64,000 bases of DNA from positions 38,759 to 102,758 of the forward strand of contig CABYPD010000003.1 of NCBI GenBank assembly GCA_902520835.1. Direction: 5' to 3'. The translations under genes were made by a program, and so were the position numbers. Shown here one piece after another: positions 1-64,000 of this stretch; within the stretch, counting starts at the first letter, position 1, and every line of letters starts with the position of its first letter. Below the pieces are notes generated by a model. It was not told the origin of the DNA. It saw only the letters and a program-made list of their open reading frames with translations, and ran no database searches. This DNA comes from an uncultured Bacteroidota bacterium. Its GTDB lineage: Bacteria; Bacteroidota; Bacteroidia; Flavobacteriales; Flavobacteriaceae.

Positions 1-369
1 AATTTCATCAGTAAATTTAGTTATGGGATTTTTAATCATCATTTCCATCATTGAAGAGAATTCTCCAGTAAATTCTATTTCAATTTCCGAATTTGTTTCA
101 TCAATTTTTTTTACTAAAAAACCAAAGTGAAAAATCATTTTTGGGTTTGATGAGAGAAGTTTTATTGATTTTTCATTATCATTTGATTCAAGCTTCAATT
201 CAATTGAAGGTAAACCTCCAATTTTAACGCAAAAAATCTCATTATTAATAATTTTAAAATCTTTTATTTCGTCTCCTAGAATTAGTTCATAATTATTTAT
301 ATCAGAAATATAGTTATAGATTTTATCGCAAGTAAAATTTAGATTATTTGTTTTTTTACTAATTCTCAT
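1..369 (-). CDS. SRPBCC/START-like family protein, 3' part cut by window edge
   Basis: Minus-strand ORF open from ATG at 369 to the window edge (MRISKKTNNLNFTCDKIYNYISDINNYELILGDEIKDFKI...); resembles the SRPBCC protein that follows pyrE in Bacteroidota. Not in the ORF track. Confidence 0.65.
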   Translation of the reverse strand, partial: MRISKKTNNLNFTCDKIYNYISDINNYELILGDEIKDFKIINNEIFCVKIGGLPSIELKLESNDNEKSIKLLSSNPKMIFHFGFLVKKIDETNSEIEIEFTGEFSSMMEMMIKNPITKFTDEI

Positions 370-370
370 T

Positions 371-1012
371 TCAAATATTCCATTCTTTGGGATCTTCTTT
401 CCACTTTTTAAGCATTTCTAAATCATCAACGTTAGCATAGTCAAGATTTACTGCCTCATTTATAAGATATTTGTATGAACTCAGAGAATAATTTCTGATT
501 TTTTTATTATTAAAGTTATTTATAGCCTCATCAAATCCGTATGTAAATATACTGGTAAGACCAACTAAATCTAAATTATTTTCAATTATGGAATTACATG
601 CTTTCAGGCTGCTCATTCCCGTGCTTATAAGATCTTCAATAACTAAAACTTTTTGTGATTCATGATAACTTCCTTCAATATCATTTTTTCTACCATGCTC
701 TTTTTTACTTGATCTAACATAAATAAATGGTTTGTTTAATTGGTTAGCAACTAACATACCGATACCAATTGCACCTGTAGCAACACCAGCAATAACATCA
801 ATATTATCAAACTCTTTTTCAATTAATTTACATAGCTCGTTACATATATATTTTCTTGTTTCAATATCAGATAAAATTAATCTGTTATCACAATAAATAG
901 GTGATTTTAGACCTGAAGCCCAAATAAATGGATTTTTTGGATTCAATTTTATTGCATTAATTTGTAATAGTCTTTTTGAAGTTTCTTTTGCTGTTTGATC
1001 ACATAAAATCAC
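371..1012 (-). CDS. pyrE: orotate phosphoribosyltransferase; start revised from 1150 to a GTG at 1012
   Basis: IAGVATGAIGIGMLVANQLNKPFIYVRSSKKEHGRKNDIEGSY and VLVIEDLISTGMSS PRPP motif; sequence upstream of VILCDQTAKET is antisense to the NUDIX gene. Confidence 0.9.
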   Translation of the reverse strand: MILCDQTAKETSKRLLQINAIKLNPKNPFIWASGLKSPIYCDNRLILSDIETRKYICNELCKLIEKEFDNIDVIAGVATGAIGIGMLVANQLNKPFIYVRSSKKEHGRKNDIEGSYHESQKVLVIEDLISTGMSSLKACNSIIENNLDLVGLTSIFTYGFDEAINNFNNKKIRNYSLSSYKYLINEAVNLDYANVDDLEMLKKWKEDPKEWNI

Positions 1013-1019
1013 ACCACAA

Positions 1020-1616
1020 ATGTATAAAGTTTTTGCTAATCGTCTCCCAATTGTTTTAACATCTAAAGCAAAATATCTAAGTAATAAAAATACTTTTTTG
1101 CTGTCAAGCTTAGAAATTGATGAAATTTTAAAAAAATTAAGAAAACACAAAAAGATTTATCTTTTTTTTCCAAAGAAGAAAGATTTAATAAAAGAATTTA
1201 AATCAAAAATTAAAACTATTTATGCTTCTGGAGGTATAGTTAAAAATAAAAAAAGTGAAGTGTTATTCATATTTCGAAGAGGAAAATGGGATCTACCAAA
1301 GGGAAAAGCTGATAAAGGTGAAACAAAAAAACAAACTGCTTTAAGGGAAGTTAAAGAAGAAACTGGAGTTAAAGAATTAGTTTTAAATAAATTTTTTAGA
1401 ACATCATTTCATCTTGTTAGAAATAACAGAAAATATTATCTAAAAGAAACTACTTGGTATTTAATGAGCTCAAATTATGAAGGAGATTTAATACCCCAAA
1501 TAGATGAAGGAATTAAATCTGTAAAGTGGAAAAATCTTAAACAAGTAAAAAAAATTAAGGAAAAAACTTTTAAAAATATTTCAATTATTTTAAATGATTA
1601 TTTGAAAGAATTTTAG
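1020..1616 (+). CDS. NUDIX hydrolase
   Basis: NUDIX box GKADKGETKKQTALREVKEETG; divergent from pyrE. Confidence 0.92.
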   Translation: MYKVFANRLPIVLTSKAKYLSNKNTFLLSSLEIDEILKKLRKHKKIYLFFPKKKDLIKEFKSKIKTIYASGGIVKNKKSEVLFIFRRGKWDLPKGKADKGETKKQTALREVKEETGVKELVLNKFFRTSFHLVRNNRKYYLKETTWYLMSSNYEGDLIPQIDEGIKSVKWKNLKQVKKIKEKTFKNISIILNDYLKEF

Positions 1617-2061
1617 AAATACTTTTTGGGACTAGTTTATTGTATTCACCATTATTACTGATAAGTTCTCTTACAATTGAACTGCTTATAAATGAGGATT
1701 TTGCTGACGTTAATAAAAAAATTGTTTCAATTTCTGAGAGCATTCTGTTAGTTCTAGCAATTGCTTTTTCAAATTCAAAATCACCATTATTTCTAACTCC
1801 TCTAACAATAAAATTTGCTCCAACTTTTTTACAAAAATCAATAGTTAATCCATCATAACTTTGAACTGAGACTTTAGGGTTATCTTTAATAATACTTTCA
1901 ATCATATCAATTCTTTGATCAATATTAAACATAGTTCTTTTGTCTCTATTAATTCCAATACCAATTATTATTTCATCAAAAATTAGCGTACTCCTGTTTA
2001 AAATATCCAAATGACCCAATGTAAATGGATCAAATGTACCTGGAAATATTGCTTTTTTCAT
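1585..2061 (-). CDS. coaD: pantetheine-phosphate adenylyltransferase
   Basis: MKKAIFPGTFDPFTLGHLDILNRS, FIVRGVRNNGDFEFE, SSSIVRELI. Confidence 0.96.
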   Translation of the reverse strand: MKKAIFPGTFDPFTLGHLDILNRSTLIFDEIIIGIGINRDKRTMFNIDQRIDMIESIIKDNPKVSVQSYDGLTIDFCKKVGANFIVRGVRNNGDFEFEKAIARTNRMLSEIETIFLLTSAKSSFISSSIVRELISNNGEYNKLVPKSISKILSNNHLK

Positions 2062-2076
2062 TCAATCAAATTTAAA

Positions 2077-3051
2077 TTATTTCAAAGTATTCTGTATTGT
2101 TTCAGTAAATAATTCTGTCATATTTAAATTATTCAATCTTACTTGTTTGGGAAAAATACTATGTTCAGTCATTCCGGGAATTGTATTTATTTCAAGAAAA
2201 TAAGGTAATTGGTTCTCAACAATAAAATCAATTCTTGAGAATCCAGATAGTTTTAGAACTTTATAAATCTTTTTTGCTTCTGTTTTTAATTTATTTTCTA
2301 AATCTAAATTAATATTTGCCGGCGTTACTTCTTTATGTTTACCTTCATATTTAGCTTCATAATCAAAAAAATCATTCTCAGAAATTAATTCAGTAACAGC
2401 TAATACTTTTATTTCTTTACCAAAATTTGTTACCCCAATAGAAAATTCTCTTCCATCAATAAATCTTTCTATAATAATTTCATTATCAATTTTAAATATA
2501 TCAACAATGAATTTCTTTAATTCATCTTCATTGTAAGCTTTGTAAACTCCAAAACTACTTCCAGAATTATTTGCTTTAACAAACATTGGAAAATTTAGTT
2601 TATTAATAATTTTATGTAAATCATAAGTTTTATCCTTTTCTAATAAAAAAGATTTTGCAGCATTGATAGAATGAGTACTAACAAAATCAATACATTTCTT
2701 TTTATTGAATGTTAATTCAGCTGTTTTTGAATTTGGACCAGTAAATGGAATTTTTAATTCTTCAAAATACTTTTGTAGTATACCATTCTCACCTGGATCA
2801 CCGTGAATAATAATGAATACTAAATCAAAACTTGTTACATTTCCACCTACGTTAACAGTAAAATTATCTTTATTAAGAATATGTTCATTATTATCCCCAT
2901 CAACATAAACCCATTTTTCTTTTGATATAATTATTTTAAAAATATTATACAGTTTATCGTCAATTGTTCTCATGACGTAAGCACCACTGTTAAGTGAAAT
3001 ATTATACTCTAGTGAGTATCCACCCATGACAACTGCAACATTTTTTTTCAT
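2077..3051 (-). CDS. ddl: D-alanine--D-alanine ligase
   Basis: ATP-grasp family; HGDPGENG, EINTIPGMTEHSIFP. Confidence 0.96.
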   Translation of the reverse strand: MKKNVAVVMGGYSLEYNISLNSGAYVMRTIDDKLYNIFKIIISKEKWVYVDGDNNEHILNKDNFTVNVGGNVTSFDLVFIIIHGDPGENGILQKYFEELKIPFTGPNSKTAELTFNKKKCIDFVSTHSINAAKSFLLEKDKTYDLHKIINKLNFPMFVKANNSGSSFGVYKAYNEDELKKFIVDIFKIDNEIIIERFIDGREFSIGVTNFGKEIKVLAVTELISENDFFDYEAKYEGKHKEVTPANINLDLENKLKTEAKKIYKVLKLSGFSRIDFIVENQLPYFLEINTIPGMTEHSIFPKQVRLNNLNMTELFTETIQNTLK

Positions 3052-3113
3052 GAATATTAAAATTTTAGGAAATTAAAGATACTTATTTATCTATATTTGT
3101 TTTTCAGTTTTTT

Positions 3114-3659
3114 ATGAAATTCCTTTACAGTAAAATATTTATAAAGCAGGTTTTTATTGCTGTTGTAATATTTTCTATAGTAGTATTGTTTTCTATTATT
3201 TTTTTATTTTTTTACACCAAACAAACCAGTAAAATTTCAGTACCAAATTTGATTGGACTACAACTATCAGATGTAGAAAAAATTGTGGAAGAAAATAAGT
3301 TGAGATATGAAGTTATTGACTCATCTTTTTTTAACCCTGATTACGATAAAAATACAGTATTGGATCAAATTCCAAAATCAAATAAAAATGTCAAAAAGAA
3401 CAGAAAAATTTATTTAACAATAAATCCAACTAGTTATGGCAATGTTATTCTTCCAAACTTAATTCAGCTTACAAAAAGAAATGCTGAGTCTACACTTTCA
3501 GCTTTAGATTTAGAATTAGGTGAGATTTCTTATGAAGATAATATTGGAAAAGATATGGTTCTAAAAGTTTTGTACTTAGAAAATGAAGTAAAGGAAGGAG
3601 ATATAATTCCAAAAAAATCAAAAATTGATTTTGTCTTAGGTAATGGTATAAATAAGTAG
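3114..3659 (+). CDS. PASTA domain-containing membrane protein
   Basis: N-terminal TM then two PASTA-like units (VPNLIGLQLSDVEKIVEENKL..., LPNLIQLTKRNAESTLSALDL...). Confidence 0.85.
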   Translation: MKFLYSKIFIKQVFIAVVIFSIVVLFSIIFLFFYTKQTSKISVPNLIGLQLSDVEKIVEENKLRYEVIDSSFFNPDYDKNTVLDQIPKSNKNVKKNRKIYLTINPTSYGNVILPNLIQLTKRNAESTLSALDLELGEISYEDNIGKDMVLKVLYLENEVKEGDIIPKKSKIDFVLGNGINK

Positions 3660-3662
3660 TAT

Positions 3663-4673
3663 TTGCAAGAATCTGAATTAAATGACGAATTATATGAGCA
3701 CTTTTCCTTTAAAGTTGATAAAGGGCAAGAACCATTGAGGATTGATAAATTTTTAATGAACAGAATTGAAAATGCATCAAGAAATAAAATCCAAATAGCT
3801 GCAAAAAATGGATTTATTTATGCAAATGATAATCCCGTTAAACAAAACTATAAAGTAAAACCAGGTGATGAAGTTAAAGTAATGTTTACTCACCCACCTT
3901 ATGAAAATCTTCTTGAACCTGAAAAGATAGATTTTGAAATTATTTATGAGGATAAAGATGTCTTAGTTGTTAATAAGCCACCAAATTTAGTGGTTCATCC
4001 TGGTCATGGAAACTATACTGGAACGCTTTTAAATGGTATTTTATATCATGTGAATGAATTGCCTGAAAACAGTAGCGGAAGACCTGGTTTAGTTCATAGA
4101 ATTGATAAAGATACAAGCGGGTTATTAGTTGTAGCTAAAACTGAAATTGCAATGAGAAACTTATCAGAACAATTTTTTTTAAAGCAAACTGAAAGAAAAT
4201 ACATAGCTCTTACATGGGGAAGTTTTACTGAAAATCATGGAATAGTTGATAATTATTTATCAAGAGATAAAAAAAACAGAATGATAATGTCAGTCACTGA
4301 TGATGAAAATTATGGTAAAAGAGCTATAACTCACTATAAAGTATTACAGGAATTTAACTATGTGAGTCTAATAGAATGTCAATTAGAGACTGGTAGAACA
4401 CATCAGATTAGAGCTCATATGAAATACTTGGGCAATCCCATATTTAATGACGAAAGGTATGGTGGAAATAAAATAATTAAAGGAACAATATTTACTAAGT
4501 ATAAACAATTTGTAGAAAATTGTTTCAAAATACTTCCAAGGCAAGCTCTTCATGCTCAATCACTAGGTTTTAATCATCCTCGAACAAATAAACAAATGAA
4601 GTTTGAAAGTCAGTTGCCTGAAGATATTAGTTTATGTTTGGAAAAGTGGAAAAATTATTCAAAAAATAATTAA
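3663..4673 (+). CDS. RluA-family rRNA pseudouridine synthase
   Basis: S4-like N-terminus plus GLVHRIDKDTSGLLVVAKT and LETGRTHQIRAHMKYLG; TTG start. Confidence 0.93.
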   Translation: MQESELNDELYEHFSFKVDKGQEPLRIDKFLMNRIENASRNKIQIAAKNGFIYANDNPVKQNYKVKPGDEVKVMFTHPPYENLLEPEKIDFEIIYEDKDVLVVNKPPNLVVHPGHGNYTGTLLNGILYHVNELPENSSGRPGLVHRIDKDTSGLLVVAKTEIAMRNLSEQFFLKQTERKYIALTWGSFTENHGIVDNYLSRDKKNRMIMSVTDDENYGKRAITHYKVLQEFNYVSLIECQLETGRTHQIRAHMKYLGNPIFNDERYGGNKIIKGTIFTKYKQFVENCFKILPRQALHAQSLGFNHPRTNKQMKFESQLPEDISLCLEKWKNYSKNN

Positions 4674-4681
4674 TTTTAAAT

Positions 4682-5443
4682 ATGAAAATTTTAATATCAC
4701 CGGCCAAGTCTCTTGATTTTAAAAGTGAAATTGAGACTTTTAGTTGTTCACAACCTAAATTTTTAAAACAAGCAGAAGTTATTAATAATGCGCTAAAAGA
4801 AAAATCACCCTCTGATTTAAAAAACTTACAAAATATTTCTGAAAAACTTGCGGATTTAAATTGGACAAGAAATAATGAGTTTAATTTAGAACACAACAAT
4901 AATAATTCAAGACCAGCTTTATTTGCTTTTAATGGTGATGTTTATGATGGGATAGATGCAAAATCACTTACTGTAGACAAGGTTAATACACTTCAGAATC
5001 AATTAAGGATACTTTCCGGTTTGTATGGAATGCTAAAACCTTTAGACCTCATTCAACCATATCGTTTAGAAATGGGCACAAAACTTACAGTGAATGGATC
5101 AAGAAATCTTTACGATTTTTGGGCAGATTCAATTACTAAAGAACTTATTGATGAACTGGAAAAAGATTCTATAATTCTAAACTTGGCAAGTAATGAGTAT
5201 TTTAATGCTATTAACAAGAAAATTATTGACTATAATATAATATCTCCTGTTTTTAAAGATTTTAAAAATGGTAAACTAAAAGTAATTTCTTTCTATGCAA
5301 AAAAAGCACGAGGATTAATGGTTAGATATTTAGTTGATAATAATATCACAAAATATGAGGAAATTTTATCATTTAATTCTGCAGGCTACGCATTTAGTGA
5401 TGAACATACTGAAAATGCAAATAGTCCAGTTTTTATTAGATAA
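4682..5443 (+). CDS. yaaA: peroxide stress protein YaaA (DUF328)
   Basis: MKILISPAKSLDF, LSGLYGMLKPLDLIQPYRLEMGTKL, YAKKARGLMVRYL. Confidence 0.95.
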   Translation: MKILISPAKSLDFKSEIETFSCSQPKFLKQAEVINNALKEKSPSDLKNLQNISEKLADLNWTRNNEFNLEHNNNNSRPALFAFNGDVYDGIDAKSLTVDKVNTLQNQLRILSGLYGMLKPLDLIQPYRLEMGTKLTVNGSRNLYDFWADSITKELIDELEKDSIILNLASNEYFNAINKKIIDYNIISPVFKDFKNGKLKVISFYAKKARGLMVRYLVDNNITKYEEILSFNSAGYAFSDEHTENANSPVFIR

Positions 5444-5445
5444 TT

Positions 5446-6207
5446 TTATCTCAAACCCTCAATGAATTTTTTAGTTGCTTTTATTCCACTGCTCTTTAAA
5501 CAGTTGATGTAGGCTGATCCAATAATTACTCCATCACTATTATCACTTGCAACTCTACATGTTTCTTGATTACTAATTCCAAAGCCAACTAATAATGGAG
5601 CTTTCAAATTCATTTTATTAATTCTTTTAAAATAATTTATAGTTTCATCTCCAAATATTTTTTGTGCACCAGTAGTACTAAAACTACTTACCATATAAAT
5701 AAAAGCTTCAGAAACTTCATCAATAAATCGGATTCTTTCTTCAGATGTTTGAGGTGTAATTAAGAACATATTATGTAAATTATATTTTTTAAAAATACTT
5801 TGATACTGATCATGATAAATATCAACTGGTAAATCAGGAATAATCAATCCATCAATTTGACATTCTTTACATTTTAAACAAAACTCTTCAATTCCAAATT
5901 GGATCATGGGATTTAAATATCCCATTATTATTACAGGCAATTCAGTTATTGATCTTAGATCTTTTATTTGATCAAATAAAATATTTGTATTCATACCATT
6001 TGATAATGCTATTGTTGAGCTTTCTTGAATAGTGGGTCCATCAGCTAATGGATCACTAAATGGTAAACCAATTTCAATCATATCAACACCTGATTTGTCA
6101 AGTTCTTTGATAATAGACATTGTGTCCTGTAGTTTTGGGAAACCTGCAGTAAAGTAAATTGATAAAATATTTTTTTTGTTTATAAATGTCTCATTAATTC
6201 TATTCAT
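5446..6207 (-). CDS. trpA: tryptophan synthase alpha chain
   Basis: MIEIGLPFSDPLADGPTIQ, LLVGFGISN; last gene of the trp operon. Confidence 0.97.
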   Translation of the reverse strand: MNRINETFINKKNILSIYFTAGFPKLQDTMSIIKELDKSGVDMIEIGLPFSDPLADGPTIQESSTIALSNGMNTNILFDQIKDLRSITELPVIIMGYLNPMIQFGIEEFCLKCKECQIDGLIIPDLPVDIYHDQYQSIFKKYNLHNMFLITPQTSEERIRFIDEVSEAFIYMVSSFSTTGAQKIFGDETINYFKRINKMNLKAPLLVGFGISNQETCRVASDNSDGVIIGSAYINCLKSSGIKATKKFIEGLR

Positions 6208-6210
6208 AAA

Positions 6211-7395
6211 TCACAATTTAAAATATTCAATATATGTGTCTAAGTCTTTATCTCCTCTACCTGAGCAGTTAAATACTATTATATCATTAGGTTTAAATTT
6301 TTTCTTGTCTAAAACTGCGAAAGCATGTGATGTTTCTATAGCTGGAATTATACCTTCAGTTTGAGATAAAATCAATCCCCATTTCATAGCATCTATATCA
6401 GTAATTGAAATAAATTCTCCTCTTTTTGACTTAAATAAGTTTGCATGCATTGGTCCAATGCCTGGGTAATCTAGACCAGCTGAAATTGAATATGGTTCTG
6501 TTATTTGTCCATCATTTGATTGCATTAATAAGGTTTTTGAACCATGGATAATGCCTGTCTTACCCAAAATCGATGTAGCTGCACTTTCCCCTGTATCAAT
6601 TCCCTTACCTGCTGCTTCAACACAAATTATTTTAACATCAAAATTATCTAGAAATGGATAAAAAAGTCCAGCAGCATTACTTCCTCCACCAACACAAGCT
6701 ATAACATAATCTGGTTTAGACTTATTCTCAATTTCCTGAAGTTGATTTATAGTTTCTTCACCAATAACAGATTGAAATCTAGCAACCATGTCTGGATAAG
6801 GATGAGGTCCTACTACAGATCCAATAATATAGTGAGTATTTACTGGATTATTAATCCAATCCCTGATAGCTTCATTAGTTGCGTCTTTAAGAGTTTTACT
6901 ACCAGAGGTTGCTGGTCTAACTTCAGCACCTAGCATTTTCATTCTAGCTACATTTGGCGCCTGCCTTTTAATGTCAACTTCACCCATGTATATAATACAT
7001 TTAATACCCATTAATGCACAAACTGTTGCAGTTGCGACACCATGCTGACCAGCTCCAGTTTCTGCAATAATTCTTTTTTTTCCAAGTTTTTTGGCAAGTA
7101 AAATTTGTCCAATAGTATTATTTATTTTGTGTGCTCCAGTATGACATAAATCTTCTCTTTTAAGATATATTTTAGTATTGTATTTTTCTGATAATCTTTT
7201 TGCAAAGTATAGTGGAGTAGGTCTTCCAACATAGTCCTTTAAAAGTTTATTAAATTCATTTTTAAAACTTTTTGAAGAAGAAATTTTTAAATAATTATTT
7301 CTTAATTCTTCTACATTAGGATACAGCATTTCCGGAATAAATGCTCCGCCAAATTCACCATAGAAACCTTTTGAATCTACATTATGTGTTTTCAT
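6211..7395 (-). CDS. trpB: tryptophan synthase beta chain
   Basis: [37 protein letters not shown]. Confidence 0.98.
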
Positions 7396-7999
7396 TTTTT
7401 ATTGATTTTATAAATTTTTTCACTCTATTAATATCTTTTAAACCAGGTTTAATTTCAAATTTAGAGTTAAGATCAACACCAATTAAATTTGGCAATTGAT
7501 TCTTTAATTTTTTTATACTACTAATTAATTCTAAATTAATTCCACCACTAAGAATAAAATCTTTTTTATGATCGTAATTTAAAAGTAGGTCCCAGTTAAA
7601 TTTTTTTCCTGATCCACCATAAGATTCAGTGAAAGTATCAAAAAGAAAGTATTTGCAGTATTTGCTATATTTTTCAATCTCATTTAGATCAAATCTATCA
7701 TCGATTCTGAAAGCTTTAATAATATTACATAAACTACTTATTTCTTTACAAAATTTCTCATCTTCATTGCCATGTAATTGTACATATTCAAATTTATATT
7801 TATTGATTATTTCTTTGATAACATCTAACGATTCATTAACAAAAACAGCAATATACTTTTTTTCTGTTTTTGGTAGTGTAGCAGAATTAAAGAATCTAGA
7901 TGATTTCCTATAAAAAATTATTCCCATGAAATCTAAATCAAGTTTCATTAATTGATTTATGTTGTCACCATTATTTAAACCACAGACTTTAATAATCAT
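7382..7999 (-). CDS. trpF: phosphoribosylanthranilate isomerase
   Basis: [25 protein letters not shown]. Confidence 0.95.
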
Positions 8000-8778
8000 T
8001 TCGTTTCTTCAATAAATTTTTTTAAACTAATTCCTGGATTTTCAGATTTCATAAATCTTTCTCCAATTAAAAAACCATCAAAACCTTCATTGATTAAGTT
8101 TTTAATATCTATTGGATTTTCAATACCACTTTCAGAAATTTTAACCATTTCGGATGGTATATGTTTAGATATTTTTATACTATTATTAATATCTACTTCA
8201 AAACTTTTTAAATCTCTGTTATTTACACCAACTATATCAATGTTTTTTAAATCACATTTGTGCAATTCATCAAGTGAATGAATTTCAGTTAATACATTTA
8301 ATCCTAATTCTTTAGCTATTCTTGAAAAATTAGAAATTTGATTTTTAGTTAGTATAGCTGCTATAAGTAAAATTGCATCGGCTCCAATCGATTTAGACTC
8401 AATGATTTGAAACTCATCAATGATAAAATCCTTTCTCAGCAATGGAATACTACAGGCCTCTTTTACAATTTTTAAATCTTTTTTTGACCCGCCAAAAAAA
8501 TACTCATCTGTTAAAACTGAAATACCTACTGCACCATGTTGTTCATATCCTAAAACGATGTCTTTAGTTTTTGAAGTAAAATTAATTTCTTTCTTAGAAG
8601 GAGATTTTCTTTTATGTTCAGCAATTATTGAAATTTGGTTTTGCAAGATATTTTTTGAAAGGCTTTTTGGAGGTATACCAAAATAATCGCTTTTCTCTAG
8701 AGATGTATAAGATTCTGAGTTTTTTAGTTGATTTACTTCAACTATTTTTCTCTCAACTATTTTATCTAAAATATTCAT
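7996..8778 (-). CDS. trpC: indole-3-glycerol phosphate synthase
   Basis: IIAEHKRKSPSK, GVNNRDLKSFEVD, SESGIENP. Confidence 0.96.
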   Translation of the reverse strand: MNILDKIVERKIVEVNQLKNSESYTSLEKSDYFGIPPKSLSKNILQNQISIIAEHKRKSPSKKEINFTSKTKDIVLGYEQHGAVGISVLTDEYFFGGSKKDLKIVKEACSIPLLRKDFIIDEFQIIESKSIGADAILLIAAILTKNQISNFSRIAKELGLNVLTEIHSLDELHKCDLKNIDIVGVNNRDLKSFEVDINNSIKISKHIPSEMVKISESGIENPIDIKNLINEGFDGFLIGERFMKSENPGISLKKFIEETK

Positions 8779-9770
8779 TTACTTATGCTTAAAAGTTTAT
8801 TAAATGAATTGAGACCTTTTTTGCTTTCCAATGATTCCCTAGCAATACTTAAACACTCTGTTATATTTTTTGATGATATAGTTTTTATTGCTAATGCAGC
8901 ATTAGCTAGGATAACATTTTTTTGCGCTTCTGTACAATTATCATTCAAAACATCCATAAAAATTTTTGCTGAGCTGGCTATATCATAACCTCCCTCGATT
9001 TGATTTTGTTTTAATTTTTTTAAGTTAAAATAACTAGAGTCTAAAATTTGTTCACTTTTATTATTGATTAATTTAAATTCATTGGTCAATGATACTTCAT
9101 CATATCCATCAAGAGAATATAATATAGAGAAGTTTTTATCTGTATTTCTAAAAATATGACCATATAATCTTGCGAGTTCTAAGCTATATACACCAGTAAT
9201 TTGATTTTTTGGTTGACACGGGTTAACAAGTGGTCCTAACACATTAAAAAACGTTTTAAAACCTAGACTTCTTCTTACTGGAGCAACATTTTTCATTGCA
9301 GAATGAAATAGTGGAGCATGTAAAAAAGTGATATTAGATTTATCAATACATTTTCTTAAAAAATCATAATCATTTGAAAATTTAATACCTAGAAATTCTA
9401 ATACATTACTAGAGCCACATCCTGATGAAACACCATAGTTACCATGTTTAGTAACAGTATATCCAGCTCCAGCTACTATAAATGATGAAATAGTTGAAAT
9501 ATTGAAAGTGTTTTTTCCATCTCCACCTGTTCCGCATAAATCTATTGAATTTAAATCATCAAAATCAATTTTAAGACATAGGTCAAATAATGCATCTCTA
9601 AATCCTTCAATTTCTTCAACACTAGGCATTCTCATTTTGTAGACTGTCAAAAATGAAGCAATTAATGAATCATCATATTTTTTTGCAGAAATTTCTAACA
9701 AAACAGATTTTGACTCATTATATGTTAGAGTCTCATTTTCAAAAAGTTTTTCTAATAAATTTTTTATCAT
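8775..9770 (-). CDS. trpD: anthranilate phosphoribosyltransferase
   Basis: DLCGTGGDGKNTFNISTISSFIVAGAG, KHGNYGVSSGCGSSNVLE. Confidence 0.97.
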   Translation of the reverse strand: MIKNLLEKLFENETLTYNESKSVLLEISAKKYDDSLIASFLTVYKMRMPSVEEIEGFRDALFDLCLKIDFDDLNSIDLCGTGGDGKNTFNISTISSFIVAGAGYTVTKHGNYGVSSGCGSSNVLEFLGIKFSNDYDFLRKCIDKSNITFLHAPLFHSAMKNVAPVRRSLGFKTFFNVLGPLVNPCQPKNQITGVYSLELARLYGHIFRNTDKNFSILYSLDGYDEVSLTNEFKLINNKSEQILDSSYFNLKKLKQNQIEGGYDIASSAKIFMDVLNDNCTEAQKNVILANAALAIKTISSKNITECLSIARESLESKKGLNSFNKLLSISK

Positions 9771-10330
9771 GTATTAATCCAATTTTTTAACAGTATTTTA
9801 CCGTGTTCAGTTAGAATAGATTCAGGATGAAATTGAACACCCCACAATTTAAATTTTTTATGTTTATATGCCATTATATTTTCATCATAATCATGAGCTA
9901 AAAGTTCAAATTCATCATTTAACTCTTTAACTACCCAAGAATGGTATCTGCCTACTTTGAGAGTCTTGGGAATTGATGTAAAAAGAACATCATCCTTCAC
10001 AACCTTAATTTCAGTTGAAATTCCATGAAAAACATCATCTAAGTTCAATAAATCACAGCCTAATGTTTCTGCTATTGCTTGATGTCCGAGGCATACTCCC
10101 AAAAAATTTTTTGTTTTATAATAATTAGAGATGATTGACTTTAATAATCCAGCTTCATCAGGAATACCTGGTCCTGGTGATAATAAAATTTTGTCAAAAT
10201 TGTTAACATGATTAATATCAATCATATCATTTCTAAATACTTCAACTTCACAATCTAAATCTTCTAGATAGTGTACGAGATTATAAGTAAATGAGTCGTA
10301 ATTATCAATAACTAAAATTTTATTTTTCAT
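9767..10330 (-). CDS. trpG: anthranilate synthase component II (glutamine amidotransferase)
   Basis: NKILVIDNYDSFTYNLVHYLE, FLGVCLGHQAIAE, GVQFHPESI. Confidence 0.96.
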   Translation of the reverse strand: MKNKILVIDNYDSFTYNLVHYLEDLDCEVEVFRNDMIDINHVNNFDKILLSPGPGIPDEAGLLKSIISNYYKTKNFLGVCLGHQAIAETLGCDLLNLDDVFHGISTEIKVVKDDVLFTSIPKTLKVGRYHSWVVKELNDEFELLAHDYDENIMAYKHKKFKLWGVQFHPESILTEHGKILLKNWINT

Positions 10331-11721
10331 TTTAATTCTGCTTTTTCAATTGATGTCATTAATGCTCCAACTTTATTGTATACTTCATTTAATTCATTTT
10401 TTGGAACAGATTTCGAGACTACTCCAGCACCAGCTTGAAAATACAATGATTGGTTTTTTGATAAAAATGATCTTATAATAATTGCATGGTTAAAATTCCC
10501 CTCAATACCAATCATTCCAATTGCTCCACCATAGAATTGTCTTTTTGATGTCTCATAGTGATTAATTAATTCCATTGCTTTGTACTTAGGTGCTCCTGTT
10601 AAAGTTCCAGCTGGAAATGTATTACCAATTATTTCTTTAGATTTTGATTTAAGAGTTCCTGTAACCTTTGATACTAAATGAATTACATGAGAGTAAAACT
10701 GAATTTCTCTATCTTTTTCCACAACAACATCTTTACATGATCTGCTTAAATCATTTCTTGCAAGATCCACAAGCATCATGTGTTCACTGTTTTCTTTGTC
10801 ATCCTTTAATAATTCCTTAGCTTTTTCTCTATCAAAATTATCATCTCCTGTTCTCTTAAATGTTCCTGCAATAGGATGAATTTCTGCCTTTTGATTATTA
10901 ATAACTAATTGTGCTTCTGGCGAACTTCCAAATATTTTAAATTTACCATAGTCAAAATAAAATAGATATGGTGAGGGATTTATAGATCTTAAATTTCTGT
11001 AAACATTAAAATCATCGCCTTGAAAGGGTTGTACAAATTTTCTTGACAAAACTATTTGAAATACATCCCCCCGCATGCAATGAGAGATACCATTTTTAGC
11101 CAGTTTTATAAATTCTTCATCAGTTAGATTTGATTTAATATCTCCAATTTTTTTAAAATTGAAATTAGAAATAGTTTTATTGAATATTAATTTTTCAATT
11201 TTATTTATTTCATCATTATCATTTGAAAAAGAAATAATTGTTGAATGATTATTAAAAGTATTTACAACAATAATATTTTCATATAAACAGTATAGTATTT
11301 CAGGAATACTGTCTCCATAATTTTCATTTTGAAGTTTAATATTTTCGAAATAGTTGATTGAATCATAACTCATATAACCGTAAATTCCTTTACTCTGGAA
11401 TTTATCATTTTTAAATTCAGTGGAAAATTCAAAAGAACCAATGAAATCATTAAGTTTTTCTAAAACCGATTCATTATCATTAATTTCTTCTGTGATAGAC
11501 TCTTTATCAGGATATTTTGTTCTAATATGATTATTTTCTACCAGAAATTCTGCTATTGGTTTGAAGCATATATAAGCGTAACTATTATCTTTTGAGCTGT
11601 AATCACTGCTTTCTAATAATATAGAATTTGCATAGTTGTCTCTTATCTTTAAATAAATACTTACAGGCGTTAATGTATCTGTAATAACTTCTTTTCTATT
11701 TTCATTTAATTTAAACTTCAT
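10327..11721 (-). CDS. trpE: anthranilate synthase component I; start revised from 11751 to ATG at 11721
   Basis: Chorismate-binding domain (IFGSSPEAQLV, PIAGTFKRTG, GAGVVSKSVPKNE). The track's MSLRQAFFYY prefix is encoded by the terminator hairpin upstream; MKFKLNENRK is the likely N-terminus. Confidence 0.93.
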   Translation of the reverse strand: MKFKLNENRKEVITDTLTPVSIYLKIRDNYANSILLESSDYSSKDNSYAYICFKPIAEFLVENNHIRTKYPDKESITEEINDNESVLEKLNDFIGSFEFSTEFKNDKFQSKGIYGYMSYDSINYFENIKLQNENYGDSIPEILYCLYENIIVVNTFNNHSTIISFSNDNDEINKIEKLIFNKTISNFNFKKIGDIKSNLTDEEFIKLAKNGISHCMRGDVFQIVLSRKFVQPFQGDDFNVYRNLRSINPSPYLFYFDYGKFKIFGSSPEAQLVINNQKAEIHPIAGTFKRTGDDNFDREKAKELLKDDKENSEHMMLVDLARNDLSRSCKDVVVEKDREIQFYSHVIHLVSKVTGTLKSKSKEIIGNTFPAGTLTGAPKYKAMELINHYETSKRQFYGGAIGMIGIEGNFNHAIIIRSFLSKNQSLYFQAGAGVVSKSVPKNELNEVYNKVGALMTSIEKAELK

Positions 11722-11724
11722 ATA

Positions 11725-11756
11725 ATAAAAAAAGGCTTGTCGCAATGACAAGCCTT
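11725..11756 (-). terminator. Intrinsic terminator of the trp attenuator
   Basis: Minus strand AAGGCTTGTC-ATTGC-GACAAGCCTT followed by a T tract; 10-bp perfect stem ending a few nt before the trpE ATG. Confidence 0.88.
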
Positions 11757-11777
11757 AAATATTTTAAAATTTTAAAC

Positions 11778-11837
11778 TTATAGCGACAGGAGCTTAAACT
11801 TTAATAAGTGCCACCAAAATTTAAAACGATTTTTCAT
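11778..11837 (-). CDS. trpL: trp operon leader peptide MKNRFKFWWHLLKFKLLSL (19 aa)
   Basis: ATG AAA AAT CGT TTT AAA TTT TGG TGG CAC TTA TTA AAG TTT AAG CTC CTG TCG CTA TAA; tandem Trp codons upstream of a terminator before trpE. Below the track's length cutoff. Confidence 0.85.
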   Translation of the reverse strand: MKNRFKFWWHLLKFKLLSL

Positions 11838-11841
11838 ATCT

Positions 11842-11849
11842 CAAATATA
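11842..11849 (-). promoter_or_regulatory. Candidate Bacteroidota -7 box (TATATTTG) for the trp operon
   Basis: TAnnTTTG match 4 nt upstream of the leader-peptide ATG. Confidence 0.6.
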
Positions 11850-11918
11850 GAAACTTTTTTTAAAAAAAAACCACTGAAAAAAGTTTTAATACTTAATTTA
11901 ACAGACTTAAATTTTTAA

Positions 11919-12239
11919 ATGATGAATTTGAATATCCAAGATTGGAAAACAAACAAAGAGAAAAACTCAAAAAATATATGTTTAGACGTTAGAACTTCTG
12001 AGGAATTTAATGAAGGATATATTGATAATTCTATTAATATAGATTTTTATAAATCAATGGAATTTATGAAGTTTTTAGAAAAAAGTTCAAAGGATGAGAA
12101 TTATTATGTTTATTGTAGATCAGGTAAAAGAAGTTATGCAGCATGTGAGATAATGAAAGAATTTGGTTTTAATAATGTCTTCAATCTTGATGGTGGTTTT
12201 TTAAAATGGGTTGAATGTGGTTTTGAAGTAAATGAATAG
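11919..12239 (+). CDS. rhodanese-like domain protein
   Basis: CLDVRTSEEFNEGYIDNSINIDF, YVYCRSGKRSYAACEIM. Confidence 0.92.
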   Translation: MMNLNIQDWKTNKEKNSKNICLDVRTSEEFNEGYIDNSINIDFYKSMEFMKFLEKSSKDENYYVYCRSGKRSYAACEIMKEFGFNNVFNLDGGFLKWVECGFEVNE

Positions 12240-12450
12240 TTTAAGATATAGTTTAGAGAAATATGGCTTCAGAGTTTGCTCAAGATTAGCAGACTTTTTA
12301 GGAATTAAATCAAAGCACGTTAGACTAGCCTTTATTTATAGTAGTTTTTTTGGTCTTGGTATAGGATTTTTTATATATCTAGTTCTTGCTTTTTGGATGA
12401 GACTTAAAGATATAGTATATTCGAAAAGATCTTCAGTTTTTGACTTATGA
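12232..12450 (+). CDS. PspC domain-containing protein
   Basis: YGFRVCSRLADFLGIKSKHVRLAFIYSSFFGLGIGFFIYLVLAFWMRLKD. Confidence 0.85.
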   Translation: MNSLRYSLEKYGFRVCSRLADFLGIKSKHVRLAFIYSSFFGLGIGFFIYLVLAFWMRLKDIVYSKRSSVFDL

Positions 12451-12472
12451 TCATTTAATCAAATTATCATTT

Positions 12473-14002
12473 ATGAAAAAAATATTTCTCCTCAGTTTTT
12501 TTAGTCTTTTTACGTTGCCTGTTTTTTCACAGGAAAAAGGTTTAGACCAAAGAATTGATGAGGCATTTAAGCCAATTTCAGATTTTTTTAATGAATTAGT
12601 TTTTTTTTCGATTGGAGATAACCCTTTTGTTATATACCTTCTTGTTGGTAGTGCATTATTTTTTACCTTATATTTTGGTTTTCCAAACATTAAATATTTT
12701 TTGATTTCAATCAATGTTGTAAGAGGAAAGTATGATGATATTGAAAAAGAGAATAACAAAACTGATGATGGTGAGGTTTCGCATTTCCAAGCTTTGGCAA
12801 CTGCTGTTTCTGGAACGGTTGGAAATGGTAATATAGCTGGTGTTGCTCTTGCAATTGCTCTAGGAGGTCCAGGAGCTACATTTTGGATGATTATTTGTGG
12901 ATTACTTGGAATGTCAACAAAATTTGTCGAGTGTACGTTAGGCGTTTACTACAGAGATGTAGATAAAAATGGAATAGTATATGGCGGACCAATGTATTAT
13001 TTAAAAAAGGGTTTGAAAGAGAGGGGTTTTGAAATCTTAGGAAAGATTTCTGCAGTTATTTTTGCTGTTTGTTGTATTGGTGGTTCATTTGGTGGAGGTA
13101 ACGCTGCTCAATCAAACACAGCAACACTAGCAATAAAACAATTAATTGGCCTTGAGAGTACAAGTGCTGGAGCTGTTATAGGACTTGTTATGGCAATTAT
13201 TGTAGGTTTAATAATAATTGGTGGAATAAAAAGAATTGCATCTGTAACTGAAAAAGTTGTGCCATTTATGGCTGTACTTTACATATTAGCATGTATTTAC
13301 ATTATTTCAATTAATTTTTCACTTATTGATGATGCTATTTCGTTAATAATTACGGAAGCATTCAATCCTACTGCAATTGGAGTTGGAGGTGTAATTGGAG
13401 TATTGATGGTTGGGTTTAGAAGAGCAGCGTTTTCTAATGAGGCTGGAGCTGGCTCAGCTTCAATAGCACATTCTGCCGTAAAAACCAAGTATGCGGCATC
13501 TGAAGGTCTTGTTGCATTATTAGAACCATTTATTGATACTGTCGTAATATGTACGATGACTGCTCTGGTAATAATTATTTTTAATTTTGGAGGATATTTT
13601 GATTATGGTGGGGATGGCTTAGGAAGTATATTTATACAAGGTGAGGCATTTGAAGGTCCTGAAATAACAGCAAGAGCTTTTGCAGAATATATTCCTTATT
13701 CTGATGTATTTTTAACTACAGCGATTGTATTGTTTGCTGTTTCAACTATGATTTCATGGTCTTACTATGGAATTCAGTCTTGGAAGTTTTTATTTGGTAG
13801 AGGGAAAGTTGCAGATTTAGCATACAAATTAACTTTTTTAACTTTTATTATTATAGGTTCAGCAGCAAGTATGAATTCTATTTGGGCTTTTTCTGATGCT
13901 ATGATTTTTGCAATGGTATTTCCAAATATGATTGGTTTATTCTTTTTATTTCCAATTGTAAAAGAGCAATTAAAAAAATATTTAAACGTTATTAATAAAT
14001 AA
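12473..14002 (+). CDS. alanine/sodium:cation symporter family protein (AgcS); start revised from TTG 12440
   Basis: TAVSGTVGNGNIAGVALAIALGGPGATFWM, FSNEAGAGSASIAHSAVKT; MKKIFLLSFFSLFTLPVFSQ signal-like N-terminus at 12473. Confidence 0.92.
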   Translation: MKKIFLLSFFSLFTLPVFSQEKGLDQRIDEAFKPISDFFNELVFFSIGDNPFVIYLLVGSALFFTLYFGFPNIKYFLISINVVRGKYDDIEKENNKTDDGEVSHFQALATAVSGTVGNGNIAGVALAIALGGPGATFWMIICGLLGMSTKFVECTLGVYYRDVDKNGIVYGGPMYYLKKGLKERGFEILGKISAVIFAVCCIGGSFGGGNAAQSNTATLAIKQLIGLESTSAGAVIGLVMAIIVGLIIIGGIKRIASVTEKVVPFMAVLYILACIYIISINFSLIDDAISLIITEAFNPTAIGVGGVIGVLMVGFRRAAFSNEAGAGSASIAHSAVKTKYAASEGLVALLEPFIDTVVICTMTALVIIIFNFGGYFDYGGDGLGSIFIQGEAFEGPEITARAFAEYIPYSDVFLTTAIVLFAVSTMISWSYYGIQSWKFLFGRGKVADLAYKLTFLTFIIIGSAASMNSIWAFSDAMIFAMVFPNMIGLFFLFPIVKEQLKKYLNVINK

Positions 14003-14025
14003 GAATTTGGCATTTTTTTTGTTTT

Positions 14026-15201
14026 ATGGAGAATATGAATAATAACCAAACCAAAATAGACCACAATTACAACGAAGATTCAATTAGTTTGATAAAAGAA
14101 AGTGCTATGGACTTTTCTCTTCAATATATTCAACCCTATGTAATGGACTGGGACGAAAACCAACACTTTCCTAAAGAAGTTTTACACAAGGCGGGTGAGT
14201 ATGGTTTTATGGGTATGCTAGTACCAGAAAATTATGGTGGTTCTGGACTGGGTTATCACGAATATGTAAGTTCAATTGTCGAAATATCTAAAATTGATCC
14301 TTCCATTGGTTTGTCAATTGCTGCACATAATTCACTTTGTACAAATCACATTTTTAAATTTGGAAATGAAGATCAAAGAAATAAATGGCTACCAGGATTG
14401 GCATCTGGAAAATATATCGGTGCATGGGGTTTGACAGAACCAAACACTGGGTCAGATGCAAGTAAAATGGCATCGACTGCTGTTAAAAAAGGAAATAAGT
14501 GGGTTTTAAATGGTACAAAAAACTTCATAACCCATGGTAAATCTGGTGACATAGCAGTTGTAATTTTCAGGACAGGCCCAGTAGGAGAAAAAAATAACAC
14601 CACAGCTTTCGTTATTGAAAGAGGAAGTCGAGGATTTGAATCTGGTAAGAAGGAAAATAAACTTGGAATGAGAGCATCAGAAACAGCAGAAATGATTTTT
14701 CAAGATTGTATAATAGATGATTTTAACAGATTAGGTGAAGTCGGTTCTGGCTTTAAGCAATCGATGAAAATTCTTGATGGTGGAAGAATCTCAATTGCTG
14801 CTCTTTCATTAGGTATCGCAAAAGGAGCCTACGAAGCAGCGCTAAAATATTCAAATGAAAGAATTCAATTTGGAAAACCTATAAGTTCATTTCAAGCTAT
14901 TTCATTTAAGCTCGCTGAAATGGCAACTGAAATTGAAGCAGCTGATTTACTTGTTCGAAGCGCCTCAGATAAAATAAATAACTCAAAATCTGTTACCCTT
15001 GAAAGTGCCATGTGTAAACTATTCTCATCTGAATTATGTGTTAAAGTATCAAATGATGCAGTTCAAATTTTTGGAGGTTATGGATATATCAAGGATTTTC
15101 CAGTGGAAAAATATCTCAGAGATTCAAAACTTTGTACCATTGGTGAGGGGACTAGTGAAATCCAAAAACTTGTAATTTCAAGAAAAATATTATCTAAATA
15201 A
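14026..15201 (+). CDS. acyl-CoA dehydrogenase
   Basis: GAWGLTEPNTGSDAS, RIQFGKPISSFQAISFKLAEM, QIFGGYGYIKDFPVEKYLRDSKL. Confidence 0.96.
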   Translation: MENMNNNQTKIDHNYNEDSISLIKESAMDFSLQYIQPYVMDWDENQHFPKEVLHKAGEYGFMGMLVPENYGGSGLGYHEYVSSIVEISKIDPSIGLSIAAHNSLCTNHIFKFGNEDQRNKWLPGLASGKYIGAWGLTEPNTGSDASKMASTAVKKGNKWVLNGTKNFITHGKSGDIAVVIFRTGPVGEKNNTTAFVIERGSRGFESGKKENKLGMRASETAEMIFQDCIIDDFNRLGEVGSGFKQSMKILDGGRISIAALSLGIAKGAYEAALKYSNERIQFGKPISSFQAISFKLAEMATEIEAADLLVRSASDKINNSKSVTLESAMCKLFSSELCVKVSNDAVQIFGGYGYIKDFPVEKYLRDSKLCTIGEGTSEIQKLVISRKILSK

Positions 15202-15250
15202 TTTTTTTTTTCATTTTTATTTATAGTTTTGCCATTCAAAATTATACCAA

Positions 15251-15445
15251 ATGCTAATTATTCCTGTTAAAGAAGGAGAAAGTATAGATAAAGCTCTCAA
15301 AAGGTTTAAAAGAAAGTTTGATAAAACTGGTGCCCTTAAATCATTAAGAGAAAGGCAAGCTTACACTAAACCCTCTGTTAAAAACAGAAATAAATTTATC
15401 AAGGCAGCTCACATCCAAAAGCTAAGAGATAAAGAAAATCAATAA
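15251..15445 (+). CDS. rpsU: 30S ribosomal protein S21
   Basis: MLIIPVKEGESIDKALKRFKRKFDKTGALKSLRERQAYTKPSVKNR. Confidence 0.96.
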   Translation: MLIIPVKEGESIDKALKRFKRKFDKTGALKSLRERQAYTKPSVKNRNKFIKAAHIQKLRDKENQ

Positions 15446-15475
15446 AAGAACTAAATTTGTTTAGATAATTCTGTT

Positions 15476-16345
15476 ATGTATCTAAATGACTTTAAAAACT
15501 ATATTGAACTAGAAAAAAAATATTCAAAAAATACAGTCGTTGCCTACATAAAAGATTTGGTTGAATTCCAATCTTTTCTTAAATCATTTAATATTTTTTT
15601 AAATGATAAATTAGACTATTTCTATATTAGAAAGTGGATTATAAAACTATCAGAGAATGGTTTATCAAAAAGATCAATTAACAGAAAAATTACTTCTTTA
15701 AAATCATACTTTAATTTTTTAATCTCTATTAATAAATTAAAAAAATCTCCTCTAAAAGCTCACAAAAATTTAAAAATTGAACAAAAAGTTATAGTTCCTT
15801 TTAATGAAAAAGAATTAGATAAAGTTTTTAAAATTTTTAATAAAAACAATTCTAATAAAAACTACAGGGATTTTTTATTAATTGAAATTCTATATTCAAC
15901 AGGTTTACGTCGTGATGAAATTATAAATTTAAAATGTAAAAATATTTTTTTCGATAAAGGATTGATTAAAGTTCAAGGTAAAAGAAACAAAGAAAGATTA
16001 GTTCCTGTGCTCCCCTCATTACTAAATAAAATGAAAATTTACATTAAGAAAAATCCAAATAATATTTATTTTTTTCAATCAAAAAATGGAAGTACAATAA
16101 GTCCATCAACAGTTTACAGAATTGTAAAGAAATATTTTAGTTCCATATCAACCAAAAATAAAATTAGCCCACATGTTCTGAGACACACTTTTGCTACCCA
16201 TTTAATAAATAATGGAGCTGATATTAATGCTGTTAAAGAAATTTTAGGCCACTCTTCTTTGGCTTCTACTCAAATATATGCTAAAATTAAGATTCCCAAG
16301 ATGTTAAATGATTATATGTTGAATCATCCGAGAGAAAAGACCTAA
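15476..16345 (+). CDS. xerC: tyrosine recombinase XerC-type
   Basis: Phage-integrase fold: LYSTGLRRDEIINLK, HVLRHTFATHLINNGADINAVKEILGHSSLASTQIYA. Confidence 0.92.
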   Translation: MYLNDFKNYIELEKKYSKNTVVAYIKDLVEFQSFLKSFNIFLNDKLDYFYIRKWIIKLSENGLSKRSINRKITSLKSYFNFLISINKLKKSPLKAHKNLKIEQKVIVPFNEKELDKVFKIFNKNNSNKNYRDFLLIEILYSTGLRRDEIINLKCKNIFFDKGLIKVQGKRNKERLVPVLPSLLNKMKIYIKKNPNNIYFFQSKNGSTISPSTVYRIVKKYFSSISTKNKISPHVLRHTFATHLINNGADINAVKEILGHSSLASTQIYAKIKIPKMLNDYMLNHPREKT

Positions 16346-16385
16346 AATAAAATCTATATTTTTTTTTTAGAAAAAAATAAATAAA

Positions 16386-16393
16386 TACATTTG
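16386..16393 (+). promoter_or_regulatory. Candidate -7 box TACATTTG for the tRNA cluster
   Basis: TAnnTTTG match 14 nt before the first tRNA. Confidence 0.55.
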
Positions 16394-16407
16394 CGATCGC
16401 TAAAATT

Positions 16408-16481
16408 GCCGATGTAGCTCAGCTGGCTAGAGCAGCTGATTTGTAATCAGCAGGTCGTGGGTTCGAGTCCCTCCATCGGCT
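16408..16481 (+). tRNA. tRNA-Thr (TGT)
   Basis: Cloverleaf GCCGATG...CATCGGC; anticodon loop TTTGTAA; GGTTCGAGTCC T arm. Confidence 0.97.
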
Positions 16482-16490
16482 CAAATTTTA

Positions 16491-16573
16491 GGGGAGATAC
16501 TCAAGCGGCCAACGAGGACAGACTGTAAATCTGTTGGTTTATACCTTCGCAGGTTCGAATCCTGCTCTCCCCA
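16491..16573 (+). tRNA. tRNA-Tyr (GTA)
   Basis: Acceptor GGGGAGA/TCTCCCC, long variable arm, anticodon loop CTGTAAA. Confidence 0.97.
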
Positions 16574-16584
16574 CAAAACTATCA

Positions 16585-16657
16585 GCGGGAGTAGCTCAGC
16601 TGGTAGAGCGTCAGCCTTCCAAGCTGAATGTCGCCGGTTCGAACCCGGTCTCCCGCT
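16585..16657 (+). tRNA. tRNA-Gly (TCC)
   Basis: Acceptor GCGGGAG/CTCCCGC, anticodon loop CTTCCAA. Confidence 0.97.
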
Positions 16658-16667
16658 CAAAGTTCAA

Positions 16668-16739
16668 GCCGATGTAGCTCAGTGGTAGAGCGTTTCCTTG
16701 GTAAGGAAGAGGTCGGCAGTTCAACTCTGCTCATTGGCT
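16668..16739 (+). tRNA. tRNA-Thr (GGT)
   Basis: Acceptor GCCGATG/CATTGGC, anticodon loop TTGGTAA. Confidence 0.96.
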
Positions 16740-16817
16740 CAATATTTATTAAACCAATTATATCATTTTAGTTAGTTGCTTTTAGAAAGGTTATGATAAT
16801 CTTTCTTGTAATTAATT

Positions 16818-17399
16818 TTATCCTTCTTTTAAGTCTCTTTCTATATCTTTTTCAACAGTTTTTAGGTATTTATACCTCTTTTTTTCAGAAACAAAAGGAA
16901 CTGACCAGAATTGTTTTGTTTTCGTAAAGAGTGAAATTCTCCAACCAAAAACGAAAGTATAAACCCCCATTACAAGTCTTAATTTAACTGAATTAACATA
17001 TAGCGTTAATACAGGGAGTGCAGGAGCACCGTGAGTTATGTATGTTCTTATTTTTTTTTTCGAAAGGAATGGAACAGGATAGGCATATGTTTTAGTTATA
17101 TTTTGGAATTTATAAGCAAAACCAGGTGTGAAAACCTCATCAAAAAAAACTTCTAGCCTTGGTGTTAATCTAAACCACCATACAGGTGAAATTATATACA
17201 TTCGATCTGACCAAGTAACAAGATTTTGATAGCTTTTGATGAGTTTGGTTCTAGGTCTATTGTAGCTGTCTCTGTATAAATCAATAATTTTTAGTGACTG
17301 ATTTTTTGCAGAGTTTATTTTGGAAACAATAGTTTTAAAAATTCCATCATAACAAAATGAATTTTTTTCTGGATGTCCAATAATTATTAAATTATTCAT
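16818..17399 (-). CDS. NAD(P)H-dependent oxidoreductase, flavodoxin-like fold
   Basis: MNNLIIIGHPEKNSFCYDGIF..., SDRMYIISPVWWFRLTPRLEVFFDEVFTPGFAYKF; start revised to ATG 17399. Confidence 0.88.
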   Translation of the reverse strand: MNNLIIIGHPEKNSFCYDGIFKTIVSKINSAKNQSLKIIDLYRDSYNRPRTKLIKSYQNLVTWSDRMYIISPVWWFRLTPRLEVFFDEVFTPGFAYKFQNITKTYAYPVPFLSKKKIRTYITHGAPALPVLTLYVNSVKLRLVMGVYTFVFGWRISLFTKTKQFWSVPFVSEKKRYKYLKTVEKDIERDLKEG

Positions 17400-17461
17400 A
17401 CAAAATAAGATCAAACCATATGCCAAATAATCAATTGCACGATTTTTGAAATATAAAAATT

Positions 17462-17644
17462 ATGAAAAATTTTTTCTTAAATTATTATCCAATAATTCTG
17501 GCTTTTATTTCATTTTTGCTTTCAGTTAGTCTATGGTTTAGCGGAAACAAATTAGAGGGGATTTTTGTTGGAATTTGGGTTCCGTCAATTTTATCATTTT
17601 CTATTGCAATCAGGCAGAGAAGAAAAGATTTAAATAATAATTAA
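17462..17644 (+). CDS. hypothetical small membrane protein (60 aa)
   Basis: MKNFFLNYYPIILAFISFLLSVSLWFSGNKLEGIFVGIWVPSILSFSIAIRQRRKDLNNN; two hydrophobic stretches. Confidence 0.75.
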   Translation: MKNFFLNYYPIILAFISFLLSVSLWFSGNKLEGIFVGIWVPSILSFSIAIRQRRKDLNNN

Positions 17645-17645
17645 A

Positions 17646-17777
17646 ATGGATCTACTTCTCTTTATATCAGGTTCATTTATATTTGTTTGTTATCTGTTGT
17701 GCTTAATATATGTAATTAATAGTCAAAACAAAATTCAAGAGAAAAATGAGCTTGAAGACCCTGAACTTAATAATTAG
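17646..17777 (+). CDS. hypothetical small single-TM protein (43 aa)
   Basis: ATG at 17646, 1 nt after the previous stop: MDLLLFISGSFIFVCYLLCLIYVINSQNKIQEKNELEDPELNN*. Not in the track; overlaps the next ORF by 32 nt. Confidence 0.6.
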   Translation: MDLLLFISGSFIFVCYLLCLIYVINSQNKIQEKNELEDPELNN

Positions 17778-19056
17778 TTTTTTTGTTGTAGTGTTGTTTT
17801 CTTGCAATAACGAAAAATACGAATCTTTCTCAGAAAACAAACCATTAGCCCAATGCATAAATGGAATTGCAAAATTTAATTTAAATGATAAAATACACGA
17901 GTATGAGTGTAATAAATACGATTTGATGGGCTTTGTTTCTCTGGATGATATGGATGCGTCAATCGGAAATGACTGCTGGGGATGGACAGATCCTTTATCC
18001 AAAAATGAATATGCTCTTATGGGTTTAGATAATGGAACAGGAATAATTAATGTGACTAACCCTACAAAACCAAGATATTTAGGAAAAATTCCAACAGCTT
18101 CAGCATCCAGTATGTGGAGAGATATTAAAGTATTTAATAATTATGCGTTTATTGTCAGCGAAGCTTCAGGGCATGGCCTACAAATTTTTGATTTAACAAA
18201 ACTCAGAGGAATATCTGATGAACAAACTCATTCAGTTGACTTAACGTATAATGGCTTTGGACAAGCACATAATATTGCAATAAATGAAGAGTCAGGATAT
18301 GCATATCCCACCGGAATAAAGGGAAAGGGGTTACACATACTTAATGTTAAAGATCCCATTAATCCAGTTTTAGAATTGGAGTATCCTGAAAATGGCTATA
18401 CTCATGATGCTCAGGTTGTAAATTATAAAGGTCCAGATCAAAATTATTATGGTAAAGAAATTTTTATTGGAAGTAATGAAGATAGACTTGTGCTTGTTGA
18501 TGTAACGAATAAATTAGAGCCCAAAATAGTAAGTGTTTTTAACTACGATCATCAATATACTCATCAGTCTTGGATAACCTCAGATCATCAATATATTTTG
18601 ATGGGTGATGAATACGATGAATTAAATTTAGATTATCAACTAGTAAATAAAACTAGAACTATTATTATAAACATTGAAGATTTAGAAAATCCAAAGTTAC
18701 ATTTTAATTATTTAGCCAAAACAGATGCTATTGATCATAATGGATATGTTAAAGGTTCCAATTTCTATCTTGCAAGTTATACCTCTGGTTTGCGTGTAAT
18801 AGATATTTTAAATATATCTGATAAAAATATTAACGAAGTTGGATTCTTCGATACACATAATTCTATGAATCATTCAAATTTAGCTAAATCAGTCTCATTT
18901 AAACCATCAGATCCAGGTGATCATGATGATAAGAAGGGTTTAAACATTAAAGAATTTAATGGTGCATGGAGTGTGTACCCATTCTTTAATAGTGATAATA
19001 TTATAGTAAGTGATATTAATTCAGGACTATTTATAGTTAGAAAATCAACTAATTAA
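17746..19056 (+). CDS. choice-of-anchor B family lipoprotein (LVIVD-type repeats)
   Basis: Lipobox-like VVVLFSCNN; NDCWGWTDPLSKNEYALMGLDNGTGIINVTNPTKPRYLGKIPT; repeated beta-propeller-like units. Confidence 0.85.
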   Translation: MSLKTLNLIISFFVVVLFSCNNEKYESFSENKPLAQCINGIAKFNLNDKIHEYECNKYDLMGFVSLDDMDASIGNDCWGWTDPLSKNEYALMGLDNGTGIINVTNPTKPRYLGKIPTASASSMWRDIKVFNNYAFIVSEASGHGLQIFDLTKLRGISDEQTHSVDLTYNGFGQAHNIAINEESGYAYPTGIKGKGLHILNVKDPINPVLELEYPENGYTHDAQVVNYKGPDQNYYGKEIFIGSNEDRLVLVDVTNKLEPKIVSVFNYDHQYTHQSWITSDHQYILMGDEYDELNLDYQLVNKTRTIIINIEDLENPKLHFNYLAKTDAIDHNGYVKGSNFYLASYTSGLRVIDILNISDKNINEVGFFDTHNSMNHSNLAKSVSFKPSDPGDHDDKKGLNIKEFNGAWSVYPFFNSDNIIVSDINSGLFIVRKSTN

Positions 19057-19120
19057 TTTTAATGAATAAAGTACACTTCAAAAAAAAATAAATAAATTAA
19101 TATTTTAACCATAAAATTAT

Positions 19121-19128
19121 TATATTTG
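19121..19128 (+). promoter_or_regulatory. Candidate -7 box TATATTTG for tuf
   Basis: TAnnTTTG match 32 nt before the tuf ATG. Confidence 0.6.
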
Positions 19129-19160
19129 CGCGCATTTAAAAAACTAAAAAATCTAAAATT

Positions 19161-20348
19161 ATGGCTAAGGAAACTTTTGATCGTTCCAAACCGCATTTAA
19201 ATATCGGAACAATTGGACACGTGGATCACGGTAAAACTACGCTTACAGCTGCAATTACTACAGTACTAGCTAAGCAAGGCCTTTCTGAGCTCAAAAGCTT
19301 TGATCAAATTGACAATGCTCCCGAGGAAAAAGAGAGAGGTATTACTATCAACACATCACATGTTGAATATCAAACTGCTAACAGACATTATGCACACGTT
19401 GACTGTCCTGGACACGCAGATTATGTAAAAAATATGGTAACAGGTGCTGCTCAAATGGACGGTGCAATTCTTGTAGTTGCTGCCACCGACGGACCAATGC
19501 CACAGACAAGAGAACATATACTTTTGGGTAGACAAGTAGGTATACCAAGAATTGTTGTTTTTCTAAATAAAGCTGATCAAGTTGATGATGATGAACTACT
19601 TGAATTAGTTGAAATGGAAGTAAGAGATTTATTAAATTTTTACGAATATGATGGAGATAATGGTCCTGTTATATTAGGTTCTGCGCTTGGAGCTTTGAAT
19701 GGAGAAGACAAGTGGGTTGAGACTGTTACAAAACTAATGGAGGCAGTTGACTCTTGGATAGAACTTCCTAAAAGAGATGTTGACAAAGATTTTTTAATGC
19801 CAATCGAAGATGTATTTTCAATTACAGGTAGAGGAACAGTTGCTACCGGTAGAATTGAAACTGGTGTTGCCAATACAGGAGATGCTGTAGATATTATAGG
19901 AATGGGTGCTGAAAAACTTTCTTCTACTGTTACAGGTGTTGAGATGTTCAGGAAAATTCTTGATAGAGGTGAAGCTGGAGATAATGTAGGTATTCTTTTA
20001 AGAGGAATTGAGAAAACTGACATTAGAAGAGGTATGGTAATTTGTAAGCCTGGATCTGTTAAACCACATGCTAAATTTAAAGCTGAAGTTTATATTTTGA
20101 AGAAAGAAGAAGGAGGTAGACATACACCATTCCACAATAATTATAGACCTCAGTTTTATGTAAGAACAACTGATGTTACAGGAAATATTGAGCTTCCAAG
20201 TGGAGTTGAAATGGTAATGCCTGGTGATAACCTAACAATAACTGTTGAACTTATTTCCCCAATCGCATGTAGCGTTGGATTAAGATTTGCTATCCGTGAG
20301 GGTGGTAGAACAGTAGGTGCAGGTCAGGTAACTGAAATTTTAGATTAA
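19161..20348 (+). CDS. tuf: elongation factor Tu
   Basis: [33 protein letters not shown]; full-length EF-Tu. Confidence 0.99.
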
Positions 20349-20353
20349 TATTA

Positions 20354-20387
20354 CCAAATGAGTGAGTCTTTTGCTCACTCATTTTTG
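20354..20387 (+). terminator. Intrinsic terminator after tuf
   Basis: AAATGAGTGAG-loop-CTCACTCATTTTT hairpin 6 nt after the tuf stop. Confidence 0.8.
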
Positions 20388-20411
20388 GTTGACTGGTAAG
20401 TCTTCTAACAC

Positions 20412-20484
20412 ACGGGTTTAGCTCAGTTGGTAGAGCACTGGTCTCCAAAACCAGGTGTCGGGAGTTCGAGTCTCTCAACCCGTG
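20412..20484 (+). tRNA. tRNA-Trp (CCA)
   Basis: Acceptor ACGGGTT/AACCCGT, discriminator G, anticodon loop CTCCAAA. Confidence 0.97.
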
Positions 20485-20495
20485 CAACAAATATT

Positions 20496-20687
20496 ATGGA
20501 AAGCATTTTAAATTACGTCAAAGAATCATTTAATGAACTTAGAGATCATGTTTCATGGACCCCTATTGTCGAGCTTCAAAAAATGACCATGGTAGTTTTA
20601 GTGTTTTCTGTAATTTTTGCCTTGATAATTTGGGCAGCAGATTCAATCCTCTCAGAGGTTTTTAAACTTTATTTTCAATTTGTGTAA
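20496..20687 (+). CDS. secE: preprotein translocase subunit SecE
   Basis: MESILNYVKESFNELRDHVSWTPIVELQKMTMVVLVFSVIFALIIWAAD; the track start at 20427 runs into tRNA-Trp. Confidence 0.94.
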   Translation: MESILNYVKESFNELRDHVSWTPIVELQKMTMVVLVFSVIFALIIWAADSILSEVFKLYFQFV

Positions 20688-20690
20688 CTT

Positions 20691-21242
20691 ATGACTGAGA
20701 CGGTAGAAAAAAAGTGGTACGTTATTAGAGGCATCAGTGGTCAAGAAAATAAAATCAAAGACTACATAGAAAGTGAGGTTAAAAGATTAAATATCTTCGA
20801 ATTTGTAGAAGAAGTTATTGTTCCAACTCAAAAAGTTGTTCAAATTAGAAACGGTAAAAAGGTAAGTAAGGAAAAGGTATATTTCCCTGGCTACATTATG
20901 ATTAAGGCAAATTTAACTGGTGAAATACCTCATATCATTAGGTCATTTCCAAATATTTTAGGTTTTTTAGGAGAAACTAAGGGTGGAGATCCAGTTCCAT
21001 TAAGATCAAATGAAGTTAGTAGAATGCTTGGTAAAGTTGATGAGTTATCAATGGAAGGTGAGAATATAGCCATTCCATTTACTGTTGGTGAAAATATTAA
21101 AGTAATTGATGGTCCTTTTAATGGATTCAATGGAAATATTGAAAAAGTTAATGAAGAAAAAAGAAAACTTGAAGTTATGGTTAAGATTTTTGGTAGAAAG
21201 ACTCCATTGGAGCTTTCGTACATGCAAGTAGAGAAAATTTAA
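20691..21242 (+). CDS. nusG: transcription termination/antitermination protein NusG
   Basis: KKWYVIRGISGQENKIKDYIE, FPGYIMIKA, VIDGPFNGFNGNIEKVNEEKRKLEVMVKIFGRKTPLEL. Confidence 0.97.
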   Translation: MTETVEKKWYVIRGISGQENKIKDYIESEVKRLNIFEFVEEVIVPTQKVVQIRNGKKVSKEKVYFPGYIMIKANLTGEIPHIIRSFPNILGFLGETKGGDPVPLRSNEVSRMLGKVDELSMEGENIAIPFTVGENIKVIDGPFNGFNGNIEKVNEEKRKLEVMVKIFGRKTPLELSYMQVEKI

Positions 21243-21300
21243 ATGTTACATATAAATCATTTTTGGGTCGCTTCCAAACTCGAAAATAAAATATTTATTA

Positions 21301-21738
21301 ATGGCAAAAGAAGTACAAAAAGTTTTAAAGTTACAGATTAGAGGAGGTGCTGCAAATCCATCACCACCGGTAGGTCCTGCATTAGGAGCAGCTGGTGTTA
21401 ATATTATGGAGTTTTGTAAGCAATTCAATGCTAGAACTCAAGATAAACCTGGAAAAGTTGTGCCAGTAGTTGTGTCAGTTTATGCAGATAAATCCTTTGA
21501 GTTTGTTGTCAAAACACCACCTGCCGCTGCTCAGTTACTTGAAGCTGCTAAGGTTAAGAAGGGTTCAGGTGAACCGAACAGAACTAAAGTTGCGTCTGTT
21601 ACATGGGATCAAATTAGAAAAATTGCTGAAGATAAAATGATAGATTTAAATGCGTTTACCGTTGAGTCTGCAATGAAAATGATTGCCGGTACAGCTAGGT
21701 CAATGGGATTAAATGTTAAAGGTCAATCACCTTTTTAA
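21301..21738 (+). CDS. rplK: 50S ribosomal protein L11
   Basis: [35 protein letters not shown]. Confidence 0.98.
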
Positions 21739-21748
21739 AATTATTATT

Positions 21749-22438
21749 ATGGCAAAATTGACAAAAAACAGAAAAGAATCTATATCTAAATTTGATACAG
21801 ATACTTTGTATAGTCTTGATGAAGCATCAAAAATTATTAAGAATTTTTCTAAACTTAAATTTGATTCTTCTATTGATATCGCTGTTAACTTAGGTGTAGA
21901 TCCAAAAAAAGCAGATCAAAATATAAGAGGAGTTGTAACTCTTCCTAATGGAACTGGTAAAGATGTTAAAGTTTTGGCATTAGTTACACCTGACAAAGAA
22001 GATGAAGCAAGAAAAGCTGGAGCTGACATGGTTGGTTTGGATGATTATATCAAAAAGATCAAAGATGGTTGGACAGATGTTGACGTAATAATTACTATGC
22101 CTAGTGTAATGGGCAAATTAGGTCCTCTTGGAAAAGTTTTAGGTCCAAGAGGTTTAATGCCAAACCCAAAAACTGGTACAGTAACTATGAATGTTGGTAA
22201 AGCTATTCAGGAAGTTAAAGCTGGTAAAATAGATTTCAAAGTTGATAAAAATGGGATTATACATGTTTCCATTGGTAAAATTTCTTTCGATTCTGATAAA
22301 ATTAAAGAAAATGCTTCGGAAGTTTTGAATCATCTTGTTAAGATTAAACCATCTTCATCAAAGGGTATATACCTCAAAAGTATTTCAATGTCTAGTACAA
22401 TGAGTCCAGGAATAAAGATTGATACTAATACTATTTAA
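21749..22438 (+). CDS. rplA: 50S ribosomal protein L1; start revised from 21713
   Basis: [11 protein letters not shown]..., [18 protein letters not shown]. Confidence 0.98.
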
Positions 22439-22439
22439 A

Positions 22440-22967
22440 ATGACTAGAGAAGAAAAAGCTAATATGATCGAATCTATCAAGACTAATCTTGATACAAATT
22501 CCACTATATATTTAACAGATTGCTCTGGCCTTGATGCAGATACAACTTCTAAATTGAGAAGAGCTTGCTTCAAATCAAATATCAAAATGTCTATTGTAAA
22601 GAATACTTTATTATTTAAAGCTATGGAATCAGGAGATAAAGATTTTGGCGAATTAAAATCGGCCTTAAAAGGCAACACAGCATTAATGTTTTCTGAGGTT
22701 GGAAATGCTCCTGCAAAGATTATTAAAAACTTTAGAAAAAAATCCGAAAAACCGATTTTAAAAGGTGCATTTGTTGAAGAATCAATTTATTTGGGAGATG
22801 ATTTATTAGACACATTAGTAAATATTAAATCAAAGGAGGAGTTAATTGGAGAAATTATTACACTTCTTCAATCTCCAACTAAAAATTTAATTTCAGCTCT
22901 TAAATCGAGTGGAAGTAAAATCAGTGGTGTATTAAAAACACTTTCTGAAAAAAATGAAAATAATTAA
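22440..22967 (+). CDS. rplJ: 50S ribosomal protein L10; start revised from 22419
   Basis: MTREEKANMIESIKTNLDTNSTIYLTDCSGL...; L10 fold and position. Confidence 0.96.
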   Translation: MTREEKANMIESIKTNLDTNSTIYLTDCSGLDADTTSKLRRACFKSNIKMSIVKNTLLFKAMESGDKDFGELKSALKGNTALMFSEVGNAPAKIIKNFRKKSEKPILKGAFVEESIYLGDDLLDTLVNIKSKEELIGEIITLLQSPTKNLISALKSSGSKISGVLKTLSEKNENN

Positions 22968-22987
22968 TATAACTTAAATTACATAAA

Positions 22988-23368
22988 ATGGCAGATTTAA
23001 AAGATTTTGCAGAAAAATTAGTAAACTTAACAGTAAAAGAAGTAAACGAACTTGCTGATATTCTTAAAGATGAGTACGGTATTGAACCCGCAGCAGCAGC
23101 AGCAGTTGTTGCTGGCCCAGCTGCCGGAGGTGCTGCTGGAGAAGCAGCTGAAGAAAAATCAGAATTTACTGTTGTTCTAAAAGCAGCAGGTGGCTCAAAG
23201 CTAGCTGTTGTTAAATTAGTTAAAGAACTTACAGGTCTTGGCTTAAAAGAAGCTAAAGAACTTGTAGATAATGCACCAAGTAATATCAAAGAAGATATTG
23301 CTAAGGATGAAGCTGAAGGTATTAAAACTTCACTTGAAGAAGCTGGTGCTGAAGTTGAGCTTAAGTAA
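22988..23368 (+). CDS. rplL: 50S ribosomal protein L7/L12
   Basis: [42 protein letters not shown]. Confidence 0.98.
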
Positions 23369-23444
23369 TTAAGCTTTCCTTTAAATATTTAAGTCTTGAC
23401 TATTTAAGACTTACTTTAATTGTTCTTTAACTAAAAATAAATTA

Positions 23445-26400
23445 ATGAGTACATCAAATAGAAAAAATTTTGCAAGTTCATCAGATACTCCAAACTACCC
23501 TGATTTTCTTGATATTCAAGTAAAGTCTTTTCAAGATTTTTTTCAATTAGAAACAAAATCTGATGAAAGAAGCGATGAGGGTCTTTACAAGACATTCTTA
23601 GAAAATTTCCCAATTTCTGATGCTAGAAATCAGTTCGTATTAGAATTTTTGGATTATTTTGTTGATCCTCCGAGATATTCTGTACATGAATGTATTGAAA
23701 GAGGTTTAACATACAGTGTTCCATTAAAAGCTAGATTGAAATTATACTGTACCGATCCTGAACATGAAGATTTTGAAACAATAGTACAAGATGTTTACTT
23801 GGGTGTAATACCCTACATGACTGCTAGTGGAACATTTATAATTAATGGAGCTGAAAGAGTAGTCGTTTCTCAATTGCATAGATCTCCTGGGGTTTTCTTT
23901 GGTCAGTCTTTTCATGCTAATGGTACTAAGTTATATTCTGCCAGAGTAATACCTTTTAAAGGTTCATGGATTGAATTTGCGTCTGATATTAATGGTGTAA
24001 TGTATGCATATATTGATAGGAAAAAGAAATTACCTGTTACTACACTTTTGAGATCAATTGGTTATGAAAGAGATAAGGATATTTTAGAAATTTTTAATCT
24101 TGCTGAAGAAATTAAGGTTTCAAAATCAGGCTTAAAAAAATATTCTGGAAGAAAGCTTGCTGCTAGAGTTCTAAATACATGGTATGAAGATTTTGTTGAT
24201 GAAGATACAGGTGAGGTTATCTCTATAGAGAGAAATGAAGTTGTTTTGGATAGAGATACAATAATTGACAAGGAAAATATTGATTTAATTATTGAATCAA
24301 ATACTAAAACCGTTCTTTTAAATAAAGAAGAAGGTGAAGGCAATGAATATTCTGTTATTTTAAATACTTTACAAAAAGATCCAACAAATTCAGAAAAAGA
24401 AGCAGTTGAATATGTGTATCGTCAGCTTAGAAATGCTGAACCACCTGATGAAGAAACTGCAAGAGGAATAATTGATAAATTATTTTTCTCTGATCAAAGA
24501 TATAATCTTGGAGAAGTTGGAAGATATAGAATGAATAAAAAGTTAGGTTTAGACATTGATATGGAAAACCTAGTTTTAACCAAAGATGATATAATTACTA
24601 TTATAAAATTCTTAATTGAATTAATTAATTCTAAAGCTGAGATTGATGATATAGATCATCTTTCGAACAGAAGGGTCAGAACCGTTGGAGAACAGTTGTC
24701 TGGTCAATTTGGAGTAGGTCTATCCAGAATGGCTAGAACAATAAGAGAAAGAATGAATGTCAGGGATAATGAAGTTTTTACTCCTATCGACCTTATCAAT
24801 GCAAAAACTCTTTCATCTGTTATTAATACTTTTTTTGGGACCAATCAATTGTCTCAGTTTATGGATCAAACTAATCCCTTAGCTGAATTAACTCATAAAC
24901 GAAGATTGTCTGCCTTGGGCCCTGGAGGTCTTTCTAGAGAAAGAGCTGGATTTGAAGTAAGAGATGTACACTACACGCATTATGGAAGATTATGTCCAAT
25001 TGAAACACCTGAAGGTCCAAATATTGGATTGATTTCTTCTCTCAGTGTTTTCGCAAAAGTTAATAATTTAGGTTTTATTGAAACACCATACAGAGAGGTA
25101 AAAAATGGTAAAATTGATGTTGACAAATTTAAATACTTATCAGCTGAAGAAGAAGAAGGAAAATTGATTACGCAAGCTAACATTGATAGAGATGAGAAAG
25201 GTAATATTTTAACTGATAAAGTTATTGCAAGATTAGAAGCTGACTATCCAGTCGTTGATCCTAAAGATGTTGATTATATTGATGTTGCTCCTAATCAAAT
25301 TGCTTCTATTTCAGCATCTCTCATTCCATTTTTAGAACACGATGATGCAAATAGAGCACTTATGGGATCTAATATGATGCGCCAATCCGTTCCTCTTATG
25401 AAACCTGAATCTCCAATAGTTGGTACAGGATTGGAAAAACAAGTTGCATCAGATTCTAGAGTATTGCTAAATGCAGATATGGATGGTGAAGTAACATATG
25501 TAGATTCACAAAAAATCACCATCAAGTATAAAATGTCCGGTGATGAAAAATTGGTTTCTTTTGAAAAAGAAGAAAAAACATACTCATTAGTTAAATTTAG
25601 AAAAACTAATCAGGGAACTTGCATTAATTTAAAGCCAATTGTTAAAAAGGGTGATAAAGTGAAAAAAGGTCAAGTATTATGTGACGGATATGCAACTAGT
25701 TCTGGGGAGTTGGCCCTTGGGAGAAATTTAAAGGTTGCATTTATGCCTTGGAAAGGATATAATTTTGAAGATGCGATTGTTATCTCAGAAAAAGTAGTAA
25801 GAGATGATTATTTTACTTCAGTTCATATTGATGAATACTCTCTTGAAGTGAGAGACACAAAATTAGGAATGGAGGAATTAACAAGTGATATCCCTAATGT
25901 TAGTGAAGAAGCGACAAGTGATTTGGATGAAAATGGAATGATTAGAATTGGTGCTGAAGTTAAATCTGGTGATATATTAATCGGAAAAATTACACCTAAG
26001 GGAGAATCCGATCCAACACCTGAGGAAAAATTATTAAGAGCAATATTTGGTGATAAAGCCGGTGATGTCAAAGATGCTTCATTAAAAGCTCCGCCTTCAC
26101 TTAAGGGAATTGTTATTGATAAAAAACTTTTCTCAAGAACAATAAAGGATAAAAGAAGAAGAGCAGATGATAAAGATCTTTTAAAGAAAATCGAAATTAA
26201 ATATGATCTTTTATTTAAAGAACTTAAAGATAAAATGGTATCTAAATTGTATACAATTTTAAATGGAAAAACATGCCAGGGTATTTTTAATGATCTCGGT
26301 GAAGAGGTAATTCCAAAGGGTAAAAAATATTCACAAAAGATACTTAACGAAGTTGATGATTATATTCATCTAACCGAAACTGCTTGGAGCGTTGATAAAA

Positions 26401-27248
26401 AAATTAATCAACTTGCATCAACATTATTACATAATTACAGGATAAAAGAAAATGACCTACAAGGTATGCTAAGACGTGAAAAGTTTACAATTTCAGTTGG
26501 AGATGAGCTTCCATCAGGTATCATGAAATTAGCTAAAATTTACGTTGCTAAAAAAAGAAAACTTAAAGTGGGTGATAAAATGGCTGGTCGTCATGGAAAT
26601 AAGGGAATTGTAGCTAGGATAGTTAGACAAGAAGATATGCCATTCCTAGAAGATGGAACACCTGTTGACATTGTTTTGAACCCTCTTGGAGTACCATCTA
26701 GGATGAACATTGGACAAATCTATGAGACTGTTCTAGGATGGGCCGGTCAAAAACTGGGTAAAAAGTTTTCTACACCCATTTTCGATGGCGCTACTTTAGA
26801 TGAGATAAATTTACTTACAGAAAAAGCAGGTGTGCCAAAATATGGTCATACCTATCTATATGATGGTGGTACTGGAGAGAGATTCGACCAAGCAGCAACT
26901 GTCGGTGTTATTTATATGTTAAAGTTAGGTCACATGGTTGATGATAAAATGCATTCCAGATCAATTGGACCTTATTCACTAATTACTCAGCAGCCATTAG
27001 GTGGTAAAGCTCAGTTTGGCGGTCAGAGGTTTGGTGAAATGGAGGTTTGGGCTCTTGAAGCATATGGTGCTTCAAGTACTTTGCAAGAAATTTTAACAAT
27101 AAAATCTGATGATGTTATTGGTAGAGCTAAGGCATACGAAGCAATAGTCAAAGGTGAAAAAATGCCAGATGCAGGTTTGCCAGAATCTTTTAACGTGTTA
27201 ATGCACGAATTGAAGGGCCTAGGTTTAGATATCAGATTAGAAGAATAA
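23445..27248 (+). CDS. rpoB: DNA-directed RNA polymerase subunit beta
   Basis: [54 protein letters not shown]. Confidence 0.99.
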
Positions 27249-27264
27249 AAATATAATTTCATAT

Positions 27265-30200
27265 ATGGAAATCAATAAAACAAAAAAATTCAATAAAATC
27301 TCAATTGGTTTAGCATCTCCAGAAACGATACTATCTTCATCAAGAGGAGAAGTTTTAAAACCTGAGACAATAAATTATAGAACTCATAAGCCTGAACGAG
27401 ATGGCTTGTTTTGTGAGAGAATATTTGGTCCTGTTAAAGATTATGAGTGTGCTTGTGGTAAATACAAAAGAATCAGGTATAAAGGAATTGTATGCGACAG
27501 ATGTGGTGTTGAAGTAACTGAAAAAAAAGTTAGGAGAGATAGAGTTGGACACATTAATTTAGTAGTTCCTGTAGCTCATATATGGTATTTTAAATCCTTA
27601 CCCAATAAAATTGGTTACCTGTTAGGTCTTCCTACAAAAAAATTGGATATGATTATTTATTATGAAAGATATGTCGTTATTCAACCTGGTTTAGCAGTTG
27701 ACACTGAAGGCAATCCTTTAAATAAAATGGATTTTTTAACTGAGGAAGAATACCTAAATACTGCAGAAGCTCTTCCACCAGAAAATCAATTTCTTGAAGA
27801 TTCAGATCCAAATAAGTTTATTGCTAAAATGGGTGCTGAATGTCTGATTGAATTATTATCTAGAATTGATTTAGATGAATTATCATACGACTTAAGACAT
27901 AAAGCAAATAATGAAACATCTAAACAAAGAAAAACAGAATCATTAAAAAGATTACAAGTAGTTGAATCACTTAGAGAAGCTAATATTAATAAAGAAAATA
28001 AACCAGAGTGGATGATTTTGAAAGTTATTCCAGTAATACCACCTGAACTAAGGCCATTAGTTCCGCTTGATGGGGGAAGGTTTGCGACTTCTGATCTTAA
28101 TGATCTTTATAGAAGAGTTATTATAAGAAATAATAGATTAAAACGACTTGTTGAGATAAAAGCACCAGAGGTTATTTTGAGAAACGAAAAGAGGATGCTT
28201 CAGGAATCAGTTGACTCATTATTTGATAATACTAAAAAATCTTCTGCTGTTAAAACGGAAGCAAATAGACCTTTAAAATCTTTATCGGACTCACTTAAAG
28301 GTAAACAAGGAAGGTTTAGACAAAACTTATTAGGAAAGAGAGTAGACTATTCAGCCAGATCAGTTATTGTTGGTGGCCCAACACTTAAACTTTATGAATG
28401 TGGTATTCCTAAGGACATGGCAGCTGAGTTATATAAGCCTTTTATAGTTAAAAAACTCATTGAAAGAGGAATAGTTAAAACAGTTAAATCTGCAAAAAAA
28501 ATTATTGATAAAAGAGAACCATTAGTTTGGGACATTTTAGAAAATGTTTTAAAAGGGCACCCAGTTCTGTTAAACAGAGCGCCGACTCTGCACAGGCTAG
28601 GAATTCAAGCTTTTCAGCCAATTTTAATTGAAGGTAAAGCTATACAAGTTCACCCCTTAGTATGTACTGCATTTAATGCTGATTTTGATGGTGATCAAAT
28701 GGCAGTTCATCTCCCACTTGGTCCTGAAGCAATTTTAGAGTCTCAATTATTGATGCTAGCTTCACACAACATTTTAAATCCTGCAAACGGATCTCCAATT
28801 ACTGTTCCTTCTCAAGATATGGTTTTAGGTTTGTATTATATGACAAAAGAAAAAAAATCAACTAAATCAAGTAAAGTTAAAGGTGAAGGTTTAACTTTTT
28901 ATTCAAGTGATGAAGTTAACATTGCTTACAATGAGAATAAAGTTGATTTAAATGCATCAATTAAAGTTAGAGTTAATGATCTAAATGAGAGTAACCAGAT
29001 TCAAACTAAAATTATAGAAACCACTGTTGGAAGAGTTTTATTTAATGAAGTTGTTCCTGAAAAGGTTGGGTTTATAAATCAAGTGCTAAATAAAAAATCA
29101 CTTCGTGGAATAATTGGTAATATATTGAAACTAACTAGTATTCCTGAAACTGCCGATTTTCTTGATAAAATAAAAGATATGGGATTCACTTTTGCATTCA
29201 AGGGTGGGTTATCTTTTAGTCTTGGTGATATTATTATTCCGAGCGAAAAAATTGATATGATTAATGCTGCCAATAATGATGTTGATTCAATTATTTCGAA
29301 TTATAATATGGGACTTATAACCAATAATGAAAGATATAATCAGGTGATTGATGTGTGGACATCATCTAATGCTGCATTAACTGAATTGGCTATGAAAAGA
29401 ATTAGAGAAGATCAACAAGGATTTAATTCAGTCTACATGATGTTAGATTCAGGCGCTAGAGGATCCAAAGAGCAAATTAGACAATTAACGGGCATGAGAG
29501 GATTGATGGCTAAACCTAAAAAAGCTAGCTCCGGTGGAGGTGAAATTATTGAAAATCCAATTTTATCAAATTTTAAAGAAGGTCTTTCAATTCTTGAATA
29601 TTTTATCTCAACTCACGGAGCAAGAAAGGGGTTAGCTGATACAGCCCTTAAAACAGCAGATGCAGGTTATTTGACTCGAAGGTTAGTTGATGTTGCTCAG
29701 GATGTGATAGTCAATATTGATGATTGCAATACATTAAGAGGAGTAACTATTGAAGCTTTAAAAAAGAATGAAGAAGTTGTGGAAACACTTGGTGAAAGAA
29801 TATTAGGTAGAGTTTCATTACATGATATTTATGACCCACTAAATGAAGATAAATTAATAGTAAATGCTGGTGAGGAAATTGACGAAAATATTGTTAAAAT
29901 AATTGAATCTCTTCCTATTGATTCAGTTGAGGTCAGATCTCCTTTAACATGCGAGGCTGATAGAGGTATTTGTTCAAAGTGCTATGGAAGAAACTTGGCT
30001 ACCGGTAAGATGGTTCAAATTGGTGAAGCTGTTGGTGTTACTGCTGCTCAATCAATAGGAGAGCCAGGTACACAATTAACACTTAGAACATTCCATGTAG
30101 GTGGTATTGCAGGAAATATTTCTGAAGAAAACAAACTTATCTCTAAATTCAATGGTATTACTGAGATCGAAGATTTAAAAACTGTTGTTTCTAAGGATAG

Positions 30201-31563
30201 TGAAGGCAATGATGTAAATTTAGTTTTATCTAGGACATGTGAAATAAAAGTTCTAGATCCAAAAACTGGTATTATTCTTAGTTCTAATGTTATACCATAT
30301 GGTTCATCTATCCATGTTAAAAGTGGTACTAAAATTAAAAAGGATGATCTGATTTGTTCTTGGGATCCATATAATGGGGTGATTATTTCAGAATTTGGCG
30401 GAAAAGTTGAGTATGAAAATATAGATCAAGGTGTTACTTATCAGGTTGAAATTGATGAGCAGACAGGTTTTAAAGAAAAAGTTATATCTGAGTCAAGAAA
30501 TAAAAAATTGATTCCAACATTATTAATTAATGATAAAAAAGGAAAAAATATAAGAACTTATAATCTACCCGTTGGCGCTCATCTAATTGTTGATGATGGA
30601 GAAAAAGTTGAACAAGGTAAAATACTTGTTAAAATTCCTAGAAAATCAGCCAAGTCTGGTGATATTACTGGTGGTCTTCCAAGAGTTACTGAGCTATTTG
30701 AAGCTCGAAATCCATCAAATCCTGCAGTTGTTAGTGAAATTGATGGTGTAATTTCATTTGGTAAAATTAAAAGAGGGAATAGAGAAATTATTGTTGAGTC
30801 CAAAACGGGTGAAATTAAAAAATATCTTGTCAAGTTATCAAATCAAATTCTTGTCCAAGAAAATGATTTTGTAAAAGCTGGTATGTCACTTTCTGATGGT
30901 GCAATTACACCAAACGATATTCTTAACATTAAGGGTCCATCGGCTGTACAACAGTACCTTGTTAATGAAGTTCAGGAAGTTTACAGATTGCAAGGAGTTA
31001 AAATTAATGATAAACACTTTGAAGTTCTGATAAGACAAATGATGCAAAAAGTGCAAATTCAAGATTCAGGTGATACTACATTTTTAGAAAACCAAATTGT
31101 TCACAAAAATGAATTTTTAAAGGAGAATGATAATTTATATGGTAAGAAAGTAATTGAAGAATCTGGTGACTCGCAAAATTTAAAGGTTGGTCAGATCATA
31201 TCTGCCAGAGAACTAAGAGATGAAAATTCATTATTAAAAAGAGAAGACAAAAAAATAGTCGTTGCGAGAGAAGCGGTTAATGCTACTGGTTTCCCAATTT
31301 TGCAGGGTATTACAAGAGCATCCTTACAAACTAAATCCTTTATCTCAGCTGCTTCATTCCAAGAAACTACTAAAGTTTTAAATGAAGCTGCTGTAAATGG
31401 TAAAATTGATAAACTTGATGGTTTAAAGGAAAATGTTATTGTTGGTCATAAGATTCCAGCAGGTACTGGAAATAGAGATTTTGATGATGTAATAGTTGGA
31501 TACGTTGATGAATATGAGGAGCTGCTTGAAAGTAAGAGAATTAGGTTTGGAACTGATGACTAA
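27265..31563 (+). CDS. rpoC: DNA-directed RNA polymerase subunit beta'
   Basis: [12 protein letters not shown] metal motif; [23 protein letters not shown]. Confidence 0.99.
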
Positions 31564-31861
31564 AAAAGAAAGTCATAATATTAATATAGAATTAGACGAT
31601 TCTACCTCACAAGGAGTATATTCTAACTTAGTTATAGTAAATCATTCTCCAACTGAATTTGTAATTGATTTTATTAACGTTATGCCAGGAAATCCAAAAG
31701 CTAAGGTTAGATCTAGAATTATACTTACGCCTGAGCACACTAAAAAGTTTATTAAAGCTTTAAATGATAATTTAGATAAATATGAATACAAAAATGGACC
31801 TGTTAAAGATTTTAAAAGAGATATAATTCCATTAAATTTTGGCCCAAAAGCTGAAGCTTAA
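31556..31861 (+). CDS. DUF3467 domain-containing protein; start revised from 31496
   Basis: [68 protein letters not shown] overlaps the rpoC stop. Confidence 0.9.
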
Positions 31862-31867
31862 TTAATT

Positions 31868-33433
31868 TTAGAATTCAGACTTTTCGTGAAAAACTACTCC
31901 TTCATACTTGTGTTTAGTATTAATTAATGTGAATTCACTGTCTGCTAAAAAAACCATCTTATTATCCTTGTCATCAGCAATAAATTTACTTTTGTAGTTT
32001 ATCATTTCCTTGAGTTGTTTATTATTAGAATTAACTATATCAATCCAACATGCTTTTCTAATATTTACGTTTTCATAACTACACTTAGCACCGTATTCAT
32101 GTTCTAATCTGTATTTAATAACATCAAATTGTAACATACCTACTGTTCCAATAATTTTTCTTCCGTTCAATTTTAAAGTAAATAATTGAGCAACACCTTC
32201 ATCCATTAATTGTTTTATTCCTTTAGATAATTGTTTAGTTTTTAATGGATCATTATTGATTATGTATTTAAAATGCTCAGGTGAAAAGCTTGGAATTCCT
32301 ATAAACTCTATTTCCTCACCCTCAGAGAATGAATCACCAATTTTAAAATTACCTGTATCGTGTACTCCTATGATATCACCTGGATAAGATTTCTCAATAA
32401 TTTCTTTTTTGTCTGCAAAAAAAGAATTTGGACTACTAAATCTTATTTTCTTTTTTCCTCTTACATGGTAATACATACTGTTTCTTTTAAACTCACCCGA
32501 AACAATTTTAATAAAAGATAATCTATCTCTGTGTTTAGGATCCATATTAGCGTGAATTTTAAATATAAAACCCGTAAATTTTTCTTCATTAGGATGTACT
32601 ATTCTATTTTTAGATTCTTTCTTTCCAGGGGGTGGAGCATATTTTGCAAAATATTCTAACATTAAATTAACACCAGAATTATGCAAAGCTGAACCAAAAA
32701 AAACAGGTTGAATTTCACAATTTAAGTATTTCTCATATTCAAATTTTGGATATATAGCTTCTATAAGTTCTAAATCTTCAATTAATGATTTGCGGATATT
32801 ATTATTAATTTTTGAATAATCATTAATCACAGATTTATATTCATATTTAGATTTATCATCATCATTAAACTGAACTTCAGATTTAATTAAATCTATTATT
32901 CCAGTATAATCGTAACCAATTCCAATTGGAAATGATATAGGTGATATATTAAACCCAAGTTTTTTTTCTAATTCATCCATTAAATCAAATGCATCTTTTC
33001 CTTCCCTATCACATTTATTTATAAAAATCATTATTGGAATTTTTCTCATTTTACAAACTTTTACAAGTTTTTCAGTTTGTTCCTCAACCCCTTTAGCAAC
33101 ATCAATTACAACAATTACACTATCTACTGCGGTCAAAGTTCTATATGTATCCTCAGCAAAATCTTTGTGTCCAGGTGTATCAAGAATATTAATTTTTTTA
33201 TCTAAATAATTAAATGACAGTACTGATGTTGAAACTGATATTCCTCTTTGTTTTTCAATTTCCATGAAGTCACTAGTTGCAGCCTTTTTAATTTTATTTG
33301 ATTTAACAGCACCTGCTTCATTAATAGCTCCGCCATACAATAATAGTTTTTCAGTTAAGGTAGTTTTACCCGCATCTGGATGTGAAATTATTCCAAAAGT
33401 TCTTCTAAGGTTTATGTTTATATTTAAATTCAT
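31868..33433 (-). CDS. prfC: peptide chain release factor 3
   Basis: FGIISHPDAGKTTLTEKLLLYGGAI, NILDTPGHKDFAEDTYRTLTAVDS. Confidence 0.97.
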   Translation of the reverse strand: MNLNININLRRTFGIISHPDAGKTTLTEKLLLYGGAINEAGAVKSNKIKKAATSDFMEIEKQRGISVSTSVLSFNYLDKKINILDTPGHKDFAEDTYRTLTAVDSVIVVIDVAKGVEEQTEKLVKVCKMRKIPIMIFINKCDREGKDAFDLMDELEKKLGFNISPISFPIGIGYDYTGIIDLIKSEVQFNDDDKSKYEYKSVINDYSKINNNIRKSLIEDLELIEAIYPKFEYEKYLNCEIQPVFFGSALHNSGVNLMLEYFAKYAPPPGKKESKNRIVHPNEEKFTGFIFKIHANMDPKHRDRLSFIKIVSGEFKRNSMYYHVRGKKKIRFSSPNSFFADKKEIIEKSYPGDIIGVHDTGNFKIGDSFSEGEEIEFIGIPSFSPEHFKYIINNDPLKTKQLSKGIKQLMDEGVAQLFTLKLNGRKIIGTVGMLQFDVIKYRLEHEYGAKCSYENVNIRKACWIDIVNSNNKQLKEMINYKSKFIADDKDNKMVFLADSEFTLINTKHKYEGVVFHEKSEF

Positions 33434-33499
33434 AAAAGAGAAGTAAAAATAGTATCTTATTTCTATGTAGGATTGGTAATTAAATTAAATTTGTTAACG

Positions 33500-34033
33500 A
33501 TGACAAACAAGGTAATTTTAGTTGATAAAGAAAATAACAAAATTGGTACTGAAGAAAAAATTCAAGCTCATTTAAAAAGTCTTTTACATAGAGCTTTTTC
33601 AGTATTTATTTTTAACGATAATAAAGAAATTTTACTTCAAAAAAGAGCAGAAAATAAATATCATTCTAGTTCATTATGGACCAATACTTGCTGTAGTCAC
33701 CCGTATGATGGTTTATCAACACTTGAATGCGCTGAAATTAGACTAGTAGAAGAGATGGGAATTAAAACAAAACTTAAAGAGATATTTTCTTTTATTTATA
33801 AAGAATCCTTTCAAAATGGTCTCACCGAATATGAATACGATCATGTTTTTTTTGGTAATTACTCATCAGATCCAATTCTAAACCCTGAAGAAGCATCTGA
33901 CTTTAAGTGGATAAAAATAAATGATCTAAAAAATGATATTGAAAAAAATCCAAATAGATATACTGCTTGGTTAAAAATTATGTTTACTAATTATTTTAAA
34001 TTTTTTGAATCTTATGAAAATAACAATATGTAG
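33500..34033 (+). CDS. idi: isopentenyl-diphosphate delta-isomerase type 1; start revised from 33473
   Basis: LHRAFSVFIFNDNKEILLQKRAENKYHSSSLWTNTCCSHP. Confidence 0.96.
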   Translation: MTNKVILVDKENNKIGTEEKIQAHLKSLLHRAFSVFIFNDNKEILLQKRAENKYHSSSLWTNTCCSHPYDGLSTLECAEIRLVEEMGIKTKLKEIFSFIYKESFQNGLTEYEYDHVFFGNYSSDPILNPEEASDFKWIKINDLKNDIEKNPNRYTAWLKIMFTNYFKFFESYENNNM

Positions 34034-34421
34034 AAGAAGTCATTTCAATGCAGCCCATAAGCTATATAATAAATCTTGGTCAAAAGAAAAGAATCTTGAA
34101 GTTTTTGGTAAATGTAGTTATGAAAATTATCACGGACATAACTATGAATTAATTGTAAAACTTTATGGAGAAATCAATGAAGAAACAGGGATGGTTATGG
34201 ACTTAAGTGATCTTAAAAAGATAATTAAGCAAGAGGTTGAAGATAAACTCGATCATAAAAATATTAATCTTGATATTGATTATTTTCATGATAAAATTCC
34301 TTCAACAGAAAATCTAGCAATATATATTTGGAATAGGCTAAATAATGCTATCAAAATCGATTGTAAACTAACAGTTATTCTATACGAAACACATAGAAAT
34401 TATGTTGAGTATTCTGGATAG
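34014..34421 (+). CDS. 6-carboxytetrahydropterin synthase / PTPS family; start revised from 34005
   Basis: SHFNAAHKL, CSYENYHGHNYEL zinc/catalytic motif, MVMDLSDLKKII, DHKNIN. Confidence 0.92.
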   Translation: MKITICRRSHFNAAHKLYNKSWSKEKNLEVFGKCSYENYHGHNYELIVKLYGEINEETGMVMDLSDLKKIIKQEVEDKLDHKNINLDIDYFHDKIPSTENLAIYIWNRLNNAIKIDCKLTVILYETHRNYVEYSG

Positions 34422-34423
34422 TC

Positions 34424-35101
34424 TTATAATAATGATTTTAAAATCAAGGAATATTTAGACTTCAATACTTTATCACTGAGAGATTTATAAACTGTATCAA
34501 GAATTTTTTTTGAGTCTTTCAGATCAGTTATCGCTAGGTAAGGTGAAATCTCATAATTTTTGTTTCTTATTACATAATTAGCATTGTGTAAAAATTGTCT
34601 TTTATTGAGTTTAAGCAGTAAATCATCAATAATTATTACACTGTCATTTTCTTGACTTTTTCTTTTTTCAAAAGATTTTTTGATCAAATCAACTTTTTCG
34701 TCATTAAATCTTTTATTTAATTTCAAATAATTTCTGTAGATAGAGTCATTTTTTGATCCTGTAACTTTTAATTCGTATCCGTATTTTTCAAGTGAAGTAA
34801 CTAATTTTATTTGACCTTTTTCAGCAAAAAATGATAATGATAATGGTTCGTAAGATTCATTTGTAAATAAATTTAAAAAAAGAAATTGTGGTTCATTCAA
34901 CTCATTTTTAAATACTATATTTTTTTGCCCGTTAACATTGAATGAATCGATAGGTTGAAATATACTATCATTAAGTTTAGTCAGAACAAGTTTACCCTTT
35001 TTGAGATCCTTTATTTTTACATCCAGTATAAGTTCATTGCTATTTGAACATGATGCTAAAATAAGTGCAAGTAATAAAGCTTTGATTTTCATTGTTGACA
35101 A
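34424..35101 (-). CDS. DUF4369-type lipoprotein lacking a thioredoxin domain
   Basis: Lipobox MKIKALLLALILASCSN; DUF4369-like N-terminus (KGKLVLTKLNDSIFQPIDSFNVNG). Confidence 0.7.
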   Translation of the reverse strand: MSTMKIKALLLALILASCSNSNELILDVKIKDLKKGKLVLTKLNDSIFQPIDSFNVNGQKNIVFKNELNEPQFLFLNLFTNESYEPLSLSFFAEKGQIKLVTSLEKYGYELKVTGSKNDSIYRNYLKLNKRFNDEKVDLIKKSFEKRKSQENDSVIIIDDLLLKLNKRQFLHNANYVIRNKNYEISPYLAITDLKDSKKILDTVYKSLSDKVLKSKYSLILKSLL

Positions 35102-35115
35102 AACTATAAAAAAAA

Positions 35116-36990
35116 CTACTTTATTAAATCAAAACTACGTTTAATAAAATCTGTTAAATCTTCACCTTTTAAAAGATTTTGTGAAAGTTTAGCCAAATCC
35201 ATAGACTGTTTTATTAAACGCTCTCTTTTGTTTTTGGTTTTGATACTTAAAATATTTGAAATCAAATTACTATTTGTGTTAACAACAACATTGTAAATTT
35301 CAGGCATATTTCCGAACATACCTCCACCACCATTTGCTTGCATATCTTTCATCCTTCTCATAAATTCTGGTTGTGTAATCATAAATGGAATTGTATCACT
35401 ATCTAAAGCTTCTAGTTGTAAGGTAAATTTTTCTTTAGGAATTATTTCTTCTAGATAGCCTTTTAGTTTATCTTTTTGTTTATCATCAAGCTTTGAAATA
35501 CTTTTCTCGTCTTTTTTTATAAGATTTTCTAGAGTGTCAGAATCAACTCTAGAAAATGAAATATTTTTTTCATTTGACTCTAATTTTTGAATAAGATGAC
35601 TGATTATTGGTGAGTCCAGTAATAAAACTTTATAACCTTTGCCTTTAGCTAGTTTTATATATGAATCTTGTTCCTTTAAATCAGTAGCATACAATATTAT
35701 GGTTTTATCTTCTTTATCAGTTTGATTTTCTTTAATCTCATTAATTAATTCATCAAATGTGAAATATTCATTGTCAGTTGAGGGATAAAGAGCGAAGCTT
35801 TTTGCTTTTTCATAGAATTTTTCTTCGCTTAACATTCCATATTCAATGATTACCTTTATGTCATTCCATTTTTCCTGAAACTTATCTCTTTCTTTCTTGA
35901 ATATAGAATTAAGCTTATCAGCTACTTTTCTTGTTATGTAGTTTGTTATTTTTTTAACCGCAGAATCAACCTGTAAATAACTTCTTGAAACATTTAGAGG
36001 GATATCAGGTGAATCTATAACACCTCTAAGCAATGTTAAAAATTCAGGGACTATTCCTTCTACATTATCTGTTACAAATACTTGATTTTGATATAATTGT
36101 ATTTTATCTTTTTGAAGATTAATATCATTTGATATTTTAGGAAAATAAAGAATACCAGTTAAGTTAAAGGGATAGTCAACATTTAAATGAATATTGAATA
36201 ATGGATCTTCAAAATTCATAGGGTAAAGCTCTTTATAAAAATCTTTATAATTCTGCTCATCTAAATCTTTTGGTTGTTTGGTCCAAGCAGGTTCAGTAAT
36301 ATTGATGATATCATCCACAATTTCTTTTTCTTCTTTCTTGTCATCATCACTACCAGTATCTTTTACAATTTCTTTTGTTCCAAATTTTATCGGAACTGGC
36401 ATGAATCTGTTATATTTTCTTAAAAGATCTCTAATTTTACTTTCTTCTAGATAGTCTTTGGAATCTTTTGAAATACTTAAAATTATTTCAGTGCCTCTTT
36501 CTTTTTTATCATGCTTATTAAGAGTGAATTCAGGTGATCCATCACATGACCAGTGAACGGCAGATTCATCTTTATACGATTTAGTTATAATTTCTACCTT
36601 ATCAGAAACCATAAATGCAGAGTAAAACCCTAAGCCAAAATGACCAATTATACCACTGTCTTTAGCAGAGTCTTTATACTTTTCAAGAAACTCTTCAGCA
36701 CCAGAAAAGGCAACTTCATTTATGTATTTTTTAATTTCATCTTGTGTCATTCCGACACCTTGATCAATTATGTGTAGTTTTTTATTTTTTTTATCAACTT
36801 TAACCTCAATAATAGGATTTTCAATATCAATTTTAGCTTCCCCAATATTTGATAAGTGTTTAAGTTTTGTTGTTGCATCTGTTGCATTTGAAATAAGTTC
36901 TCTTAAGAAAATTTCTTGATCACTATATAAAAATTTTTTTATTAGTGGGAATATATTTTCGACTGAAACATTTATTTTTCCTTTACTCAT
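35116..36990 (-). CDS. htpG: molecular chaperone HtpG (Hsp90)
   Basis: FLRELISNATDATTKLKHLS, GQFG-equivalent IGHFGLGFYSAFMVSDKVEI. Confidence 0.98.
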   Translation of the reverse strand: MSKGKINVSVENIFPLIKKFLYSDQEIFLRELISNATDATTKLKHLSNIGEAKIDIENPIIEVKVDKKNKKLHIIDQGVGMTQDEIKKYINEVAFSGAEEFLEKYKDSAKDSGIIGHFGLGFYSAFMVSDKVEIITKSYKDESAVHWSCDGSPEFTLNKHDKKERGTEIILSISKDSKDYLEESKIRDLLRKYNRFMPVPIKFGTKEIVKDTGSDDDKKEEKEIVDDIINITEPAWTKQPKDLDEQNYKDFYKELYPMNFEDPLFNIHLNVDYPFNLTGILYFPKISNDINLQKDKIQLYQNQVFVTDNVEGIVPEFLTLLRGVIDSPDIPLNVSRSYLQVDSAVKKITNYITRKVADKLNSIFKKERDKFQEKWNDIKVIIEYGMLSEEKFYEKAKSFALYPSTDNEYFTFDELINEIKENQTDKEDKTIILYATDLKEQDSYIKLAKGKGYKVLLLDSPIISHLIQKLESNEKNISFSRVDSDTLENLIKKDEKSISKLDDKQKDKLKGYLEEIIPKEKFTLQLEALDSDTIPFMITQPEFMRRMKDMQANGGGGMFGNMPEIYNVVVNTNSNLISNILSIKTKNKRERLIKQSMDLAKLSQNLLKGEDLTDFIKRSFDLIK

Positions 36991-37000
36991 GATTTATTTT

Positions 37001-37138
37001 TTAAATTGTTCTATATCTTCTAAAATCATTAAACTTTATTCTTTTAGAGTTCCCTAAATATAATGTAGATTTCACTCTAGAGTTAAATTCATTTCTTAAA
37101 GAATTTAACTGGATATTTCCGTTGTCTTGCTTATTCAT
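37001..37138 (-). CDS. hypothetical basic small protein (45 aa)
   Basis: ATG at 37138: MNKQDNGNIQLNSLRNEFNSRVKSTLYLGNSKRIKFNDFRRYRTI*, ending 10 nt before the htpG ATG. Below the track cutoff. Confidence 0.5.
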   Translation of the reverse strand: MNKQDNGNIQLNSLRNEFNSRVKSTLYLGNSKRIKFNDFRRYRTI

Positions 37139-37219
37139 ATTATCTTTTATTCAAATCATATACCAAATAAAAACTAATGACAAAATGACATTTTTGTTAT
37201 ATTGCAATAAACTGACTTT

Positions 37220-38230
37220 ATGTATAATTCTAAAATTTCTGGACTTGGCTTTTACTTACCAGAAAATATAGTTACCAATGATGACTTATCAAAAATGATG
37301 GATACAAGTGATGAGTGGATAAGAGAACGAACTGGAATAAAAGAGAGAAGATGGATTGACCGTACATCTAAAGACACAACATCAGTTATGGGGGTTAAAG
37401 CTGCAAAGATGGCAATTAGTGATGCCAATTTAACAAAAGATGATATTGATTTTATAATTTTTGCAACTCTAAGTCCAGATTATTTTTTCCCAGGTGCTGG
37501 TGTAATGGTACAAGACATGATGGATATGAATACAGTTGGAGCTTTAGATGTAAGAAATCAATGCTCTGGATTTATTTATGCTCTTTCAACTGCTGATCAA
37601 TTTGTAAAAACAGGAATGTATAAAAACATTTTAGTAATTGGTTCAGAAACCCACAGTCCTGGACTTGATAAAACTACAAGAGGAAGAGGAGTTTCAGTAA
37701 TTTTTGGTGATGGGGCTGGAGCGGTAGTAGTTTCACGAGAAGAAGATAATTCAAAAGGAATACTTTCAACTCATTTACATTCTCAAGGAGAACATGCTAA
37801 AGAATTATCAGTAATCTCACCAGGTCTCGGAACTAGATGGGTGTCTGATATAATAAAAGATAATGATCCAAATGAAGAAAGTTATTTACCATACATGAAT
37901 GGTCAGTTTGTTTTTAAAAATGCAGTTGTCAGATTTTCGGAAGTAATTAATGAAGCTTTAGAAAAGAATAATTTAAAAAAAGATGATATTAAATTATTAA
38001 TACCTCACCAAGCAAATTTAAGAATTGCCCAATTTATCCAGAAAAAATTTAAACTTGAAGATAACCAAGTGTTTAATAATATTTCTAAGTATGGTAATAC
38101 AACTGCAGCTTCAATACCAATAGCCCTAGCTGAAGCTCACAAAGCCAATTTAGTTCAGAAAAATGACATAATTGTTTTAGCAGCTTTTGGTAGTGGATTT
38201 ACGTGGGGAAGTGCTTTAATTAGATGGTGA
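37220..38230 (+). CDS. fabH: 3-oxoacyl-ACP synthase III
   Basis: TSDEWIRERTGIKERRW, DVRNQCSGFIYALSTADQ, LLIPHQANLRI, FNNISKYGNTTAASIPIAL. Confidence 0.95.
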   Translation: MYNSKISGLGFYLPENIVTNDDLSKMMDTSDEWIRERTGIKERRWIDRTSKDTTSVMGVKAAKMAISDANLTKDDIDFIIFATLSPDYFFPGAGVMVQDMMDMNTVGALDVRNQCSGFIYALSTADQFVKTGMYKNILVIGSETHSPGLDKTTRGRGVSVIFGDGAGAVVVSREEDNSKGILSTHLHSQGEHAKELSVISPGLGTRWVSDIIKDNDPNEESYLPYMNGQFVFKNAVVRFSEVINEALEKNNLKKDDIKLLIPHQANLRIAQFIQKKFKLEDNQVFNNISKYGNTTAASIPIALAEAHKANLVQKNDIIVLAAFGSGFTWGSALIRW

Positions 38231-39682
38231 TTTTCTAATTAAAAATAGACCTATAAATGTTATTAAACCATTCAGAGGAAGTAATTCATAACCAATAACA
38301 TAACCACCAATATATTCAGATGGTATTCTTCCAATAAACATTACAATAATCACTGAAATTATACATACAGCTAAACTTAATTTATCATTGATTTTATATT
38401 TAGTAAAAATTCCAAACGCAAAAAGCCCCAATAATGGCCCGTACGTATATCCTGCTACAGTTAAAAGACCATCAATAACATTAGTATTAAGTAGGTTTTT
38501 ATAAAGTATAATTACTATTGCTAAAATTAAACTCATAGCAATGTGAGTTTTAATCCTAATATTTTTTTGTGTTTTATCATCTTTTTTAGAAATGTCAAGA
38601 AAATCTACACAAAAAGATGTTGTTAAAGATGTTAAAGCACTGTCAGCACTACTGTATGCAGCAGCAATTAGTCCCAAAAGAAATACTATTCCCATTGTAA
38701 GGCCTAAATCAGAGTTTAATGCTATTTCAGGAAATAAAAGATCTGTATTTTCACTACCATTTAAAAAAGGTGTTGAAATATCGGTTTGACTTGAATAAAT
38801 AAATAATAAACTACCTAAAACTAAAAAAACTAATGTCACCAGTACTAATATGAAACTAAAAACTACCATATTTTTTTTTGCTTCAGCTAGTGATTTACAA
38901 GTTAAATTTTTTTGCATCATATCCTGATCAAGACCAGTCATACAAATAGTGATAAACATTCCTCCAATAAATGACTTAATAAAATGATTTCTTTCAAGTA
39001 TATTATCAAAAACAAATACTTTAGAATATTCTGAAAATTCTTTAGACCCAATAAAATCTGCAAAAGACCAATTAATATTCTTGTTTATTAGATATATCGA
39101 AAGGAAAACTGAAAGAATCATTAAAAATGTTTGTAAAGTATCAGTCCAAACAACAGTTTTAATCCCTCCTCTAAAAGTATAAATCCAAATTAAAAAAATA
39201 GATAAGCATACTGTAATTTCAAATGGGATATTCCATGAATCGAATACAAATGTTTGCAAAACTATGGCTACAAGATAAAGTCTAAAAGCAGCTCCAAGAA
39301 TTCTAGATATAAAGAAGAATAAAGCTCCGGATTTGTGGGACACAAAACCTAATCTGTCCCCAAGATACTCGTAAATTGATGTGACATTATTTCTGTAATA
39401 TATAGGTAAAAGCACGAAAGCAACTATTATATATCCAAATAAATAACCTAAAACAACCTGAAAATATGTAAAGTTTGAAATTCCTACATCTCCAGGAACT
39501 GAAATAAATGTTATTCCAGAAAGTGATGCTCCAATCATTCCAAATGCAACAACATACCAAGGTGACTCTTTATCCCCAGTAAAAAATGTTGAATTATTTT
39601 CTTTACCCTTAGTTAGATTTGAAATGAAAAAAAGAATTAAAAAGTAAGCTGCAATTACAAAAAAAATTAAGGATTCTGACAT
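38216..39682 (-). CDS. sodium:solute symporter family protein
   Basis: SSS-family topology; MIGASLSGITFISVPGDVG, TGLDQDMMQKNLTCKSLAEAKK. Confidence 0.93.
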   Translation of the reverse strand: MSESLIFFVIAAYFLILFFISNLTKGKENNSTFFTGDKESPWYVVAFGMIGASLSGITFISVPGDVGISNFTYFQVVLGYLFGYIIVAFVLLPIYYRNNVTSIYEYLGDRLGFVSHKSGALFFFISRILGAAFRLYLVAIVLQTFVFDSWNIPFEITVCLSIFLIWIYTFRGGIKTVVWTDTLQTFLMILSVFLSIYLINKNINWSFADFIGSKEFSEYSKVFVFDNILERNHFIKSFIGGMFITICMTGLDQDMMQKNLTCKSLAEAKKNMVVFSFILVLVTLVFLVLGSLLFIYSSQTDISTPFLNGSENTDLLFPEIALNSDLGLTMGIVFLLGLIAAAYSSADSALTSLTTSFCVDFLDISKKDDKTQKNIRIKTHIAMSLILAIVIILYKNLLNTNVIDGLLTVAGYTYGPLLGLFAFGIFTKYKINDKLSLAVCIISVIIVMFIGRIPSEYIGGYVIGYELLPLNGLITFIGLFLIRKSPSN

Positions 39683-39699
39683 CTTTATAGTAAAGAACT

Positions 39700-39707
39700 C
39701 AAATATA
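39700..39707 (-). promoter_or_regulatory. Candidate -7 box TATATTTG for the sodium:solute symporter
   Basis: TAnnTTTG match 17 nt upstream of the start codon. Confidence 0.5.
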
Positions 39708-39748
39708 ATAATTTATGATGCTATCTTAGCGAATAGTTAAAAGGTAAA

Positions 39749-40366
39749 ATGAATATTCCTTCAAAAATTTTAGAAAATGCAGTGTATGAAATTTCAAGAT
39801 TGCCTGGAATAGGAAAAAGCACTGCTTTAAGATTAGCTCTACACTTGATAAAGTCAGATTCTAGTGAAATAAATGATTTAATAAATTCTTTAAAAGCATT
39901 GCACGAAAATTTAAAATCATGTAAAAATTGCCATAACCTATCTGATTCTGAAGTGTGTGATATTTGTAACAGCAGTTTAAGAGATGATTCATTAATATGT
40001 GTTGTGGAAGATATAAGAGACATAATGGCTATTGAAAACACTGGCCAGTTTAATGGATTGTATCATGTATTAAATGGAAAAATATCACCAATTGAAGGAG
40101 TAGGTCCAAGTCAACTAACAATACAGGAATTAATTGATAGAATTAATAACAATAAAATAAGAGAAGTGATATTTGCATTAAGCGCTACAATGGAAGGTGA
40201 TACTACTAGTTTCTATATCTATAAAAAGATAAGTAATGATAGTATTAAATTTTCATCTATAGCCAGAGGTGTTTCTGTAGGTGATAATCTTGAATATACC
40301 GATGAAATTACTCTAGGAAGAAGTATTTTAAAAAGAGTTCCTTATGAACAATCAACTAAAGAATAA
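39749..40366 (+). CDS. recR: recombination mediator RecR
   Basis: SRLPGIGKSTALRLALHLI, CKNCHNLSDSEVCDICNS zinc finger, Toprim VVEDIRDIMAIENTG. Confidence 0.97.
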   Translation: MNIPSKILENAVYEISRLPGIGKSTALRLALHLIKSDSSEINDLINSLKALHENLKSCKNCHNLSDSEVCDICNSSLRDDSLICVVEDIRDIMAIENTGQFNGLYHVLNGKISPIEGVGPSQLTIQELIDRINNNKIREVIFALSATMEGDTTSFYIYKKISNDSIKFSSIARGVSVGDNLEYTDEITLGRSILKRVPYEQSTKE

Positions 40367-40402
40367 TTAACTTTTTATCCTATTATTTGATATTTTTGCG
40401 AT

Positions 40403-41674
40403 ATGTCTAAAACTAATAAATATGAGCTTACATTACCCAAAATGGGAGAAAGTGTTGAGGAAGCTACTATTGTTAATTGGCTTAAAAATGTTGGGGATGA
40501 TGTAAAAATTGATGATTTTATTGTTGAGATAGCAACTGATAAAGTTGATTCCGAAGTTCCAAGTGATGTTGATGGTAAAATTATTGAATTATGTTTTAAA
40601 GTAAATGACGTAGTAAAGGTAGGAGAGACTATTTGCATTATTGAGCTTAGTAAAGAGTCCAGTTCTGCAAAAACAATTGATATTATTGAAGAGATTCCTA
40701 ATATAGATTTGGTTTTGGATGATAAAAATGATGATAAAATTGAGACGAATGAAATTTTAAAACCTTCGAAAATTGAAAATGATATTTACATATCGCCATT
40801 GGTTAGAAGTATAGCTGAAAAAGAAAATATTAGTGAAAAAGAATTACTAAAAATTAGTGGTTCAGGCAAAGAAGGTAGAATTACTAAAAAAGATATATTA
40901 AAATATATTGAATCTAGTCACTCAATTTCAGAAAAATTTGAGATTGATAAAAATTATTCTGATAATCAATCAACAATAAGAGATTTAACAAGAATGGAAA
41001 AAATTCTTGCTGAACACATGGTTAATAGTAAAAAAACTTCCCCACATGTTCAATCTTTTATTGAGATTGATGTTACCAACCTTTGGGACTGGAGAGAAGG
41101 TGTTAAAAATGATTTCCAAAAGAAAGAAAATTATAAATTAACTCTAACACATGTTTTTGTTAAAATTGTCTCTGAAGTCCTAAGAGAATTTCCAATTCTT
41201 AATTCAAGTTTAAAAGATGATAAAGTTTTTATAAAGAGTGATATAAATATTGGAGTTGCAACAGCTCTTTCCGACGGTAATTTAATTGTACCTGTTCTTA
41301 AAAATTCAGATCAATTAAGTCTTATTGGTATTGTTAAAAAAACAAATGATTTAGTTCAAAGAGCTAGAAATAATAATTTAAATCCTGATGATGTAGTTGA
41401 TGGAACTTATACAATAACCAATGTGGGAGTATTTGATACTTTAGCAGGCATCCCAATAATTAATCAGCCACAAGTTGGAATTTTAGCAATTGGATCAATC
41501 TTAAAAAAACCATCCGTTATAGAGACTGAAAAAGGTGATTTTATTGGAATTCGTAGAAAAATGATTTTATGTCACAGTTATGATCACAGGATAATAAATG
41601 GAGCTACTGGTGGATTATTTATAAAAAGAATTAAAGATATTATAGAGGGTTGGAATCCTAAAACGCAAATTTAG
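40403..41674 (+). CDS. 2-oxo acid dehydrogenase E2 (dihydrolipoamide acyltransferase)
   Basis: Lipoyl domain VEIATDKVDSEVPS, peripheral subunit-binding domain, catalytic SYDHRIINGATGG. Confidence 0.95.
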   Translation: MSKTNKYELTLPKMGESVEEATIVNWLKNVGDDVKIDDFIVEIATDKVDSEVPSDVDGKIIELCFKVNDVVKVGETICIIELSKESSSAKTIDIIEEIPNIDLVLDDKNDDKIETNEILKPSKIENDIYISPLVRSIAEKENISEKELLKISGSGKEGRITKKDILKYIESSHSISEKFEIDKNYSDNQSTIRDLTRMEKILAEHMVNSKKTSPHVQSFIEIDVTNLWDWREGVKNDFQKKENYKLTLTHVFVKIVSEVLREFPILNSSLKDDKVFIKSDINIGVATALSDGNLIVPVLKNSDQLSLIGIVKKTNDLVQRARNNNLNPDDVVDGTYTITNVGVFDTLAGIPIINQPQVGILAIGSILKKPSVIETEKGDFIGIRRKMILCHSYDHRIINGATGGLFIKRIKDIIEGWNPKTQI

Positions 41675-41682
41675 TATAATTT

Positions 41683-42465
41683 ATGTCTTTTTTAAAAAAC
41701 TTAACTAAGCCAATTTGTTTTTTTGATTTAGAAACAACAGGGATTAGTATTGTTAATGATAGAATTGTAGAAATTTCCGTTCTAAAAATTGAAAAAAATG
41801 GTGAAGAAATTTCTAAAACTTGGTTAGTTAATCCAACAATTCCAATACCAAAAACAGTATCTTCTATTCATGGAATTACTGATGAGATGGTAAAAGATAA
41901 ACCAACATTTAAAGATGTCTCTAGTGAAATATTTTCTTTTATTAAAGATTGTGATTTAGCAGGTTTTAACTCAAATAAATTTGACGTTCCTATGTTAGCT
42001 GAAGAATTTCTTAGAGTTGATAAGGATTTGGATGTATCAAAAATAAAATTGATTGATGTGCAAAATATCTTTCATAAAAAAGAAAAAAGAACTTTGTCTG
42101 CTGCATATAAATTTTATTGTAATAAAATTCATGATAATGCTCATTCATCAATGTCGGATACTAGAGCTACATTTGAGGTTTTATTAGCCCAATTAGATAA
42201 GTATAAAGACCTTGAAGATAATGTTGATTTTTTATCTGAATTTTCTACTCAAAAAAAATTTGTTGATCTGGCAGGGTTTATTCATTTAAATTCTGACTTA
42301 AAACCAACTTTCTCATTTGGAAAGTACAAAGGCAAAGAGGTTGATGAAATTATTGAAACTGATCCAGGATATTTTAGTTGGATATTGAATGCAGATTTTC
42401 CAAGATATACAAAGAAAGTGTTAAATAAAATTAGATTAAGTAAGATTAATAATAAATTATCATGA
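41683..42465 (+). CDS. 3'-5' exonuclease (DnaQ-like)
   Basis: ICFFDLETTGISIVNDRIVEIS, GFNSNKFDVPMLAEEF, HSSMSDTRATFEVL. Confidence 0.93.
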   Translation: MSFLKNLTKPICFFDLETTGISIVNDRIVEISVLKIEKNGEEISKTWLVNPTIPIPKTVSSIHGITDEMVKDKPTFKDVSSEIFSFIKDCDLAGFNSNKFDVPMLAEEFLRVDKDLDVSKIKLIDVQNIFHKKEKRTLSAAYKFYCNKIHDNAHSSMSDTRATFEVLLAQLDKYKDLEDNVDFLSEFSTQKKFVDLAGFIHLNSDLKPTFSFGKYKGKEVDEIIETDPGYFSWILNADFPRYTKKVLNKIRLSKINNKLS

Positions 42466-43073
42466 AAATCATTTGTATTGGTCAAAATTATTTGAAGCAT
42501 ATTGAAGAATTAAATTCTGACAGAAGTAAAACCCCTGTTATCTTCTTAAAACCTGACTCAAGCATAATACAAAAAAATCAACCTTTTTTTATTCCTGAAT
42601 TCTCTAAAGAAATTCACTACGAAGTTGAAATAATTTTAAAGTTTAGTAAACTTGGTAAACATATTGACCCTAAGTTTTCTAATAAATACTATAATCAAAT
42701 ATCTTTAGGAATAGATTTTACAGCTAGAGATTTACAAAAAAAACTTAAACAATCTGGCCAACCATGGGAAAAAGCTAAGGCTTTTGATAATTCTGCTGTT
42801 ATTGGTGATTGGATAGATATTAATAATTTTGATGACATTAATAATATTAACTTTTGTTTAAAAGTTAATAATGAAACAGTACAAACAAGTAATAGTTCTA
42901 ATATGATTTGGAAAGTAAATGAATTAATTTCTGAAGTGTCTAATTACTTTACATTAAAAATCGGTGATATTTTATTTACTGGGACACCTGAAGGTATTGG
43001 AAAAGTTAATATAGGAGATGTTTTAGATGGTTTTTTGGAAGAAAAGAAAGTTTTTTCAATTAAAATAAAATGA
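42462..43073 (+). CDS. fumarylacetoacetate hydrolase family protein
   Basis: KIICIGQNYLKHIEELNS, HYEVEIILKFSK, GIDFTARDLQKKLK, ILFTGTPEGIGKV. Confidence 0.94.
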   Translation: MKIICIGQNYLKHIEELNSDRSKTPVIFLKPDSSIIQKNQPFFIPEFSKEIHYEVEIILKFSKLGKHIDPKFSNKYYNQISLGIDFTARDLQKKLKQSGQPWEKAKAFDNSAVIGDWIDINNFDDINNINFCLKVNNETVQTSNSSNMIWKVNELISEVSNYFTLKIGDILFTGTPEGIGKVNIGDVLDGFLEEKKVFSIKIK

Positions 43074-43537
43074 TTTTAGATAAGATTTTTGATTTTTTTT
43101 TGATCAACAATCTTTCACTTTCGACTGTTGAGAGTGTAACAGGCGGGAAATTATCTAACTCAATAATTAAAAAAGCTGGAGCATCAAAATTTTTTAAAGG
43201 CTCTTTAGTTACCTATTCGATAGAATCAAAAATAAATATTCTTCAAATTGACAAAGATTTGATATATAAATTTTCACCTGTCAGCAAGGAAATATCATAT
43301 GAGATGGTAAAATCTGGTAAAAAAATATTAAATACTGATTATTGCATTTCTACAACTGGTAATGCAGGTCCTTCAACCAATGATGATTTTTCAAAGGTTG
43401 GTCAAATATTTATTTCAATTGCAACGCCTCAAAAGATAATAACAGAGCAGTTATCTTTAAATGGGTCCAGAGAAGAAATAATTGAAATTATTGTAGAAAA
43501 ATCACATAAACTTCTATTAGAAAATCTAATAAAATAA
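43070..43537 (+). CDS. CinA C-terminal domain protein (PncC-type nicotinamide-nucleotide amidase)
   Basis: VESVTGGKLSNSIIKKAGASKFFKGSLVTYSIESK, CISTTGNAGPS; no N-terminal MoaB-like domain. Confidence 0.88.
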   Translation: MILDKIFDFFLINNLSLSTVESVTGGKLSNSIIKKAGASKFFKGSLVTYSIESKINILQIDKDLIYKFSPVSKEISYEMVKSGKKILNTDYCISTTGNAGPSTNDDFSKVGQIFISIATPQKIITEQLSLNGSREEIIEIIVEKSHKLLLENLIK

Positions 43538-43591
43538 ATTTGTCAATACTGTAAAAAAGTTGTTTATTTGCATGCCTAAAGGCAATATGTT

Positions 43592-43828
43592 ATGTCAAAA
43601 ATTTGTCAAATATCAGGAAAGAAAGTTCAGTTTGGAAATAATGTTTCTAAAGCTATAAACAAAACGAAAAGAAGGTTTAACGCTAATATTGTTTCGAAAA
43701 GATTTTACATTCCTGAAGATAATAAGTGGATTAAACTTAAAGTATCTACATCTGTTTTAAAGACAATTAACAAAAAAGGCATAAGTGCTGTTTTGAAAGA
43801 AGCAAAAGAAAAAGGTATTAAACTTTAA
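43592..43828 (+). CDS. rpmB: 50S ribosomal protein L28
   Basis: [33 protein letters not shown]. Confidence 0.97.
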
Positions 43829-43832
43829 TATA

Positions 43833-44015
43833 ATGGCTAAAAAAGGAAATAGAGTTCAAGTTATTTTGGAATGTACGGAACACAAAGATTCTGGTAAGCC
43901 AGGAACATCGAGATATATTTCAACTAAGAATAAGAAGAATTCACCAGAAAGATTAGAATTAAAAAAATTCAATCCAATATTAAAAAAGTATACAATACAT
44001 AAAGAGATAAAATAA
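43833..44015 (+). CDS. rpmG: 50S ribosomal protein L33
   Basis: [48 protein letters not shown]. Confidence 0.97.
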
Positions 44016-44167
44016 TGGCTAAAAAAACTGTTGCTACATTACAAACTTCTTCAAAAAAGCTCACTAAAGCTATTAAAATGGTAAAAAGCCCAAAGTCAGG
44101 TGCTTATACCTTTTCTGAAGCTATTATGTCTGCTGACCAGGTAAACGATTGGTTGTCTAAAAAATAA
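44015..44167 (+). CDS. DUF4295 domain-containing protein (50 aa)
   Basis: [55 protein letters not shown] overlap with rpmG; missing from track because <60 aa. Confidence 0.9.
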   Translation: MAKKTVATLQTSSKKLTKAIKMVKSPKSGAYTFSEAIMSADQVNDWLSKK

Positions 44168-44230
44168 ATCTTTAATTCCTTAAAAGATTTAATTTCATTT
44201 ATTTTAAAATTTTATAGCTAACTTTCATAC

Positions 44231-45423
<1,193 letters not shown>

Positions 45424-45424
<1 letters not shown>

Positions 45425-46725
45425 TGAGAGCAAGATCTTCAAAAAAAAATAAAATCAATGTAGTTACATTAGGTTGTTCAAAAAATTTATATGATTCAGA
45501 AATACTTATTTCTCAACTTAAGGCAAATAATAAAAATGTTGTTCATGAAGAAAATGGAAATATAGTTGTTATTAATACCTGTGGTTTTATTGATAATGCA
45601 AAACAAGAGTCTATTGATACTATCTTACACTATTCTGAATTAAAAAAGAAAGGTAAGATTGATCGATTGTATGTAACTGGATGTTTAAGTGAAAGGTATA
45701 AAGATGACTTAATAAAAGAAATTCCCGATGTTGATCATTTTTTTGGAACTTCAGACTTACCTCATTTATTAAAATATTTAAGGGCTGACTATAAAAAAGA
45801 ATTACTAGGAGAAAGATTTCTTTCAACCCCAAAAAATTATGCTTATTTAAAAATTTCAGAGGGATGTAATAGAAAATGTTCATTTTGTGCAATTCCATTA
45901 ATGAGAGGGAAACATATGTCTAGACCAATAGATGAAATTATACAAGAAGCAAAACAAATGGCGTCGCAAGGTATTAAAGAATTGATCCTAATTGCTCAGG
46001 AATTAACTTATTACGGGATTGATATTTACAAAGAAAGAGCTCTTTCTAAGCTGCTTAAAAAATTGTGTAGAGTAGAAGGTATTGAATGGATTAGATTGCA
46101 TTATGCCTATCCTTCAGGTTTTCCTGATGAAATTATAGATATTATAAAAAGTGAGAAAAAAATTTGTAATTATTTAGATATTCCTCTTCAACATATTTCA
46201 GATAAGATTTTAAAATCAATGCGTAGAGGAGCTGGAAAAAATAAAATAAATAATTTGATAACAAAAATTAGAAAAAAAATTCCAGGTATTGCCCTCAGAA
46301 CAACATTGATTGTTGGATATCCAGGAGAAAAAATAGAAGATTTTGAGGAGTTATGTGAATGGGTAAAGCAAACCAAATTTGACAGATTAGGTTGTTTCAC
46401 TTACAGTCACGAAGAAAACACACATGCTTACAGTCTTGAGGATGATGTTTCAGATGAAGATAAAAAATTAAGGCAAAATACTATTATGAAAATCCAATCA
46501 GAAATTTCAAGTAGCCTTAATAAAGAAAAGATAGGTAAAATAATTAAGTGTATAATTGACAGATTCGAAGATGGATATTATATTGGTAGATCTGAGTTTG
46601 ACTCACCTGATGTTGATAACAATGTTATGATAAAATCTCAATCTGGACACTTAAGGATAGGTGAATTTTACAATGTAAAAGTCAATGATTCAACAGAATA
46701 TGATTTAATTGCTGAAATTGTATGA
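45424..46725 (+). CDS. rimO: ribosomal protein S12 methylthiotransferase RimO
   Basis: VVTLGCSKNLYDSE, radical SAM KISEGCNRKCSFCAIPLMRGKH. Confidence 0.97.
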
Positions 46726-48323
46726 AAAGAAATATCTCAGTTGAAATAAATACTTCTGGTCATTTACCAGATATCACCTATGATTATGTCCAAGACAAAA
46801 AACTTAAAAAATTTTATGGAAGATCTTTTAAAATTGAAAATTTTAAGAATCAAATTTTTGATAAACGTAATTTTTCTGATGAAAAAAGAAAAATTTTGGT
46901 TGAAGTTCTTAAAGATCAAAATAAAAATTTTCAGCATATTAACGCATATAGTGAGATTGATTTATTGCTTAAAAAGAATAGCTATACAGTAACTACTGGC
47001 CATCAACTTTCCCTTTTCACTGGGCCATTATTTTTTATTTACAAGATAATTCAAGTAATAAAGATTTGTAATGAACTAAAAGATAATTACAGTAAATATA
47101 ATTTTATTCCTATTTTTTGGATGGCATCAGAAGATCATGATTTTGAAGAAATAAGAAGTTTTAATTCATATGAAAAAACATTTTTATATGACTACAATTA
47201 TAAAAACTTTTGCACAGGAAAAATTAAAACTTTGCAAATGTCTTCAATCTATAAGGAATTAAGAAATTTATTTAAAGGTAAACCCAATGAAAAAGCTTTG
47301 TTAGATCTTTTTAATAAATCATATAAAAAAGAAAAAAATTTCTCTGATGCAACAAGATCATTAGTTTATGAATTATTTAAGGATTATAATATTTTAGTTC
47401 TCGATCCAGATGATCACAGACTGAAGCTAAGTTTTAAAGATATAGCATTAGATGAATTAAAAAATTTCTCTACACATAAAATTGTAAATAATACAATTAA
47501 AAAAATTAAAAATTCTTATGACAAAAAAATTAAAATTCAGGTAAATCCTAGAATTTTAAATTTATTTTATTTATCAAAATCAAAAAGGTATAGAATTGAA
47601 TTTAATGAAGGTGAGTATTTTTTAATCGGGAAAAACATAAAATTTAAAAAGGATGAATTTATTAATCATATTGAATCCAACCCTAACAGTATCTCACCAA
47701 ACGTTATTTTGAGACCTTTGTATCAAGAATCTATACTTCCAAATTTAGCATACGTTGGAGGTGGTTCCGAAATATCATATTGGCTTGAATTAAATGATCT
47801 ATTCAAATTTTACTCATTGCCCTTTCCAATTCTTGTTGTAAGAAAATCATTGTTATTAATTAATAAAAGAGATTTTGAGAAAATAGATAATTTGAATTTG
47901 AAAATTCAAGACTTTTTTTTAAAAAAGGATCAACTTGTTAGAAAATTTCTTAAATCAAGCGATGAATATAATTTTAGCTTAAAAAATATATTACACACTT
48001 ATTCTAATAATATTGATCAATTAAAAAAAGAACTTTCTTCAATAGATAATTCATTAGCTTCAGTTTTGGAAGCTTTAAAAAAAAGACATGAAAAAGATTT
48101 TAATTCTTTAGAAAAGAAAGTGATTAAGGCTATCAAATTAAAAAACTCACAAAAATTGAAATCTATTGACAAAATTTTTGAAAAGATATTCGTTAATGGT
48201 ACTCCACAAGAAAGATTTCTAAATTTTTCTCATTTTTACGCTGTATACGGCCATGAATTTATTGATTTTATATTTAATATTATTGAACCATTTGACTCTA
48301 GATTGCAAGTCTGTGAAATTTAA
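46722..48323 (+). CDS. bshC: bacillithiol biosynthesis cysteine-adding enzyme BshC
   Basis: [76 protein letters not shown]. Confidence 0.94.
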
Positions 48324-48347
48324 TTTTATTTATCATTTTTAATGATG

Positions 48348-48355
48348 TATTTTTG
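48348..48355 (+). promoter_or_regulatory. Candidate -7 box TATTTTTG for guaA
   Basis: TAnnTTTG match 3 nt before the guaA ATG. Confidence 0.55.
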
Positions 48356-48358
48356 AAA

Positions 48359-49888
48359 ATGCAAGAAAAGGTTCTAATTCTTGATTTCGGATCTCAGTAT
48401 ACGCAACTTATTGCCAGAAGAGTTAGGGAACTTAACATATATTGTGAAATATTTCCGTTTAACAACAATAGGTATAAGATCCGTGATTATAAAGCTCTAA
48501 TTCTATCCGGATCTCCATACTCAGTTAGGTCTGAAGATTCATTGAAAATTAATATCGATAACATAAGAGGAGTTTTACCTGTTCTAGGAATCTGTTACGG
48601 TGCTCAGCTACTGGCTCATAATTGTGGGGGTGTAGTAAAAGCATCAAAGACTAGAGAATATGGTAGAGCTAATCTTCAGTCTATTGATAATACAAATAAT
48701 CTCTTCTCTAATATTCAAAACTCTTCTCAGGTTTGGATGAGTCATGCGGATACAATTTTTAAGTTACCTCCTTCCACAAAGAGAATAGCAAGTACCAAAG
48801 ATGTTGAAAATGCAGCATTTCAATTTATAAATGAAAATACTTTTGGAATTCAATTTCATCCTGAGGTGTACCACAGTTCTGATGGAAAGACCTTATTAAA
48901 AAATTTTTTGGTTGATATAGCTAATATTAACCCTAATTGGACCGCTAGTTCATTTGTTGACAAAACAATACATGAGCTCAAAAATATAATCGGAGATGAA
49001 AGTGTTGTTCTAGGTTTATCTGGCGGGGTAGACTCATCAGTTGCAGCCGTATTACTAAACAAAGCTATTGGAAATAATTTGTACTGTGTTTTTATTGATA
49101 ATGGTTTGCTGCGAAAAAATGAATTTGATTCTGTTTTAAAGCAATATCAAGGTATGGGTTTAAACGTGAAGGGGGTAGATGCGAAAGATAAATTTTATTC
49201 AGCCCTAAAAAACATTGATGACCCTGAAAAAAAGAGAAAAGTAATTGGAAAAGTTTTTGTTGATGTTTTTGATGAAGAATCAAAAAAAATTAATAATGTA
49301 AAGTGGCTTGGTCAAGGGACAATTTATCCTGATGTTATTGAGTCAATTTCTGTTAAAGGTCCTTCAGCTACAATTAAATCACATCATAATGTTGGTGGTT
49401 TGCCTGACTACATGAAATTAAAAGTTATAGAACCTTTAAAAATGTTGTTTAAAGATGAAGTTAGAAGAGTAGGAAAAGAGTTAAAAATTAGTGATAATAT
49501 ATTAAAAAGACATCCTTTTCCTGGACCAGGCTTAGCTATTAGAATTCTTGGGGATGTAAATGAAGAAAAAGTTAAAATTCTTCAGGATGCGGATGAGATT
49601 TTTATTACTGAATTGATTTCTAATAATCTTTATGATAAAATTTGGCAAGCTGGTGTTGTTTTACTTCCAATTAAATCTGTTGGGGTTATGGGTGATGAAA
49701 GAACATATGAAAAGTGTGTTGTTTTAAGAGCTGTTACGTCAACTGATGGTATGACAGCTGATTGGGTTAACTTACCATATGAGTTTTTACAAGATGTTTC
49801 AAATAAGATCATTAACAATGTGAAAGGCATTAATAGGGTTGTATATGATATTAGTTCAAAACCTCCTGCAACAATTGAATGGGAATAA
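48359..49888 (+). CDS. guaA: GMP synthase (glutamine-hydrolysing); start revised from TTG 48353
   Basis: [49 protein letters not shown]. Confidence 0.97.
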
Positions 49889-51312
49889 TGAAAAAAATAT
49901 TTTTTATAACATTACTATTTTCAATAAGTCTTAATTCACAGGAAAAAACATATGATTTTCTTTCAAACTATGATTCAATAATTAACCATACTGTTCAAAA
50001 AAAAGAAACCCTTTTTAGTTTGTCAAAAAAATATGGATTATCAATCGATGAAATAATAAAAGCTAATCCAGGAATTCAAATTGATAAATTAAAAAGAAGA
50101 TCTATTCTCGTTATTCCTTTAAAGAAAAAAAATTTAGCTAAAGGTGATGATATCATAGTTGATTCAATAAAAAAGGACTCAGTACTCCTATCTGATATAA
50201 AATTAAATGATTTAACAAAAGAAAAATTTAAGAAAATTGATTTTGAATTAGCTTTTCTTGCCCCTTTTAAATTAAATACTGTAGTGTTAGATTCAGTAGA
50301 AGATACAGAAAAGACTCTTGGAGAACTAAACTTGACAACTATTTCAATAAATTTTTATAATGGTGTTACTTATGCAATCCAAGAGTTGAAGGATTTAGGT
50401 ATTAATGTCAGCTTGAGTGTTTATGATACAGAGAATGATTTAAATAAAATTGATCAATTAAATAGCCTAGATTTAAATAAGTTTGATTTGATTATAGGTC
50501 CTTTTATTGCAAGAAACTTTAATAAATTCAATTCTGATAATAGCTCATTAATAGTGTCTCCTCTTGTCGATGAGGGGATTGCTACTAATGATAATGTAAT
50601 TATTACAACAACTAATAATTCATTAAAATCCTCCCGTGTTTTCGATATTATTGACAATGAAATTAATCTAATGCAAGATCAATGTGCTATAATTATTTCT
50701 GACTCAGAAAATATAAGTTCAAAATCAAAACTTATAAGTAGATTTCCCAATGCAGAAGTTGTTGATATTGATAATGAAAATCTTTTTGTTGATCCTGAGA
50801 TAACTGACTCTTTGATGGGGTTTAATAAACAAAATTGGGTTTTTTTAGAAACATCGAAAACAAATGTTATCTCTAGTGTAACTTCTCTTCTAAATTCTCA
50901 AAATAATATCGATAGAAAAATTAGATTATTTTCAACTGTGAGTTCTGAAAACTATGAAAATTCAAATATTAGTCTTGAAAAACTTGGTAATTTAAATTTT
51001 ATTTATCCATCAAATTCAAAACCTTCAACGAGTTTTGAGTACAACAATTTTTATGAGAACTACATTGAAAAATATGGAAATGAGCCAGATAGAATTTCAA
51101 TTAAAGCTAGAGATCTCACTTATGACTTAATCTTAAGAATAGCCGTTTTTAAAAAATTTGAAAATTCTTTGCCATATGGTGAAACAACGTATTTTCAAAA
51201 TAAGTTTGATTATACTTTTAAAGATAGTTTTTACAGAAATCGATCATTTTTTATTTTGAGACACAGAGATCTGGAAATTTTGGAAATTCAAGAAACCAAT
51301 AATGAACAATAG
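49888..51312 (+). CDS. LysM domain protein with C-terminal periplasmic-binding-like domain; start revised from 49879
   Basis: Signal-like [18 protein letters not shown], LysM HTVQKKETLFSLSKKYGLSIDEIIKANPGI, then a Leu/Ile/Val-binding-like region. Confidence 0.8.
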   Translation: MKKIFFITLLFSISLNSQEKTYDFLSNYDSIINHTVQKKETLFSLSKKYGLSIDEIIKANPGIQIDKLKRRSILVIPLKKKNLAKGDDIIVDSIKKDSVLLSDIKLNDLTKEKFKKIDFELAFLAPFKLNTVVLDSVEDTEKTLGELNLTTISINFYNGVTYAIQELKDLGINVSLSVYDTENDLNKIDQLNSLDLNKFDLIIGPFIARNFNKFNSDNSSLIVSPLVDEGIATNDNVIITTTNNSLKSSRVFDIIDNEINLMQDQCAIIISDSENISSKSKLISRFPNAEVVDIDNENLFVDPEITDSLMGFNKQNWVFLETSKTNVISSVTSLLNSQNNIDRKIRLFSTVSSENYENSNISLEKLGNLNFIYPSNSKPSTSFEYNNFYENYIEKYGNEPDRISIKARDLTYDLILRIAVFKKFENSLPYGETTYFQNKFDYTFKDSFYRNRSFFILRHRDLEILEIQETNNEQ

Positions 51313-51317
51313 TTTTG

Positions 51318-51325
51318 TATTTTTG
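51318..51325 (+). promoter_or_regulatory. Candidate -7 box TATTTTTG for pyrG
   Basis: TAnnTTTG match 11 nt before the pyrG ATG. Confidence 0.5.
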
Positions 51326-51336
51326 AAAAATTATTA

Positions 51337-52959
51337 ATGAAATCTAAAATTTTTCCTAAATATATTTTTGTAACTGGTGGTGTAAGTTCATCACTTGGTA
51401 AGGGTATTATTTCTGCTTCTCTTGCAAAATTATTACAATCAAGAGATTTAAATGTTACAATTCAAAAATTTGATCCATATATTAATATCGACCCAGGAAC
51501 TTTGAATCCATACGAACATGGAGAATGCTATGTAACAGAGGATGGTACTGAAACAGATTTAGATTTAGGTCACTATGAAAGATTTTTAAATATTAGAACA
51601 AGTGAATCTAATAATACCACCACCGGTCAGATTTACCAAACAGTTATAAATAAAGAGCGTAAAGGTGATTTTTTAGGAAAGACAGTACAAGTAATTCCTC
51701 ACATCACTAACGAAATTAAAAGAAGAATTAAATTAATTCAAGAGGAAAAGAGTTATGATGTTATAATTACTGAGCTTGGAGGAACTGTTGGTGATATTGA
51801 ATCATATCCCTTTATTGAAGCTGTAAGACAATTTAGATGGGAGGTTGGTATTGGCAATAGTGTAGTCATTCATTTAACATTATTACCATATTTGTCAGCA
51901 GCTGGTGAATTAAAAACTAAACCAACACAACATTCCGTTAAAAAATTAATGGAATCTGGTGTAAATGCCGATATTATTGTGTGTAGAACTGAACATAGCT
52001 TAAATGATGATTTAAGAAAAAAGATTGCTCTTTTTTGTAATGTTGAAATTGAATCAGTTATAGAGTCCATCGATGCCTCTACTATATATGAAGTACCTAT
52101 TTTAATGCAAAATGAAAAGTTAGATGATGTTGTTTTAAAGAAATTAAATTTAAATAGTATTAAATCATCAAAGCTTGATAATTGGAATGCATTCGTTAAA
52201 AAAATAAAAAACCCATCAAATCAAGTTAGTATTGGTTTAATAGGTAAATACGTTGAATTACAAGATTCGTACAAATCAATTTTAGAGTCCTTTGTCCATG
52301 CTGGTGCTGCAAACGATGTAGAAGTTAATGTTGTCCCTATTCATTCGGAAGAAATTAATATAAAATCTTCTGATCAAATTTTTAAAAACCTAAATGGTGT
52401 TTTGGTTGCCCCTGGTTTTGGAGAAAGAGGTGTTGAAGGTAAAATTGAAGCAATTAGAATTGCAAGAGAAAAAAATATTCCTTTTTTAGGAATTTGTTTG
52501 GGAATGCAGATGGCAGTTATTGAATTTGCAAGAAATGTTTTAGGTTTTAATAAAGCAAATTCTACTGAGATGGATATAAATTGTAAATACCCAGTAATTT
52601 CTTTGATGGAAAGTCAAAAAAACATTAAGGAAAAAGGAGGTACTATGAGATTAGGATCTTGGAAATGTGTTTTAGAAAATAACTCATTAGCTCACAAAAT
52701 CTATTCAACCAATGAAATTAACGAGAGACATAGACATAGATATGAATTAAATTTTGAATTTATGAAAAAACTTTCTCAAAATGGAATGGTTTTCTCTGGA
52801 AAAAATCCTGATACTGGCTTAGTTGAGATAATTGAGCTATATGATCATCCTTGGTTTTTTGGTGTTCAATTTCATCCTGAGTACAGAAGCACGGTTGAAG
52901 AGCCACATCCAGTTTTTGTATCATTTGTAAAAGCATCCCTAAGTCACAAAAATAAATAA
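51337..52959 (+). CDS. pyrG: CTP synthase
   Basis: KYIFVTGGVSSSLGKGIISASLAKLLQ, FLGICLGMQMAVIEFARNV. Confidence 0.98.
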   Translation: MKSKIFPKYIFVTGGVSSSLGKGIISASLAKLLQSRDLNVTIQKFDPYINIDPGTLNPYEHGECYVTEDGTETDLDLGHYERFLNIRTSESNNTTTGQIYQTVINKERKGDFLGKTVQVIPHITNEIKRRIKLIQEEKSYDVIITELGGTVGDIESYPFIEAVRQFRWEVGIGNSVVIHLTLLPYLSAAGELKTKPTQHSVKKLMESGVNADIIVCRTEHSLNDDLRKKIALFCNVEIESVIESIDASTIYEVPILMQNEKLDDVVLKKLNLNSIKSSKLDNWNAFVKKIKNPSNQVSIGLIGKYVELQDSYKSILESFVHAGAANDVEVNVVPIHSEEINIKSSDQIFKNLNGVLVAPGFGERGVEGKIEAIRIAREKNIPFLGICLGMQMAVIEFARNVLGFNKANSTEMDINCKYPVISLMESQKNIKEKGGTMRLGSWKCVLENNSLAHKIYSTNEINERHRHRYELNFEFMKKLSQNGMVFSGKNPDTGLVEIIELYDHPWFFGVQFHPEYRSTVEEPHPVFVSFVKASLSHKNK

Positions 52960-54734
52960 TGGAAGAAAGTAGAATTGACCCTTATCAAATTGTTGGTTTT
53001 TTGTTATTAATAGCTTGCGCTTTTTATGTTTTTAATATGTCTCCACAACCAGTGGAAAACATCAATGAAAATAATTCAGAAAATCAGATTGAATCTTCTA
53101 GTACTGTTACTACTGAATTAAATGATAATTCATTGGTTTTAAATGATAATGATACTCAAATAATTCAAGAAGAGGTATTTACACTTCAGAATGAGGACAT
53201 TATTTTAAAAATAAGTAATAAGGGTGGGGGGATTATCGAGTCTACCCTTAAAAAATATAATGATCAAGATGAGAATCCTTTTAAAATTTATGATAATAAT
53301 CAGAGCCTACATATTACGTCTATTCAAAAATCTTTTGATACCTCAGCTCTCATGTTCCAACATTCGTTAACTAATAATGAATCTGGTACTGAACTAAGAC
53401 TAGTTCATATGCTTGATGATATTAGCAGTGTTGAATTTGTTTATTTTTTACCAAATAAAGGTTATTTATTTGATTTCAACATTAGTTCAAATAATCTAAA
53501 TGTTAATGATGCTAAATTAAATTGGAATCTAAAATCATTCAGGAACTCAAGAAGTCCAACTTATGAAAATAGGTACACATACTTAAATTATAAAAATGAT
53601 GATGATATTGAGGATTTAAGTGCATATAGTGATGATTCCGAAACTGGTAATGCAAAATGGATTTCTTACAGTCAGCATTTTTTTAATTCTTTTGTAATTT
53701 TTAATGATATAAAAAAGAATATAAAATTCAATACTGTCAACATTGATAGCGATGATGATGATATTAAATATTTAAAGTTATTTGAAACTCAAGTGCCATT
53801 AATAAATGATTCAAGAAATCAGATTAATGAGTCACTTAAGTTGTATATAGGGCCAAATGATTATTATGTTTTAAATGAGTCATATGAGGGTATTTCTGAT
53901 TCTATATGGTTTGGTTGGGGTATTTTTGGGTGGATAAATGAAAATATTTTCTTTCCACTATATTACTATTTGAGCTCATTTTTTTCTGCTGGTATTGCAA
54001 TTATTATTATGGTTATTCTAACTAGGTTGGTTATGTCACCAGTACAGTATAAAATGTATTTAGGTCAAGCTAAAATGAGAATATTAAAACCTGAAATTTC
54101 TGCAGTTTCTGAAAAATACAAGGATGATCCAATGAAAAGGAATCAGGAAACTATGAAAATATACAATCAGGCTGGAGCAAATCCTCTTGCAGGATGTTTA
54201 CCTGCATTAATTCAATTACCTGTTTTTTATGCTTTATTTTGTTTTTTTCCAGTAGCTTTTGCTTTAAGAGGTGAATCTTTTCTGTGGGCAGATGATTTAA
54301 GTTCTTATGATGTTATTGCAGAATTACCCTTTTATATTCCATTTTATGGAGACCACGTAAGTTTGTTTCCTATTACAGCCGCTGTTGCTATGTTTTTCTA
54401 CACTAAAATGTCAGGGAGTCAACAAATGCAACCGTCTCAACCTGGCATGCCTAATATGAAGTTTATAATGTATGTTATTCCATTCACTCTCCTTATTTTC
54501 TTTAATAATTTTGCTAGTGGATTGTCTTTATATTATACAATTTCTAATATTCTTACAATAATTATTATGCTTACTATTAAGAATTTTATTCTTGATGAGA
54601 AAAAAATATTAGCTACAATTGAAGAAAAAAAGAAGCAACCTTCATCTGAAAATCGTTTCCAAAGAAGATTGAGAAAGATGCAAGAAATGATGGAAGAAGC
54701 TGAAAAGAAACAGAAACTCAAAAGAAAAAAATAA
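52959..54734 (+). CDS. yidC: membrane protein insertase YidC
   Basis: YidC periplasmic domain plus ARLVMSPVQYKMYLGQAKM-like and NPLAGCLPALIQLPVFYALFCFF. Confidence 0.96.
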   Translation: MEESRIDPYQIVGFLLLIACAFYVFNMSPQPVENINENNSENQIESSSTVTTELNDNSLVLNDNDTQIIQEEVFTLQNEDIILKISNKGGGIIESTLKKYNDQDENPFKIYDNNQSLHITSIQKSFDTSALMFQHSLTNNESGTELRLVHMLDDISSVEFVYFLPNKGYLFDFNISSNNLNVNDAKLNWNLKSFRNSRSPTYENRYTYLNYKNDDDIEDLSAYSDDSETGNAKWISYSQHFFNSFVIFNDIKKNIKFNTVNIDSDDDDIKYLKLFETQVPLINDSRNQINESLKLYIGPNDYYVLNESYEGISDSIWFGWGIFGWINENIFFPLYYYLSSFFSAGIAIIIMVILTRLVMSPVQYKMYLGQAKMRILKPEISAVSEKYKDDPMKRNQETMKIYNQAGANPLAGCLPALIQLPVFYALFCFFPVAFALRGESFLWADDLSSYDVIAELPFYIPFYGDHVSLFPITAAVAMFFYTKMSGSQQMQPSQPGMPNMKFIMYVIPFTLLIFFNNFASGLSLYYTISNILTIIIMLTIKNFILDEKKILATIEEKKKQPSSENRFQRRLRKMQEMMEEAEKKQKLKRKK

Positions 54735-54736
54735 TT

Positions 54737-55915
54737 ATGGCTAACTCTTCTAAAAGAGTTGTAGTTGCAATGTCAGGTGGAGTTGACTCAAGTGTAGCTG
54801 CATTTTTATTAAAAAAACAAGGTTATGATGTGTTAGCTATATTTATGAAAAACTGGCATGATGAAAGTGTAACTATTTCTGCTGAATGCCCATGGTTAGA
54901 GGATAGTTATGACGCAATGTTAGTAGCTGAAAAACTTAATATACCCTTTCAAGTAATTGATTTAAGTAATGAATATAAAGATAAGATTGTTGATTACATG
55001 TTTAATGAATATGAAGAGGGTAGAACACCTAATCCTGATATCCTATGTAATAGGGAAATAAAGTTTGACGTTTTTCTTAATACTGCATTAAAATTAAATG
55101 CAGATTTTATTGCAACTGGTCACTATGCTCAAGTTGAATCTAAGGAATTGGATGGAAATAAAGTTTATTATCTAAAATCCGGAAAAGACAAAGACAAGGA
55201 TCAGTCGTATTTTTTATGTCAATTGAATCAGTTTCAGTTAAGTAAAACTCTTTTTCCAATAGGTTCTTTGAAAAAAGATGAGGTAAGATCAATAGCAAAA
55301 GATAATGAATTGATAACTGCTAATAAAAAAGATTCTCAAGGTTTATGTTTTGTTGGTAAGGTAAAATTACCAGATTTTTTACAACAGAAACTTTCAAAAA
55401 AGAAGGGTAATGTTGTTTTGATACCAAGAGATTTAAACTTATATGAAAACTTTAATAATGAAGAATATGAAAATTATGATTCCAATGGTTATTTATATGA
55501 ACCTGAAATGGGAAAAGTTATTGGTGAACATTCGGGAGCGCATTACTTTACCGTTGGACAAAGAAAAGGATTGTCAATAGGTGGTATGAAAGATCCTTTA
55601 TTTGTTCTTGCTACAGATACCAACAAAAATATAATTTATGTTGGAGAAGGAGAAAATCATCCAGGTCTTTACAGATTCTCATTAAGAGTAAAAAAAACAA
55701 AAATGCATCACGTAGTTGGTAAATTAAATTTATCTAATTCTCAAAGTTTATCAGCTAGAATTAGATATAGACAGCCTTTACAAAAAATTGATGTTAAATT
55801 AATGGATAAATATTATTTAATAAGTTTTGATAAGAAACAGAAGTCAATAGCTAAAGGTCAATTTGTTGCAATTTATAACGATGATAATTTAATTTCCTCA
55901 GGTATTATAGATTAA
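54737..55915 (+). CDS. mnmA: tRNA-specific 2-thiouridylase MnmA
   Basis: [54 protein letters not shown]. Confidence 0.97.
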   Translation: MANSSKRVVVAMSGGVDSSVAAFLLKKQGYDVLAIFMKNWHDESVTISAECPWLEDSYDAMLVAEKLNIPFQVIDLSNEYKDKIVDYMFNEYEEGRTPNPDILCNREIKFDVFLNTALKLNADFIATGHYAQVESKELDGNKVYYLKSGKDKDKDQSYFLCQLNQFQLSKTLFPIGSLKKDEVRSIAKDNELITANKKDSQGLCFVGKVKLPDFLQQKLSKKKGNVVLIPRDLNLYENFNNEEYENYDSNGYLYEPEMGKVIGEHSGAHYFTVGQRKGLSIGGMKDPLFVLATDTNKNIIYVGEGENHPGLYRFSLRVKKTKMHHVVGKLNLSNSQSLSARIRYRQPLQKIDVKLMDKYYLISFDKKQKSIAKGQFVAIYNDDNLISSGIID

Positions 55916-57110
55916 TTTCTACTTGATTTTTAATTAAATCTTCAAAAACTTCTCTTTTTCTTATAATTTTTAATTCATTTTCTATATGTAATACCTCTGC
56001 AGGTCTATATCTTGAATTGTAATTACTGCTCATTGAAAAACAATATGCACCTGCATTACTAAAGCTTAAAATATCACCTGGACTGATTGAAGAGATTTTT
56101 CTATTATTTGCAAATGTATCTGTTTCACATATGTAGCCAACAACACTGTAATACCTTTCTATATCATTTGGATTCGAAATATTTTCGATGAAATGATTAG
56201 CGCCATACATCATGGGTCTAATTAAATGATTGAATCCACTATCAATTTGTGCAAAAACTGTAGAAGTTGTTTGTTTAATTGAATTCACTTTACAAAGGAA
56301 TTTACCTGCTTCACTAACTAAGAACTTACCGGGTTCAAACATTAATGTAAGGTCTTTTCCATAATTTTCACAAAATGTATTAAATCTTTTAGTTAGTTTT
56401 CTACCTAACTCTTCAATGTTTGTTTCTGAATCTCCTGGCTTGTATGGTACTTTAAATCCACTTCCAAAATCTATAAAGTCTAAGTTTTTAAATTTTTCAG
56501 CAATCCTAAATAAAATTTCGGATGCATTTAAAAAAACATCTATATCTAAAATATCACTACCTGTATGCATGTGAACTCCATTTATATTAAGTCCAGTATT
56601 TTCTACAATTCTTTCAATATGAGGAGCTTGATGTATGCTAATACCAAATTTAGAGTCAATATGTCCAACAGAAATTTTAGAATTTCCTCCTGCCATAATA
56701 TGCGGGTTAATTCTGATACACACAGGAATTTTTTTATGTTTATTACCAAACTCTTCCAATACTGCTAAGTTGTCGATATTTATTTTTGCTCCAATCTTTG
56801 CAACTTTCTCAATTTCATCTAAAGAAACACCGTTAGGTGTATAAATTATCTTATTTGGTTCAACTCCAGCTCTGATAGCTAATTCAACTTCTTGGATAGA
56901 AACAGCATCAATTCCAGCTCCCATATTAATTAAATACTTTAAGATTGAAATGTTAGAAGAAGCCTTTACAGCATAATTAATTTGAAGTTTTTTAACATTT
57001 TTAAAGGATTCTGTTAGCTTAATGAACTGAGATTTAATTTTATTTGAATCGTAAACATAAAGAGGACTCCCGTATTGACGAACAGCATCTAAAAGTATTT
57101 GATTTTTCAT
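55905..57110 (-). CDS. lysA: diaminopimelate decarboxylase
   Basis: INYAVKASSNISILKYLINMGAGIDAVSIQEV, VHMHTGSDI, SFSNAGAYCFSMSSNYN. Confidence 0.95.
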   Translation of the reverse strand: MKNQILLDAVRQYGSPLYVYDSNKIKSQFIKLTESFKNVKKLQINYAVKASSNISILKYLINMGAGIDAVSIQEVELAIRAGVEPNKIIYTPNGVSLDEIEKVAKIGAKINIDNLAVLEEFGNKHKKIPVCIRINPHIMAGGNSKISVGHIDSKFGISIHQAPHIERIVENTGLNINGVHMHTGSDILDIDVFLNASEILFRIAEKFKNLDFIDFGSGFKVPYKPGDSETNIEELGRKLTKRFNTFCENYGKDLTLMFEPGKFLVSEAGKFLCKVNSIKQTTSTVFAQIDSGFNHLIRPMMYGANHFIENISNPNDIERYYSVVGYICETDTFANNRKISSISPGDILSFSNAGAYCFSMSSNYNSRYRPAEVLHIENELKIIRKREVFEDLIKNQVEINL

Positions 57111-57115
57111 ATCTG

Positions 57116-57123
57116 CAAATCTA
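57116..57123 (-). promoter_or_regulatory. Candidate -7 box TAGATTTG for lysA
   Basis: TAnnTTTG match 5 nt upstream of the lysA ATG. Confidence 0.5.
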
Positions 57124-57254
57124 AAATTTTATGTAAATATTGACTTTAAAAAACTGTTTTTTAATAAATAAAAATGAATTAGTTATAAATAAAACAAAAA
57201 ACTAATTTGATTAAAAGGTTAAACAGATTAGATTTAGTAATTTTAGATCCAATT

Positions 57255-58448
57255 ATGAATCTCCACGAATACCAAGCTAAAACAATATTGTCAAATTTTG
57301 ATGTACCAATTCAACGAGGTAAGGTTACTGATAACATTAATGAAGTTGAAGATGTTGCAAAATCTTTAAATCATGAAACCGGAACTGAATGGTTTGTTGT
57401 AAAAGCTCAAATTCATGCTGGAGGTAGAGGTAAAGGCGGTGGAGTAAAAGTTGCTAAAAGTATTGATGAATTAAAGAATTTTTCATCCGATATTTTGGGT
57501 ATGATGTTAAAAACTCCTCAAACACCAAAAGAAGGAAAACTTGTTCAGAAAATTTTAATCGCTGAGGATGTTTATTATCCGGGTGAATCTGATCCTGAAG
57601 AATATTACTTTTCTGTACTTCTAAATAGAAATACTTCAAAGTACATGATAATGTATTCTAGACAAGGTGGTATGGATATAGAAAAAGTTGCTGAAGAAAC
57701 ACCCGATTTAATCTTTTATGAAGAAATTGATCCTCTATTAGGTTTAATGCCTAATCAATTAAGAATTATTGCTTTTAATTTAGGTTTAAGTGGTCAAGCC
57801 TTTAAAAATATGCTATACTTTGCCTCAAAATTATATAATGCATTCATTGAGTCTGATGCTTCTTTGCTTGAAATCAACCCTGTTTTAAAAACTTCAGATA
57901 ATAAGATTTTAGCTGTGGATGCAAAAATGGTTTTAGATGATAATTCGTTAATTCGTCATAAAAATTATGAAGCCTTAAGAGATTTAAGTGAAGAAAACCC
58001 TGTTGAAACTGAAGCAAAGGAAGTTGGGTTAAATTATGTTGATTTAGATGGAAACATAGGTTGTATGGTAAATGGTGCTGGTCTAGCTATGGCTACAATG
58101 GATTTGATTAAACAATCTGGAGGAGAACCTGCTAATTTTCTTGATGTTGGTGGTACAGCTGATGCAAAAAGAGTAGAAGTAGCTTTTAATTTGATCCTTA
58201 GAGATTCGAAAGTAAAGGCGGTATTAGTAAATATTTTTGGCGGAATAGTTAGGTGTGATAGAGTTGCGAATGGTATTGTTGATGCTTATAAAAATATGGG
58301 TGATAAAATTAAAGTTCCAATAATTGTAAGACTACAAGGAACTAATGCCGAGCAAGCAAAAGAAATAATTGACAATGCAGGTTTAAAAATTTATAGCGCT
58401 GTTGAATTCAGTGAAGTACCTCAAAAAATAAAAGAAGTTCTTAATTAA
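57255..58448 (+). CDS. sucC: succinyl-CoA synthetase (ADP-forming) beta subunit; start revised from 57207
   Basis: MNLHEYQAKTILSNFDVPIQRG, KAQIHAGGRGKGGGVKVAKS, FGGIVRCDRVANGIV. Confidence 0.97.
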   Translation: MNLHEYQAKTILSNFDVPIQRGKVTDNINEVEDVAKSLNHETGTEWFVVKAQIHAGGRGKGGGVKVAKSIDELKNFSSDILGMMLKTPQTPKEGKLVQKILIAEDVYYPGESDPEEYYFSVLLNRNTSKYMIMYSRQGGMDIEKVAEETPDLIFYEEIDPLLGLMPNQLRIIAFNLGLSGQAFKNMLYFASKLYNAFIESDASLLEINPVLKTSDNKILAVDAKMVLDDNSLIRHKNYEALRDLSEENPVETEAKEVGLNYVDLDGNIGCMVNGAGLAMATMDLIKQSGGEPANFLDVGGTADAKRVEVAFNLILRDSKVKAVLVNIFGGIVRCDRVANGIVDAYKNMGDKIKVPIIVRLQGTNAEQAKEIIDNAGLKIYSAVEFSEVPQKIKEVLN

Positions 58449-58472
58449 GTGTCAAAATGACACTATTTTTTC
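58448..58472 (+). terminator. Candidate terminator after sucC
   Basis: AGTGTCA-AAA-TGACACT followed by ATTTTTT; could alternatively be a TGTCA/TGACA operator. Confidence 0.6.
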
Positions 58473-58557
58473 TTAATTATATGACATAATGGCATAATTA
58501 GATGATTGGCCCATTTTTAGTACATGTGTATTAAATGTTTAACAAAAAATAATAATT

Positions 58558-58965
58558 ATGAATATAATAACACATAACACTAAACCTGTCTTTTTTGAAG
58601 ACTTTATTAATAATTTTTTTGGATCGAATATTTACAATGATGTTCCACCTTATAATATTATTAAAACTGATAAAGAATTTTTAATTGAATTTTCAGTTCC
58701 TGGTTTTAATAAAAAAGACTTTTCAATTGAAGTTGAAGAAAATAACTTAAAAGTATCTAAGCTTTCTTCAGAAAATGATAAACTTGAAAATAAATTTTAT
58801 GAAAGACAGTTTAACTACTCTCAGTTTGAAAAAAATTTCACAATTCCTGAAGAAGTTAATATTGAAAAAATTAATTCATTATATGAAAGTGGAATTTTAA
58901 AAATATTTCTTCCAATAATTAAAGAATTTAAACAAAGCAAAATTAAATCAATTCAAGTGAAATAA
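58558..58965 (+). CDS. Hsp20/alpha-crystallin family small heat shock protein
   Basis: PPYNIIKTDKEFLIEFSVPGFNKKDFSIEVEENNLKVS, YESGILKIFLPI. Confidence 0.95.
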   Translation: MNIITHNTKPVFFEDFINNFFGSNIYNDVPPYNIIKTDKEFLIEFSVPGFNKKDFSIEVEENNLKVSKLSSENDKLENKFYERQFNYSQFEKNFTIPEEVNIEKINSLYESGILKIFLPIIKEFKQSKIKSIQVK

Positions 58966-58967
58966 AT

Positions 58968-58996
58968 AAAAAGCGGATAAATTATCCGCTTTTTTT
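58968..58996. terminator. Bidirectional intrinsic terminator between hsp20 and uvrB
   Basis: AAAAAGCGGATAA-A-TTATCCGCTTTTTTT, near-continuous perfect inverted repeat with flanking A/T tracts. Confidence 0.9.
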
Positions 58997-60961
58997 ATAA
59001 ATATCGATTAAATCTCTTAATCTTGCAGCTTCTAAAAAATTTAGCTCTTTAGCAGCATCCTCCATCTGTTTTCTTATTTCTCTAATTAATTTTTCTTTTT
59101 CAGCTTTAGTTATATTTAGATCAACTTTAGAGTTATCATCAATGTTAATTATTGATTTATTTTCTGTTATTTTTTCTTTTTCAAATGTATCTTTTAAATT
59201 TTTGATTATTTGTTTAGGAGTTATTTTATTTTGTAGGTTAAATAATTCTTGTTTTGCTCTTCTTTTTTTTGTTAGATCAATTGTTTCTTGCATGCTTTTA
59301 GTAATCTTATCTGCATACATTATTGCTTTTCCATTAATATTTCTAGCAGCTCTTCCTATTGTTTGAATTAATGATTTTTTACTTCTTAAAAAACCTTCCT
59401 TGTCAGCATCCAAAATAATCACTAAAGAAACTTCAGGAAGATCTAATCCTTCTCTAAGTAAATTAACACCAACAAGCACATCAAATTTTCCAGATCTTAA
59501 TTCGTTCAGTATTTCAATTCTTTCAATTGTATCAATATCGCTGTGAATATATCTTGAATTAATATCTATTTTAATGAGATATTTAACTAATTCTTCAGAC
59601 ATTTTTTTTGTTAGTGTTGTAATTAAAATTCTTTCTTTATTATTAATTCTTTCTTGTAATTCATTAATAATATCATCAATCTGATTTTTTGTTTCTCTTA
59701 TTTCAATTTCTGGATCTAATAATCCAGTAGGTCTAATTATTTGCTCAACTATTATACCTTCACATTTAATTAATTCATAGTCCGATGGAGTTGCACTTAC
59801 ATAAATTATTTGGTTTTGTAATAATTCAAATTCTTCAAATTTTAGTGGCCTATTATCCATTGCTGCTGGAAGTCTAAAACCATATTCAACTAAATTTTCC
59901 TTTCTACTTCTGTCACCACCATACATTGCTCTTATTTGTGGGATTGTTACATGACTCTCATCTATTACTGTTATAAAATCATCTGGGAAATAATCAATTA
60001 AACAAAATGGTCTGGTTCCTGGTTCTCTTCCATCTATGTATCTAGAGTAATTTTCAATTCCTGAGCAATATCCAAGTTCTTGCATCATTTCAAGATCAAA
60101 CAAGGTCCTCTCCTCTAATCTTTTAGCTTCCAAATGCTTTCCAATTTCTTTAAAATAATCAACTTGTTTTCCCAAATCGATTCTTATTTGATCCATTGCT
60201 TTAAACAACACATCATTTTGTGTTGCAAACATGTTCGCAGGAAAAATAGAAACCTTTTCAATGAAGTTTTTATTTTTTTGATTTATTTCTTCAATTGATT
60301 CTATCTCGTCACCAAAAAAATTAAATCTGATTTTTGAATCTCGATAACTTAAGTAAACTTCTATTATATCACCTTGAACTCTGAATGTTCCTGGTTCAAA
60401 ATCAATGTGTGCTCTGCTATATAATGAATTTACTAAACTTTTTAGAAGATCAGTTCTCGAAATTTTTAAATTTTGGTCTATATTAATTGTATTTTTTTTG
60501 TATTCAATTGGGTTTCCTATCCCATATAAACACGAAACAGATGCTACAACTATTACGTCTCTTCTTCCGCTTAATAAACTAGTTGTTGTACTTAATCTTA
60601 ATTTTTCAATTTCATCATTAATTGATAAATCTTTTTCAATATATGTATTTGTTACAGGGATAAAAGCTTCGGGTTGATAATAATCATAGTATGAAACAAA
60701 ATATTCAACTAAATTATTTGGAAAATATTCTTTAAGTTCAGAGTACAGTTGAGCAGCCAGAGTTTTATTATGAGCTAATACTAGGGTTGGCTTATTAACT
60801 TTTTGTAAAACATTAGCAATTGTAAATGTTTTTCCAGACCCAGTTACCCCCTCAAGGGTTTGAAATTTCTCATTTCTATTAATTCCATTAACTAACTTAT
60901 TAATTGCTTCAGGCTGATCACCTGCTGGAGTATATTTAGAAATTAAAGAAAATTTGAACAA
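58982..60961 (-). CDS. uvrB: excinuclease ABC subunit B
   Basis: LEGVTGSGKTFTIANV, LPEVSLVIILDADKEGFLRS, C-terminal UVR motif. Confidence 0.98.
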   Translation of the reverse strand: MFKFSLISKYTPAGDQPEAINKLVNGINRNEKFQTLEGVTGSGKTFTIANVLQKVNKPTLVLAHNKTLAAQLYSELKEYFPNNLVEYFVSYYDYYQPEAFIPVTNTYIEKDLSINDEIEKLRLSTTTSLLSGRRDVIVVASVSCLYGIGNPIEYKKNTINIDQNLKISRTDLLKSLVNSLYSRAHIDFEPGTFRVQGDIIEVYLSYRDSKIRFNFFGDEIESIEEINQKNKNFIEKVSIFPANMFATQNDVLFKAMDQIRIDLGKQVDYFKEIGKHLEAKRLEERTLFDLEMMQELGYCSGIENYSRYIDGREPGTRPFCLIDYFPDDFITVIDESHVTIPQIRAMYGGDRSRKENLVEYGFRLPAAMDNRPLKFEEFELLQNQIIYVSATPSDYELIKCEGIIVEQIIRPTGLLDPEIEIRETKNQIDDIINELQERINNKERILITTLTKKMSEELVKYLIKIDINSRYIHSDIDTIERIEILNELRSGKFDVLVGVNLLREGLDLPEVSLVIILDADKEGFLRSKKSLIQTIGRAARNINGKAIMYADKITKSMQETIDLTKKRRAKQELFNLQNKITPKQIIKNLKDTFEKEKITENKSIINIDDNSKVDLNITKAEKEKLIREIRKQMEDAAKELNFLEAARLRDLIDIYKKSG

Positions 60962-61032
60962 AATTTAATTTTAAATATTTATAAGTAATTTATATAACTT
61001 TAATACTTGATACAAAATCTTAAATTAATATT

Positions 61033-62103
61033 TTGAAAAACAGATACGATGTAAACATATCAAATAAAAAGCCATCATATAAAATTACTGATCTTTTTTA
61101 TGAATATTTAACAAATTATAATAGAGTTGAAGATTTGCCAGTTCATTATGAAGATTTATTAAGATATGTTGGTTCAATAGAGTTATTTGATAATGAAGAC
61201 AATAACACTCTATGGAAAAGGGTTTACTATAATGATAATGAAAGTTTAGAGCTTGAAAATAGTTTAAAAAAAATTTATAATGTTCTTTATTCGGATGGTA
61301 GTGATAGTAATACTGAATTTTTAACTATAGACGGAATAGACTATTGTACTTTCGGAAATTCTAATCCATTTAGGATAAAAATTAGAAATAAACTAAACGA
61401 TAATTTCACTTATTATTATATTAAAAAAGCTGATTCATCAAGGATTTATGGTCTTGAACTTGAACATATAACTTCTCCATATAATTTAAATTATATTTTG
61501 AATAAAAACACTCTTATCGAAGAGCATATCTCTGGAATACCAGGTGATGAATTTTTTAAAAACAGACTTGATTTGTGTAACGATAATGAAAAATCACAGA
61601 TTGCAAAAGAATTTGTAAAATTTAGTGAAAGATGCATGATTAGATTGCTAGGTGACATGCGATCATATAATTATGTTATAATTCCAATTCATGATTTTGA
61701 TCAGGTAGTCTATAAACTTAGAGCAATTGATTTTGATCAGCAAAGTTATGAGGCGGATTTCAGAGTCTACAGACCACAACTTTTTAAAGAGAATAAACCA
61801 GTTGTTGAATTAATAAAAGAAAAGTTAATTCCTGACTCAATTAACCAATACAAAATTGAAGAGAGGGCAATTATAGTTAAAAGAATTTTAGGTTCGCAAA
61901 AAAGAGTCGAAAAATTGATAAATTCAATGAAGAATGATATAATTTCATCCGATGATAATGTAAGACACTTAACTCAACAAATTTACCATCTAACAAAAGA
62001 TAATGATTTTAAGTATTGCACTAATATGGGACAAATAATGGAATCATCTTTTAATTATCTATTGAGGAATTATGAAAGTAGTGAGATGTTAAGAACTAAT
62101 TGA
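61033..62103 (+). CDS. conserved hypothetical protein with kinase-like motifs
   Basis: 356-aa ORF with TTG start; LLGDMRSYNYVI and LRAIDFDQQ resemble the catalytic loop and metal-binding motif of the protein-kinase/APH fold. Confidence 0.7.
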   Translation: MKNRYDVNISNKKPSYKITDLFYEYLTNYNRVEDLPVHYEDLLRYVGSIELFDNEDNNTLWKRVYYNDNESLELENSLKKIYNVLYSDGSDSNTEFLTIDGIDYCTFGNSNPFRIKIRNKLNDNFTYYYIKKADSSRIYGLELEHITSPYNLNYILNKNTLIEEHISGIPGDEFFKNRLDLCNDNEKSQIAKEFVKFSERCMIRLLGDMRSYNYVIIPIHDFDQVVYKLRAIDFDQQSYEADFRVYRPQLFKENKPVVELIKEKLIPDSINQYKIEERAIIVKRILGSQKRVEKLINSMKNDIISSDDNVRHLTQQIYHLTKDNDFKYCTNMGQIMESSFNYLLRNYESSEMLRTN

Positions 62104-62503
62104 TTTTTAAATACCAATAGAACTGAATCACAAAAATTAATATTGCAATCATTAAATGTATTGGTTGCGTCATAATTGGAAATGCAAAGTAATACATCAT
62201 CGCTCCTACAATAATTTCCAAAAAAATAAAAATCATTACAGTATTAATATATTTCATGGGCATATTAATTTTTTTTGAAATGATAAATAAAAATCCATTT
62301 ACAAGAAAGATGAGTATTGAGAATGATCTGTGAAAATAAAAATTAAACGAAGGATTACTAAGCCATAGATCTTTATCTAATTTACCATATAGTTTCGATT
62401 GCTCATCTATAAACTCTCTAACACCCGTGCCAATAAATATTTGAATTAACATCAGTAACATAGAAAAAATTAGTAAGTATTTAATATTGATTTTATTTAG
62501 CAT
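62096..62503 (-). CDS. ctaA: heme A synthase (CtaA/COX15), C-terminal half as separate ORF
   Basis: GTGVREFIDEQ, FYFHRSFSILIFLVN and TQPIHLMIAILIFVIQFYW with both His retained; four hydrophobic segments. Confidence 0.85.
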   Translation of the reverse strand: MLNKINIKYLLIFSMLLMLIQIFIGTGVREFIDEQSKLYGKLDKDLWLSNPSFNFYFHRSFSILIFLVNGFLFIISKKINMPMKYINTVMIFIFLEIIVGAMMYYFAFPIMTQPIHLMIAILIFVIQFYWYLKIN

Positions 62504-63086
62504 CAGATTTCCTATAAATTAAAATAATTAAGCATAAAATTAAAATTGCCATAAACATGTGAACCGTAATTTTATATGGTGATAAATTTGAGTCCACAAC
62601 AAGTTTCCCCAACCATGCTTGAAATATCATTGATAGGACTACAAAAAAAGACATAAAAGTTATGGTTGGTTTATTTTTAATATAATTCAATGAAAAAACA
62701 AACATAATTAGCGTCGCAATTCCTGCAATTGCTCCAATCAATCTGTTAATAAATTCAAACCAGGTATTCATTACACTAAATTCGTTGTAATCATGTTTAG
62801 TATATTCTAACCAATTTGATGAGACAAATTCATGTGAACTTAAAAAATCATTTTTAGCAGAATAAAATTTTTTGTTTTTTAAAATCATAACTCCTTTTTT
62901 ATAGTTGAAATTAGATTTCCAAAAAACATCTTCTTCAGTTGTTGGAGGAATTAAATATCCAAAACATTTTGGCCAGTCTGGACATCCCATACCACTACCT
63001 GTCATTCTAACAATTGAACCTGCAAAAATTACAAGCAAGACCAATAAAAATGAAGTTATAATAGTCGTTTTAAAATTATTAATCAT
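62493..63086 (-). CDS. ctaA: heme A synthase (CtaA/COX15), N-terminal half as separate ORF
   Basis: GSIVRMTGSGMGCPDWPKCFGYLIPP, NTWFEFINRLIGAIAGI, QAWLGKLVVDSNLSPYKITVHMFMA. Confidence 0.88.
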   Translation of the reverse strand: MINNFKTTIITSFLLVLLVIFAGSIVRMTGSGMGCPDWPKCFGYLIPPTTEEDVFWKSNFNYKKGVMILKNKKFYSAKNDFLSSHEFVSSNWLEYTKHDYNEFSVMNTWFEFINRLIGAIAGIATLIMFVFSLNYIKNKPTITFMSFFVVLSMIFQAWLGKLVVDSNLSPYKITVHMFMAILILCLIILIYRKSDAK

Positions 63087-64000
63087 TCTCTAGACCTAAT
63101 TCTCTTCCTTTTTCAATCATCAAATTATATGCCTGTTTATATGAATTTTCAATATCACCATTCAGAATGGATTCTTTTATAAAATTTTTAATTTGACCAA
63201 TCTCTTTACGTGGTTTAATATTAAAATAATTCATAATTTCTTCACCCGTAATTGGTGGTTGAAAATTTCTAACTCTATCTCTTTCTTCAACAACTTTGAT
63301 TTTTTCTCTGACTAATTTAAAATTGTTTAAATATTTGTCTTTTAAAAATTTATTTTTTGTGGTAATATCTGCCTCGCACAATGTCATTAAATCATCAATG
63401 TCATCACCGGCATCATATACTAGTCTTCTTACAGCGGAATCTGTTGTATTTTCAAGAGACAACACAATTGGTCTTGAACTTAAAAGAATTAATTTTTTAA
63501 CGTATTTTAAAGTTTCATTCAAAGGAAGTTTTAATCTTTTAAATATATTATTTGCCATTTTTGAACCAACAAATTCATGCCCATGGAACGACCATCCATT
63601 TTTTTTACTAAATCTTTTTGTTTTAGGTTTTCCTATATCATGAAGTAAAGCGACCCATCTTAACCAAATATTATTAGTGTTTTCAGAAATATTGTCAAGT
63701 ACTTGTAAAGTATGATAAAAATTATCCTTATGTTTTTTTCCTTCAACTTCTTCAATTCCATGCAAGGAACTAAGTTCTGGAATTAATATTTTAAGTAAAC
63801 CAGATTTGTCAAGTAGATTTAATCCAACAGAGGGTTTTGGTGAAATTAATATTTTATTCAATTCATCGTTAATTCTTTCCATGGATATTATTTTTATTCT
63901 CTCTGATTCTTTTTTGATACACTCAAAGTCATTTTTATCAATTTCAAAATTTAATTGTGAAGAAAATCTAATTGCTCTTAACATTCTCAAAGGATCGTCA
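63079..64000 (-). CDS. cca: CCA tRNA nucleotidyltransferase, 5' part beyond window edge
   Basis: DDPLRMLRAIRFSSQLNFEI reads off the window edge; HD-domain VALLHDIGKPKTKRF. Confidence 0.93.
   Translation of the reverse strand, partial: DDPLRMLRAIRFSSQLNFEIDKNDFECIKKESERIKIISMERINDELNKILISPKPSVGLNLLDKSGLLKILIPELSSLHGIEEVEGKKHKDNFYHTLQVLDNISENTNNIWLRWVALLHDIGKPKTKRFSKKNGWSFHGHEFVGSKMANNIFKRLKLPLNETLKYVKKLILLSSRPIVLSLENTTDSAVRRLVYDAGDDIDDLMTLCEADITTKNKFLKDKYLNNFKLVREKIKVVEERDRVRNFQPPITGEEIMNYFNIKPRKEIGQIKNFIKESILNGDIENSYKQAYNLMIEKGRELGLEND

Follow-up and report, generated by a model that had tools for sequence, protein, structure and literature searches.

The complete tryptophan operon on the minus strand of the window, which is the whole 64,000-nucleotide stretch of DNA analysed here, raises the question of how its expression is controlled, and what role is played by the short Trp-rich open reading frame and the hairpin that precede its first gene. 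The genes have the order trpEGDCFBA and extend to position 5446. The identities of trpE, trpG, trpD and trpC are confirmed by Pfam, and trpF, trpB and trpA, which follow trpC, are assigned from the ORF translations and the gene order. The window belongs to a 1.4-Mb assembly that is 84% complete. The nearest named TrpE record, which is 97% identical, comes from Cryomorphaceae bacterium MED-G14, and the next matches are further uncultured flavobacteria, mainly marine. The 81-nt gap at 11838-11918 is the trp promoter region, and it is common to a divergent gene for a rhodanese domain protein (11919-12239, plus strand), whose start lies 82 nt upstream of the leader.

The element in front of trpE is very probably a ribosome-mediated transcription attenuator of the trp operon, and a divergent member of the Bacteroid-trp (RF01692) type of leader. 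A short ORF with tandem Trp codons precedes a trp gene, and an intrinsic terminator stands between this ORF and trpE. The parts are the following.

11842-11849, minus strand: promoter -7 box TATATTTG (TAnnTTTG, Bacteroidota sigma-A type), read from the sequence with the consensus from F. psychrophilum.
11837, minus strand: predicted +1 at the A of the leader ATG (leaderless), placed 12 nt from the box start by spacing.
11778-11837, minus strand: leader ORF trpL, MKNRFKFWWHLLKFKLLSL, read from the sequence (19 codons, ATG at 11837, TAA at 11780-11778).
11811-11816, minus strand: tandem Trp codons TGGTGG (codons 8-9), the putative stalling site, from sequence and conservation.
11732-11756, minus strand: intrinsic terminator AAGGCUUGUC-AUUGC-GACAAGCCUU, from sequence and search, with its U tract at 11731-11727.
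10327-11721, minus strand: trpE, anthranilate synthase component I, the first controlled gene (Pfam PF00425/PF04715, ATG at 11721).

The box, the 4-nt gap, the 19-codon ORF with TGG TGG at codons 8-9, the TAA, the 10-bp hairpin and the T tract before trpE had been described in the first-pass annotation, and all these details and coordinates are right. The same annotation had proposed ribosome-mediated trp attenuation and had set the conservation of the Trp codons in relatives beforehand as its test. For this, 87 trpE loci were gathered, and the 84 with at least 170 nt of upstream sequence, which come from Flavobacteriaceae and two more distant Bacteroidota, were used. A short ORF bearing TGGTGG, often as WWW, is found before trpE in all 84 loci, and a terminator with a U tract follows the leader ORF in 83 of them when the same search is used throughout, so the claim is not refuted and, together with the covarying antiterminator described below, is strongly supported. 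Shuffling the trpE upstream regions gives such an ORF in 21 of 8300 cases (0.25%); the real regions have it within 350 nt in 82 of 83 cases, and their reverse strands in none. The single locus missed by the terminator search (L062) has a similar hairpin that is visible with one base changed.

In DNA the hairpin of the window reads AAGGCTTGTC-ATTGC-GACAAGCCTT, with 10 perfect pairs followed by TTTTTATTAT, and it is separated from the leader stop by a 21-nt AT-rich spacer. Two terminator-like sites, which are this single hairpin on both strands, are found in the 2-kb region against 0.4 expected. The hairpin of the relatives is nearly always a variant of AAGGCTTGTC/GACAAGCCTT, even where TrpE identity is 53-60%. 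The conserved AAGGCTTGTC hairpin was also considered as a terminator motif used throughout the genome, and this is rejected, as the exact hairpin has one copy in the 1.4-Mb assembly and there is no clear excess in the window.

The position of the hairpin bears on a reading in which Trp-dependent stalling takes place but mainly controls trpE translation and not transcription termination. In the window the hairpin ends only 10 nt from the trpE ATG, as this reading would have it, but the U tract is present in 83 of the 84 loci, and in many relatives the hairpin lies 20-60 nt before the trpE match, too far to mask the start, which makes this outcome very unlikely. Outside this range, the leader and terminator of one relative (L080) lie 271 nt upstream of trpE, compared with the usual 10-60 nt.

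Transcription attenuation further involves an antiterminator that excludes the terminator, and such a structure is found computationally: a ribosome that sits on the Trp codons leaves it free to form, and one that has reached the stop codon prevents it. It is built from the following segments, which are listed with the hairpin that competes with them.

11769-11827, minus strand: 1:2 hairpin of the ribosome-free RNA, folded at -16.3 kcal/mol as long as the terminator 3' arm has not been transcribed.
11783-11788, minus strand: region 2, the 5' strand UGUCGC of the outer antiterminator helix, adjoining the leader stop, complementary to 11743-11738, conserved and covarying.
11774-11781, minus strand: 5' strand AUAAGUUU of the inner antiterminator helix, which contains the UAA stop and pairs with 11755-11748 in the stalled-ribosome folding.
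11738-11743, minus strand: 3' strand GCGACA of the outer antiterminator helix, made up of the terminator loop together with the first part of its 3' arm, from complementarity, covariation and folding.

Within the 1:2 hairpin, RNA folding pairs UGGUGGCA (11816-11809) with UGUCGCUA (11788-11781), so that in the ribosome-free RNA of the window it is the Trp codons that sequester the stop region. In the antiterminator, the partner of AUAAGUUU is AGGCUUGU of the terminator 5' arm, and the whole is one long hairpin that uses the 5' arm, the loop and the start of the 3' arm of the terminator. It excludes both the terminator and the hairpin between Trp codons and stop region. When the leaders are read in register, the partners in the outer helix covary: TCGTGA/TCACGA, TGTCGC/GCGACA, TCGCGA/TCGCGA, GTCGAT/ATCGAC and TTGTCGCAAT/ATTGCGACAA. 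The mean complementarity is 15.2, versus 9.6 (standard deviation of the mean 0.19) with shuffled upstream sequence.

The switch was followed by folding each leader with the ribosome-covered RNA omitted and with the 3' arm limited to its first 6 nt, and the results were averaged over 83 loci. The antiterminator probability, for upstream pairing of the terminator loop and 3' arm, is 0.91 with the ribosome on the last Trp codon, 0.12 with no ribosome and 0.03 with the ribosome at the stop. It is 0.14 when the spacer is shuffled and 0.59 when the terminator is swapped for one of another loop class, the own terminator giving the higher value in 74 of the 83 loci; by the value with swapped terminators, some of the ability to pair is common to the relatives in general. 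The stalled-state result is robust for ribosome edges from +6 to +18 nt past the Trp codon, and in the window the probability stays at 0.96-1.00 over edges from +6 to +21. With 6 nt of the 3' arm present, the ribosome-free RNA of the window is in a mixed state (antiterminator probability 0.66), and at 8 nt the terminator dominates the minimum-energy fold, so that in this model the no-translation state of the window is not cleanly off until more of the 3' arm is made.

Folding of the finished leader did not give the antiterminator because the terminator and the 1:2 hairpin dominate that fold; the structure emerged only when the RNA under the stalled ribosome was omitted and the 3' arm was shortened. 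Unsupervised column covariation on a plain MAFFT alignment recovers two outer-helix pairs only, the signal being blurred by the alignment, which shifts the helix by 1-2 columns. Spacer shuffles and terminator swaps were used in place of it.

In the cell, these structures would act in three states. RNA polymerase would begin on the A of the leader ATG or on a neighbouring base, and the RNA would thus be leaderless and receive the ribosome directly at its 5' end. If charged tRNA-Trp runs short, this ribosome would stall at codons 8-9 and cover the Trp codons, which would leave the stop-codon region (UGUCGC and AUAAGUUU) free to pair with the 5' arm, the loop and the start of the 3' arm of the terminator; with the antiterminator formed there would be no terminator and trpEGDCFBA would be read. 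When Trp is plentiful, the ribosome would reach the leader stop codon and cover the stop region, so that the terminator would form just before trpE. Without translation, the Trp codons would pair with the stop region and the terminator would also form.

The E. coli trpL leader works by three exclusive pairings (1:2, 2:3 and 3:4), in which the Trp codons belong to region 1 and a ribosome at the stop codon blocks region 2. The window leader has the same 1:2, 2:3, 3:4 logic, although there is no sequence relation between the two. It differs in that its Trp codons pair with the stop region, in that the antiterminator includes the terminator loop and the start of the 3' arm, and in that the leader is predicted to have no 5' UTR with a Shine-Dalgarno site. 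TrpR, moreover, was not found in the window's assembly.

This last point also concerns the possibility that a TRAP-like Trp-binding protein or a repressor acts on the leader and that the ORF is secondary, which is extremely unlikely: nothing in its favour was found, genes for neither TRAP (PF02081) nor TrpR (PF01371) were found in the assembly, which is 84% complete, and no TRAP-type array of GAG/UAG repeats was noticed when the leader was read by eye. A further reading, with practically negligible probability, takes the hairpin as constitutive or as the end of an adjacent transcription unit, and the ORF rich in Trp as a chance occurrence. In its favour, the hairpin is terminator-like on both strands and short AT-rich ORFs are common. 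But the retention of the Trp codons in every one of the 84 loci already refutes this reading, a covarying antiterminator is present, and the rhodanese gene is divergent, with no unit converging on the hairpin.

Returning to the attenuator, its predicted start depends on the promoter box. The TAnnTTTG box occupies positions -12 to -5 in F. psychrophilum, as its authors report from 5'-end RNA-seq (PMC9723704). In the window four nucleotides, AGAT, separate the box from the leader ATG, so that the +1 would fall on the A of this codon, and the box spacing predicts that the leader mRNA is probably leaderless. According to the same authors, leaderless mRNAs make up only 5.5% of the total in F. psychrophilum (PMC9723704). 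A sigma-70 promoter scan of the region gave weak matches only, as expected for the phylum. The other genes of the window have few boxes, none at 12 nt from the start and three at 14, which are too few for a firm control.

Nearly all relatives have a TAnnTTTG-type box before the leader ORF. The spacing from box to start is exactly 12 nt in 29 of the 84 loci, several of them with a GTG start, and 13 nt in 6; in the remaining loci it is mostly 17-29 nt, the spacing also given for larger-genome relatives. The class with 12-13 nt makes up 29 of the 32 rows of one strongly supported clade of the TrpE tree, which includes the window, and the whole tree requires 7 changes of this character, versus 27 with shuffled labels. 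Four loci of one clade (L010, L012, L013 and L050) have the box TATATTCG or TATATTAG and a leader that starts with GTG, at a spacing of 12 nt; judging from these sequences, the box and the start codon drift there and the spacing does not.

Leaderless leaders of this kind are known elsewhere, with the start measured, in trpL of Sinorhizobium meliloti (PMC7298713) and in trpL1 of Streptomyces lividans (PMC8079986). In both the RNA begins at the start codon of the Trp-rich peptide, as is predicted for the window, but the phyla and sequences are unrelated to the window leader. The trpL peptide and RNA of S. meliloti also act in trans (PMC7298713).

The F. psychrophilum study reports strong indications of attenuation by leader peptides before operons for amino-acid biosynthesis; the elements named in its main text are those of pheA and hisG, and trp is not among them (PMC9723704). 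The genome of the window has candidate leaders before both pheA and hisG. A putative His attenuator (G000:C24, minus strand) lies about 120 nt upstream of hisG, with the His-rich ORF MKNNLHIHHSILINLRREM and the terminator CCCGTTTG-AGAAAT-CAAACGGG followed by a T run before hisG. A putative Phe/Tyr attenuator (G000:C1, minus strand) lies about 125 nt upstream of pheA, which codes for prephenate dehydratase, with the ORF MNKIYNKKFYFYFYYSS, the terminator AGTCCTGAA/TTTCAGGACT followed by a T run before pheA, and the box TATTTTTG 14 nt before the start. No Rfam family matched the hisG and pheA leaders. These His and Phe/Tyr leader ORFs with terminators suggest that attenuation is a common device in this genome. 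Just before ilvD (G000:C20) there is a terminator-like hairpin, CTCCATTTATATGGAG, with a T run, and no clear leader ORF with runs of Ile, Val or Leu was found upstream of this gene.

The RNA family to which the trp leader is closest is RF01692, the "Bacteroidete tryptophan peptide leader RNA", a motif from Weinberg et al. 2010 that was described as a probable cis-regulatory RNA of Bacteroidetes (PMC2864571). The window leader scores 26.9 bits against a curated cut-off of 49 (genome E about 0.5), and it is the best-scoring place for this model in the whole assembly. The model exceeds its cut-off in 96 of 151 genomes of the taxonomic family, and in the listed cases that were compared with trpE coordinates the match is directly upstream of trpE. 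The other Rfam families scored at the leader do not come near their cut-offs and would be biologically implausible in this place. The leader shares with RF01692 the phylum, the place upstream of trpE, the tandem Trp codons or UGG repeats, and the terminator 5' arm GGCUUGUC; it differs by its score below the cut-off and by its predicted leaderless ORF. It is read as a homologue of RF01692 on grounds other than the score, and is not a curated member. In the printed alignment the model ends at GGCUUGUC, which is unpaired, and therefore holds neither the terminator nor the antiterminator. To the first-pass annotation this adds the antiterminator, the kinship with RF01692 and what the 4-nt spacing predicts, a leader mRNA that is probably leaderless.

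The finding is a real one and for the most part ordinary: this kind of RNA is already known, and what is new is the composite antiterminator and the predicted leaderless leader ORF. The leader of the window is evidence that ribosome-mediated trp control of the classical type has been kept in small, AT-rich genomes of marine flavobacteria which the Rfam model misses, and the Bacteroid-trp family gains a complete, testable three-state structure. The results also point to a clade with an apparently leaderless sensing ORF, in a phylum where initiation does not depend on Shine-Dalgarno sites. Taken together, it seems reasonably likely that the trp leader became and stayed leaderless in one flavobacterial clade whose members are largely marine and mostly uncultured, with ATG or GTG on the predicted first base of the RNA, so that attenuation there would need 5'-end ribosome loading without a 5' UTR, while larger-genome relatives would keep a short one, and that the Bacteroid-trp family has as its common and so far unmodelled core the composite antiterminator, made with the terminator loop and 3' arm.
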